64,000 nucleotides of DNA from Golubevia sp. BC0850 (Eukaryota; Basidiomycota; Exobasidiomycetes; Golubeviales; Golubeviaceae), in assembly GCA_012976225.1 (NCBI GenBank), contig JAAVVG010000021.1:62001-126000 (forward strand). Reading direction: 5' to 3'. The notes under the pieces are model-generated. The model did not search any database and had not been told where the DNA came from. It worked only from the letters and a program-made list of their open reading frames with translations. Positions 1 through 64,000 of the stretch are shown here, in pieces (position 1 is the stretch's first letter; every line of letters starts with the position of its first letter). A program made the position numbers and the translations under genes.

Positions 1-645
1 TTCAGCTTTCAGCTGAGACCAAAGGTCAAGTTTGTGAGTCTTGAGGAAGGTGCGATTTTAGATTCTACCTACAGCCAGCTGAAGCTTTCGTTTTCTTTCT
101 ACCCCCAACTTTCATCCCTCGACCCAAAGCTTGCAACGCTCTCTGGCCTTATACAATGATCGGTACTTCCGCAATGAAGATTGTTTCCAAGAATTCGGAT
201 GCGGAAGAGAAGAGGTGGAGAAGTCCTGAATTTGTTTCAGAAGCTGCTATTCGACTTCTACAGGAAGATTCGAAGTCATTCACGTAAGTTCAAGCGACGA
301 ACCTTATCTACTTCCTGGGTTTGGTAGTATTTCCAACTCCTCGTTTTTAGATGTCACGTTTTGAGATCCAGGATCTGAGATCTGGGATTTTGCGCGAGTC
401 TCTATGTAAAGTTCAATCCCCTAAGCCTAACCGACTCTTCCCCTCCGTTCAACTCCTTTCTTTTAATTTTCAGGGGTAACTTCGTGATCGATGAGCTTTA
501 CCTCAGACAGCATGGATTCACAGATCAAGATATTGCAAAGTTCTCAATGGGAGGCGAACAAGTGAAATTTGAAGAGCTCGCAGAGGACTTGTATATCAGT
601 CAAGAGCTGAGGGATAAGATCAAGAAGTCAAGAGGTGGAAAGTAA
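1..645 (+). CDS. Short-chain dehydrogenase/reductase, HSDL2-like, C-terminal part (5' end outside window)
   Basis: Only the 3' end is present. Exons are <1..33, 130..283 and 474..645, joined by a 96-base and a 190-base intron with GTGAGT and GTAAGT donors. The spliced frame reads SAETKGQVSCNALWPYTM, then FTGNFVIDELYLRQHGF, and ends SRGGK. The NALWP block followed by an FTG-x-F-x-IDE block is characteristic of the hydroxysteroid dehydrogenase-like 2 branch of the SDR superfamily, NAD(P)-dependent oxidoreductases often found in peroxisomes or mitochondria. The catalytic Tyr-x3-Lys and the Rossmann glycine motif would lie upstream of the window. No SCP2 domain follows the SDR part, and the tail has no C-terminal SKL. 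The family call is good; the substrate is unknown. The first 5 bases could be either exon or the end of an acceptor. Confidence 0.8.
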
Positions 646-1306
646 CTTCAAAGGCTTGAGACCCAATTTTGCAAGCAACTGTGTACACTTATGTCGGAAT
701 GGATGTGTTATGTATTCCGGAATTACCATTGCCTGAACGTCCGAGCTCTATTCGACTCTGTTTCCAATCAAGAAAGTGGACGTTTCTTGTATTTCCCCAG
801 AGGAAGAAAAGTTGGTTGAAGAGAGAACAGACGCATGCATTTTGAACGTGAGCAAGGGAGACATGCAGTTCAGACTCCGCAACTTCCGTTCACCTTCCGT
901 TGCCCCCTCGATCAGGGCACACCTTTAGATACAGATTTGCCTCAAATTAAATCTCAATTCAAGATCATGAGCTTTAAATAAAGTTGAAGTCGCGTCGCAG
1001 CAAGGGAGGAGGCGAGGAGCCACAGTGACCACACGTCATGGAAAGGACAATTGAAGTCCAGCCGCCATCCCGTTTTCCAGGAAATGTTGAATGAGCTTTC
1101 GTCACTTTTGCCTTGCTTGCCAATCGACTCCAAAAGAGCTCAAGTCAGCTGAGTTCCATGAAGATAACAATTCGAATACGGGGAGAAACGTTTCGAAGTG
1201 ACCCGAAAAGCTTTAAAGACAAGGGTTGCTCTCTCCCTCTTTTTTTCCCCCTCACCTCTCATCAAGTTGAACTATATCAAGTCACTCAAATACTACATCA
1301 CTCATC
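646..1306. other. Intergenic region upstream of the aspartic protease
   Basis: No gene is evident. The last ~100 bases before the protease start are pyrimidine-rich, as is common for fungal 5' leaders. The remainder should hold the SDR 3' UTR and the protease promoter. I saw no clear TATA box or repeat. Confidence 0.6.
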
Positions 1307-2867
1307 ATGAAACTCTCTCCTGGCTTGACATTGGCAAGTCTCATCATACTCTGTACGGCCGCTCCTATCCCAGACACCTCTCCCGTCACTTCAATCGAAT
1401 ACGAGATCCGCTCGCAAAGTCAGAAAAGAGACGTGGCTGACTTGGATACTGAGCTCTCTAAAGACATCGCAAGATACGAAACCTCGTTGACAAACTTTAA
1501 GGCCAACGTCGGAAAACCATCCAAGATCGCCAAAGCTCGGAAATCCAAGACTCGCAAGACCAAGAGAAAGACGACGATAACAATGACTGAGGTCTCTAAT
1601 GGTCTTTTCTGGACTGGTCCGGTTGCTGCAGGTTCATCTTCAACTCCTCTGCAAATGAACTTCGACACTGGCAGTGCTGATACTTTGTGAGTCTCAGCTA
1701 CCCGAGTCCTGTTGACACACTTTCCCTTCGCGGGACCATCAGCTAACCTGTTCTTCTTCTTACCTCCACTTTCTTCTCCTTAGTGTAAACCCTGGCAAGT
1801 TCCAGAGCAGCAAGCAGACGACGGGACCTTTCAAAGTTGCATAGTGAGTGCGAAGTCCTCCTCGCTGGTCTATCCTGCATCCACAAGATTTGCAGAACTG
1901 ACCCACCTTCTCTCTCTTCCTATCTTCCTATCTCCTCTTGATTCTCTTTTGGCTTTTAGCATGGATGGTAGCTGGTGAGTGGCGAGAGGGATCTTGAATT
2001 CTTCTCCTATCTAACAATTCAGTCCTAGGCCGCATCATCTCTGACCTCTCTCTCTCCCGATTTCTAACTTCCAGGACCACTGGAGACATCTATATGGAAG
2101 ACCTCACTATCGGTACTCTCAGAGTCAAAAATCAGGCAATTGGATCAGCCACGTCGAATAGCTTCTGGGGAATGGACGGAATATCAGGAGTGGGCTATCG
2201 AGCTGTTTCTGCATTCAATGCGTTGCCCTGGACGGATTCTATGAAGGCTCAAGGAGTCATCAAAAAGAATGTAATCGCATTCGGTCTCTCCAGCACCAGA
2301 GCTAGACTGGATATCGGAGGTTACTCTTCAGCGTACGCCGGAAAGATCAAATACGCTCCCGTTGACACCTCCTCCGGATTTTTCCAGATTCCAGGAGCTA
2401 TCAACGGAATGCCTGTCTCAGCAATCATCGACACAGGTACCACTCTTGTCATTACCTCCCCAGATCAAGCCATCAGTCTCTGCAAGAACGCTGGAGGAAC
2501 CCCAATCGACAACTACAACGGAGATAAACTTTGTCAATACGATCCTAAAAGCCCTCTCAAGATGAAGTTCACTTTCGGAGGAACTACTTATACAATGTCA
2601 GCAGATAGTCTGCACTATGCCGACTTTAATGGAAAAGCTATCGCTTCAATCATTGGAGCTGACATTGGAGTTAGTTCTGTCATTGTGGGCGACGCTTTGT
2701 GAGTATCTCTTTGCTTTCTCTTCGATTTTTTTGCTTCAAGCTCTGAGCTTGAACTTCGAATTGACTCTGATCTTCCTCTTTTCCACTTCCTCAGTCTCCG
2801 AAATGTCTACACTGTCTTCGACAAGGACGCTTCAAGAGTTGGTTTCGCCAAACGCAGCATCGCCTAA
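1307..2867 (+). CDS. Secreted pepsin-type aspartic protease (peptidase family A1)
   Basis: Exons 1307..1686, 1784..1843, 1960..1974, 2075..2698 and 2795..2867 give 383 residues. The protein starts with a hydrophobic signal peptide ending near CTAAP. A basic propeptide region (about residues 70-92, many Lys/Arg) follows, then the two lobes of a pepsin fold. Both catalytic aspartates are visible: D120 in FDTGSADTF and D271 in IIDTGTT. The usual flap region follows the tiny third exon (YMDGSW then TTGDIYMED). The C-terminus RNVYTVFDKDASRVGFAK is the classic A1 ending. The product is expected to be secreted or vacuolar and to cleave proteins at acidic pH. The third exon is only 15 bases long but is needed to keep the frame and the DGSW motif. 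No GPI signal is seen. The start is the only ATG that supplies a signal peptide. Confidence 0.9.
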
Positions 2868-4220
2868 GACATCTCTCTTCTTTCTCGGCTTCCCCTTTGT
2901 TCATATCACCTCTCTCCCATTTTTACATTCATCTACCTATGTAATTACCCTCATCTCGCTCTTGTACTCTTCCATCAATCTGCTCCTGTCTTCCCCCATT
3001 CACTTTTCCCTCTTAGATACCACTGCCTGCTCGAAGCTGTTGCAATTTCAATTTTTCAATTTTCCTCCTTTCCTTTGAGTCTGTCTGGAAACTTGAGATT
3101 CAGGGATGAAGAGCGATTCCAGAGTACAGTTGAGAAGAACACACCTGGGGGGATGGGTGCTGGTCTTCCTAAATCTCTCGAGATGCTTCCTTTGGCATAC
3201 CGTCTTTTTGCCGATCCTAGAAAAGCTCAGCTTTTTCTCGGTGAAGAGATGTATCTAGCTGAAGTGATTAGAACCAGAGATCTACCTCTTTTGACCCAAG
3301 CCGTCGTACATACCTTCAAGACCAATCTTATGGAACAACACAGAGAATGATCTTGATTCTTCCCGGAGGAAGCGGAAATGGAAAGAGAGAAGAGAAGCTC
3401 TGAAGAGAGAAGGGATCTTCAAGAGTCGATTGGTGAAGTTGACGGAACTCCAGCCTGGAAAACTGGGTTAGTTGCGAGTTGCGAGTCAAAGCTCTTGTGC
3501 TCTCATGTTTTCACAGCGATTAAATTGAAAAGTATATTTTCTTCGCTTTTTCTTCCCAGTCGAAGACCCTTGCAAGAAATGTGTCTCTCACAGTGCTTGG
3601 CTCTTCCCCTTCCACCCCTGAAATTGGCAGGTTTGGTCTTTCATGATGCGGTAACTGCCACCACTTTTGGAGATCTCTGATTCTATATCGAATAGAATTT
3701 GTAGTTCAGAATCAGATGGGTTATGTTCACTGAATCCGTTCAAATGAAAGACGACATGAAGAGCATTTCAAGGATGATATCTGCAGCTTCTGCGTCTGAA
3801 ATTTTGGAGTCGTTTCGACAAAAGATCTGCTTCTCTAAACCATGCCATAGAACTTCAGGGTGAGAACAATCAAAGACGGCTCTTGAGTGTCAGTTCGAAA
3901 TCTTGCCTCGCATCACGAGCCAAATTCTATCCAATTCACCTCGAGCGTGAAGTGGACTGCATGGACCACTAGTAGGCAGAAAGAGCTTTGACTGAGTGCC
4001 CATTCGTTTTCATCTGGGGTGACATTGCAACTTTGACTTTCGAGACAGCGGGAGGACGAGGACTCTCATTATCATCTCTCTTCTCCAAGTCCCACCGCCC
4101 GTCTCACATCTTTGGCTCATCTCCTCAAGTCTATCTTTCAATTGATAAGATAGCGTCAAATCAAGAGCAAGCCCTCTATTCACTTGGCATCATCAACTCG
4201 GAGAGGATAAGGAGGATGAG
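2868..4220. other. Gene-poor interval with a doubtful open stretch
   Basis: This 1.35 kb gap separates the protease from VPS8. A 92-codon open stretch on the + strand (about 3075..3350) has no ATG at its 5' end; its first in-frame ATG is near 3153. It encodes an amphipathic segment containing LPKSLEMLPLAYRLFADP. A further open run lies in another frame at 3354..3470 and stops near a GTTAGT donor-like site. I cannot join these into a convincing gene and recognise no family, so I leave the stretch uncalled. The final ~200 bases are the probable VPS8 promoter and leader. Confidence 0.4.
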
Positions 4221-7200
4221 ATGTCGTCCAAGCCTTCCAATTCCACTTCTTCCGCCTCAAAGAAACCAGTTCAGAACAGAATCTCGATAGGAGACATCTT
4301 CGACGAGGAAACGATTGGTTCGAATGGAGTAGGTGGGCTTCAAGACGATAACGATTATGAGAAAACGCTTAGAGAATTCATGGAGGATGATCAAGGTGAT
4401 TGGGAAGGCAAGGTGGAAGGTTCAGATCAGCAGCAAGACGTTCGACCTTTCGCAATCGATAGCAATCAAGCACAAGATGAAGAAGAAGATGAAGGATTCG
4501 TATACGCTGGTAACAGCTCAATGACTTCAACGAACGGCAAGACAGAGGATCAGAAAGGACCACGAGGAGAAGATGAAGAGGAGGGTGAGGAAGAGTTCTT
4601 CTATGGTGGAATAGATCGAAGGAAGGCGATATTGGAAGATGATGAGAAGGATCTAGGATTGAATTCAGGAGATTACAGTCTGGATTTGAAGGACGTTATG
4701 GGAAGTGATGAGGAATCGAATCCAGATTCTCAACTAGAAGTAGAGCAGCAAGAGGAGCTCTCCAATTCTTCCAACTCCATCAATCCAGATGATTCAGATG
4801 TTACAGATTCTGTACTTCCAGAGAATGGAAAGGGAAAGGAGAGACAAGATCATCAAGCTCGTCCATCTCTACCTACCTCCTACTCCACCGCCTCAAGCTT
4901 GAACTCAGCTCTCAACCTTCCACGTCGACCTCTCGAATACCCTACCATTTCAAGGCTGAGAGCAAGTGCTTTCACTCCTAATTCAACTTCAAATCGACGT
5001 TCGACTTCTTGCGGATCAGGCTCAATCCGCTCAACTTCTGGTATCAGCCTTTCTTCCAACAATGCTGTCGCTGGACCTAGCCACAGCAACGAAGCCACTC
5101 CTCCCAACGGTACAGTTACACCATCAATCAGATCCAGAAGTAGCTCGGTGTCGACTACAACAACTATCTCCAAGAGGAAGAGGAGCTTCCCATATGGTCA
5201 TGAGCAACTCTCTTCGCTATCCTCTCTCAATCGAGATGGCCAGCCCTCCTCTATAGACGGAACAGATCAATCAAGCATCGCGAGCCGACCTCTACTAGCT
5301 GGGGCTCCGAATCAAGTTCAAGAAAGGAATTCCGGGATGCATTCAACTTCTTCCTCGACCTCTGATCCTCCGATAGAAAGAGAACTCTGTCGATACTCTT
5401 CTCTTCGAAAGGTTTCAAACATTCTGTATCCCTCTGATCCAAGAACTACTTCTCTGGAGACGATAGAGGAAGATCGAGTAGGATTGAATGGGAAAGGAAA
5501 GGGAAAGCAAGATGGACGGGATGGGACCTCTAAACATGGAAAGCCAACTGTCATGAGCGTGGCTGGAGGCATGATAGCTATAGGAACTCAAATCGGCTGG
5601 GCAATGGTATTTGATTATCGGTCCCAGGAACTGAAGTGTATCTGTGGAACTCAAACTATTGGTGAGCTTGCCACATCTGCTATTGAACCTCAAAGATCTC
5701 GTCCCAGCTGACCGAGACTCGCCTTCTTCTCCTTCTCCTGCCAGCTTCGGAAGGCGGTGCTGTAACTGCTTTATCAATCTCTGCAGATCACACTTTCCTA
5801 GGAGTCGGTCACGCTACCGGTCATGTGGCTCTCTACGACCTCTCTCGACCTTCCGTCCCAAATCGACACGTCCCACCTCACCCAACGTCAGCAGTAGCGA
5901 CCGGACGAAGGGAAGGTCACTTAGTCAATTCCAAGATCCTCCACATCGGCTTCGTTGGAACGAGGCACACTGCCATCGTTACTGCCGACGAGAATGGACT
6001 CAGCTTCTGTCACACTCTGGGTAAAATCCTGGGAGTCAGCAGTAACGACACTCTTCGGATCTTTGGGAAGTACAGGCTAGACGACACGTCTGCAAGCGGA
6101 AAAGAGAACAAGGTTATTCTGGGAATGTCTCCTCTTCCACTGGGTCCGACGCCGCATCTTTCTGATCAGAACAACTTCGTCGCTATTCTGGCGAAAGAGA
6201 AGCTGTTGGTGGTGGGGTTGAAACCTCAACCCCGCACTTGGTACAAAAAGATTGTCAAACGAAGTCAACTCAAAGCTACTCGAATTGCTGAAAACGAAAC
6301 CTCAACTCCACCTTCTGTCAACGGCATCTCCTCCAGCTCAAGCACAATGTCAGTGGCGGGAGCCTTGGCCTGGTATCCTGCCTCTCATTCCGATTCATCG
6401 ACTTCTAGGAGCTCAACAACCAACCCTGATGGCTCGATCGATCCATTTCTGGCGTTCTCCCTTGGAAGCTCGCTGATGTTCCTCAAATTCTCAATCAAAA
6501 GGATCGAGCTTCCTTCCTCTCCTTCGAATTCTTCAAATCCTTCTACCAGAGAGGAGGTCGAAATAGTAGAAGATTCAAACGACTACTCCTTCGAATTCCC
6601 CATTCGAGCTCTACAGTGGCTAGATCACGAGCTGCTTTTGGTTCTCACGTCTCACTCTCTGGAGCTGTTTGACCTGCGGAAGAGAAAGTGCCTGGAAAGA
6701 CAGGGCTTATCTCCTTATCTGGAAACGATTCTTAGTCATCACTGGTTCGACAAGAAAGGTGAGAAGCATCCTTCGGAGCAGCCGGCGGAGCCACCAGATT
6801 CGGGAATGGCTGCGGCTGGAAGCATGAGAATTCATAAAGGCAAAGCCTTCTTCTTGGTGAGTCTAATCTTTGTCATATGGCAGGCTCGTTTTACTGTCGC
6901 TGATGCTGAACTCGGTTTCACCCCTTCTTTTGCAGACCTCAAACGAGATCGTCGTCGGAGCCGTCCTCTCATGGGCTGACCGAATCCTTCAGTTCGTCTC
7001 CAAAGGCGACTTCCTCTCCGCCATCGCGCTCGCAACATCTTACTACGAGGGTCAGGCTCTAGGATCCATGGTTGGCCTACCGGAAGATCGAGATGCTCAA
7101 CGAGAGATAGTCGGGGCGAAATTGAGAGAACTCATGACAGCTTCAGCTCAATACGCTTTCTCTGAAGACCGGTTGAGAGATGGCACTCACGTCACGCCAG

Positions 7201-10200
7201 ATGGGAGAGGAGTCGATCGGACTTCGCTATTTGAAGGATTAGCTAGAGTCTGCGCAGAAGCGTGCATAGCTCTGGGCGACCTGATGATTCTCTTCGAAGA
7301 GCTTTTCGATCGCTACGAGGAGAATGGAATCGAAGGAATCTTCGTGGAGCAGATGGAGGAGTTCATCGTCTCTGGAAGGATCCATACCCTCCCAACTCCA
7401 ATTGTTCAAAGACTTCTGAGCTACAGAGTCGCTCATGAAGAATATGACTTGGCAGAGAGGATCATCTGGCACGTGGATCCGATGTGCCTCGATCTCGACC
7501 AAGCTCTTTCAATCTGCTTGAATCACCGACTCTATGCAGCGTTGATCTACGTCTACAACCGAGCAATAGGGGACTACGTGGCTCCTCTGGTGGATCTTAT
7601 GGAGCTTCTGAAACGAGTTCTGGCTAGGCGAGCCTCCAATCAACCTGGCAGTCAGGATTCGCAGGACGAGCTCGAAGGAGAAGAAGCGGACGTCTATACG
7701 ATCTTCTCGTACCTCTCTGTCGTTCTAGCTGGTTTCTCTTATCCTTCTCAGCTGGCGCTCTCCGAAGAGGATGGGATCAAGGCCAAGTCCTCTCTCTACT
7801 CTTTCCTCTTCTCTGGCCGCTGCGTCGTCTGGCCGGAGGGCTCTGGCGGGAAGCTCGTTCTTTCAGTTCACGAAACTCTCACAGAGCCCACCCACCCTTA
7901 CCTACGACTTCTGCTACGATTCGATTCGGAAGCTCTTCTGGATGCTTTGGACGTTGCCTTCGAAGATCCCTTCCTCGACGATGATGTTCCCGGAAAGAGA
8001 ATCACCAGGCAAACCATCATCAACATCCTTCTAGAAGTCACAGCTCAAGACCAAGACCCAAACATCGATTCTCAATCTTTGGTTCGAGGGGACGATGCCA
8101 CCTTCTCACACATCTTTGTGGCTCGCAATGCTCCCAAATATCCTCAGTTTATCAAACTCTCCAAGACTCAAGTTCAACGTCTTCTCGTCTCTCTCGCTCA
8201 AGATGAGAACGAGTCTACAAGAGAGGACAGACAACTTGCGTGCGAATGCTTGCTGTCGACCTACCCTCCTGACCACACCGACGAGCTGTTGGAGATGTTC
8301 GAACGAGCACAATTCTACAGGATTCTCCAGTCAGCCTATCGAGCAGCCAGGAAATGGTCGAAGCTGGTCTCCATGTTCCTCGACGATCCAGATGCTGGAG
8401 GTGAGATCTTGACCCAGCTCGCAGAGATTTTGTCTAAAGCTTCGAAAGAGCGTCGATCAGAGACAGACTCCCAGACGGGCGAGAAGAAGACAAAGACTGG
8501 AGCGGACGATCTTCTTCCACTTCTGTTTGCTTCATTCTCTCATCTGATCAGCCTGGATGTCGGACAAACAGCCGCTCTCATCGACAAGTTCTTCTCTGGA
8601 AAGCACACCCAAGCGCTGGAACATCTCGAAAGCTCGCCGCATCAGCAGCTAGTCTATCTAAAATGCTTCCTAGGCAATGGTTTCGAAGACGAGGCTGAAG
8701 GATATGGCTCTTCGAACTCTCTCGCTTTCACTGGAAAGCCGCTCATAGCCAGCCACCTGCCTGCAGCTCTTAGGAACCAATACGTCCTTCTTCTATGCCG
8801 ATTCGAACCTACTTCGGTAGTCAAAAATCTGGAAGCCAGAGAGACCGGATTCTTCGATCTAGAGCTAGTAGCGGAGACTTGCGAGACAGAGGGAGCCTAC
8901 GACGCTGTCCTTTGGGCTCTGGATCAGCAAGGAAAGCTAGTCCAAGTCTTTGCTGCCTTGGACAGAACAATGTCTGCGTGCGCTTTGGAGCTTCTGGGGA
9001 TCCCAAGGGAAGGAGCAGTGGCTCTGGACGAGGAGACCAGAGAAGAGTCCGACGCCCTCGCCCTTCAACGTCTACGCTCGCTGACCGAGATGGCAGTCAA
9101 GATCTCAACTCACGGATCAAAAGGAAGCTTCGAGAAAAGGAAAGGTGGATTGGAGACCAGTGAAATGTGGTACAGACTGCTGAGAAGTCTCATCAACTTG
9201 GTTCAAGGAGTGGCTTCTTCCTCTCCAGAATTCGTTCTTCATGGCGTCGAAGGATCTGCTCCAACGGCTCTGAGCTCATGCAGAGAACTAGTTCAAGACA
9301 CGCTCTCAACTCTGGTTTCTTCCACTTCAGCCGAAAGTGTCTCTTATCCGCTTCTCTTCAAGCGACTCATCGGCGACGGAGACGAGGAAATGAACAGAGC
9401 TTCCGCGCCGTCTTCTGGTAACGACGCGCAAAAAGCCAAAGCTCAACTTCATTACGCAGAGATTAGAGCAGTGCTAGAAGGAATGCTGGGAGCTTATCGA
9501 CTCAGAACCGAGTTGCTTCAGATCACTAATCGGTTATTCGACAGAGATCTCTTCACGGAGATGGCTGCCCTGACTCGGAGAAGAAAACGAGGCTGGAGAC
9601 CTGTTTCTGGTCGAGCCGCATGCTCTGGTTGCTCTTTGGTAGTCATTGGTCCTGACTGTCATTCAAATGCAACAAGTCATCCCAAATCTCAAGAGCAAGA
9701 TGAGAACGAAGATGACACTGACACTGACAAGAGATCTTTGGCTAGGAGGCGCAGAAGATCGAATCGAAGCGGTACCGACACTTCTATCAGTAGCATCGCA
9801 GAAGACGCTGCTGCTAGACTCGCTTCAGCTCCAAGGTATCCGAGTCCCTATCACTCGCCTCTGCCATCTCCAAGACCGGACAAGGGAAAGGGAAAGAGTA
9901 GGGAGTACAGCTCCTTCAGTCAAGCCGCAGAGGGTGCGATCGTCCCACTCGATTTCTTCACCAGCACTCCACCCACTCCAAGAAGCTCTCAATTTGGTCT
10001 TGGGACTGGACCCGACGGCGGCGAAATATCTCCTTCCTCTCCTAGGAGAGGTTCGACACCAGAAATGAGGAAGTCTCGAGCCAACAGTCTGGTGGCCGAC
10101 ACAATTCGAAGAGCAAGTGTCAGTGGGAACTCTTTGCCACCCTCCAACAGTTCGGATTCGCTCTTCTCAATTTCTCAAGAGTTCTCCAGGGAAGTAGAGG

Positions 10201-10367
10201 AAGCAGACGAAAATGAAGTAGATCAGCCAGATGCTATTCTCATTTTCGGCAACGGAACCGTGTGGCACAAGAGCTGTTTGGAGGAGAGTAAGAGAGAGGA
10301 GGAACAGAGGCGGAAAGAAGTTGAACAGGAGAAAGAGAGGGAAGAGTCGAAGGCCAAAAGAAAGTGA
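4221..10367 (+). CDS. VPS8: VPS8, CORVET complex subunit of endosomal/vacuolar tethering
   Basis: Exons 4221..5661, 5745..6856 and 6936..10367 give 1994 residues. The first ~400 residues are acidic and Ser-rich, probably disordered. A beta-propeller follows, including GVGHATGHVALYDL, the KILHIGFVGTRHTAIVTADE block that marks Vps8 proteins, and a split LVNSK/GKYR region. After it comes a long alpha-helical stretch (about residues 850-1750, for example ILQFVSKGDFLSAIALATSY) typical of the VPS8 and clathrin-repeat-like region. The C-terminus has a RING-like element in two halves: CSGCSLVVIGPDC, then about 190 low-complexity residues, then FGNGTVWHKSCLEE. Vps8 binds Rab5-type GTPases (Vps21) and works with Vps3, 11, 16, 18 and 33 in early endosome fusion. 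Family assignment is strong. The acidic N-terminal extension and the interrupted RING are the unusual parts. Confidence 0.93.
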
Positions 10368-10654
10368 AACCTCTGGTGAAGGAATTTCTCCCTGCTTAAA
10401 ATGCTCCTCAGTTGTACGATACCATCCATGTTTAATGTATTTGCGCTTGTCAAACCAAAATAAAACAGAGCGATGCTTGATTGAAGATTGTTACGTACAT
10501 GTGGGGGTCTGAAACGGATATTTGCTGATGAGGGAGAGGACAAGAGTCGCGAGAGATCCAAATGTCATGAGTGGCAGTATGGAAAGGGGAGAAGAACAGA
10601 AAAGAAGTACAATGTGATAGAAGAGGGGCTAGAGAATGAGTAAGTAAAACTGAT

Positions 10655-13600
10655 TCAAAGGAAACGACGACAACCAGGAGATCCACAGAGACAAGCGATA
10701 GCGTCTTCCTCGTGTCCAGTAGATTGGAACTTGTAATCGTAGGTCAATTCTTGACCGGGTAAGATTGTGTTCTTGGCGTAGATCACAATTCTCTTTTCTC
10801 CATTCAAAGTCAAGATTTTAGCTGTCGCATTCGGCGTACAACAATGATTCATGAGTCTGGCGATGTTTCCTTTGTGAGTCGCATCAACTACCAGATCGTC
10901 ATCTACTCTGAAGAGATAGGTCGAGAAGTTACCCTGGGAGAATAATAGAAAGATAAGAGGGCCATCCAGTTCAAAGAGCGGGGTGAGCGTCGTTCGGAGG
11001 GAATAGAGTAAAGCGACTTTCATCCCGACTATCCTCTTTACTCACCTGTCTTTCGTATTGTTTTTCTCTGTTGTCAGCCACCTGTTGTCTGACGACTTCT
11101 CCTACATACTCAATAACCATGTCTCCAGCGGGAATCAATTCCATAGCATATAAACCCCAATCGTGAATTGGCGATTTTGAGAATCTCAATTGTTTCTTTC
11201 TGCTTCCCAGTTGATTGAACTTGAGGATATCGGTATCAGTTGCAGTATCTTTCTTGTGTTGTTCGATTCCAAGCAAGACCTTTCTAGAGTCAGCTCTGTT
11301 GTTCCTAGCAGATGCCAAAGCGTGATTGGAGACTGTCGAAGCGTCAACAGTGGCTGTGTTTCGATCTGGTAGATGAGCAGCTTTCTGAGAAGGTGGAATT
11401 CTGTAGAATCCTTGAGTTCTAGCGCTTCCAGATGAGTGGACTCTCTGACCGAGGTTCAGTCCCTCTCCAGATCCAGCAGCTCCAGCAGCCGAAGGAGCAA
11501 GTCCAGCGACTAGACCAGCATTGTCTCCAGCACCCTCCGGGACTACCGCTTCTCCAGCGCACATTCTTTCGAGAGCGATTTGGACGTAGTAGAGATCTTC
11601 GTCCGTCTCTGCGATTCCGATTTCGAAAGGATCCGGGGTCGGACTTCGAGGTCTCGACACGTCAATGGTAGGAGGCGTCATCGTTTCCACCTGTTTGAGT
11701 TTCTCCAGAAGAGCCTTCTCCGATTCAGGAACTCCATCGTTGACGACTTCCATCGGGGTATCGACCTGTTCGATCAAGGGGCCAGCCTCGACCTCTTCTT
11801 TCTTTCCTTTCTTCCCCTTGGCCTTCTTTCCGCCTCTCTTCTTTGTCACAGGAGCTTCAGCTTCCAAATTTTCCAGGAGCTGCTTTTCCTGTTCGGCTTG
11901 AGCATGAGCTTCGGCTACAACTTGGTTTTGAAGATCTTCGTCTTTCTCCATTTCCTTTCTCATCTCCTCAACGCTTGCTACTTGTTTCTGTTCCGCCTCT
12001 GCTTCCAGTTGAGCCTTCCTCTCTTGAATCTTGGCGTAGGCAGCTGCGATGACCTTGTCACCCATTTCACGCTGTTGTTCTTGAGCCGAGAGAGGAGGAG
12101 GTCCCGGAGGAGGACCAGGTGGGAGGGATGAAGGAGCCAAAGACCACTTGGAGAGTTTGGAGTTCTCCAAAGGCTGCTTAGGAGCGGGAGGTTGCTTGAC
12201 CTGCTTCTTCTTGAAGGAGGGAAGAGCCGATCCACTGGCTGAAGAGGCGAGATTCGTCTCGTCGCGAACTCTCCCATCAACGTCAACTTCTCCTTCTTCA
12301 ATTTCCTCATCTTCGTCCCTCCTTCGATATCTTGGACCTCTAGGAGCGATAAGATTTGAAGGGGGATTGCTCAAGAACTTTCCACCACTTCCACTAGGAC
12401 CGAGAAACTCGGAGACGAAAGGATTGACGACTCGATTCTTGAGATCTCTTGAGAAGACGTCTCCTAGTTCCTTCAGAATGATCTCACTAGCTGCTTCGGC
12501 CAATTCCTCATCTGTCCAGGTGATTTTTGGTCTCTTCCTGGTTGGTTTCTTGATCTCAGCTTGAGATCTACTAGGTCTTGCAACTGCTCTCCTGTCAGTC
12601 ACTCCTGAAAGAGGTGGCTTGACAGCGATTGAGATTTGAAATCCGGAAAGATTTGCTTTGTCCAAGACCATCTTGCATCGATTGGCAGCGTCCTTGGAAT
12701 TGAAAGCCACGTACCAACCTTGAGCGTCGGATCGGACCCAGAGAGGTAGGAAGCATCCGAAATGTCTGCGAATGGCCCCCACATTGATCTGAGAGGACAT
12801 GGAGGCGACTCTTGAGATGAAGACGTAAGGCATTCCGATCGTGTCTAACGTTTCTAGAATGGCTGAAGTCTCTTCGAACTTGTCTGGTTCTACCTCCACG
12901 AGGCCTCTTCCACGCGTAGCTACCAACCCACCTCTTCCACCACGGCCTCTCCTGCCATAGAAAACTTGAGAATTCTGGATTTGAGCTAGAGGAGTCTTGC
13001 CTGTGAAATCATCTTCGTCATCAGATCCCATGTCCATGTCATCCGACTCCTCAGCAGATTCAGCGGCAACGGATTCGTCCTTCTCCTTTAAGCTTGCTCC
13101 TTCCTTCTTTGCAGAGACGGAAGCTCCGTCTTTATCGCTCTCAGCTACCATTCCATTACTGGGGGAAGGAGAGGCAGCTCCATTGAGCGCTAGAGGGGAG
13201 GCAGCCGAAGTAGATTCCGATCTTGCCCTCGATTGAGATTGACTTGACGTGCTACCAGGAGCAGCAGGAGTGTAGACTGAACTCTGTTGAGCAGAGGCAG
13301 CAGAAGGGCTTTGAGGAGTAGCGACAGGAGAAGCAGTCGCTTGCTGAGTGGCAGCCCACCTCGGAGGTTGAGTTTGATGGGCTTGGAATCCGCCTCTGCC
13401 TCCTCGTTTGGAGGCAGCTCCTCTAGGACCTGTAGGAATGTTAGGTGGTGGCATCGGCGGTCCTCCTGTTCCAGATCTTGGTCCAGTAGGGGCATTGATT
13501 GGAGGCAAAGAAGCCTGGTGAGCTCTAGAAGCGGCGAGAGGAGAAGAGATGACCGGCTGAGAGTGTAGACTTCTAGGCTGACTGCCCACTCCCGAGAGTG

Positions 13601-15427
13601 GATGATGCTGTGAAGGATACATCGACGGCGCTGGAGGGGGCGGTGGCGGTGGAGGAGCAGTTTCTTGAGGTGGAGGAGGAGGGGGAGGAGGTTTCCTAAC
13701 GGCAGAAGAAGAAGAAGAGGAAGACCCCTTCTTTCTCGGAGGGTATCGCTTTCCTAATTCTATCCTATAAGTCCTGACGTATTTCTTCCTGTCTCCGTCG
13801 AGTTCGACTGCCACCACATTGATTCCGACCTTGGTTCCATTCGTAGCCTCCAAAGCTCTTTTGGCACAAACTTCTCCACGTTGATGATCCATCTTCTCGT
13901 ACTGGTAGTCCATGGCGTCTGCGAGAGGCTTTCCATCTTCATCGTAATCGTGAGCGAACTTCAGCCAGAAGATTCCGAGAGATTGACCAGTTTGAGGATC
14001 AGTCTTGAGTTCCGATTCCGCTACTCTTCCATACACTCTGAAGTGTTGAAGGAGGACTTGTTGCGTAGTCAGAGGCGAAGCTCCAGTGACCAAGATACCT
14101 CGAGGTGGAGGCGGTGGACGAGGCCCAACAGAGTTCGAATCCCACTGAAAATGAGAGAAGGGGAATGAGGGGCAGCTTTAGTATACGAAGCGACTTGGGA
14201 AGGCATGGTTTCGTTTCTCCTTCTTAGACTCACGTCGAACTTCACTCGCTCTAGCTGATTCCTAGCAATCTTCCTTCCGTAAGTAGTACTCCTGCCTTTA
14301 TCCGGAAAGCTCAGCCTAGGATCGATCCTCTTTGTCAAATGATCATTGTCTTCCCTGTATCTTCTGATGACATCTTTCCCCTTTGAGCCAGTCTTGTTCA
14401 GCAGAGGATCGAAGGTACACCTCCAACCTCTCTCGTTCTTGTTCGTGGAGAGCTCGAGTTCAGTAGGTAGAGGTACATGACCGAAAGAAACTGGTTTTGG
14501 AGGTGGTAAACGTTCGACTGAAGCCGGAGGAGGTTCTGGAGCTAGTTTCACGTCTTTGAACCAAGACTTAGGACCAAGAGGAAGAGCCTTGCTGGACGAT
14601 GTTGAAGCTGAAGAAGTTGGCGGTTTGGGTAGGCTTGAGGAAGAAGAAGAAGAAGATGGAGGAGGAGGGGGTGGGGGAGACGAAGCTGGTGCAGGTGGGG
14701 GAGGAGGTCTTTCTGGAGGAGCTGGAATTGGAGGAGGAGGGTGATTGGGGTACCTTCCGTTCTGCTGAGAGGTGGAAATTCCGTTCGGAGAAGGTCTGTA
14801 TCCGTTTGTAGAGCTTGTTGGAAGAGGTGTCGAATTAGAACTTGAGCTTAAGTTCGTATGACTATAAGAATCCTGACTTTGATCTCTTTCCTTGCCTTTT
14901 CCAGAACCATTCTGACCATTCCATGAGGCAGGTCCCGTTGGTGGCGCTCTTCTATCTGCCCACCCGTTCCCTCTAGGCAACTCTATCCCATTCACACTTG
15001 AAGTCTTTGGGGTTGAACTTGAAGAAGTTCTACGTTTCCCATTCGAAGTTGTTGAAGAATGAAAATCAGAGTTCTCTGGACTTCGAACATCTATCCCTTC
15101 CCCATGACTTGCTGAACCATTCCTGGATCTGTTAGGAGAGGTACCTCCCTTTGATGTTGAACTTTGACCATTTGAAGATTCAGCTGGTGGAGATCGATGT
15201 TCCAACCTAGCCAAGATTTCATCTCTTCTTTTAGGATTTGAAGGAGCTGGAGGTGAAGATGATAGCAGTGGTTTCTTCTTCTCTGCAGATTTCCCAGAGT
15301 TAGCCTTGTCCTTTTCGGTCTCTAATTTTGGTGGGAATGGAACTTGAGGTTTAGAAGGTAGCTGAGGCTTGGAAGGTAGAGGAGCCGACTGAAGAGAAAC
15401 AGCAGGTTTCGGTGGTAGATGAGACAT
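10655..15427 (-). CDS. SET1: SET1, histone H3 lysine-4 methyltransferase of COMPASS
   Basis: In coding order, exons 15427..14234, 14144..11046 and 10933..10655 give 1523 residues. The first ~270 residues are Pro/Ser-rich and disordered. An RRM follows the first intron (GILVTGASPLTTQQ to ELDGDRKKYVRTYRIELG), then polyproline runs, a second Set1-associated RRM-like domain (IGMPYVFISRVASM to FQISIAVKPP), and an nSET segment (EDLYYVQIALERM). The catalytic SET domain (QLRFSKSPIHDWGLYAME, VIEYVGEVVR, RLMNHCCTPNATAK, GQELTYDYKF) and the post-SET CLCGSPGCRRFL complete it. SET1 deposits H3K4 methylation at active promoters. MSHLPPKP at 15427 is taken as the start because a normal-looking intron (15672..15750) lies just upstream, placing that sequence in the 5' UTR. 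The NHxC cysteine and post-SET cysteines that bind zinc are present. Confidence 0.95.
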
Positions 15428-15671
15428 GAGGATTGAATGAATTTGAATGATAGTATTGAGACTTGGAGAGTTTTCTTTGAGAGGAAGGGAATCTGCAGAA
15501 GAGGAATCAAGATGAGTTGGTTGTAGGGTGGTGGTGCCAAAAAAGTGAAGGGACGTCAGCTCAGAGCTCTGACTCCTATTGAAAGATAGCTGGAGAGTGT
15601 TCTGATGATTTCTGTTTGTGGTTTTCCAATATCTAGAGTTGTTCTTATTGCATCCCCAAGCCCATTGAACT

Positions 15672-15750
15672 CTGTAGAGAGTGAAACCCTCGATCGCAGC
15701 AGCTGAGCCATCCAAAGAGAGCAAACCGGACCTTCTCAAAAGCTACTCAC
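15672..15750 (-). other. Probable 5' UTR intron of SET1
   Basis: On the minus strand a GTGAGT donor follows AACAAACAG (donor first base at 15750), and an acceptor CTCTCTACAG ends at 15672, giving a 79-base intron that matches the others here in length and signals. It lies about 245 bases upstream of the chosen SET1 ATG. If it is spliced, the in-frame upstream ATG at 15739 falls inside the intron and cannot be the start. Confidence 0.55.
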
Positions 15751-17077
15751 CTGTTTGTTAAGATTCTTGACTCTGTTCCCACTGATCCTACTACCTCAAA
15801 TCGATCCAGTTACCCGTTCCCACGACCCAAAGAGAAGGGAGATGGAGAGGAGGAGGAGGGATTGAATTGAATACGTCGCGAGCTATTCTTGAGGGCAGAA
15901 TCTTCTCTGGCTTGAAAAGAGGAGAGTCAATTGACGAAAGGAAATGCTAGACGTGGAATGAGAGACCTGCTTAAAGGTATCTTGAGGATAATCGTTTCTT
16001 TGAAAGAGTGAGAGTGAGTGGAAGAGGGTTTTAAGTCACTCCTTCCTCTTGTAGCAGAGTGGTGGTAGAGAAGGAAAGCGACCCTCAAAAGCAATTCGCG
16101 TTAGTTCTCGCAATGGCATTTCACAGAAGTGTTCACTATCATGTCCTTTGTATCAACTGATGAATCCTATTGTCACATTAGCAACCACACACTCTTTCCC
16201 CCTCAAGATGACCATTACAAATCCCTCGTTCCCTCCTTCCTCCTCGCCCCCCTTCTTCTCCCTCTTCCCCCAGCTTGTGAATACCTTTTAGGCTCTCCAA
16301 AGTAGACCTGTCTTACTCATTGGTGGTGTGAGATTGACCTAGATACGAGTTGATGGGGAGAAAGAGAAAGTGGGAGTGTGACGGGAAAAGACGAGGAATT
16401 AAACTCGAAACGAAAGGAAAAGATCAACGAGGTTGATTGGGTCGAAGGGGTTAACGAAGATCCGATGGGAGTCCTTTCCTGAAATGAGATGCCTTGATAG
16501 TTGAACTTGGACGAAGTTGAGGTGGACTTGCGTGGGATAGGAAAGAGAGGGGCAAATTAAGGAGGAAGGGTTGGAGGAAACAGTGAATTGAAAGAGGGGA
16601 GTCCCGTTTGATGATGTTGTTGATTTGATGAAATTTCAAGTTGAACTGGGAAAAATCCTTTGACGGTTTCTATTGAAGATGAGCGTAGAACAGAACAGAT
16701 AAGAAGTTGACGACTTGACGCTTGACGAAGCTCCTGAGGCCTTAGGAACAAGCATATAGATTCCTCAAGTTGGTCTTGGTCAGAACTAGCTCTGTAGAGT
16801 AGAAGTACAGTAGATGAATCACTGTTGAATCAAGTTTTGTTTTAATAAAAGAGTATGGGGTGGGTTTAGAGGGAAAGGATCAATCGGGTCTTCCCTTACT
16901 TGAGCTTGGCTTGACATTCATTCACGTGAGCGCAGTTCTGTCCTGGAATTTCTTGTGACCTTGCATCCTTTCCTTCTTCTCTTCTTCTTCTCCATTCTTT
17001 TGCTTTCTCTTCTTTCTTTTCCTTCATTTTTCAACCTCCTTTCTATTCAAAATAGAGGATTAAAGAAGGCAGGCAGG
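15751..17077. promoter_or_regulatory. Long divergent intergenic region between SET1 and GCV2
   Basis: About 1.3 kb holds the 5' ends of two head-to-head genes. I found no convincing coding region. The stretch immediately before GCV2 (about 16965..17045) is strongly pyrimidine-rich, a common fungal leader feature. An AT-rich TTTAATAAAAGAGTATG patch lies near 16840 and could serve as a core promoter element, but this is only a visual impression. Confidence 0.4.
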
Positions 17078-20000
17078 ATGTTACCTCGTAGAATCTTAAC
17101 TTGCTCTCGAGGCAAGATTTCCTTATCAGCAACTGCAACTTCTTCCAAATCCTTCAAAACTCTTGTTTCTTCCTCTTCCTCCTCTTCATCTGTTAACAAG
17201 CTATCAATTAGAAACTATGTTACAGCTCCATCAGCTCCGTTAGCACCAGTTTTCGGTTCTTCAAAAGTTTCATCCTCTCTCTTTGCACCTCTAGATAAAT
17301 TTGAACCTAGACATTTGGGTCCAAGAGAATCTGATGTTCAATCAATGTTAGAAACCTTAGGTTATTCAAACATGGATCAATTCTTAGAAGAAGCAGTTCC
17401 ATCTTCCATCAGATTATCAGACACAAAAGAAAGTAAGGACAGGTATTCTCAAACCATTCTACCTCTAAGTGAAAGTGAACTTTTGAGAAGAGGGAATGAA
17501 ATCGCAAACATGAATTCAAAGGTCAAGAGTTTGATTGGAATGGGTTATCATAATACTTTGGTTCCAAATGTCATCTTGAGAAATGTGAGTCAAGAAGGAA
17601 GAGGGGAGAATTTGGAGGAAAGAGAAAGGGGAAGGTGAAAACGGCGTGGGAAGGGTGCAGGTCAGATGAGATGGATTGGCTCGCGAATCTTAGAGGAAAT
17701 GGGGAAACAAATCCTACAGGATTGGAGAATAGGTGAATGAGATTAGCATGAGATGTTAAAGACGGTAGTAGAACTGCTCTGTGCGAGTTGACCGAGCTCG
17801 TAGAGTAGGTGGTACTCGAGCTGGGATGGAACGTTCCGTCTGGCTACTCTCCTCCCCTCTCTTCCCACTCGGAGGCTCTCTTTCCACGTTCTGAAGCGTG
17901 TCAACTTGATCGCAGAACTGTCCTCATGCTGTGATTCTAACGTCGAGCACGTCTCTAACCCTCGTCCCTCCCTTGATACCTCTTCCCCCGCAGGTCCTCG
18001 AAAACCCAGCTTGGTACACTTCCTACACTCCTTACCAACCAGAGATCGCTCAGGGAAGACTTGAATGTCTTATCAACTTCCAGACCATGGTAAAATCGCT
18101 CACCGGTCTCGACATTGTGAGTTGAGAAGCACAAGTTGTCCTATCTTCAATCGAGCCTTAAATCTGACCAATCCTTCCCCTCCTTCTCCAGGCCAACGCC
18201 TCTCTCCTAGATGAAGGAACTGCAGCCGCCGAAGGAATGATCTTAGCCTACGGAAATGCCAAATCCAAGCGCAAGACCTTCTTAGTAGATCGTGGAGTCC
18301 TACCTCAAACCTTATCAGTCCTCCGTCAAAGAGCCAAAGGATTCGGTATCAAAGTGGTCTTAACCGATTTAAGAACTCCAACAGGCTATCGTCTACCTTC
18401 AGAAGAAGAAGTTCCATCTTCAGACATCATGGGAATCTTGGTTCAATATCCAGATGTAGATGGAAGAATCACAGATTGGTCTAAATTAGCTTCTGAGATT
18501 CATCAGAAAGGAGGTTTGGTTATAGCTGCAACTGATTTATTGGCTTTGACAATGATTCAACCTCCAGGAGAATGGGGAGCTGATATCGCACTTGGAAATT
18601 CCGCTAGGTTTGGTGTTCCTCCAGGTTATGGTGGTCCTCATGCTGCCTTCTTTTCTGTCTCTGATAAGCTCAAGAGGAAGATTCCCGGTAGATTGGTTGG
18701 TTTAAGTAGAGACACCAGAGGTGAACCGGCTTATAGATTGGCTCTTCAAACTAGAGAACAACATATCAGAAGAGAGAAGGCTACTTCAAATATTTGTACT
18801 GCTCAAGCTTTACTCGCTAACATGAGCGCTCTATATGCGGTTTGGCATGGTCCTGAAGGCTTGAAGAAGATGGCTAGGAAGGTTCAGTGAGTCCCAAGCT
18901 TGTCAAAGCTTTTTCAGTCGACAAAATTTCTTCGACTTGAGCTGACACATCACCTTTCCCCTCTCTTCACCTTTACCTTTCTAATTTTCCTCACAGCGGT
19001 CTCACCCGTCTACTCAAGCATTCCTTGACAGAATTAGGACTTCGTGTCGTCAACCGAGACGGAGCTTTCTTCGACACTCTAACCATCGACCTCGCTTCAG
19101 CTGGAGTGGGAGCAGTTCGAGTTCACACCGAATCTGTCAAGGCCGGATTCAATCTACGAAAGATCAGTGACACTAGAGTAGGAATTACTTTGGATGAAAC
19201 TGTAGGATTAGAAGACATGACTGACATTTTGAATGTCTTTGCTTGTGCTTTGAAACCAAGTAAAGGTTCAGATCCAACTACCACAGGAGCTCCAGCTGCA
19301 GGTTCGACACTTTTGAATGCCATCAACTTGAGTTTCACTCCGGAGAAACTTCTGGATCTCGCCAAGCAATTAGGATTAGACTCCAGCTCTTTGGATACCT
19401 TGGAGATCTCCGATAAACCAATGATTCAAGCTAAAGCTCCTGTCTCTCAAACTCCCAAGATTCCAACTAATGAGAAGGCTGAGAAAGCTAAGACTCAAGT
19501 CGAACAACTTCCAGAGGTTCCGGACTTCAAGCGTACTTCTGAATTCTTGACCCAAAAGGTCTTCGGAGCTCATAGAAGTGAGACTCAGATGTTGAGGTGA
19601 GTTGACGAGATAGACACGCACGAGATTACGATTTGAGGGATTCGAGGGATAGACATTTCAACTCATATCTCCTCCATTTCTCCCCTCAGATACATCTACC
19701 ATCTTCAATCCAAGGATCTCTCGCTCGTTCACGCCATGATTCCTCTAGGATCCTGCACCATGAAGCTCAACGCCACCTCTTCAATGATGCTTCTCTCTCG
19801 TCCAGAATTCGGATCACTGCACCCATTCGCTCCTCCCGAACAAGCTCAAGGATACGACGTCTTGATTAGAGAACTCGAAAGAGATCTCTGCATCTTGACT
19901 GGCTTCCCAGCCATCTCCCTTCAACCCAACTCTGGAGCTCAAGGAGAATTTGCTGGATTGAGTGTCATTAGAGCCTATCTAGATGGAAGAGGAGAAGGAA

Positions 20001-21421
20001 AGAGAGACGTTTGTTTGATTCCAAACTCAGCTCACGGAACCAACCCAGCAAGCGCTATCATGGCTGGAATGAGAGTCATTGCAATCAAGGGAAAATCAGA
20101 TGGAAACCTAGATCTAGATGATTTAAGAGAAAAGGCTGAGAAACATAAAGATGAGTTAGCAGCCTTCATGGTTACTTATCCAAGTACTCATGGAGTTTTC
20201 GAGGAAGGAGTCCAAGAAGCTTGTGAAATCGTTCATCAAAATGGTGGTCAGGTTTACATGGATGGTGCCAATTTACAAGCTCAAGTCGGTTTAACTAATC
20301 CTGCTATTATTGGTGCCGACGTTACTCATTTAAATCTTCATAAGACTTTCTCTATTCCTCATGGAGGAGGTGGACCTGGAGTTGGACCTATTTGTTGTGC
20401 TGAACATTTAGCTCCTTATCTACCTGGTCATCCAATGGCTTCAGTTGGTGGAGAACAAGCTATTGGTCCAATTTCTGCGGCTCCCTTCGGTAGTGCTAGC
20501 ATCTTGACTATCTCTTGGGCTTACATTAAACAGCTAGGTTGGAACGGTCTTAGGAAATCGACTGAAGTAGCTTTATTGAATGCTAATTATATCGCTCATC
20601 GTCTTAAAGATGATTACAAGGTCAAGTACACTAATCGTCAAGGAAAAGTTGCTCACGAACTTTTAGTCGATTTGGCCGAATTTTCTGACTGTGGCTTGAC
20701 TGTCATGGACTTCGCCAAGGTGAGTGCTGGAGAACAGGAAGATGAAGTTAGGTTGAATTATAAGGAGGCTCTTCGTCTGTGCTGATCTCTTCTCCGCCTT
20801 TCTCTCTACTCACAGCGTCTCATCGATTATGGATTCCACCCTCCTACCTGTGCTTGGCCTATTTCGACTGGACTCTTGATTGAACCAAGTGAATCAGAAT
20901 CACTTCAAGAAGTAGAAAGGTGAGCGTTGTGATCGATTTTTCTAAAAATCGAAAACAGCATTGTCAAAGTTAGCATCGCCCTTCTAACGAAGACTTTCTT
21001 CCTCAAACGTTCTGCTTCCTCTCTCAGATTTTGCTCTGCCATGCTCTCAATCCGAGCTGAGGCGGAAGAAATTCGTCAAGGAAAAGTCTCTTCTACAAAG
21101 AATCTTTTGAAGTGTGCTCCTCATCCAGTGGAAGTCATGACTCGTTCAGAGCAAGATTGGGATAGAGAATACTCTAGAGAGACAGCCGCTTACCCAGTCA
21201 AACAACTCAGGGAATCCAAATTCTGGCCAAGTGTCTCCAGACTCGATGAAGCGTATGGTGATACTCATCGTGAGTCTTCTCAGGCTCGATCGAGAAAAGG
21301 CGAAGACGAGACGATGTTCGACGTGCTTCAAACTGACCCCCCCCCCTCCCAATCTTTTCCTTTCCAACCTCCTCTTTCAGTAATGTGCGAGTGTCCTTCA
21401 GTAGAAGAACTAGCAGAATAG
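17078..21421 (+). CDS. GCV2: GCV2, mitochondrial glycine dehydrogenase (P protein of the glycine cleavage system)
   Basis: Exons 17078..17584, 17994..18116, 18192..18886, 18997..19596, 19690..20719, 20816..20919, 21028..21269 and 21381..21421 give 1113 residues. The protein decarboxylates glycine using PLP and passes the aminomethyl group to the lipoyl arm of H protein in the mitochondrial matrix. An N-terminal Arg/Ser-rich presequence ([13 protein letters not shown]) precedes [18 protein letters not shown]. Family landmarks include [71 protein letters not shown] and the PLP-lysine site [17 protein letters not shown] with K860. It ends [16 protein letters not shown] linker of roughly 80-100 residues (after CALKPSKG) seems longer than in most P proteins, and the first intron (409 bases) is several times longer than the others. 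The ATG at 17078 gives the targeting sequence; the open frame upstream of it looks like leader. Confidence 0.96.
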
Positions 21422-22318
21422 AGTATGGCCTGCAGTCCTCGTCTCTTTCCTATCCCTCATAGATTTCATTTCGAACAGTCGATTCCCCTCCAGTAAATAG
21501 CGTCTCAAACCAGATTCAGTTTCAACACTCAATAACCAATTGTTCAACACGTACTATAAAGTCAACCCCTAAATCGTCCCTCGTCTCCAAATTCATTGTT
21601 AGGTTCAACACGCGCTCAAGAAGCTTCAACGTCATCGGTTCTTCCCCATCTCCTTCCATCATTCTGAAATGCTATCCCTTTTGCTTGTTGATCGCAGTTC
21701 AGCGTCTCATCATAGATCGTGAATCGGAAGTCGTGAGCAGCCATTAGCTCGCGGTCGAACCAGAAAAGGTTTTTGGGGAAGCTTTTAATTGACTCTTCAC
21801 TGTGGAGATCGATAAGAGAGTGTCGTGTTTGGATGTCGAAAGTCTGACATTTGTGGATTCAAGAAAAGAGATGAGATGGATCGTGACAAGAGCGGAAGTG
21901 GAGTCGGGTAGGGAGAGAGATGAAGAGAGTTCAAGAATACATTGGAAAGGAGGTAGGGCTAATTATTGAATGGAACGCGATTTTTGATTTGTGTTTGCGA
22001 ATTTGCGAAAGAATAATGTAAAAGAAGACTGGAACGCGATGCTGAAAATGGTGGTTAAAGAGACGAGATTCGTATAAACAGAGACTGGCAGAAAGGGTGA
22101 ATCTGGGTCTTGAAAATATTTTCGATGAAAGGGGTTCTTCGTGAAAGGTTATAAGGAACTCATTTGAGCAGGGCCTGTGCTGGAGACAGATCAAGGATCA
22201 AATGAAGGCATAGGGGGAAAAGGAGAACTCTTTCTGAAGTCAGTCGACCGTCCTTATGAACTCGATGGTCTTCGTTGATCATCGATCATCCACTCACCTT
22301 TCAACGAATCCACCCCGA
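21422..22318. other. Intergenic region between convergent genes
   Basis: About 0.9 kb lies between the 3' ends of GCV2 (+) and the kinase-like gene (-). It should hold both 3' UTRs. I see no coding region, tRNA or repeat in it. Confidence 0.6.
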
Positions 22319-25300
22319 TCAATCTAAGCCAAGAGAGGCTCTAGCTTCATCTAACTTTGGCCTGACCCAACTACTTCCACTCAAATCGATAGCCTTGTCC
22401 ACAGCTCTTCTACCGATTTCCAACTCTCTTCTCTCTTCAACATCCATCTTGTCCGCCAATTTCAATCCTTCGATTTCAGCACCCGAACTCAAAGACCTTT
22501 CGATCACTCTAGAAGTGACACAACGAGCCAGAACATATTGAAGAAGCTCAGGAGCTTGAGTTGCGAATCTCTGAAGGATTCTAGAAGGAGTTGGTAAATT
22601 TGGAGTAGTTTGAACCGATCCAAGAGATTTGAGGGATGAGGAAGAAGAATGTCCACTTTGAGAAGGTGATGAAGATGAGGAGGAGTTTGGATTCGAATCG
22701 GATAAAGAAGGAGTGGTTTGATGAGAAAGGTTTGATGCTAACGGAGTAACTGGGTCTAATTCTAGTCCTAAACCATCTTCTTCATGATCTTGAGATTCTA
22801 GATTTTTGAAATGATCTTCAGTTGGAGTGTTGTCTTGATGAGGAATCTTTCCATTCAGACCGTTATCATTTGCAGCTGTTCTAAACTCATTGTATTCATC
22901 TTTCGAACGTTCTTCCAATCCCAAGATTAGACTTAAATCTACGTCTTCCGATCTTGGGAAGCCACTTCTTGGAGCTTTGGTAGCGCTGTCTCTGAACTTT
23001 AAGAAAGCTTCTTGTCCAGTTCCTAGTAAAGATTCTCTGATAAGGTTATCCTCCACTCCATCTCTTAAAGCGAAGGCTCGAATCAGATTGCATCCTAAAG
23101 CCCAAAGATCTCCTGAAGGTCCCATCCTCCGACCAAATGGACCGACTTGAGCTTCTGGAGACGCCCAATCGTAGGAGACAAGTTGAACATAACCATCTGG
23201 ATCTTGATTTGGATCACCTCCATTTGTTTGTTGATGATGTCGATGAGGTTGATCCTGACTCCGATAAGGATTGGCATTTTCATAATCGATGACGACTAAG
23301 TCTCCAGATTGATCGAACATGAGATTCTCCAACTTGATGTCTCCATGCATCCAGCCAGCGCTATGAAACTTGTTCAAAGCCCTAATCGCCATCGTGAAGA
23401 TCAGCTTGACGACAGGAGCCAATTCTTCCTCTTCGCAGCCGGCGACGACAAAGAACGCTTCTTCTGGATAGTCCTCTTCTAGCCTGAAAGCAGAAAGGAG
23501 AGAAGAGGTGAGGAAGCGAGTCAGAAATAATCGCGAAAAAACCTTGCCGTTCTATCGATGTCTTCCAGACAAATCGCCAGCTTACCTTATGAATTTACCG
23601 TCTTCCGTTTTCAAGACATGAGCTACAGCTCCTTTCCTACTCGGATTCAACGTCTCAGCTTTCTGAACCTCGTCTAATAGATCTTCTAGATAGGTAGACT
23701 TGAGTTCTTTCATTAGCTCCTTTGCTCCACCTGGAAGTCCAGAACCTAAAGTCACAGTCGGATCTGCATTCTTCAGCTTGGCTTCGATTGACTTGATTTC
23801 CATCGCAGCGTAGAACCGACCGCAACCATCCATAGCCCATCGACGGAGCTTAGCTGCGGAAGCTACTCGGTTGTCGGGAGTCGTGATGAGATACGTGGTA
23901 GGTTGGCTTTCTGCATTTCCAGTAGGTCCTGTAGTAAACAGTCGGACACTGAGTCCGTCTGTCACGTTTCCTTCCTTGAAGGGTCCACTACGATCGTAGA
24001 GAGTCCCATCAACCTTGACTGGCCTCCTTCTCCTAGCTAGCTTCAATGCAGGGGATTCGATTCTAGGATTGAAGAGTCGGGACGTCGGAGATGCTGGTGC
24101 TTTGAGGTTCGTTGTAGAGTTAGATTTGTTGATTGAAGAGAGACTTCCAGAAGAGATCGCAGCTGCGAGAGAGTCCCCATTTGGGTCCACTCCAAAGGAT
24201 TCTCTGTTCTCCGAGGGAGGAGACACTGGCATCTGACCAGCTGCTGCTGCTTTAGCTGCTTTAGCTGCAGCTTCGGCTAAGACGACAGAGCTACTTCTCT
24301 TCTGAGGTCTGCGACGAGAGGAGTTGGACTCAGGGGAAGAAGAGCGAGTAGATTGAGAGGACGGGAGTTGTTGCTGAAGGAGACCTTTCCCAGACCTGAC
24401 CTTTCCTCCAGATGAGTAAAGTTCTTCCTTTCTTGATCTGCTGGCAGCTCTTTCTAGTTCTTCCTCTTCGTCGTAGTCGATCTCGACCGGTAGATCCTTA
24501 TCGGCTGGAGAAGTAGTAGAAGCGTCTGGGATCGAGGTTGCTGACTTTGACTGGCTGATGAGACTTGAGCTCCCAGAAGGAGGTTTGCTAGTAGGCTGAG
24601 GTTGGAATGCAGGGATTTGACTGAGTGGAGCGAGACCCATCCCCATCAGAGGCGTCATTCTAACTGACCCAGCTCCACTTCCACTACTTCTAGCGCTTGA
24701 AGTTGAGTCTCTTCTAGGGGTGTGAATGCCAATGACTGTTTCATGTCTATGAATGGCTGCCTCTGGTCCATTGGTAGAGAATCTCCTTTCTTTCTTAGAC
24801 ATTCTTGAGGAAGCATTGGAAGCTTGAGATTCTCTCCTCGATCTCTGACCAGCTTTGGAGCTTCTTCTTGAACGGGCTCTAGAGCTACCTGGAGTTGCTA
24901 TTGGAGAATCTAAATCTGACATTCCCAGTGAAGGCAATCTTTCTCTAGCCTTTTCCTTCTCTCCTATGCTACCAAATAGTTCTTTTGAAGATGGATTCGA
25001 GGTGGTTGAAACTTGCTTGAACCTTCTAATCGGAATCTCTTCTTCAGAAGCATAGTCACTGTCTATAGCTTGATCATTATCATTAAATCCATCCTCACTA
25101 CTCTCACTACCACTTCCAACGCTCCCTTCGCTATCACTCTGAGAGTCAAAGTCCTCCAAATCTCCCTCACTTCTCACCATAGGAAATACGCTTGAGCTAG
25201 TTCCCTTATTCCAAGCCAATTTGTTATTCAAACCCATGTTATCTCTGTCATGTCTCTGCCATCTCTCATAATCCTTTCCCAAAAAGAAGGTTGCTGCTCT

Positions 25301-25774
25301 TGGAGTCTTCCCCATTCGATCTGGAGCTTTCCACATCGAGATTGGCGGATCGGTTAGATTTGAACCTGGTATTCTTGTAAAAGATGATGCTGGAGAAGTT
25401 TCAGATGCTCTGATATAGGGTGGACGAGTCTTTGAAGGTGAGGAGGAGAGAGAGAGATTGGAAGTAGAGTCGGCTGAAGGAGTTGTAGTTGGTAATGGTA
25501 ACTTTTCTATGATTGGAGTTGAAGCATTGGAAGAAGTAGGTGAATGATCTGATGGTGATGGAGGTGAAGCAGATGAATCAGATGAACTTTCTGCAAGATT
25601 GAGATTCAGAGAGAAAACGTTCTTCTTGTTATTGCTGCTTGGAATATCAATTCCTTGTGGATCTCTTTGAGGATGAGTGGCTTCTTGTTTACCATTGGTT
25701 TCTGATTGATTTGGATGTTCGTTATTCTTCTTGTTAATCAACTTATTTGATTGGAAATCTTTTGGATCCGACAT
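22319..25774 (-). CDS. Long protein with a C-terminal divergent protein kinase-like domain
   Basis: Exons 25774..23586 and 23483..22319 give 1117 residues, with one intron of 102 bases. Residues 1 to about 560 are Ser/Pro-rich, acidic and probably disordered. A folded part starts near IESPALKLARRRRPVKVDGT and has YAAMEIKS, a candidate for the ATP-binding lysine, then hinge-like AFFVVAGCEEEE. The catalytic loop is HGDIKLENLM (H776, D778, K780, N783), and the metal-binding motif is DYE (D796) in place of DFG. A recognisable helix-F element GDLWALGCNLIRAF follows. The domain is interrupted by a ~100-residue Ser-rich insert before a helical C-terminus. The key catalytic residues remain, so the protein may be active despite HGD and DYE. 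I do not recognise the family. No transmembrane segment is seen. Confidence 0.8.
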
Positions 25775-26297
25775 CTTTCATCGAAGAGGCAGCGAGGGGG
25801 TTCCAAGGTTAAGAAGGAAAGAGGGAGAGGTTTTGCTTGCGTGGAGTAAAGCATGAAGCATGAAGGGTCCCCTCCTCCCGAACCCCTGGTGGCAACGTGG
25901 CAATTGCCCTCAATGCAGAACGATCAGAGATTCTTTCCTTCATTTTGAAAGAGGAATACAAGCGAACCAACTTTACCCCTTGAAAGGGCAACGCTTGCTC
26001 CTTAAAGTCTTTCCCTCTCTCCTTCCTTCCGTTGATCACGCTTCGCAGCCTCCAACAACCCATCTAACGTTCTCTTCAGTATCTATTGAGACGTCAAGAA
26101 AACAGTTTGAAGGCGTTTTTCGAACAGCCAGACAACATACTGCAGACCAGATCGTGGGTCTGTCATTTACAGGGTGCGAGCAAGATGGCACACGAGAAGA
26201 GAGCGATTCAATCCCTCTATTTTCCAACCAAGTATTGCATTGAAAGAGATTCAGGAAACAGAGAAACAAGAACAGAGTGACACGACCAACCATCTCC

Positions 26298-28398
26298 CTA
26301 AGTTTGCCTCTCCTGAAGTCTCTCCGCCAGTCTTTGAGATTCATTGACAACCTAGGAGAGATTGAAACGCAGGTAGTAGAGATCAAGATCAGTAGTTGAA
26401 GTAAGAATCTGCCAATGATGCAGAGTAGGAGAGTACTCACCACTCCTTCTTCAACCCAAGGACCTCTGAAGTTCTCACTCCTCCTCATCTCTTCTTTACC
26501 CATCATTCCATTTCCTGGACCGGTAGAAGCACCATTGGCATTCGAAATCCCACTTCCAATGATGGCATCCAAATCTCTGGATTGAGAGGCTAACCAAGTT
26601 CTCAAGTGACCGGCTGGATCCCTAGAGAAAGCAGAGAGGAAATCTCTGGTAGCTGAACGGGTTCGAAGAGTTGAGGTCGCTTGTGAGATCTGACGAAGAT
26701 GAGATGGGGTTTGAGAACACTTAGGTCAGTTTCGATGATTTTGAAAGGAACTTCGATACCCTCAGCCTTTCAGTCAACTCACCATCTCGTCCAATTCGGT
26801 AACCTCCTTTTTCTTCGCCGAGCTCTCCCATTCCTTGATGATAGAACTCATTCTACCCCTGTTGAGTAAATCCTCCATTTCAATTTCCACATCAAAAGCC
26901 TCTTCACTCTTATGAAATTCTTTATCAGTTCTAACCCAGTATTCTAAAACGACAGGTAAAGGCGGAGACAACATTCTATTAATCAACTCAGGTAAATGAT
27001 AGAAATTCAAATTCTCTAAATTGAAAATCTTCCTCAAAGCATCATCACAATTAACGACTTTAGGATTTCCCTCGTCTAATAAAGAATTCGTTTGAATATA
27101 AGACCACATAGCATTTAAAATATCAGCTCTAGTTGATTCTACTAACCCCAATAGATTTGCGAGATCTGTTGAAAGAAGATATCTTTCAGGTGTATGTTGA
27201 AGATAGAATGCAATTTTGACCTTCACAGGAACAGAACCAGTTCTCTTGATTTCGAAACCATCTAAAGCAGGTTCTGAAGCATGAATCATCGAAGGTTCAC
27301 CAATTCCACCACCTCCAGTTGCATTGGCGCTTGGTTGAGCTGAAGAAGGTACTGTTGAAGGAATCGGTCTATGCCATTCTACCATATTGCTCCCATTTGG
27401 ATAGAGCCTTGAATCTCTCATGATCTCTACTGTTAAGGATTGAAGGAGGTTTGAGAATTTGTAGGCACCTGATCTTCTCATCTGACCATCCGCTGCCTGA
27501 GCTGCGTTAGCTCTAGAACGATTGGGCAGTTCCAGTAACCTTCCTTCCACCCTTAGAGTCCAAGAAGGCAGATCCGCTTCAGAGACTCCAGCTTTCCTTG
27601 CCTCCGCTTCGGAATCGATTCCAGTTGGCTCTGAAGTTTCGGGAGCACCATCCTTCTGGAAAGGCTGATTGGCACACGTGTTCGACAGGAAGATTCGAAG
27701 AGTTCTTTTCGTCTGTCGTTGTTAAAGAGAATGATTATAAGGGAACGCGTCAGAAATAGAAGAAGCACACAGAGACAGATAGAGGAAGGAGGAAGAAAGG
27801 TAACCTCTCTTTGTTCCGCCTCTTCCACTCTCTCATGCCGCAATTGCCTTCCAATGAATTTCATTGTCTTTCCCCAAGTGATCCAATTTTTAACGACATG
27901 AATGCTAGTAGCGTTGGAAGCACTCACCCTGCTAGCTCTAGCATTGAAACCGCCCTCATTGATCTCTGCTCTTTTCCTCATGATCTCCCAATCCAACTTT
28001 CTCTCCATCTTTAAAAGATCATTAAAAAGAGCGGATTCAGGGATCTGTCTTTGAATTGAAGGAGGTAGAGCTCTATGGGAAGCTTTCTGACCACCAGCTG
28101 AAGTTGAACCTAGACCACCTCCTCCTAATCTCTTTGATCTTGAAGCTGACCTCAAGGATTCACCCAAAAGGTTGTCTGTAGCAGCTCTTTTTCTGAGAGA
28201 CAATTGAGCTTGATAAGCTGCGTTTGTGACTTGAGCTTGTTGAGCAGCGCTCAATTGCTGAGGTTGAGGTTGAGCTGGTGGATTCTGATTCTGATAACTT
28301 GTTGATGGTGAAGGTGAAGCATGATACATTGCTTGACCATGTCCGTATTGAGGTGTTCCACTATTACTTCGGTAGTGAGGGGGAGCTTGGTGTGACAT
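26298..28398 (-). CDS. SNF12: SNF12/SMARCD-type SWI/SNF chromatin remodelling subunit (SWIB domain)
   Basis: Exons 28398..27928, 27712..26783, 26719..26441 and 26351..26298 give 577 residues. A Gln/Pro-rich N-terminus is followed by the family core: ESALFNDLLKMERKLDWEIM, then across an intron TKRTLRIFLSNTCANQPF, DLPSWTLRVEGRLLE, MVEWHRP, DGFEIKRTGSVPVKVKIAFY, and the SWIB/MDM2-like domain PERYLLSTDLANLLGL with TRADILNAMWSYIQ and HLPELINRMLSPPLP. The C-terminal helices LASQSRDLDAIIG and PWVEEGVVVNESQRLAERLQ end in RQT. The protein is a non-catalytic core subunit of SWI/SNF (Snf12) or RSC (Rsc6); sequence alone does not decide which, though the layout resembles SMARCD/Snf12. ATG 28398 is chosen because the reading frame upstream lacks an ATG. 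The second intron is only 63 bases. Confidence 0.92.
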
Positions 28399-28644
28399 CT
28401 TGTCAGGTAGAATGGTGGATAGGGTGGGGAGAGAAGATCTGCTGGACCTGGATGGCAAGCAGAAAGTCGATAGTCAAGGCAACTATGAATACAGATTCGT
28501 GTATGACAGTATCATTAATACAGCAATTGAGATTATAGAAAACCATATGTGAAACTATTTGACAAAAAAGCAGAGTGAAAAGAAGTCACATCAATCGACC
28601 CTCGAGCTTGCATCCCTCCGTCCCTCCATCCATCTTGAGGACCT

Positions 28645-29004
28645 TCACTTCTTGACGGCAGCGTTGCTCCTCCCCTTGTTTTGGAGAGCGATGAGAACGA
28701 CTACTCCGAACAGCACAGCAGCCAGAGTTGCGAAGTTCGCTGTAGTGAGGGACGAGAGAGGGTGGAAGTCAGTACGGGATTTCACCGAGGTGGATATCTA
28801 TCACTCTCTTTTCCTGTACTCACAGCTCAAGAAACTGATGATCTGTCCAACTACATCAGCGATGGATGATAGAATCGTTTGGAAGAGGTCGAAGATCGTG
28901 GAAAGGACGCTCATGATGGCATGGTAGATGTGCTGGAAGACTGCGAGAATACTCTCTAACAGTCCAGAGATGGCACTGCTGATTCCTGAGATGATTCCTG
29001 CCAT
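28645..29004 (-). CDS. Small 91-residue hydrophobic membrane protein of unknown function
   Basis: Exons 29004..28824 and 28739..28645 give 91 residues, with an 84-base intron. The first 60 residues (MAGIISGISSAISGLL onward) form a long run of Ile/Leu/Val/Phe-rich amphipathic helix with regularly spaced Ser/His/Gln and no charged patch. After the intron comes a clear transmembrane segment (TLAAVLFGVVVLIALQ), then a short basic tail QNKGRSNAAVKK. Small proteins of this layout, an MxGI-type start plus one TM helix and a basic tail, occur in other fungi as far as I recall, but I know no function for them. Phase agreement across the intron and the sharp TM-plus-basic-tail ending argue that the gene is real. 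The topology would place the basic tail in the cytosol. Confidence 0.7.
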
Positions 29005-30411
29005 TGTTGAAAGAGATTTGAGTTGGTTTGTTGAATTGGTAGTGGGGAGGAGGGAGAAGAGAGAAAGGAAGGAGGAAAGGAGAAAGAAAGGGTGCTGTGG
29101 AGGCGGCTGAAAATAGAACCTGTGACGACGTCATCATCCCTTTTTTTTCTTTGAGGGAGCTCTCGAAGATATGCTTTAATGAATGGAATTTTTCTGATCA
29201 TTCTGATGTCTGATGAGTTTGAATAAAAGTAAGGGATCGGTTAGAATTCTCTTCCAGGTGGCAAGATTACGTCTCAAGCACACCTTCAGAAATTTGCACC
29301 GAAGTCCAAGCAAGAGAATTTATGGATTTAGAATAATGGAATCAGTCTAAGGTCAAAGAGAGTGGAGAGGTGGAAATGGGAAAAAAGAAGAGGCGAAACA
29401 GAAAGGACAACAAAGAGAAGTGCCGTAGACCTCAGAGACTTGAGACTCTAGGGTGACTTTAGAAGAAGGACGAAATCCAAAATGAAAGGTTTCCAGAAAA
29501 CCTTGAGATCCGAGAGAGGAGAAAATGAGAGGAAATAGAAGATCTAAGGGGTGTGTCACTGGGCGGAGTTCGAGTGCTACAAACATCTGAACAAAAGGGA
29601 GCGCGAGCGCCAGGTCAGTAAACGAGCCTCAGAAGAGAAGTGCTGATAAGGACTGGGTCAAGGATGTGAGGCTGTGGAAGGAAGCAAGGATCATTTCGGT
29701 TGCGTTGGAAAGCATTTGAGAAGTGGATAACTCAACCCTGTTGGTGGAAACATCCCTCACAATCACATTAGTCAGGAACTTTCGAGATGATCAAGAGATA
29801 ATTCGAGACCTCAAAACTTTCGGAAAGCGTACCGGGTCATCTTTGAATGACGTGGAGAGACAGGGAGGGGCGTGTTGACCTCATCAGAGAGTGAGACTAG
29901 ACTTGATGAAGCCCCTTCGGATCAAGGTGCGAATCTGGTTCTGAATATACCAGTCCCTAGAGATAAGTACCACCTCTTACATGATGATCGCAAGAGAAGC
30001 CTGTGGCTCAGAAATTGGAAAAAAATGGAGCCATCGATTGCATGCAGGTGTCAAAGATCAGTGATTACCGATGTGGGCCTAGCTTGACGAAGAAGCCACT
30101 CTACTTCGAGAATAGATGAATCAAAGATGGAAAAATGCAGGTAGTGCGCATTTCAAGCAGAAATTTGAAGCCTAAGTCTTCAAGTCTTTGGTCTGATGCC
30201 CTCTGGCTCCCCTCCCCCCTCTCTTTGAAACCATCCGAATTTTCGTAGCTCTCTCGTCGGGTTAGAAATCCAGCCAAAGTTTCTCCGTAATCTCTGACAA
30301 TGTGGCGAGATGAGGTTCAGGAAGGGGAGGTAAATTGGAGCATCGGGTTTTAGCGTTTTGATAGCGCAGCGGGTGGAGAAGAAGGCTGTTCCCAACACCA
30401 ACAATTCAAAG
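29005..30411. other. Gene-poor interval upstream of NFU1
   Basis: This 1.4 kb stretch separates the small membrane protein (-) from NFU1 (+), so it contains two divergent 5' regions. Only short overlapping open frames without recognisable protein features are present on either strand. I saw no tRNA-like box pair or repeat. A non-coding RNA cannot be excluded by eye. Confidence 0.5.
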
Positions 30412-31737
30412 ATGACATTGAATTCAAGAATGTTGAGTTCTTCAGCTCAACTAGCAAATAGAACTGTAACTCAAATCATTCGTAATCAATCAAGATTAGC
30501 ATCAACCGCTTTACTCAACAGCAGCCACAGCCACAGCCACAGCCACTCACCATCACCCTCATCCACTTGTAGAAGTTTCGCTACCAATCGAACAACTTCA
30601 ACTCTCTTCTCAAACCAAAAATCCAATGCTTCTAATAATCCATTCTCTTCATCATCTCAAGGTTGGTATTACAGTCAAGCACCTCTTTCTGTCCTTCCCA
30701 TCTTACTGAGTTGAATTTCCCACTCTCCCTCATTCTCAGTTCGAACCATGTTCATTCAAACTGAATCCACTCCAAACGAGGATTCACTGAAATTCCTACC
30801 AGGTCAAAAAGTGATGGAAAATGGTTCACATGAATTCTTAGACATTCGTAGTTCAATGTGAGTGAAGCCTGCTTTGAAATCAAAAGAGAGAAGTCCTTCC
30901 CTTCGATGTCCTTATCTCCTCTCCCTCTCTCAAACCAGGACTTCTCCATTAGCAAAACAATTATTTCAAATAGATGGAGTCAAAACAGTGTTCTACGGTC
31001 CAGATTTCGTTACAGTTTCAAAAGATTCAGAACATCAATGGTCGATTTTAAAACCAGAGATTTATTCCACAATCATGGAATTCTTCACAGCAGGTCATGA
31101 TTTATTCACCGATCCTAATAGTTCTTTAGGTTCCAGTGATACGTTGATTCTGGATACTGATTCAGAAACGACAGCTATGGTAAAAGAATTGTTGGATACA
31201 AGAGTTAGACCTGCTATACAGGAAGATGGAGGTGATATTGAATTCATGGGATTCGAAGAAGAAGGGGATGGAATCGTTAGGTTGAAACTAAAAGGTAGTT
31301 GTAGAGGTTGTGATTCTAGTACTGTCACTTTGAAAAGTGGGATTGAGAGAATGTTGATGCATTATATTCCGGAAGTTAAGGGTGTGGAACAGGTGAGTTT
31401 TGGAGATGGGAGAGGGTTGAGGGAGATGCTTGGGAATGGGAGTAGGATAAAATCTAGATCTACAACTTTTCCACGAGAGAAGATCTTTGAAGAGATGTTC
31501 AGGAGTAAGATTGGGAGACAGATACTGAGTGGCATACAATCTATAGATTCTTTTCGATTTCCTTAACACTGACATCCCTTTCTTCTCTCCCGATCTCTAT
31601 CTCATCAAATACTCGAATCACTTATTGAACAGGTTTTGGATCAGGAAGAAGCCATTGCCTTAGATGAATTCTCAAAGTTGGAGAAGAAGTTGGCCAAAGA
31701 TAGAGAAAGAGAGACTTCTCATGGATTCTCCCCCTGA
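30412..31737 (+). CDS. NFU1: NFU1, mitochondrial iron-sulfur cluster carrier
   Basis: Exons 30412..30661, 30740..30857, 30939..31392 and 31633..31737 give 308 residues. The N-terminus ([17 protein letters not shown] and onward) is a mitochondrial presequence, followed by a His/Ser repeat coded by four AGCCAC units. The Nfu N-terminal domain is [26 protein letters not shown] and [20 protein letters not shown]. The C-terminal NifU-like domain has [13 protein letters not shown] and the Fe-S ligand motif [10 protein letters not shown] (C244, C247). Nfu1 receives [4Fe-4S] clusters and delivers them to targets such as lipoate synthase and complex II. Two details are atypical: the first intron must use a GTTGGT donor to keep the frame, and the last intron (240 bases) is long. 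The frame upstream of 30412 lacks an ATG. Confidence 0.94.
30523..30546. repeat. Four tandem AGCCAC hexamers in NFU1 exon 1
   Basis: Four exact AGCCAC copies encode alternating Ser-His within the variable linker between the presequence and the Nfu N-terminal domain. It is a coding microsatellite that could vary in copy number without shifting the frame. Confidence 0.9.
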
Positions 31738-32112
31738 AGACTTTTAATTCAACAGTTCTCAAAACGATCTTCAAGTGTCGAAATTTCCCAATCTGTGTGT
31801 CTTCAACTCATTCTGGGAGAAGATTGTTATTTTCAGCTAGCTCAAATTGCTTCAACTTGCGTTGTTTCTCTCAATAGCCCTTGTACGATTCGTTTCTTTG
31901 TTTTCTTCGACTTGAATTGAATACAACCATTTTCAGACTGACAGCAATTCTCTCCGTAGAAGAAACCGAAGGGTGAGAGGTTGACCTATCATCGGCAAGG
32001 CGTTTTAAAAGTGGCTGTGAGGTTGGACCGCTTTCTCCAGCATCTCCAATCATCAAATCAACTAGATTCTATCTCTGAGGCTTGATCAGTTTACTCTAAT
32101 TCTACTTGGGTA

Positions 32113-35100
32113 ATGCTGACAAGTAGCTCAACTGGAAGGAAATGGTTTCTTCTAGGATTAGCTATTGTCATTCAATTAGCCTGTTGGAGAGGTTCAAGTA
32201 AATTGAGATCATCTTCATCATTATCATCTTCAAGTTCTTCAAGTCTAACCATCAACCACAATCATTCAACTTCATGGTACGAGAATCTACGGCTACGAAA
32301 GAGGAATTTATTGGACCTGCATTCAGGGGGAAGCTTGGTTGGGTTGAAGGGAGGAGAGCAGGAGCAATTGCTGGGAGAGAGAGAGGGTCTAGTAGAACAA
32401 GTGGAAGTGGAAGTAGGTGAATCGAGTAACAAGGAGAAGGAAGATGAGAAGGAGGAGAAAAAGGAGAAAAAGAAAAAGGAAAAAGAAGAAAAGAAACACA
32501 AGAAAAAGGAGAAGAAAAATGAAAAGAAACATAAATCTAAATCTACCTCCTCTACTTCTGAATCCACCTCCTCAACTCATACCACTACCATCACCACTAC
32601 GATTGAGAAACCTACCGCTACTTCTGAATCCACCAGTTCAACTTCAAGTAAATCATCTACAAAGACTTCAACATCTCCAACTCCAACTCCTCCTCTACCT
32701 TGTGATCCTCTACCACTTCAACTCTCACCACCAAAACTATGTGCTCATGTTAGAAAACATTGTCCACCTTCTGGTCATTTCGATTATTTAGGTTTCTTCT
32801 ATTGTCAAGGTGTTGAAGAAGGTAGAGATCCAGATTCTCATTCAAGTACCTTTTCATCTTTAAGATCATCTTCCGATTCTTCCTCTATCTCCGATCAACT
32901 GTCAAATAATACCACTTCCAACCTCAACTCTGAAGGATCAATCGAAATCGAGTTCAAAAATAGAAAAGGGAAACAAGAGCTCTATCCTATCTCAAGGAAA
33001 GTTTCTATTTTGAGATCTCTGGCTCTAGCAATCATCATTGGTTGGATGCTCTTCCTCTTCTCTGGAGTCGGAATCGTTGCCAGTGATTTCTTTTGTCCTA
33101 ACCTGAGTACTATAGCTAGTAGATTGGGTCTGAACGAGAGTACAGTGAGTATCGTAAACGAGGAAATAGCTTCACTCGTTGTTGTTCTTACAATCCGCAC
33201 TCCCTCTCTTTCTCTCCCAGGCAGGAGTAACTTTCCTCGCCTTTGGAAATGGATCTCCAGATGTGTTCTCGACCTTCGGGGCCATGAAGTCAGGTTCAGG
33301 ATCTCTAGCCATCGGAGAGCTCTTAGGAGCAGCTTCCTTCATCGTTAGTGTCATCTCTGGATCGATGATGTTAATCAAACCATTCAGAGTTAAAGCTTTT
33401 CCCTTCCTAAGGGACGTTGGATTCTTCACCGTAGCAGTAGCTTTGACTATGAGCTTCCTCCTAGATGGTAGATTGAGGCTGAGTGAAAGCCTCTGTCTAA
33501 TTGGACTCTACATCATCTACGCAGCGACAGTCATTATCGGAAGTTGGTGGCAGGAGAGAAGGAGAAGGAAAAGGTTGATGATCGCTACTGCTAGAAGTGA
33601 ATATAGCATCCATGCAAGATCGAGACAGGATTTAGAAGATGAGGAAGATGAAATCGTTAATCCTTTTAGAGATGATGAGGATGGAGTTGGAGGAGATCAA
33701 GAATCAAAACTCAAGACTCCTTCTAGAAAGTATAGATCTTCTTCTGTCAACAGAAGTACTGAAGATTTGGAGAGACAATCTGGAATGCTCTCTGTTCCTT
33801 CTCCTTATCTAGCTCCTATAAGCCCTTCTTCAGAATACGATCCAGAAGCGGATCCACTAGAGCTATGGGCGGATACCCCTTCAGCAGGCATGAGAGCTAT
33901 AGCAGGAATCGCAAGTGCTGTTGGAGCTCCTTCTTCAACTCCTGCAGGTTCTCCTAGGATGAGTCCAAGTCCAATTGGAAGTGCCTCTTCAAGAACAGGT
34001 AGAGGAGAAAGTCAATTAAGTAGTTTAGGAATGATGAGATCTCAATCCAAATTCAGACCTGGTGCAAATCCAAGACATTCTTTACTAGGTGCTATCGAAT
34101 TCAGGGATGTTGTTAGAAGTCTTAGAGCGGAATCTAATTACACTGATGCCGATGATAGAAGTTTAGAAGTCTTTCAAAGTAGAGATCCGGAATCTTTTTA
34201 CCCACACCATCATAACCATCCTCATCATCATCATCAATCTCAGAATCCTCAAGAGAGACCAAGGCATCAACGTTCTGAAACTCACGCTCATAGGAGAATC
34301 GCAAGTATGATGGGCCCTTCAAGTGCTTTGGAACCTTCAGCTGCTTATGAATACTCGAGAGAGAGAGCTTATAGTACTGGAAATAGAGGTGGGAGACCTG
34401 CAGTTCATAGAAGTCGATCTACTGGGAATCACCTCCGAACAGCTGATGATGGAGATCACTACTTTGCTAGTTTCCATGGAAATGGGATCGGATCTAGCTC
34501 CGGCTCGGGGTCAGGATCAGGAGAAGCATCTGGGTTCGCTTCTCTCGTCGGATCGAGGGAGAGGGATGCTGCAGCTGGAACTACTGGAGAGGGGAGAGGG
34601 ATCGACGTTGGAGCTGCTACCGCCGGATTGGACGATCCTTGGAGAGAAGAGCACACAGTCAACGACAACTGCGAAGACGCTGCTCCACCGCCCTCGAACA
34701 ACAATCTCGAAGGGTTGAGCAAGTCTGATCAGCTCAGATTGGGTCTACCCAAGATCGGAACTCATCAACGCAACGTCAGCGAGGAGTTCCTCTTACCTCC
34801 CTCTGCTGATCATCATAGCGACAAATCTCGCTCGCCAGTACCCTCAATTCACATTTCCAAATCAGGTAGAAGTGACGAAGAGTATTCTTCTCCAGGAACT
34901 CCAACTCCTCAACCTACTAGATCCAAGTCAAACAGGGCTGGGAAGCGATCAAGATCCGACTCTACGCCAAATGGAACATCTCTGATGGAATATCGACGAC
35001 TACCGAATAGCAGGACGAGTTCGGAGAGCTTCCAAAGACACCTCAAGATGACACGAAGAGCTCTTTTTCCATCGCTTAGACACTTCAGAGAAAAATCCTG

Positions 35101-36483
35101 GCTCGGAATCATCGTCTCTGTTATCACTGCTCCAGCTCTCTTTGCTTTAAATCTCACTCTACCAGTCGTAGATGATGAAGCTGAAAGGCAGAGAGAATTC
35201 GTGGCTGAGGGTGAGCTCAGACTATCAGGATCGGAAACAGATCTTCGTGCAAGAAAGGCTTTCTTAGAGGAAGAAGAGGAGGACGAAAGGATCATCGATC
35301 TAGGTGGTGATCCCGAAACGACTCCAACAACGGATCGAATCGAAAGAGTTCATAGAGCTGAAAACTCAGAGAGAGATCGAGAACTCGCTCACGCTCTTGG
35401 AAAGGTCCCTCTAGGGGAATCTTCTGTCAAGTCGAACAAACTAGGTCATTCTAGGAATAACTCGAAGAAATCAAATGGAACAGTTCTAGATCCAGTCAAT
35501 GAGAATAATGAAGATGATGGAGCTTCAGAATGTTCAGTTGATTCTTGTTCTACTTCTTCTTCGATCTTTGGAGATTCAGCTTCTACTGCCAACTCGGAAC
35601 TGTTTCCAGCTCAGTGCATCTTGGCTCCTCCTTTCTGCACTTGGGCTATCGTTTCGTCTTCTGGAGCTTCTGAGAAATCAGTTCGAAATAAAGTTATCTT
35701 GGCTTTCTTCTTCGGTTTGACTCTTTCTTTCATTTCTCTCTTAGCTACTTTAAGAGCTAAAAGTAAAGGTGGAAGTTGGTTATCTAAAAGAAACATTTTG
35801 ATAGCTGGGAATGTTAGGTGTGGGATTGGTTTCATCGTTTCGGTCATGTGGATTATGACGATAGTGGATGAAGTGGTTTCTATTCTTCAAACCATTGGTA
35901 TCATCGTTGGACTAAGTGACGCAATCTTAGGTTTGACGGTATTCGCCATTGGTAATTCTTTGGGAGATTTGGTTGCGAACGTCACTAGTGAGTTTTCACC
36001 CTCCTGGACCCCTCCCCTCCCTATGACCTTTGCTCACCAAACCTGTCTCCTTCTCATTTTTTCTCAGTCGCAAAAATGGGACATCCAGTCATGGCTATCT
36101 CAGCATGTTTCGCAGGTCCACTATTGAATCTTCTCTTAGGAATCGGTATTTCTGGAAGTTGGATTCTCTCTCGACCAACTTCTAACTCTCTTCCTTCAAT
36201 CTTGGAAGATGGAATCTATAAGATCGATTTCTCTCCTACCTTGATCGTCTCTGGACTTGGATTGCTAACAATCCTGATAGGAACCTTGATTGCCGTCCCA
36301 ATGAATGGGTTCTTGCTCAGTAGGAAATTGGGAACTTGTCTCATCGCTTCGTATGCTTGTGAGTACTTTAGAGGTCGCACCGCCGTGGCTTATCAAGCTC
36401 AAAGACTGACTCCAAAATGCTGTCATTTCCCAGGTATCATGGTCACGAACATCTTGGTGGAAGTCTTCTACGCAAGTCCTTAG
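32113..36483 (+). CDS. Large NCX/NCLX-type cation-Ca2+ exchanger (yeast YDL206W-like)
   Basis: Exons 32113..33144, 33221..35987, 36068..36358 and 36434..36483 give 1379 residues. A signal or first TM segment (WFLLGLAIVIQLACW) is followed by a Lys/Glu-rich and Ser/Thr-rich lumenal region. The cysteine block KLCAHVRKHC...YLGFFYCQG is typical of fungal YDL206W-like proteins. The first exchanger alpha repeat carries LAFGNGSPDVFS (N354, D358), right after intron 1. The second, GNSLGDLVANVT (D1260), ends at intron 2. Between them lies a very large cytosolic loop of about 500 residues with Ser-rich and His-rich tracts (HHHNHPHHHHQ). The last TM helices end EVFYASP. The family exchanges Na+ or H+/K+ for Ca2+ in mitochondrial, vacuolar or other inner membranes. 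The ion pair and location are not decided by the sequence. The loop is much bigger than in NCLX. Confidence 0.9.
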
Positions 36484-36712
36484 GCATGAAACCTGGACTG
36501 CTCCTCTGTAAATTTTGTTGTATATCTTCTTTTGTATACCTGAATTTACCTGAATTTCTCAGTCACCTTTTCAAATAAGCTGAGAATTTGCCTCCTTGTC
36601 TGTGGCAATTTCGGTGTTCGATGACATCACAGGGACCCACTAACCACGCACTGTTGGAGAACCTCCTTTTCTCCTTTCCCTCCCAAACTCTTTCCTCCGC
36701 CACCACACCAAA

Positions 36713-38653
36713 ATGTCCGAGACCGACCCGATTCTTCCATCAAGTAGTTCCAACAGACGTTCTCGTTCTTCTTTTCTTTCAAATTTATCTGGAGGTAGAA
36801 GGGATTCAAAGAACCTGACATTAGAAGAAGTTCACCCAAATCCTCATGGAGATGATACTCCTCAACCTTTAGCTCCAGCAGCTGCAGTTCCAGCTTCAGA
36901 ATTAACTGAACTTCATAATCCTAGGTGGGCTGCTGATAATGCTTTCGGTGTAAAACCTAATGCTTTGGCTAGGTTCAGACATTCTTAGTGAGTTTCCTGT
37001 TTGATTGGTGGAGGAGACAAGAGTTGGTTGGGAGATAGGAGCCTCGTACAGGCAGCTACAAGCTGTCGTGGGCCTGCAAGATATCTAGAGGTGCTCGTTG
37101 ACTATTCAATCCAGTGGAATGCTTAAAACGGTTGGAGATCGCTAGGGAAAGAGGGTTACCTCTTCTGTCCTACCCTCCATCACCCACTCCAGGAGCTGTC
37201 CCTGAAGCCACTCCATTTGCTAACATCTTATGTCCTTCCAATCTCAAAATTAACCTTTTTTACCCTCTCCGATCCTTCTTCCTCCAGCCGTGAAGAGCTA
37301 GCCGAGTTCTTAGGATCTTCTCTTATCATCTTCTTTGGTGCTGGAGTTCAATGTTCAGTCTATCTCCATGGAGGCACTGGCGATTATCTAAGTTGTCGTT
37401 TTGCCTGGGCAGTTGGTAAGTGCCATTTGAGCATCTAATGTCGACTAAGTGTTGCCCCTCTAATGCTATTTTCTCCAATTATGCTTCACAGGTGTGGCCA
37501 TGGGAATTTTTGCCAGTGGTGGTGTTTCAGGAGGTGAGTCCATTCGATGTCACCTTTTTCGATCTGAGACTTTTTCAAACTACTCAGAGGGGTTCACGAA
37601 AGAAGTTGGGATTTCATTGAAGAGTAGAGGCTGATTGAACCTGCTACTCTCTCAGCCCATCTCAACCCGACCGTCACTATCGCACTTTGGCTATACCGAG
37701 GTTTTCCAACTCGTAAAGTTCCATCATACGTTATTGCTCAAATTCTAGGCTGTACTTTCGCTGCTCTTGGTAAGTTCTTCGTCCACTTTCAACTCCCTTA
37801 TCTTCAACTGACTTGATCCCTTCCTCTCTCCAGTAATCTACGCCAACTACTTCTATTCAATCGAAATCTTCGAAGGAGGTTCTCAAAGAACGGTTCAGGG
37901 TCCCAATTCAACTGCTGGATTATTTTTCACTTTTCCTCAACCCTTCCTCCCTGCTTCTTCTGCCTTCCTGTCGGAATTCTTGGCTTCTGCTCTATTGATC
38001 GTTATTGTTTTCTCTCTGTCGGATGCTAATAACATTCCTCCACCTGCTGGAACCATGCCATTTGCAATGTGAGTAGAGGTGGACGGGATGGTTGATTTCG
38101 AACGACTCTCCTCACCTACTTTCCACTCACTCCCATTTTCAACCCCCTATCTTTGCTTTTCTTTTTCTCAGGTTTCTAGCTTTGTTAGGAATTGGAGCTG
38201 CTCTTGGATCAAACACTGGGTAGGTATACAGTGACACGGTCGCTGGACCGGGGCCGAGAACACGACTCCCTCTTTCGTGGATGCTCAACCTTTCCCTTTC
38301 CTCAATCTATGACAGGTACGGAATGAATTTTGCGAGAGACAGTGGTCCCCGAGTGGCTCTGTGGCTTGTAGGATATGGGAATGAGGTTTGGACTCATGGG
38401 TAAGTTTATGAGGTCAAGAGGTTGCATATACACACGCCTGTCGTTCTCTGAGACTTACCACAGTCGCTTCTTCGATGTTCTCACCAGACACGCTTGGTTT
38501 ATTTGGGGGCCAGGGATCGCAGCTATCCTAGGTGGACTCTTTGGTGGTTTCTCTTACGACTTCTTGATCTACAACGGTCAAGATTCTCCTCTCAACAGAC
38601 CTGTCGCAAGAACCGCTCAGGACTCAGCAATTGACGACCACTACGAGGACTAG
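36713..38653 (+). CDS. Aquaglyceroporin-type MIP channel with altered NPA motifs
   Basis: Exons 36713..36987, 37288..37415, 37492..37533, 37656..37769, 37834..38068, 38172..38219, 38316..38399 and 38488..38653 give 363 residues. The first ~90 residues are a hydrophilic Ser/Pro-rich cytosolic extension. The six-helix MIP fold follows: EELAEFLGSSLIIFFGAGVQ (TM1), GVAMGIFASGGVSGAHLNPT (TM2 and loop B), IAQILGCTFAALVIYANY (TM3), FLSEFLASALLIVIVFSL (TM4), FLALLGIGAALG with loop E GYGMNFARDSGPR, and FIWGPGIAAILGGLFGG (TM6). Loop B reads NPT (152-154) and loop E reads NFA (285-287) rather than NPA. The Asp after the loop E Arg (ARD) is typical of glycerol-conducting members. Function is therefore probably glycerol or other small-solute transport at the plasma membrane. 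The first intron is 300 bases, the others 52-122. Confidence 0.92.
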
Positions 38654-39325
38654 ATTTGGAGTCTCTCACATGCTCAAATCTTCAAAGGAATTCCACTCAT
38701 GTTTTATTTCCGGAATCAGCTAGAAGCATATAAGTGGCCGTGGATTCTCCAGACCACCTTCTAATCGCAAGCCGTCTACCCCGCTCTACCCTTACTGGAA
38801 ATTTCTCCTCCTGCTCCTCATCAAATTCATAAGAACATTCGAAACCTTTCAGCATCTCTTTTCAGTAGAGTCTTCACACGCATGAACCCTCATAGAAACT
38901 CATCTCTCCTAATGACGAACCCCTTAATTTCAACTTCTGTATCACATTTTCTCATATACACTACAACTTCCATCTTAGAATGAAGATTAACGACTCCACA
39001 TCATTTCGCGTCTCTGACTATTTTAGCGAGAAGTTTCACAAAGCTCCATCGCTCGTTTCGATTGTATTCCAGTTGAACCAGAGAAGAGAAACTCACGCCA
39101 TTTGATAGATACTAGCTCTTCCAAACTCGCAAAGGTGGAAGGAAGGTTTTCTCAATGCTGATTTCGAAGGAATTAGAGAAAATCTGACATCTAGACAATT
39201 GGATTAGGAACTGAAACGTGGATGAAAAGAAGACGAAGTGTTGTTATGGCATCTACAAGAGAAACAATGAAATGGCTGTGAAATAAGAGGTAATATGACA
39301 ATGGCGAGTGTGGAATGAGATACAT
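38654..39325. other. Intergenic region between convergent genes
   Basis: Holds the 3' ends of the aquaporin gene (+) and the secreted-type gene (-). It is AT-richer than the neighbours in places and contains no ORF that looks coding. Confidence 0.6.
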
Positions 39326-40106
39326 TTAGTGAGGTCCAACGAAAGAGTATTCAACTTCACCAACTTGAGTTGCGTTACCGTATTTGAAGTGAACGCTACC
39401 GTCATCATAAATGGTGACATAACGGTCGTTATCTTGAGCCCCCTTCTTGCGAGCGACAAAGTCGTAAGCACCGTAATAAGTTGAGAGACTCCAGAAGTTC
39501 AACTTTTGAGACTTGTCGTCGGTGAAATTGCAAATCGAGCTCAGCATCAAGTTGTTCGAGGCAGATTGGACGTCGTTGGATTGGTAGGTGAGGCAGTGCT
39601 TGGCTGGTGGTGACTTGACATGAGGGGCAAGGTGTCCATAGTAGGCTGCAAAGGCGAGAGAGAGAGAGAGAAGGGGGGAGGGAGTTAGTGATCTTTAGGA
39701 TTGGTGAAGATATTCAAAGCGGTTTTGACATCTATGTCAAAGTGGAAGAATACGATCGAGATGGATTGAAGAGGAGCAAGTTTGAGACTTCGAGGTCAGT
39801 CCATCCTTATGGGAAATACTTACTGGTTGACTTTCCCTCGTTAACAGTTGAATAACCTTCGTATTTTGAGTCACAACTGTAAAAGTCGAAGCTTGACTCT
39901 TCTCTTGTGAAGTTCGATCCATCAGGCTTGCGCGTGGTCAAGTAGCGAGCTGCCTTACCATCCCTCCCAGTCACTGTTTGATTGGATGCAGAAAGTGCAA
40001 CGTAGAGTCCGTCCCCGGAGTTAGTTGGGCCGTAGGGTTTGGTGAGAACTAAAGGACTTGCAGAACTTTCGATTTTGCATTGGACCTGGTCAGCACGCTT
40101 GAAAAC
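39326..40106 (-). CDS. Secreted-type cysteine-containing protein, 5' exon not located
   Basis: Two exons, 40106..39824 and 39645..39326, give the last 200 residues, starting VFKRADQVQCKIES and ending YSFVGPH. An in-frame TAG directly precedes the first visible exon and forms an acceptor, so at least one more exon with the start and a probable signal peptide lies upstream. I could not find one that ends in the right phase within 450 bases. The KR-A step at the beginning looks like a Kex2 processing site. Four cysteines (QCKIE, YSCDS, HCLTY, ICNFT) suggest two disulfides, and several N-x-S/T sites are present. The body is rich in Tyr, Ser and Gly, as in beta-rich extracellular domains. I do not recognise the family; a small secreted protein or effector-like role is only a possibility. 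Confidence 0.6.
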
Positions 40107-41262
40107 CTAAGTCGAGGCAGGAGGAGAGCGTATGGCGGGGAAGAGTGGAGAGATGGAAGGGACGGACTTTCCTCACAGATTCCTCCTGCCATATCCAACA
40201 TCGGCCTAGCTCTCTCTAAAACTTTCTCGACCTTCTACCTCGCATATGATCCTTTCACCCTCAATCAAGAGACGACCAAGGTAGGGAGTAGGGACGTCAT
40301 CATTCCTGGATGTAAAACGTAGGCTCTGTCTTCCTTGGTTTTCTTGCTCTCGTAGTGGAAGTGACTGCGGAACTCGTCGAAGCCCGAAGTCTACTGAGTA
40401 GTCAAGGTCTCTTTCAAATATTCTTGAAAGCGATGCAAAAGGTTTCCTCGTGGTAAGCCGAGCAGAGTTGCGGATCTTGTCAATGGTCCTCCACCGCCTG
40501 TCGACAGTAACTGTTCTTCCTTCCCTCTCCCTGTCTTTCGTTTTTCGCTTCATAGAATGAACGAGAAAGAACAAATCCCACTGGCTGAAGATCTCAGCTC
40601 TCGAACATCTGAAAATGCAAATTTCAATCTCTTATCTCTGCAAAGCCGCTTCTCAAAACGTTTCCTTCTCATTTTACCATCTCTGTCCATCTCTTCTCCA
40701 TCCCGCCAATCTACAGAGGCAGTTGAGCGACTTGAAAGCTTCTGCCAAGCGCTTTTGTATCTCACCCGAATCTCAGGAAAAGTGAATTTGGTCACAGATC
40801 TTCGTCACGAGAAGGAACGCTTCTGAAAGAGCGAGTTACCTACTTTTCCTACCTCTGCTTCTCCTTCTGATCCACAAAATTATCTAGAAGTTGTTTCTTC
40901 GAGATGTTCGAACAAGGAACCCGTCCTTCGTCTCCAATCAGACCTAAGGTCTACGAAGAAGAAGCTTCAATGACTTCACTTCACTTCACATCTCCTGCCT
41001 GACTTGTCTCTCCGAGAACTTCACTCAACTCTTACCGGTCTCTAGCAGTAGATTGGATATCAATTCAACCGAAGGAGTAAGAGTCGATAGATGCGACTCG
41101 AACAGACGCAGAAGAGACTTCGCTGGAAGCGATCGAATTCACACTGGCAGCCTAGAGCACTAAGTCGAACCGAAGGATTGGTTGAGATATGCATTACTAA
41201 ATCATGGAATCATGGGATAGCGGAAGGTCTAAACTCTCACTACCCAAAGTGGATCAGATTGA
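40107..41262. other. Gene-poor interval with one small ATG-initiated ORF
   Basis: Contains the missing 5' exon of the preceding minus-strand gene, presumably. A + strand ORF with a true ATG (40557..40826, 89 codons) encodes a soluble, Leu/Ser-rich peptide with VERLESFCQALLYLTRISGK. It has no family match I know and shares its span with an antisense ORF of similar length, so it is not called as a gene. Confidence 0.4.
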
Positions 41263-42118
41263 TTAAGCAGCAGAAGCGATGAGCTTCTCCAAATCACCGG
41301 TTGATTGAGCCTTGGCTAGATCGTCAGATCCTCCTAGGTGCTTTCCTCCGATGAAAATGTTTGGGACGGTACGTTGACCGGTCTTCTCTGCTAGGTATGC
41401 CTGGTGAGAGAGGAGGAAGAAGGTGAGTATGGTGGGAGGACTATGGAGCTCGGCTGTGGCCTCAAATTGATAAGCGAATGTCAAAATCCATCTATAATAA
41501 CTGCAACATAGATAACCCTCTTTATTTTGTGTCGAAAAGGAAGACTAGACTGCGAAGTATCTAAACTCCGTGCCAGGTGGAAAAGTGGTGACTTGAAGAT
41601 CCTCCTTCCCACTTTTTCCCATCTAAATCTAGAGTAGAATATGGTGCAATCTCTTAAGCCTGCCAGTCAGATCCAGTCAGAACAGCAGGCCTCCAGAGGG
41701 CTTCCAATCCATTCACCATCTCCACATCTCGAAATCATCCGCTCCCATCTTCTCATGTCGCTCAACTTTGTTCGCACTCCTCGGGATACGCACTTGAATT
41801 TCAGCACCATCCTTCTCGTTGTCTAGCTCGTAGATTTGGACCTTGGACTTGTCTAGACCTAGAGAGTTGATGACACCTTTAGCTTTGCTGCAGTATGGGC
41901 TGAGAAGATCCAAGTGAGAATTTCGCCAAAGACGACGGCAAGGCAACGATCGAAAGAGGATTGATGAATAATGAAGATTTCTAGGTCAGCTCATAGAAGT
42001 GGGTGGATGATTGATGTGCAAAGGAAGGAGATGGACCTTTTACTAACCAATAAGTTTTGCTGAAAACAGCGACCATGTTTGAGGAGATGATCTTCTCTGC
42101 TACTTGTTTGGCTGCCAT
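41263..42118 (-). CDS. GRX: Dithiol glutaredoxin (CPYC type)
   Basis: Exons 42118..42048, 41899..41794 and 41400..41263 give 104 residues, the normal size for class I glutaredoxins. The N-terminus MAAKQVAEKIISSNMVAVFSK leads into the active site TYCPYC (C24 and C27), whose first cysteine codon is split by intron 1. The glutathione-binding features follow: RTVPNIFIGGKHLGGSDD, with the cis-Pro TVP and the GG and SDD motifs. It ends LEKLIASAA. The enzyme reduces disulfides and glutathione-mixed disulfides with GSH; with no presequence it is probably cytosolic. Intron 2 is 393 bases with a GTGCGT donor, long and unusual for this window. The promoter is shared with the divergent CMD-like gene. Confidence 0.93.
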
Positions 42119-42336
42119 TTTTGATTCTGGTGTACTTGGTGGGTTTTTGGAGATTAGTGATCCTATGTTGGGCGAGTTGAGGTACTTCGTAGGTTCTGTA
42201 GTGCTTGGTGGAGAAGCAAAGGGCAGACTACAACTGCTACTCTTCAGAATCGACCTACACTCTTCAACCTGAAAAGCTATAGGTATCTATCAAATTTTTC
42301 CAGAAAAGGAAGCGAAACTTGAAATCAATCCGGATC
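42119..42336. promoter_or_regulatory. Bidirectional promoter between glutaredoxin and the CMD-like gene
   Basis: Only 218 bases separate the two divergent ATGs, so both core promoters and leaders must fit here. One partner is a redox gene and the other belongs to the AhpD/CMD superfamily, so shared regulation is possible. No specific motif was identified. Confidence 0.55.
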
Positions 42337-43447
42337 ATGTCGAACACTGACTCTAATGGACTCTCTTTGGACCTAAATCAGTCCATCTCCGAGCTCGATT
42401 TGATTCACTTCAAAGCACTTTTACATCCACAAATCCAACCGTACTGGCAGTTAGTATAGACAACTATCAGCTGTTCCACCCGATTCTAGCTCATCCATCC
42501 CTCCTAACTTCACTTGAAAAGCACAATCTTGACTGCCGCCTTCGCCTCCGCTCATCTAGGAGCTGAAGCCGTCCCTCTAATCTATCAAACGGCAGCACAT
42601 GGAAAGATGGATCAAGATGCAATTCAAATCCAGAGAGAGATCAAAGAGAGTCTGATCAAGGTGAGCTTTGACAGAGAAATTCTTCGAAGGTGACCGGCTC
42701 ATTCTACATTTACCTCCTTTTCTGCCAACCTAGGGATCCGTTCTTTTTGGAATCCCTTCAGCTCTGAACTCAGTATTTCCTCTGCTTGAAGCCATCAGGA
42801 AGGATTGCTCAGCTTCTTCAGGTAGAAACGACTCAGGCTTCTTTGCTAGAGGTGGGCAAACCTTGGAAGGAGTTCATGAAAGAGGTCTTGATCAACTTCA
42901 AAAGGTTTGTCAAGTCTACTGAGGTATCGGGAAGTCTATGAGGTACTAACATCTGTGTTTCTGCTTCTAAGGTCTATCAGCAGAACTTTCCAGACATCGA
43001 GAAAAGGATGGGCAAAGAGAGTGGGTTTCACTTGTCATTTGTTGCTTATTCGACCGATTTAAACTGACTTTCCGCGGACTTTTCACCACAGTGGAGGATC
43101 TAAAAGCCCTTACCTTGACCATCAACTACGGCTGTAAGTTAAGTTTGTCGTCTTTGTTGCTTGAACCTCTCTCACTTCTCTTTGCTTCTCTCTCTCTCCC
43201 CGTAGGGATACTATCTGAGAACTCTATCCTAGACTTCCCTCAAACCGAACTCGTAATTCTCTCAGCTTTGGTCCCTCAAAACGCAATGAGCGAAATCATG
43301 TGGCATCTTAGAGGCTCAAGAAGAGCTGGTTGGAGTGACGAAGTCATTCAGAGTGTAAGGAGAATGGCATTGGAAGTTGGAAAGAAGGCTGGTTGCAGGA
43401 TCAATAAAGTACCGGAGTTGAATGATGTTCGAGAGGATGAGAACTAG
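42337..43447 (+). CDS. Carboxymuconolactone decarboxylase/AhpD-like protein
   Basis: Exons 42337..42449, 42522..42660, 42734..42904, 42972..43020, 43092..43133 and 43206..43447 give 251 residues. The all-helical CMD-like layout is seen in LTAAFASAHLGAEAVPLIY, then GSVLFGIPSALNSVFPLLEA, then a central helix with VEDLKALTLTINYGWI, and the second repeat TELVILSALVPQNAMSEIMW followed by GWSDEVIQSVRRMALEVGKK. The CxxC redox pair of true AhpD is absent, so peroxiredoxin-reductase activity is not expected. Fungal relatives are annotated only as CMD-like or AhpD-like proteins. There is no signal peptide or membrane segment. Two exons are under 50 bases, which makes gene prediction error-prone here. 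Superfamily assignment is moderately sure; the reaction is unknown. Confidence 0.72.
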
Positions 43448-43578
43448 ATAGGATCAGAAATTGAGAAGTTTGAAGGCTCTGCTGAACAATTTCTGCTTGA
43501 GAGTTTAGTCCTCATCTCATTGGTTGAAGGACACTTCATTATGCCCTTTCAAAGGAGGTTGGTCGCAATTCGTTTAGT

Positions 43579-43596
43579 AAAAAAAAAAAAAAAAAA
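43579..43596 (+). repeat. A18 homopolymer between convergent genes
   Basis: Eighteen consecutive A residues lie ~130 bases after the CMD-like stop and ~40 bases before the end of the seven-TM gene on the other strand. No flanking duplication or retrocopy is visible, so it is treated as a simple homopolymer. Confidence 0.9.
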
Positions 43597-43632
43597 CAGG
43601 AAACACCATGCACCTGGCAGACATCAGATTAT

Positions 43633-45587
43633 TCATGGAGACTCAGCTCTGTCCCAGGTTCTCCAGGATGAGTCCTCCTCCATCGACTTTCTTCCCTTGC
43701 CTTGAGCCTTCAAGCCTGATGGACATTCCACCTCTACTGTGATCTCATCACGAATCATGACTTGATCCAGCGAGATGGAATTCGAGCCAGCAGTCTGGGT
43801 GAAGAATCCAGAAGGAGTCTTTCTTTGCAGCGACTTGACTTTAAGGTTGGATGGATCTTTTGTCCAGCCATTGACGACGGGATCCAGAACAGAGCTAGTA
43901 ATCAAGTAGAATGCTGAGGGGAGAGGAAACGTCCATGTCAACTTCTCTCTCACTGGTTCGTTTAGTCTTTGATAAGGCTCACCTGGACCTGCAAGAGCTA
44001 TCAAGATCCATCCGCACCAAAGAATCAGCTGCCCGATATTTTTACTTCCGTGGAGATAGGAAGTAGTGACGTCTCTATAGATCGTTAAGGAGTGGAAGGC
44101 TGTGCAGGCAATAGAGGACCAAGGATTCAAGGATTAGCAGAGCTCTCCTGCAAGGACCAGCATTCTCGACCGACCTAGGAGTCCAGTGAAAGTAAAAGAT
44201 CCTATAACTATGATGATGCTCAACATCTGAATCAAACGAAGCGCCGATCTGCAATGGAAGTGGAATGAGGAAGGTTAGAGAACCTGCATCCCCCTACTTT
44301 GACTGAATATCTTTTGACTCACCTGAGCACTGATTTCCTGGCTTCCTTGTTATCCAAAGTAGCAAATGCTGATTCTTTAGGCTTCTTCGATGACGCTGGA
44401 AAGAACGAGACTTTACGCTGAGAGTCTGCCTCTTGTTGCTTTTGAGAAAAGCTAGGATCAGTCAGACGCATATGATGTTTGACGCTCTGCAGAAGGCTTG
44501 ATTTCATTAAACAACAATAAAAATCGGCATTGTCAGAGGTGCTGTTCGCTCTCTCAATGCTTCATACTTCTTGACTCACAAGAAACAGACGACGGCTGTC
44601 GCCACGGCAAACGATCCAACGAGAATTGTCCAAATCAGAAACCCAACTCCCAACCACCAGTAACCTAAGGCGACAGACTGCCAAACAAGAGCTGCAGACA
44701 GTCTGGTTTCTGCTGCTGGGATTGAACTTGGGTCTAGTAGGCTGATCCGACTATCGAACTGCTCCCATAGATCGACTGCCCGTCTCGTCTGGAAGCCTTC
44801 CAGAAAGATGAAGACCAAGGTTACTGCAAGAACAGCTGGATACAAGAAGATGCCTCAGTGGAGGATAAGGAGGATCAGCAAGAGTCCAAGTGACCTACAC
44901 TTACCAACTGGCACGCCAAAGAAGATGAGATTGTAGAGTTTCGCCGACTCACACCACCACTTTTTCCCATACCTAGTAGGACATACGTGCAGCATTCCAG
45001 CAGTAGCGACCCACGCTCCTCCTGTGATAGCAGAGAAAAGCTTCCGTCGACCGTCAGTCTCGCAGTCTCCTCTCATCGGCAACGCTTCAGCAGCTCACCT
45101 AGAGTCGGCAGCCCAATTACTAGAGGCATGAACCCCAAATTTCGAGGAGATATGAGACCTTTTCCACCACAAAACTCGATCCAGCCCACGATCAAAAGGG
45201 AAGTAATCGACGCAGCTTCGAAAAGAAAAAAGAAAATGGTGGGTGACATAACCACGATTGTTCCTGACTTCTGTTTGACATTTTTCCAAAACCACAAGTT
45301 GCCCTGATGGTGTTTTTTCAATGTGATCCCAGAAACTGTGCCCAGGGTGGCTATCCCAAAGACTGTGGACGCGGTGAGGAGAATAGAAGGGGTGTTAAGC
45401 GGGAGGACCGACAACAAATTGTCGGATCTGTAAGCGGCTACATACCTGAGAAAAGAATGAGATGAGGTAAAACGAAATTCGGCATTGGCATCAAGACGAT
45501 GTTGCTCATGCTTTCTCTTAGATGGGAGACGTCACTGACATCCAACCTTTCGAGGAAGTGCGACAAGGGAAGTCTGGAAAGTAGCAT
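43633..45587 (-). CDS. Seven-transmembrane protein, possible orphan GPCR-like receptor
   Basis: Exons 45587..45547, 45445..45099, 45021..44905, 44835..44580, 44496..44323, 44248..44175, 44099..43983 and 43913..43633 give 468 residues. A ~30-residue N-terminus (MLLSRLPLSHFLERYVAAY) precedes seven hydrophobic segments: TPSILLTASTVFGIATLGTV; VVMSPTIFFFLFEAASITSL; FMPLVIGLPTLGGAWVATAG; YNLIFFGVPVGAVLAVTLVF; GVGFLIWTILVGSFAVATAV; LIQMLSIIIVIGSFTFTGLL; QLILWCGWILIALAGPAFYL. A hydrophilic loop (about residues 290-350, Lys/Ser-rich) sits between TM5 and TM6, as in many GPCRs, and the C-terminal tail is ~95 residues. I see no Ste2, Ste3 or other known receptor signature. The first intron uses a GTTGGA donor, and the intron before exon 5 has a weak acceptor. 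The last intron (69 bases) is in frame and stop-free, so its removal is not certain. Confidence 0.68.
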
Positions 45588-46085
45588 CGTCTCTGGAAGG
45601 ACAGAAAGTCGAGAATCAAGAAGAGAAAAGAAACGAGAGATACCTATTACCCCAGGTCTATTTAAACCGAACAGCAAAACGCGATCTCTCGCCCCTGCCA
45701 CCCCCTCATCCTGTCGTCGACGAGTTTGCGAAGCTGCAACAGGGGCGCTGAAGCAACCAGTATTTGGCCTACCTCCCGTCAATAGAGCTATTCTTGGAAA
45801 TGACCAAGGTTTTTCTTCTTGTTTTGACTGACTCAGATAAGGCATGTGCTTTGCTTCCGCAGCAGCGAGGTGATGTCTCCCTTTCCTCTCAAGCGTGCTC
45901 GCAAACAGGAAGTGACATTAGTTGCATCTCTAATGAGTCGAAGTGGTGACAAACAAGGCACATAAAGTCAAGGATGCTCTAAGTAGTGAAGCTAGATAAA
46001 TCTATACATGCGTTCGGAAGATCTCAACTAAGAATGTCAAGAGCTACAATCAACTTCAATTCCTCATCTCTTAAGATGTGTGCTC
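45588..46085. other. Intergenic region upstream of the seven-TM gene
   Basis: About 0.5 kb between two minus-strand genes. It should contain the seven-TM promoter and the 3' UTR of the flavoenzyme. No supported feature is seen. Confidence 0.6.
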
Positions 46086-47756
46086 CTACTTCTTTGAAGA
46101 ACGTTTCGCAGGGTGAGCTAAAAAAAGAAAGAGGACAAGACCAAAAGCTAGGTCAGAAAGTTGTGAGTCTTCTCCGCTACTGGAACGAACCTGAAGATTG
46201 GTCAAGCTTGACGACCGCTACCCGTTGACGACTTACCTCTATGATACTGGGGGTTCTCAGCAGTCCTAACTCCCATCAGCTCAACAGCAGCATCTTCAGC
46301 GAAGGTCGGGTGAGTCATCAGAGATCTGGCTAAGAAAATCAGATCCGCCTTCCCCTCTTGCAAAGCTTCTTCAGCGAATTGTCCTGGGTGCTGAGAATCT
46401 CCTTCCATCATTCCAACAGCTCCAACTAGCATCTTCAAGCCTTGTAGCTTCTTAATCTCAGCAGCAAATCCAAGTTGATATCCAGCTTGAGGTTTAATCT
46501 GCTGTTGAGGAGAGTTACCACCTCCGGAGACATCCAAAACGTCCACCTTTTCTTGATCCAACAGCTTGGCTAGCTTGAGGGTCTCTGAAATGTCCCAGCT
46601 CTTTTCTTCGAGGTGTTCACAGAAGTCAGTTGCTGAGACTCTAAACCACAACCCCTTCGTTGGATGATCAGCTCTAATCCTCTTTACTATGTCCAATGCT
46701 AGTCTAGTTCTGTTCTCAAAAGAACCTCCATAGTGATCGGTACGTTTATTGGATACTGAAGGGTAGAAGACAGAGAGCGAGATTGAGATAACCTTCAGGT
46801 TTCAGCGACGGGGCTTTAGCGAAAGGAAACAGACTTTTTGGAGCAGAACTCACAAGGAGAGAGGAAAGAATGCCCGGCGTAGCCATGAGAGAAATGACAT
46901 TCTACGAAATCATAACCAGCTTCGAAAGCTCGGCGAGCAGCCTCTACGAAATCATCTTCCAATTTCTTGATCTGCTCTAGAGTCATTTCCTTCGGAACGA
47001 TTCGCGAGTCGGAATAAGGTATTGGCGAAGGACCAATGACTTCTTCTGGCCAACCACCTTCTTCAGCTGTGACCCAGGCTGCTTTCTTCTCTCCACGATA
47101 GAATGGAGAGTGGTCGGAGGCTTTACGTCCTGCGTGAGCTAGTTGTATTCCCAAGTTCACCTCGGGGGCAAAGCTCTTGATGGCTTGGACGAGAGAGGCG
47201 TGAGCAGCCGTATGCTCATCTTTCCAGATTCCTAAGCATTGAGGAGTGATCCTTCCTTGAGGTTGGACTCCCCTATGAGGGAGAAAGGGGGAAAGGTCAG
47301 CTCGGTCTCGTCCTTCAGCTCTTCACCTCCACTTTGCTTCTCCGAGACTTACGAGGCCTCTACCATGATGCTACCAGCTCCGTGCAAAGCGAATTGACCT
47401 TTGGAAATGGCAATAAAACAAATTCAGCAGACCACAAGGGAGGAAACGGGTCAGAGAAGCGGAGAGGAAGTGGAAACGAAAGTCAACCTCGTCTCTGGTC
47501 TGAACTAAGACTCACCTAAATGAGCGATATGATATGGGGTTGGGAAACCGTCTTTGACTGAATATTGACACATAGGACTGACTACAATTCTGTTCTTCGT
47601 TGTCAGCGCATCGCGAGCGTAAGGAGACTCAATTGAGGTGAAGAGCTTTGGAATAGAGCCCTGGACCTCTTCGGGGAAGGTTCCAGTAGGAGGATGTCCT
47701 TCTCTTAAAGGTGTGAAGTTGGAAGTGGATAAGTGCAAAACCTCATTCGAAGTCAT
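46086..47756 (-). CDS. NADH:flavin oxidoreductase, YqjM-type old yellow enzyme
   Basis: Exons 47756..47516, 47398..47353, 47272..46854, 46755..46237 and 46117..46086 give 418 residues. The protein is an FMN-dependent TIM barrel. The N-terminal motif IVVSPMCQYSVKDG includes C63, the flavin-modulating cysteine of the YqjM subgroup. HIAHLGQFALHGAGSIMVEA is assembled across introns 1 and 2. Later come the substrate-binding HFSHGYAGHSFLSPL (both His of the HxxH pair kept), LSNKRTDHYGGSFENRTR, and the FMN-phosphate end GKADLIFLARSLM. The last 11 residues (RAHPAKRSSKK) come from a tiny exon. Such enzymes reduce activated C=C bonds of enones; physiological substrates are usually unknown. No targeting signal is evident. 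The second exon is only 46 bases. Confidence 0.93.
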
Positions 47757-48281
47757 TTTGTGGTGGTGGAAATTGGAGAAAGGAAAGAAAGAAAAAGAAG
47801 GAAGAAGAAGAAGCTCGGTCCTCTGGTAGAGCCGTTCCATCCACCCGTCAACGCCGCACGCCGCACGCCGTACGCCGTCAGCGTCAAACTTCCATCTGAG
47901 GTCTCCTACTCAACCTTCAAACTCCTTCCATCACTCTTTGTAGTGGAGTGTCTACTGACTGGAGAAGTCAAGCCAAATCCGATGCTCCTCTGCATCGACC
48001 TTTGGATCTCACACGTCTCTATACAGGCCAAAAAAAACTTTCGGGATCGGTGTCGAGACGTTCGATTTTGTCTGCTGCGATGAAGCGATGAAGACTTGAC
48101 AACTCGACTAGAGCTAAGGCATCGAGAAAGGTCTTTTGAAACATTGGCGTGAAGAGATAGAAATACAAGGGATATAGGGAGAAAGAATAACGAGCCAGCA
48201 AGAACAGATTTCCAGATGTAGAAGGTTGGTCTTGGAGTGTTGAAAGTGACGAGGCTGGGAAAGGGGGAGGAAAAGGTTTTC
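47757..48281. other. Promoter region of the old yellow enzyme gene and TRA1 3' flank
   Basis: About 0.5 kb between two same-strand genes. Near 47850..47875 there is a short tandem pattern of ACGCCGC/ACGCCGT heptamers (four imperfect copies), GC-rich against its surroundings, about 95-120 bases upstream of the flavoenzyme ATG. It could be a factor-binding cluster. Nothing else is supported. Confidence 0.5.
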
Positions 48282-51200
48282 TTACAGCCAAGGGGCCCAA
48301 ATGGGATCCTGTGCAATGGAGTAAAGATGAAGAGAGGCGAGATGAGTATCAAAAAGATCTTCCCCGATCTGAGAAGATGAGAAGAACTCACCTGCTGTGC
48401 GAGCTTGACAGGGTTGCTGGCAGTGTTGATGAGATCTAGGACGGTCTGAGAGACTGGAGTGGTGCTTGGCTGACCCTGAGAAAGGAAAGGAGACGAGAGA
48501 TTGCGGGAGAAAGTCAGCCACAGAAACAGGAGCGACGGGAGTAGAGTTTGAGAAACAGAGGGGAGAAACTAACCTTGTCGAGTTCATGTTTGCAAGAGAG
48601 AATCTTTGCCCTCTTGACCATCTCCTTAGCGTTGCTCATGACGATGTCCTTTGGAGCTTCTGTAGGAGTTCCTGGAGCTTGTCTCTGAGCGCCAACGTAC
48701 CAGAAGTTGATCTCGTCGCGAACGAAGATGCTCAAGTACTCCTCCAGATCGTACTCTGGCTCCGACAAGCAACGACCGATGGCCATGAGTGAAGAGGTGA
48801 GAACACCTTCGATACCAATCGGACCAATGAAGTTCTGAATGTTGATACTGAGACGGAAGGGTGTAGCATCGGTGGACTTGAATTGAGGCATCTGAGGGTT
48901 GAGAGTGGGTACGAGATCGGACATCGTGACTTGACCGCTAGAGCGAGAGATGTGAATGCGATTGGGCAAACGACTCGAGATGAAGAGGACGTAGGTGAGG
49001 AACATGTTAGAGGCCCATTGGAGGGTGAAGTTCTTGCGCATGAGCCACAGGTCCGAGGGAGTTGCCATGCAGCGAGTCATGTAGCGGGAAAGAAGCGTCT
49101 CTGGAACCATCTTCGTGCTGATCTCGTCGAGGAGCTCCATCCTGAGATTAGCATAGACGCTGTACTTGTCAGAGTGATCCCAGGTTGAACGCATTTTCTC
49201 CACCCAGGCGATAAGAGGATCGTCCTTTCCAATTCCGATTTCTTCGCAGTGTCGCTCGTAGATGTCTTGAAGACTGACAAAGCAAGAGTCGTAGTCAATT
49301 AGACGGACCGTAGGAGCTAATGGCACAGCTGTTGGAGTATGGAAGACCAAACCACGCTTCCTGGTTTCCTTGCGTTTCTCCAGCACGCGGTTGAGGAGAC
49401 GGAGCAGCTGGAACATCTTCTCCTCTCTGCGACAGTGCCTAGCGCTGGGAAGCTGGACTGTGAACATGTGCTTGCTTCCTTTGTTGCTGAGGAGGGTGAC
49501 TCTTCTCGTGCACATGCCACTGGAGCGAGTGAGGTCGAAGATGGGAAGGAAACGGGCGATCTTGACGAAGTCCGAGTTGTTGTCCTCGAAGCGAAGATAC
49601 TGACCTGGAACCTCGACCTCGTCGAACTTCTGGTGTTGGAATTCGACAAGGTAGTGACTGCAGTGCTCGAGATGTTGGCGACTCGAACGTCTGTCCAAGA
49701 TGGCTTCGTATCGATCGCGCCAGCGCTGAAGTCGTTGGACGTACTCTCGAAGGTTGGGCTTGGTCTTGATGAAGTCCTCCTCGAATGAAGTCTTGAGAGA
49801 ACCGATTGGAATGTTCTCGGCGAATCGGGTAACGTTGGCTCTGCACTGCTCTGGCAAGACTCCATCGTCCTTTTTGATAGCAGCTCTTTGGATGTACTGA
49901 AGAAGAGCGTCGTTCAAAAGAGCGTTGGTGAGACGATAGATGTCTTCCTCGGTCGAAGGCTTGAAGCGTTGTTGAATTTGCTCTGCGACACTTTCCATGG
50001 TCAAAGCCAAAAGAGGGAAAGCAGTCTTCAAGATGTTGAGAACCTCATCGACGTGCTCCCAAGCTTGGCGAGGCTGAGGAGGTTTGGGAGATCCATTTCC
50101 ATCGGCCTGGCCTTCTGGGTTTGGAGCAGCTGTACCGTTTGCATTGGCACTTGGGTCTGTAGTACCCGGCTGAGAGCCGGAGTTGCCAGCGGCTGCGTTT
50201 TGAGACTGAAGTTGACGAGCGCGCTGAGCGACCATCATGGCTTGACGCTTTGAGCCGAGCAGGTCCTCTTTTGCGGTGCGAAGATGATAGTAGAGCGACT
50301 GAAAAAAGGGGAAGGGGGGGAGGAGAGGGGGCAAATGAAAGAGAGAGATGTCAGGAAAGGTCAGCCTTATTCCGAGTTTCACAGAGACGTATAGGTTCTA
50401 GCGAGTCACTCACCTGAGGATAGGTCTTGGCAATCTGCATCAAGAGCATCCTAGCATACCTAGCTTCCTTGAAAGAGAGTGACTGCAGCAGCTGAGGGAT
50501 GAATGAGATCCAGTACCAGTTCGGAGTGTCTCCTCGATACTCCTCGAAAGCTTTAGCCACCTTGCCTTGAGCGTCGTCGCAGCTGAGAAGCCAAAGAATA
50601 CGGATGAGAACTTTCCTAGTTTTGGAGCTCTTGTACAACGAGGCAGCTTGGAGGTAGCTGTGGACAGCGTTGGCAGCCAGAGTTGTGTTCTGAGGCATGT
50701 CTCTGAAGCTACGATCGTGATGTCTACCCCATTCGCACCAAGCTTTGGGTAGACTGAGGTCCATCTGGATAGCTGTAGAGAAGGCACGATTGGCGTCATC
50801 CAGGAGTCCAAGCTTGGCCATGAACATTCCTTTGAGAGTGAAGAACTCGGCCTTCTGAGGGGCGGCGAAGAACATCAAGTTAGTGTTGTTGATTACTTCG
50901 AGTCCTTGGACGAGTTCGTTGGGGCTCTGGTAGTGGCACTTAGCTTGCTCTCTGAGCTTGAGGAAAGCTTCTTGGATCTCGATGTTCGGAAGCGTGTAGA
51001 TCTTGGTCAACGAGATGATGCAGACGTCGTTGAGCCAGTGCTTCCTAGCTACGTGAGCGAATCGATTGATGATCCAAGCGGTCTCGTGGTAGCCTCGGTA
51101 AGCGTAGGAGTTGGTGCTGGATCCAGTCCCTCCATTGGCTGCGATCATAGGAACCAGAGGAAGGTAAGCTTTGTTGACGGCAGTGAAGACGTGTTGACGC

Positions 51201-54200
51201 CAAGAGACCAGATCGCTCCAGGAGTTGATGTCGTCCCACTTGTTGGGCAACCTCTCACGCCAGGTGAGCATGAGCGTCTTGAGATCGGTGGATCGCTTAT
51301 CCAGGTTGCTAGCATCGGTTCCTGCCAGACTAGCGAAGACTGTGCTGGCCTCTTGAAGCTCGACGAACTGCTGGAAGATCTGCAGCAGAGGGACGTGAGC
51401 TTGAGTGACCGTGCTCGGAAGAGAGTGCCACTTGCGAAGCGTGAGTTGAATGGCTTCGTCGCAGATTCTACCGAATTCCGCAGGTCGATCTGTACCAGAC
51501 TGAGATTTGAGAAGAGCCATGTAGGCTTCGAAGACTCTTCTACGAGGAGTCGAGGTAGCGGAGACGCTCTCGAGAGCCTGTTCCAGCACCTCTCTCTCAC
51601 TGGCCCAATCGGAGAGACGCCAGGCGCATTCGAGAAGAAGATCAGTGTCTCCCTCTAGCTTGGCCAGATCCGTCAAGATGTCCCATTGCTGTAGGTGTTG
51701 AGCACAGATGACCCAGTGATCCTCCCAGAGCGAGTACTCCGCCTCGGTGAAGCTGAGAACTCCAGTCCTAGCCTTGATCTGAGCGCTCTCGTACATGATC
51801 TGAGCTTGAGCCCACATACCGTTCTGTTCGTAAGAGATGGCGGTGTTGGTCTCTGCATACACGCAGCGACGTCTCCAAAGTCCATAGAAGAGGTCGTCCT
51901 CCGAAAGCTCTGCGAAGAGCTCGGCTAGAGCGTCCTGACCAGCTTCGCGGATAGCATCGTCCTCTCGAGGGAGAGCTCGAAGGAGGTTCTGAAGGACTTC
52001 TGAAGCGGCGTGCCAGGCATTGAAGCTCTTTCCGACGTACTTGACTACGTGAGGAGGCAGCTCTGGTTGAGGAGTACAGGCTAGAGATCCCTCCAGAAGA
52101 GTCTGAGCCACGTTGGGTCTCTGACCAACTTGACGTAGATTATACTCTCTGGTGAGAAGACCGATGAGACTGCGGGTGACGTCTTCTTGACTCTTCCTAG
52201 GAATGACTCTCCATGCCGCCTTGAAGAAGAGTACCCAAAGCTTGTGGGCCGACTCTTTGTCAGTATAGATGAGAGCTCGAAGAGCTGAGATGATGTCTGA
52301 AGAAGAGAGGCTTCGCAGCTTTGAGGTAAAGGAAGTCGGTGAGCGAGTTGCGAAAGCTGGACTGTGAGAAGCTAAGACCGAACGCTCTCCCTCGGCGGAT
52401 CCAAGAAGTAGGTCGAGAGCCTGCTGGACCCAGTAATGGTCAGCCAGGTACTCCCAGTTCTGACTTCCGAGCAGATACTGTAGTCGACCAGAGAGAGAGT
52501 TGACCAGGGTTCGATCGAAAATGTCGATGAAACGTTGGCGCATCTGAGGGTCGCGATGACGACATCCCAGAAGGAAAGCGTTCTCGAGTCTGACTGTGAG
52601 TTCTGTACGAGCAAACGCGGGAGTAGTGTAGATCGAGTGGATTAGGTCCAAGTAGTCTCTGAGAAGCTGGTCGTTATCTCTGACCTCGTAGCTCATCATC
52701 TTGACGAGAATTCCGGCCTTCTCCTTGACGGTTGGAAACATCTCCTTACGCTCTAGGATCCACTTGCTCATCGTCGAAAGGAGGAAGCGGCAGAGATCGA
52801 GGCTTGGAGATCTCTCGACCAGTTGGACCAGAGCGCTCAAGAACCATCTACGTTGATCGCCAAGATTAGAGATTCGTAACTTGAGGAGATCTAAAACCTT
52901 GATGAGCAGCTTCAATCCTGGATCATTGGAGGCTACTGGGGCATGAGCTGAGAGATGCTCCTTCGTCAGTTTCGTCAGAGCTTTGGTTAATGGAACGAGG
53001 AACTCGTCGATCTGCAAGAAGGTCGAGGCAAGGAAGAGAAAAGAGAGCCGGTCAGTGCATAGCAAGAGAATACGAAGCGAAGAAGAGGCGAAAGAAGCCT
53101 TGAACTCACCTTCTCAGGTTTTCTTTTCGCCCAAGCATCCAGTGTGACGAAGGTGGCATAGAGTCTGGTTTGAGTGGTCAAGCCGTCATTAATGAGAGTC
53201 TGCGAAGACTTCAGGAAGGCAGCGAACTCGTCACTAGGCGTCTCTGCAGTCGAAGCTTTGGCTTTCGCCTCCTTTGAGCTGGCGTCGGTCATCTCCTCGT
53301 CAGCATCACCATCAGCATCTCCATCTCCACCGGCTTCTTCTGCGTCTGGCAGAGCGAGGAAAATGCGTTCCAAGATCGGCTTGAGTGCGTCAAGGACGAG
53401 AGGAAAATCGGATGCGACACTGCGTTCGAGAAGCTTCCTGAGCTGAGCTAGATGATCTAGGATCCAGGCATCGTCCTTTCCTTTGATCGCACTCTCTAGG
53501 GTCTGAAGGGCGTTGCAGAGGATGTTGGTGTTTGCATCCGTGGGCTCTTGAACGCTCAGAGGTCTACGAAGAGAATCGAGTTTGATCTGAACGTTAGGCC
53601 AGAAAGGCTCGGAGGTGAGCTCTTGCAACAGCCCAAAAGCTTTCCCGACTACTCCTCCTCTCGAAATTGGATCAGCAGATAGAGAGACGAAGCGAACCAG
53701 AGCGGCAACCACGCTTTCGCAAAGGTTAGGAGGAAGAACGTAAGCGTGCTCTCCTGCTGCACTTGCGCTGGGTGCAGCAGCTGCTGACGATGAAGAACTA
53801 GGAGCTGGGACAGAGGGAGATGAAGTTCCAGCAACGTCGATACGAGCACGCTTCCTGGTAGAGCGAGGCTCATCTGCGTCGTCTTCTTCGCGCTTCCTAC
53901 TGCTTCCACTTTCCGGATCCTTGTTCTCAGCATCAGCATTGGAATTGGAAGATTCTCCTTCGGCTTCCATAGCCTTTTGACGACGCTTCTCCCATCCAGA
54001 GATCATGTCGATGAGCTCGATAGTCAGATAACGAGACTCTGTAGAGCTCGAGGTTGGAATGAGACTGAGCTTGGTCAAGCTAGCGGCGATCTGTGGAAGG
54101 AACATGTCTCTGACTGGGTAGAACAAGTCGGGATGACGAGCGATGACAGAGAGAATGGCGAAGAGCTGAGAGGTGTTGTGGCCTTCGTCCAAGAGCTGGC

Positions 54201-57200
54201 GCTTCGTCCACCTTGCCCAGAGAGGAGGTTGACCAGGTTCCACAGGTCCAGTTCTCTTTGGAAGAGCGGGCACCAAGATGTCGAGAGCCTTACGAACCAT
54301 AGCTCTTCCTTCTGGCTGATGAGCTCTGAGAAGACCCAAGTAGACCTGTCCTACGATCTTGATGGGGCTGTCGAAGGCCTCGAGGAATCGAGCGATAAAG
54401 ATGTAGGCAGCGTTCTTGACGGTCACGTCTTCAGCTGTCAAGTTCGCCCAACCGAACTTGATGGTGTCCTTCTTGGCAGGTCCTGCAGTCGAGAGGTGTT
54501 GAGAGCAGTGCTCGAGAATCATCGAAGACATGTGAAGTAGTTCGATTCTCAAAGAGTCGTCCGAGCAGAGAGAGGCGAGAACGTCTGGCTTGCTTTGGAA
54601 CGGCTTCCAGATGCGGGTCACGATCTGAGTCATGAGAGCAGCATCAAAGAGCTCTTCCTCTTCCTCCTCTTCCGCTTCCTCCTGCTCGTCGGCTCCTTCT
54701 CCACTCGATTTCTTCTCCGGTAAAGCCTTCATGGTGACGTCTCCTTCTGCGTCGATTTCCTCAGACTTCTTCTTTTTCGCCCTTGGAATCTTCCTAGCCT
54801 TGTTCTGGAAAGCGGCGTAGAGCATTGGATTGACGAGAACTCTGAGAGTTTGAACCTTGTAGGATTGGGAGATGTCCTTGTCTTCGAAGACTGTCATAAA
54901 TCGCTCCAGAACTTGACGGCAGAAGGAAACGGGAGCTTCGAGAGCCAGATGTTGATCGATGAATGTCACGAGTGGATTTCTGTCGATGGCGATTCTGTAG
55001 GTGAAGACGTCAACCAATTGGAAGTAGGCGTCGACGTTTGGTTCATGAGCCAAGAAAGAGCAGAAGACGTCGGTAAGTTGCGCAATCTCGTTGTGTTCTC
55101 TTGATCCTTCGCCAGAGCAGGTGTCTGCAGCTTCTACTCTTCTGGACTCGCATGCAGGACTGGCCCAGTGAGCGATGAGAGCGTCAAAGACATCCTTGTG
55201 CTCAGAGACCCACTTGGGATCGGCATCGATCAAGACCTTGACGACGAAGAAACCAGCCAAGGCTTTTTTGGGCTCAGCATCATTTCCGAGAAGAGGGAGT
55301 AGGCACGTCGCTCGGTTCTCAGAGATGTATTCCCTCAGCTGAGGAGCCGCTTCTTCTGCCAGAGTGAGACGCAGACACCTGACGTATCTCGGATCCTCCA
55401 GTTTTCCGAAAAGGTAGGTCGTCGATTCAGCTGGGAACTTGTTGAAGAACTGAGCTAGAGGTTTGGTGAACGGCGTAGGTCCAGATCGGTGTAGCTGATC
55501 TTCGATGAGAAGGACTCTCTGCACGAGATCGTTCATGAAGTTGACGGCGGCGGCAGGTCTGTTTGGGAAAGAAGCAGAGATGGGAGAAGGGGGTCAGTTG
55601 CCGGGTTCGCTCAATTTCTCCGCTAGGGCTGCGAGCGCTTAGCGCCACCTCGCTTTTACTCACAGAAGATGGAACACTCTGGTCACCGCAGCTAGCGTCT
55701 CCACGCAATCGCTTTCCCTGACAGGTACTGGCTTCAAGAGATGATGAGCTTCAGAGTAGGAAGGTCCGGAGAGAGCTCCCTTGCTTGCGACTCGAAGAGC
55801 TTCGGCCTCAGCGATGGCAGACATGTGAGAGAGAAGTTTCTGACCGATTTCCACCTTGAAGTAAGACGTCAACAGTTCCAGAAGATTAGCCAGTCCACCA
55901 AGGCCATGCGGAGTAAGACGACCCGAATCAGCAAGAGTCATCAAGATAGGTCGAAGACCTGATTGAAGAACGTCTTTCGGTAGCTTGGCGTGACCTTGAA
56001 GCGTATCCTTCAGAGAAGCGTAGGCCACTTTCACGATCTCGTCTGATCTGGAATAGAGGCTCTTGAAGTAGACACTGATGATGCTCATCCTCATGTTGGT
56101 CTCGGGAGGCGATGGCATCTTAAGGAAAGCTGGACAAGCCATGGCGCTGGCTAGAAGACGAATGGCGACAACTCTGATCTTGGTCACAGAAAGCATGTTC
56201 TTGTATTGCGTATCTGGAGCACGACCTACCAGAGTTTGGTCTTCCGCGTTGACCAAGGCGAGAGCTTCCGAAAGAACTCTTGCTAACTCATCGTTGAAGT
56301 CTGGAAGAGGAGGTCGAAGTTGGAGGGCATAGGTGATAGCATCGATGTATCCGATCTGCATTCCGAATGGCAAAGCTCTGAGAGGTTTCTGGAAGATGGG
56401 AACCAGTAGCCTGTCCTTGACTTGAAGAAGAATATCCGTGACGCCCTGACCTCGCTGAAGTGCGAGCAGGTCAAAGGCCCTGCGAGCGACTTCACGAACG
56501 TGAGAGTTAGAAGAGGAAAGCTCTGCGACCAGAATGCCGGTAAGGTATTGAAATTGACGCTCTTGAACTAGCTTCTGCTCTGCAGCAGATCCAGGAGGAG
56601 GTAGGGAAGGCTTCTTCTCAGCAGCAGAAGAGCTCCCCGAAGGCTTCTCTTGAGTAGAAACGGTCTTCTCAGTTTCCGAACCTTCTTGCTTCTTCTCAGC
56701 ATCTTTCGTCTCTTCCTTCTCCTTCTTGGCTTTGGCTTTCTTTCCGTCCTTGTCCTCAGAATCCATTTCAGTATCTCCTTTGTTCTCCTCTTCTTTCTTG
56801 CCGTTCTTCCCTTCTTCTGCTTCCTTCGCCTTCACCTTGGCCTCCTCCTTCTCTTTCTCGACCTCTTGGTCCAGCTTCTCATCCTTTTCGTTCTTGGCGT
56901 TGGCCTCCTTGAGAACGAAGAGAAGAGTGTCAGAGACAGCCTCGATGTTTCCAGGTGGATCCGCAGGCATGTCTTTGAGCATGAAGAGAAGAGCTCTGAC
57001 GATCTCAAGCTGGTGATCTCGAATCCAACTTCTGGACATGTCTGTCCTTCTGACCAACATATCGACTCCATACCAACCTCCAGTCTTTCTAGCCCAGTGA
57101 GAAGAGTAGCAATGGGTGCAATGCTTACTCATCAAAGAGTGCATCAAAGTCTGGAAGAGCTCGGGTCGAGTAGCAGGAACACTGGCAGTAGGTCCGTTGG

Positions 57201-60200
57201 CGTTCGAGGACGAAGAGGATTGAGTAGACTTGGTCTTGCTTGAAGCCTTTCCTTTCGCTTTTCCTTTCGAAATCTCCTTCTCTTTCTTCTCTCCAGCTTC
57301 CTTGTCTCCAGCTTCCTTACCGGATGAATCTTCAGGCATCTTGGGGACGCTGCTTGCAGTTCCTTCGCAAGCTTGCTTGAGATCGAGAATGATGGCTCTT
57401 TCGATCTCGACGAAAGCAGCTAGATCCGCGGGGTCGGCTTGAGCTAGAGTTTGAGCCATCCCATCGAAGAGAGCTGTCGTTAAGAAGGTGAGGTGTCGTG
57501 TCGAAGTTCCAACTGGGAATGGCATCTCTCTGCCTAGCTCGAACTCGAACGAGTGTCTGGCTAGGTTCAACAAGAACGCTGTGGCTTCCTGCTGTAGATC
57601 CTCTCCTCTGGTAGCTTCGAAGAGACCTCTGATAACCAGCTCCAACTGACCAGTTCGTTCAGCGTCCGAGTTGGGAGCGACAGCTGTTCCTAGAAGACTT
57701 GCGTTGGAAGAGCTTGAGATGGTAGAAGAAGAGACCACAGTCTCCATGAGGATAGCAGCAGCCGCGCTCAAGAGCTCGAAGGCGTGTTGGCGATAGTAGA
57801 TGTCGCTCCTCTTAATGTTGGCTAGAGCTACTTCGATGATTGGAGCTAGAGGCATGTTCTGCTGCTTTCCTTCCAGAGTCATCGTCCAGACCTGTTCCTT
57901 GTTGTTGGGTCCTTGCTGAATCCAGTTGAGCTTCGGTGGATCTTGAAGTCCTCTTCTATTCCTTCCTCCCATTTTACCCAAGATTCGCATCGTGGTGTGA
58001 GAGTGTTGATGATTGTGAGGTAGAGGAGCGAGATGAGACCAGAGAGCTGCCATGATATCGCTGGAGTAAGGAGCCATGATTGGGTCCAAGAATTCCTGGG
58101 TGAGGTTGTCGATGCACAGCTCGAGGGTGCGAAGACCTTGAGATACGAGTTCGGGAGAGGATCTGGACTGAAGAGCTAGGACTAGAGGTCTCATCAGATA
58201 TCCGAGGTAGGGAAGTAGGACGTTGAGTCGGACTGGGACTGTCAAGCAAAGATCTACGAATAGTTCTCTCCTGGCTGCGGTAGAGGAGGAGGCTCCTGAT
58301 ACCGAAGCTTCCATTGCACTCTCGGCTGAGGCCAGTAGGGCGTTGAGATTCTCCAAAAGGACCGGTAGAAGAGGAAGAACGTCTTCGTAGAGCAGTTCAA
58401 ATTTCCCACCTCCTATGCTACGGAAGAGAGCTCGAAGTAGCAGGAAGTAGTTGGTTGGCTCCTGAGCTGCAGCGGCGAGCCTGATCGAAGTCATGATGAG
58501 ATGACTAAGATGCGGCTGAAGAACCGCCTCGTTCTCATCCGGGAAGATCGTCACAGCCATGAACGACATCTTGAAGAGTCGTAGGCTCACGTTGACGTGC
58601 TTCTTGTCCAGCTCTCCGAGCTTCGATAGATGATCGGTAGCCACCAGAAAGCGAAGAAGGATGGTAACGAATCTGCTAGAAGTTGCATCGTTGGATAAGA
58701 GGTTCTGAGCGATTCCCAGCAAGCTGTGGTTCTGCTTTGTGGCTTCGAAGAGGAACGGAAGATGCTGACTGAAGACTTCATGAAAGGTCTGAGGAGGGGC
58801 GTCTGTGAGGAGGTTCGTGAAGTTGTCCAAAATGTCCTTTTCCTCCCTAGCATCCCTTCCATCGTGAAGAGACCAGCACTTGACGACGTTGACAAAGAGC
58901 CTTCCCATCAGTTCTCCGTCCGGCGGCATCGCTCCTCTAGATCTGAGATGAGTAAGAAGAGACTTGAAACCTAAGAGAATGTTTCTGAAGAGGAATCTGG
59001 CATCTTTCAGGAGGTCCGAGACTGGATCTGAAAGGACAGCAGCGGCTTGGATTGGCTTGGCTCTTTCGATGGCAACAGAGTCCACTGCCATGGCCACCTT
59101 CTTCTCTTCTTCCATCTTCTTCTCTGAATTCAACGAGGTAGATGAGAGACCGGATGGATCAGAAGTAGAAGGGGCAGAGGAAGAGCTTGCCTCTTTTTCC
59201 CTGGCTTTCTCTTCCCTTTCGTGCCGATGTTGAGCCCTTGCATTCTCGATGTCCTCTCTCAGCCTAGCCAGACTTCCAGTCTTCTCGACGAAAGCGTTCA
59301 TCATGGTTCTAAGTAGAGCTGCCGCTTGATCTGGAGTTTGCTTGTCCTTAGGAACCTCGAACTTGTTGCAGATTGTATCGACCAAATTGAGCAGCAACTT
59401 GACGCACATGGTTTGAATACTTGGAGCTATCGTCGTATCATGAAGGATTTGAGTATGCATAGCTACGACTCTCTCCAGTTGAGTTGGGTTGAGTTCGTTC
59501 CTGACGTGATGGACTAGATCTGCAAGCATGCTGATGGCTAGAGGTCGATGAGTCTCGTAGGATGTGACTCCAGTTCCGACTAGAATGTTGACCCTCTTGT
59601 CCAACAAGGTATCCAATTGACTGACGAAAGTGGCTCTGAAGTCCGTTCCCAAGAGATGCCTGATAGCGACTAGAAGTTCCTTTCTCGTTCCAGCAGCTTC
59701 CGGAGGGCAGTCCTTGAGCAACCTGACACTGACGACTGGCAGTATGTTGGCGTGAGGTCTCATGACAGAAGCAGAGCCTCTGATGACGTAGGCTAAGAAA
59801 CTCATGCTCTTGACTTGAGCTACGACCATGTCTGTAAAGACGGACCTGTTCTTAAATGCGATGCTTGGAGCCACTCCGACGAAGAGCTCGCCTTTGGCAG
59901 CTGCTTGAGCGTGAGCTTCCGCTTGAGGTGCTGCTTCCAGAAGAAGACACTGTTGAACTATCATGGGTACGAAGAGCTGAAGAGCTGCAGGTACGATCGA
60001 TCGATAGGACTGAAAGATGAGAACCACTGCGATCGGACATTCGGTTAAGACCTTGAACGAGTTCAAACTCTTTACCAGAGTCTTGGGACCAGAACCTGCC
60101 GCTCCAGCAGCAAGAGGACCTTCGCTACCAGCTGCTGATTCTCCAGCTGGAGAAGGAGCTGCCATAGGAGAGTCGGAAGACTGTCGAAAATTGGGAGAAA

Positions 60201-61207
60201 CGTTGAGTTGATTTGGAAAGAGGAGATCATTTTCTTAGAGGAGTAGTAGCTCACCTGTCCATTTCCGCTGCCCTCCTTTGCTTCTCCGAAAGCTTCTTTC
60301 ACAGTGTCTTTCATGTTGGTGTAAAGAGTCTGAACCAGAGTTAGGAAAGGTTGGACGTGCTCCTCCAAGACTGCCTTATGATTTCTGTGAAGATCGATGA
60401 TGATCTTGAGAGCTTGAACAGCGTTCTCCTCGTTGTCTGATCTGACGACTTCCAGCATGCAAACCATCAAAGACGAAGCTAAAGGTCTGACAGCTTCAGA
60501 AGCATAGAGGCGATGAAGCGTTTCCAGAAGGATGTGTCGAAGTTTCTAAGGTGGCGGTTAGAGGAGAGGAAGGAAAGTGCGTCAGCCTTGAATGACGACT
60601 CGTGATCTCTCCCTGTTTTGACTGCTTGATTGTTACACCTTATATCTACTCACATGTTCCGGACTTTCAGATGTGAAGGCGTAAGGAGTTGAAGATAGCA
60701 GAGATGAGTAGGCAGGCACTATCGAACGTAGAAACCGCGGATAGTCTCCACTGCTATAGTAGGACTCCACCAAGTCCTTGATTTCGGTGGCAGCCGAAAT
60801 CTTCGCTTTGCGATCTGAAGAGCGAAGGAAGAGGGGGAGAGGGGGGTAAAGAGAACGCGAGAGAGAGAGAGAGATGGCAAGAGATGGTGGTGGGAGTGGA
60901 TTAGATTCCCTTCTCGACTAGGGCATGCCCTCAACTGAGCTACCTAGACTTTATAGATTTCATCAATAACAATCCAATCTCCCGTTTGATAGGGATGAAC
61001 TGGAATGAGGAGGAGAGGAAGGCTTTCTTTCCACCTGAACGTCACCTCACCATCACCACCTGTCTCCCTTCAGGTATCTCCTGCCCATCATCGCAAGACA
61101 TATCTTCACTTACCTGTTTTTGAATCATTTAGCCTTGCAACTAGAGCGTCTGGATCTGGTAGGCTACTCTTTGAGTTTGTGGTGGTTGAGGTGGGTGAAG
61201 CAGCCAT
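48282..61207 (-). CDS. TRA1: TRA1, PIKK-family scaffold pseudokinase of SAGA and NuA4
   Basis: Exons 61207..61114, 60814..60654, 60545..60255, 60180..55664, 55558..53110, 53011..50414, 50298..48574, 48475..48392 and 48308..48282 give 3981 residues. The protein is almost entirely HEAT/TPR-like helices, for example IKDLVESYYSSGDYPRFLRS near the N-terminus. It then has a FAT region and a PI3K-like domain (APTVRLIDYDSCFVSLQDIY, SSRLPNRIHISRSSGQVTM, SINIQNFIGPIGIEG) lacking the catalytic DxxxxN and DFG motifs, as in all Tra1/TRRAP proteins. The FATC end is NPVKLAQQDPIWAPWL. Tra1 is the activator-binding surface of the SAGA and NuA4 acetyltransferase complexes in the nucleus. A strongly charged Lys/Glu-rich insert (about residues 1283-1365) and a second acidic insert downstream seem lineage-specific. 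Intron 1 (299 bases) carries a tRNA-like relic. Confidence 0.97.
60895..60955 (-). other. tRNA-like relic inside TRA1 intron 1
   Basis: Read on the minus strand, the segment has TAGCTCAGTTGAGGGCA, close to a tRNA A box, and about 35 bases later GGGAATCTAATCC, a poor match to a B box. A CCCT/AGGG hairpin lies between them where an anticodon arm would be. The acceptor stem does not pair and the T arm is broken, so no working tRNA is claimed. It may be a decayed tRNA gene or coincidence. Confidence 0.3.
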
Positions 61208-61425
61208 GACGATGGCGCTACTTGGGTTGGTTTCAACTCTCCAGCTGATGAGTGAATTGCTGTTAAGATGATCGATTCAAGGTTGATGTAGGGAGGATTA
61301 GATAGGAGAAAGAGGGTGGATGGCTGGATGGAATGGGGAGTGAGATCCAAGAGAAGAAAAGCCTTCCTTGACCAAAACCTACACCAAATCTCATACTCAA
61401 TTCTGCCTCACTATTCTCAGTCAGA
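61208..61425. promoter_or_regulatory. Bidirectional promoter between TRA1 and the SQR-mL58 gene
   Basis: Only 218 bases separate the TRA1 start (-) from the SQR start (+). Both promoters and leaders must lie here or overlap. No defined motif was recognised. Confidence 0.55.
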
Positions 61426-63733
61426 ATGACAGTGATTAGTAGAATTGTTCCAATCTGTAGATCTTCAGCTTCCAAAGGAGCTCTCTCTTGTCTTAGTCGC
61501 TCTACTGGCAGCTCAGTGGTGGCTTTAACTTCTTCCTCCTCTTCCTTTGCAACAGTCACTTCTCATCCATCTCATCCTTCAAATCCTCCAACTCCTCCTG
61601 CTACCACCTCAACAAACTCAAATTCTTCCTCTTCCTCTACCTCTCAGTCAAAATCATCTCACAAAGTTCTGATCGTTGGAGGTGGAGCTGCAGGTCAATC
61701 CATCTCTCATCAACTTTTAAGATCCAATAAATTCTCTCCTCAAGATGTCGCAATCGTTGACCCTTCAGCTACTCACGATTATCAACCAGGATGGACTTTA
61801 GTTGGTGGAGGTTTGAAGAACAAGGAAGATTTGAGGAAAGATATGAAAGATCTCATTGGGGATCAAATCAAATGGTATCGAGAATCAGTTGAATCCTTTC
61901 AGCCAGAATCTAACTCCTTGACTACAAAAGAGGGTAGCACAATCAGCTATGATCAATTGGTAGTTTGTCCAGGTCTTCATGTTAACTTCGCTGGAATCAA
62001 GGGACTGGAATCTGCTCTTAAGGAGAATGAGAAGAGTGGGGTGTCGAGTATCTATGGCTATGTGAGTTCTTCATCCTTCGATTGCATAGAGTACATGCGT
62101 GAGAAATGGAGTGATAAAAGGGTCAAAATTCGATGGAATAGCTTGTGGAGAAGGGAGGCTTCGAGCGAGCTCTTAACACCGAGATTGACTCTCTGACTTC
62201 TAACTTCCTTTCTCCAACAGGACACTTGTTCCAATCTCTACCCACAAATCAATGCTCTCAAGTCTGGAAAAGCAATCTTTACCCAACCAGCTGGAGTGGT
62301 GAAATGTGCAGGAGCCCCTCAAAAAGCAATGTGGTTAGCTTTAGATCACTGGAAACAAGAAGGTCAATTCAAGCGTTCAGATTCTTCTACCTCTTCAACT
62401 GGAGTCGAAATCACTTTCGCAACTGGAATGCCATCTATGTTTTCTGTACCAAAATACTCCGACATTCTCAATTCTCTACGTCAAGAAAGAGGAGTCACAG
62501 GACTTTTCCAACACAATTTAACTTCAATCGATTCATCAAAAAAGGTAGCCACTTTCTCCAAATTAGACGACAAGACTGAAGTTTATTTAGATTACGATCT
62601 TCTACATGTGACACCACCTATGAAAGCTTATTCTTTTGTCGCAGAATCTCCTCTAGCTGATAAAGCTTCAGGTTTCGTAGATGTCTCTCAAGCTACTACT
62701 CAACACAACAAATATCCAAACGTTTGGAGTATTGGTGATTCTTCAAGTTTGGCAACTAGTAAAACTGCAGCTGCCGTCACTGCCGAAGCCCCAGTCTTAG
62801 TTGGAAATTTATTGGCAAAGATGGAGGGAAGGAATTTCGAAGAGGAATATGATGGTTATACAAGTTGTCCTCTTTTGACTGAGTATGGAAAGGTTTTGTT
62901 AGCTGAATTCACTTATGGTGGTGTTCCAAAAGAAACGTGGGTGAAAGTCGAAAAGCCTAATTGTGTTTTCATTCCAAGTACTGACGTCTCTCTTCTTCAT
63001 TCATCTCTACAGCTTCACTCCTCTTGGGCTAGACCAATCTGTTCCTCGAAGAGCTTTCTACCATCTCAAGAAGGACTTCTTCCCTTGGATTTACTACAAC
63101 TCCATGGTCAAAGGTACCTGGGCCGGACCAAAAGGTTTCCTCTCTGCTCCATCTACTTCCAGAAGTCTATCAACCTATACCAGACCAACCATCTCTTCTT
63201 CATCCTCAAACAAAGCCAGAAACTTCTCCACAAGTTCAATCGCTTCTCGTAATTCACCTTCAAGAAGACCTAGAGATCCACTTCAAACCGATTCTTCAGC
63301 TCAAAGGGCGACCTTAGAAGATGGAAGTTTCTTCATCTCAAGGCCACCTCCAACAGTACCATCTAATGAATCAACTGTCTTTTCAGCCCATCCATTCCTG
63401 TCCAACAACCAGAATACCGAAGTCTCAAGTTCATCAAGTTTCCTTCCTCCACCTCTAAAATCAAGAACCAGAAAAGTCTCAAGAACTATACGTAATGACC
63501 TTTCGTCGGAAGAGATCTCAAAACTTCAAGCTTTCAGAGAAACTGGTGCTTCTGTTAATGAAACTGCTAGAGAATTCAATTGCTCTAGTGCCTTTGTTAG
63601 CATCGTTGCTCCTGATCAGAGTGGGAAAGCTGGGGAATTGGAAAAGTTGAGACAAGCGGAGGAAAAATCTACTTGGGGTTGGAACAAGAGAGTTTCGAGA
63701 GAACTCAGAGGTGCTAGGAAAGAACAGTGGTGA
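61426..63733 (+). CDS. Sulfide:quinone oxidoreductase fused to mL58/MRPL20-like mitoribosomal protein
   Basis: Exons 61426..62061, 62221..62936 and 63013..63733 give 690 residues. An Arg/Ser-rich presequence (MTVISRIVPICRSSASKG) precedes the FAD-binding KVLIVGGGAAGQSI (80-93). SQR landmarks follow: HDYQPGWTLVGGGL, VKCAGAPQKAMWL with C241, VWSIGDSSSL and YTSCPLLTEYGK with C428, the two cysteines that carry sulfur in SQOR. The enzyme normally ends near FYHLKKDFFPWIYYNSMVKG / TWAGPKGF (residue 493). Here the frame continues without a stop through a Ser/Thr/Arg segment (494-531) containing RNFSTSS. It then enters a domain with FLPPPLKSR, LSSEEISKLQAFRETGASV and ETAREFNCSSAFVSIVAPD, resembling fungal mL58 (Mrpl20, large mitoribosomal subunit). 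It ends GARKEQW. Exon 2 ends at a GTGGGT donor, giving KETFTPLG as in SQRs. A single precursor cleaved after import is the likely outcome. Confidence 0.85.
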
Positions 63734-64000
63734 TCTGCTTGCTTGACTCTAGATGTCTCTCTTCCCATAGAATGTAGCTTTCTTACAATGAATTCCTTTG
63801 CACTATCATCAATTCCTTATCTTTCTTCACTGAAAATCAAAGCTTCGACTCGGCATCGCCATTTACTCTCTGACTTCACTCTGCTCTCTTGCTCTCTTTC
63901 TGTTCACGCGTAGGAAGGTATTTATTTGAAGGAAAGATCATACATAATGAGACATGGGGAATAAGTTACAAATTTGACCCGAAGAACAAAGCGAAGCTCT
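63734..64000. other. 3' flank of the SQR-mL58 gene
   Basis: The last 267 bases contain no ORF or motif I can support. They presumably hold the 3' UTR. Confidence 0.5.

Follow-up and report, generated by a model that had tools for sequence, protein, structure and literature searches.

A predicted in-frame fusion of sulfide:quinone oxidoreductase and mitoribosomal protein mL58 in Golubevia sp. BC0850

Organization of the locus

The window, by which we mean the whole stretch of DNA that was analysed, comprises 64,000 nucleotides of a contig from the basidiomycete Golubevia sp. BC0850. Its domain matches suggest an unremarkable run of fungal genes. Near its end lies a three-exon gene whose single reading frame appears to join sulfide:quinone oxidoreductase (SQR) to the mitochondrial ribosomal protein mL58. 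The features are given below in coordinates of the window.

4149-5708, forward strand: Vps8 propeller match
10974-14177, reverse strand: N-SET and SET_assoc match
19637-20782, forward strand: glycine dehydrogenase match
26777-27721, reverse strand: SWIB/MDM2 match
33170-36124, forward strand: Na/Ca exchanger match
61207 down to 55660, reverse strand: TRA1 gene, divergent from the fusion gene
61208..61425, no strand: 218 intergenic bases separating the fusion gene from the likely TRA1 ATG
61426-63733, forward strand: SQR-mL58 fusion gene, with three exons
61426..62061, forward strand: exon 1, with the start ATG, the acid-free N-terminal part (residues 1-106) and the beginning of SQR with the GGGAAG motif
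62062..62220, forward strand: intron 1, with a GTGAGT donor, CTGAC/CTAAC branch-like sites and a CAG acceptor
62221..62936, forward strand: exon 2, SQR with the cysteine motifs VKCAGAPQ (C241) and YTSCPL (C428)
62937..63012, forward strand: intron 2, 76 nucleotides, with a GTGGGT donor, a CTGAC branch-like site and a CAG acceptor
63013..63133, forward strand: first part of exon 3, the SQR C-terminal block to residue 491, which is the end of the 6oi5 match
63104..63106, forward strand: last in-frame ATG (M482), within the SQR C-terminal block and the sole unspliced ATG for a separate mL58
63134..63262, forward strand: linker, residues 492-534, acid-free and basic, with the R501 and R520 motifs; putative presequence relic
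63263..63733, forward strand: mL58 (MRP-L20, PF12824) domain, residues 535-690, and the stop codon, with Pfam, profile and weak fold matches

The reverse-strand frame at 55663-60234 matches Tra1_central (E 2e-212) and Tra1_ring (E 1.5e-180), and the likely first exon of TRA1 spans 61207-61114, with a GTAAGT donor at its end and the ATG presumably at 61207. When the three exons of the fusion gene (61426-62061, 62221-62936 and 63013-63733) are spliced, they yield 2073 nucleotides that encode 690 amino acids without an internal stop. Both introns begin with a GTRNGT donor, a pattern that occurs at no other site within 61426-63733, and both contain CTRAY-type branch sites, identified by eye, upstream of the CAG acceptor. 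An earlier note on this DNA, made from the letters and open reading frames, had placed the third exon at 63013..63733, which agrees with the spliced model, and the sequence motifs that it quoted are found in the translated fusion.

Intron 2 carries no stop in the frame of exon 2. If this intron were retained, the frame would shift at exon 3 and end at 63252, giving an SQR with neither its C-terminal block nor mL58; retention might serve as a switch, or the open intron might be a matter of chance.

Identity of the two halves

Residues 79-491 of the fusion protein align to residues 4-399 of PDB entry 6oi5 (E 6.1e-87 in a PDB sequence search), a match that covers a full-length SQR. We take 6oi5 to be human SQOR, of which S. 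pombe Hmt2 is presumably a relative. Both SQR cysteine motifs, VKCAGAPQ and YTSCPL, are aligned with 6oi5 (the redox cysteines of human SQR being C201 and C379), and the alignment takes in the C-terminal block, ending GTWAGPK. In the SQR family this block holds the enzyme on the inner mitochondrial membrane, at whose matrix face SQR acts. Pfam assigns this half to Pyr_redox_2 with 44.4 bits against a cut-off of 26.1. The first 106 residues include no acidic and eight basic residues, a composition as expected for an N-terminal presequence. Judged from its sequence, the first half is a complete mitochondrial SQR, the enzyme named in the earlier note, and is predicted to oxidize sulfide and reduce quinone. 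The fusion protein thus shares with the mitochondrial SQR of 6oi5 the full-length match, both cysteine motifs and the C-terminal block, and differs from it in 199 additional C-terminal residues, which carry mL58.

These additional residues had been assigned to mL58 in the earlier note, which had set beforehand that the absence of a profile match to mL58 would refute its reading. What was found is a match of residues 536-690 to positions 3-164 of the 164 positions of the Pfam MRP-L20 profile (PF12824), with 55.7 bits (E 8.9e-15) against a gathering cut-off of 30.4 bits. The last 96 residues (595-690) match the profile by themselves (E 1.7e-12), and no Pfam match results when 62 residues from the N-terminal half of mL58 are searched alone. 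Among PDB sequences, a plain phmmer search returned only N. crassa mL58 (E 0.11), and a two-row profile, built from the mL58 part of the fusion and the N. crassa mL58 chain fragment, found yeast mL58 with an E of about 1e-8, a value to which the N. crassa row contributed; the fourth match of this profile, RnfC (E 0.23), looks like chance.

Structural comparison points weakly to the same assignment. An AlphaFold2 model of the mL58 part, made from the single sequence, has a mean pLDDT of 66.6 and places helices at residues 616-627, 632-638, 643-649 and 654-689. When this model was compared with known structures by Foldseek, the first three of 416 matches were the mL58 chains 3j6b_a, 6ywe_a and 5mrc_a, although these matches are weak (E 0.037, 0.075 and 0.13), with TM scores of 0.24-0.26 and rmsd values of 15.5-17.4 for a single-sequence model and a method that also uses sequence. 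None of the 416 matches reached 0.001 or better, and helix-turn-helix proteins are common below rank 3 among the best 50. The second half is, by Pfam, a complete mL58; it resembles mL58/MrpL20 (PF12824; PDB 3j6b, 5mrc, 6ywe) in its full-length profile match and its best, yet weak, fold matches, and it differs from that protein in lacking a separate ordinary start codon and in having an entire SQR ahead of it. A second copy of mL58 or SQR was not found in the 64 kb window, where other matches had E values of 0.86 or worse.

One reading frame or two

The tail from 63134 to 63730 is open in none of 3000 Markov sequences of the same composition, and the linker alone (63134-63262) is open in 36% of 5000 Markov sequences. 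Because an open linker arises this often by chance, it is weak evidence, and the argument for a single gene therefore rests on the missing start of mL58 more than on the missing stop of SQR. None of the frames contains an ATG from 63107 to 63320, and the ATGs that follow, at 63321 and 63366, are out of frame and lie inside the mL58 domain, whose Pfam-matched part begins at 63266. We regard this missing mL58 start as the stronger sign of a fusion. In each of the four exon-3 segments, the fusion frame has the highest of the six codon scores (ten long frames from the window served to train the score), though by a narrow margin in the linker (0.307 versus 0.206 and 0.141 for the other two forward frames). 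The earlier claim of an in-frame fusion holds on these grounds: there is one frame of 690 residues, both domains are matched, and mL58 has no ordinary start of its own.

Splicing was considered as a means of separating the two coding regions. Exon 3 lacks donors of the GTRNGT and GTNNGT types, and a CTRAY-YAG pair is likewise missing from the linker. A hidden intron between SQR and mL58 is ruled out for consensus sites, and non-consensus introns are possible.

In principle, misjoined loci, or errors that removed a stop and a start, could produce such a frame from an artefact or a decayed copy while a normal mL58 gene resides elsewhere. The locus is represented by a single unverified sequence, and this speaks for such an origin. 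We nevertheless judge it very unlikely, given that both domains are intact, share one frame and match in codon preference. Moreover, because the interval from 63107 to 63320 is free of ATGs in every frame, a single indel alone cannot give mL58 a start between the domains; rescue of an ATG start in the linker by one indel is ruled out.

A different means of making a separate mL58 would be translation from M482 (63104), the last in-frame ATG before mL58, by way of an internal promoter or leaky scanning. The overlapping frames would then share sequence, with the end of the SQR frame serving as the presequence, and the product would be 209 residues long with an acid-free, basic N-terminus. This arrangement strikes us as quite unlikely. 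Without a stop codon at the end of SQR, translation would still yield the full fusion unless the SQR mRNA ends early; in a full-length mRNA, M482 comes after other ATGs, among them the start codon of the gene.

The linker and the fate of the chain

Several characteristics of the linker resemble those of a mitochondrial presequence. First, it constitutes most of an acid-free stretch (residues 473-538) with 10 lysines or arginines, and the highest net charge of the protein, +6 per 30 residues, falls within this stretch. Second, the best helical moment over 14 residues is 0.47 here and 0.48 in the N-terminal presequence. Third, both of the R-x-[FYLI]-[SAT] motifs that a pattern count finds in the whole protein, at R501 and R520, reside in the linker. 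Two or more of these R-3 motifs occur in residues 473-538 in 1.1% of whole-protein shuffles (P 0.011) and in 8% of shuffles when the stretch itself is shuffled (P 0.08), and so composition accounts for part of the motif count. Elsewhere in the window, 13 long frames (10,073 residues, read from stop to stop and unspliced) contain 15 acid-free stretches of at least 40 residues, two with one motif and none with two. From these characteristics we infer that the linker is the old presequence of mL58, minus its ATG.

The candidate site for the processing peptidase MPP is RN-F-STSS (residues 520-526). It is part of the sequence KARNFSTSS, which resembles ten-residue MPP sites ending in RRAFHT or RRAFST that, according to PMC10450427, work between fused proteins.

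Fused mitochondrial precursors are known from other fungi. PMC12375894 describes the Rsm22-Cox11 fusion of S. pombe, which is cut after import to leave Rsm22 in the matrix. That fusion likewise joins a mitoribosome-related protein to an inner-membrane protein, in its case one of respiratory-chain assembly, but its partners are other ones, and Rsm22 binds the small subunit and, judging by the name of the fusion, comes first (PMC12375894). In the Golubevia protein, SQR comes first and the large-subunit protein mL58 last, and any cleavage is a prediction. According to PMC8847149, internal cleavage by MPP is demonstrated for Arg5,6 of S. cerevisiae, and internal targeting-like sequences with MPP sites are reported for Etp1, Rsm22-Cox11, Atp25 and others. 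Arg5,6, Etp1, Atp25 and SPAC22A12.08c, like the proposed Golubevia precursor, have more than one functional unit per precursor together with an internal targeting-like sequence and MPP site (PMC8847149); their protein pairs are unrelated to SQR-mL58.

We consider it moderately likely that one nuclear gene encodes a tandem mitochondrial precursor whose linker is cut by MPP to release free SQR and free mL58; a single precursor thus probably supplies the cell with two mitochondrial proteins. This precursor would consist, in order, of a presequence, a complete SQR, an internal matrix-targeting linker and a complete mL58. It may have originated when SQR lost its stop codon and an adjacent mL58 gene lost its ATG while keeping its presequence. 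After import, MPP would cut within the linker, most likely at RN-F-STSS, and Icp55 may then trim the new end. Trimming by Icp55 is associated with the R-3 motif. The released SQR would settle on the inner membrane, and the released mL58 would join the large mitoribosomal subunit. A single promoter, located in the short stretch that is shared with TRA1, would set the synthesis of both proteins. The earlier proposal that one mRNA fixes the ratio of the two would apply only if cleavage is complete and turnover is equal.

The alternative fate is that the chain is left uncut, at least in part, such that SQR on the inner membrane is covalently tied to mL58 and helps to anchor mitoribosomes. This outcome has a structural rationale: PMC11345376 counts mL58/MrpL20, along with mL44, mL50 and mL57, among the proteins of the membrane protuberance, which has been proposed to help in membrane anchoring, and in the fusion about 43 linker residues connect the SQR C-terminal block with the N-terminus of mL58. 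With mL58 placed in this protuberance, both halves may act on the matrix side of the inner membrane. In light of this placement, the view in the earlier note that the two proteins have no obvious reason to be one chain was too strong, while its identification of both proteins and of their in-frame fusion stands. If the chain were uncut, SQR would sit beside the contact of ribosome and membrane. However, the linker resembles a presequence with cleavage motifs and not a neutral tether, and the fungal precedents Rsm22-Cox11 (PMC12375894) and Arg5,6 (PMC8847149) are cut. An uncut chain is unlikely, in our assessment. A more specific proposal is also unlikely: SQR, if it stays joined, would be a built-in protuberance anchor, linking the translation of respiratory subunits to the place where quinone is reduced.

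The 690-residue protein gave one pattern match and no relative in a viral contig collection, and a scan of genome contigs with residues 452-690 brought up 86 pattern matches, none of them a relative; fungal DNA is hardly expected in either. Because both collections are viral or prokaryotic, these searches are uninformative on fungi. The main text of PMC7560712, on the N. crassa mitoribosome, makes no mention of mL58, L20 or bL20m, and the main text of PMC9925542 contains no mitochondrial ribosome terms, Rsm22 or sulfide. No description of the SQR-mL58 pair was found in the literature outside most subscription papers, and protein databases may record it.

The import and processing of two proteins in one chain can be studied in fused mitochondrial precursors, of which few examples are known to us (PMC12375894, PMC8847149). 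The SQR-mL58 precursor adds a pair in which a respiratory enzyme is combined with a protein of the large subunit's membrane protuberance, one that is missing in mammals (PMC11345376). Two questions become testable with this fusion: does an old presequence, now internal, act as a cleavage site, and can a respiratory enzyme be carried by a mitoribosome or serve as its anchor? If it is common to related fungi, the SQR-mL58 fusion would be a marker of their clade.
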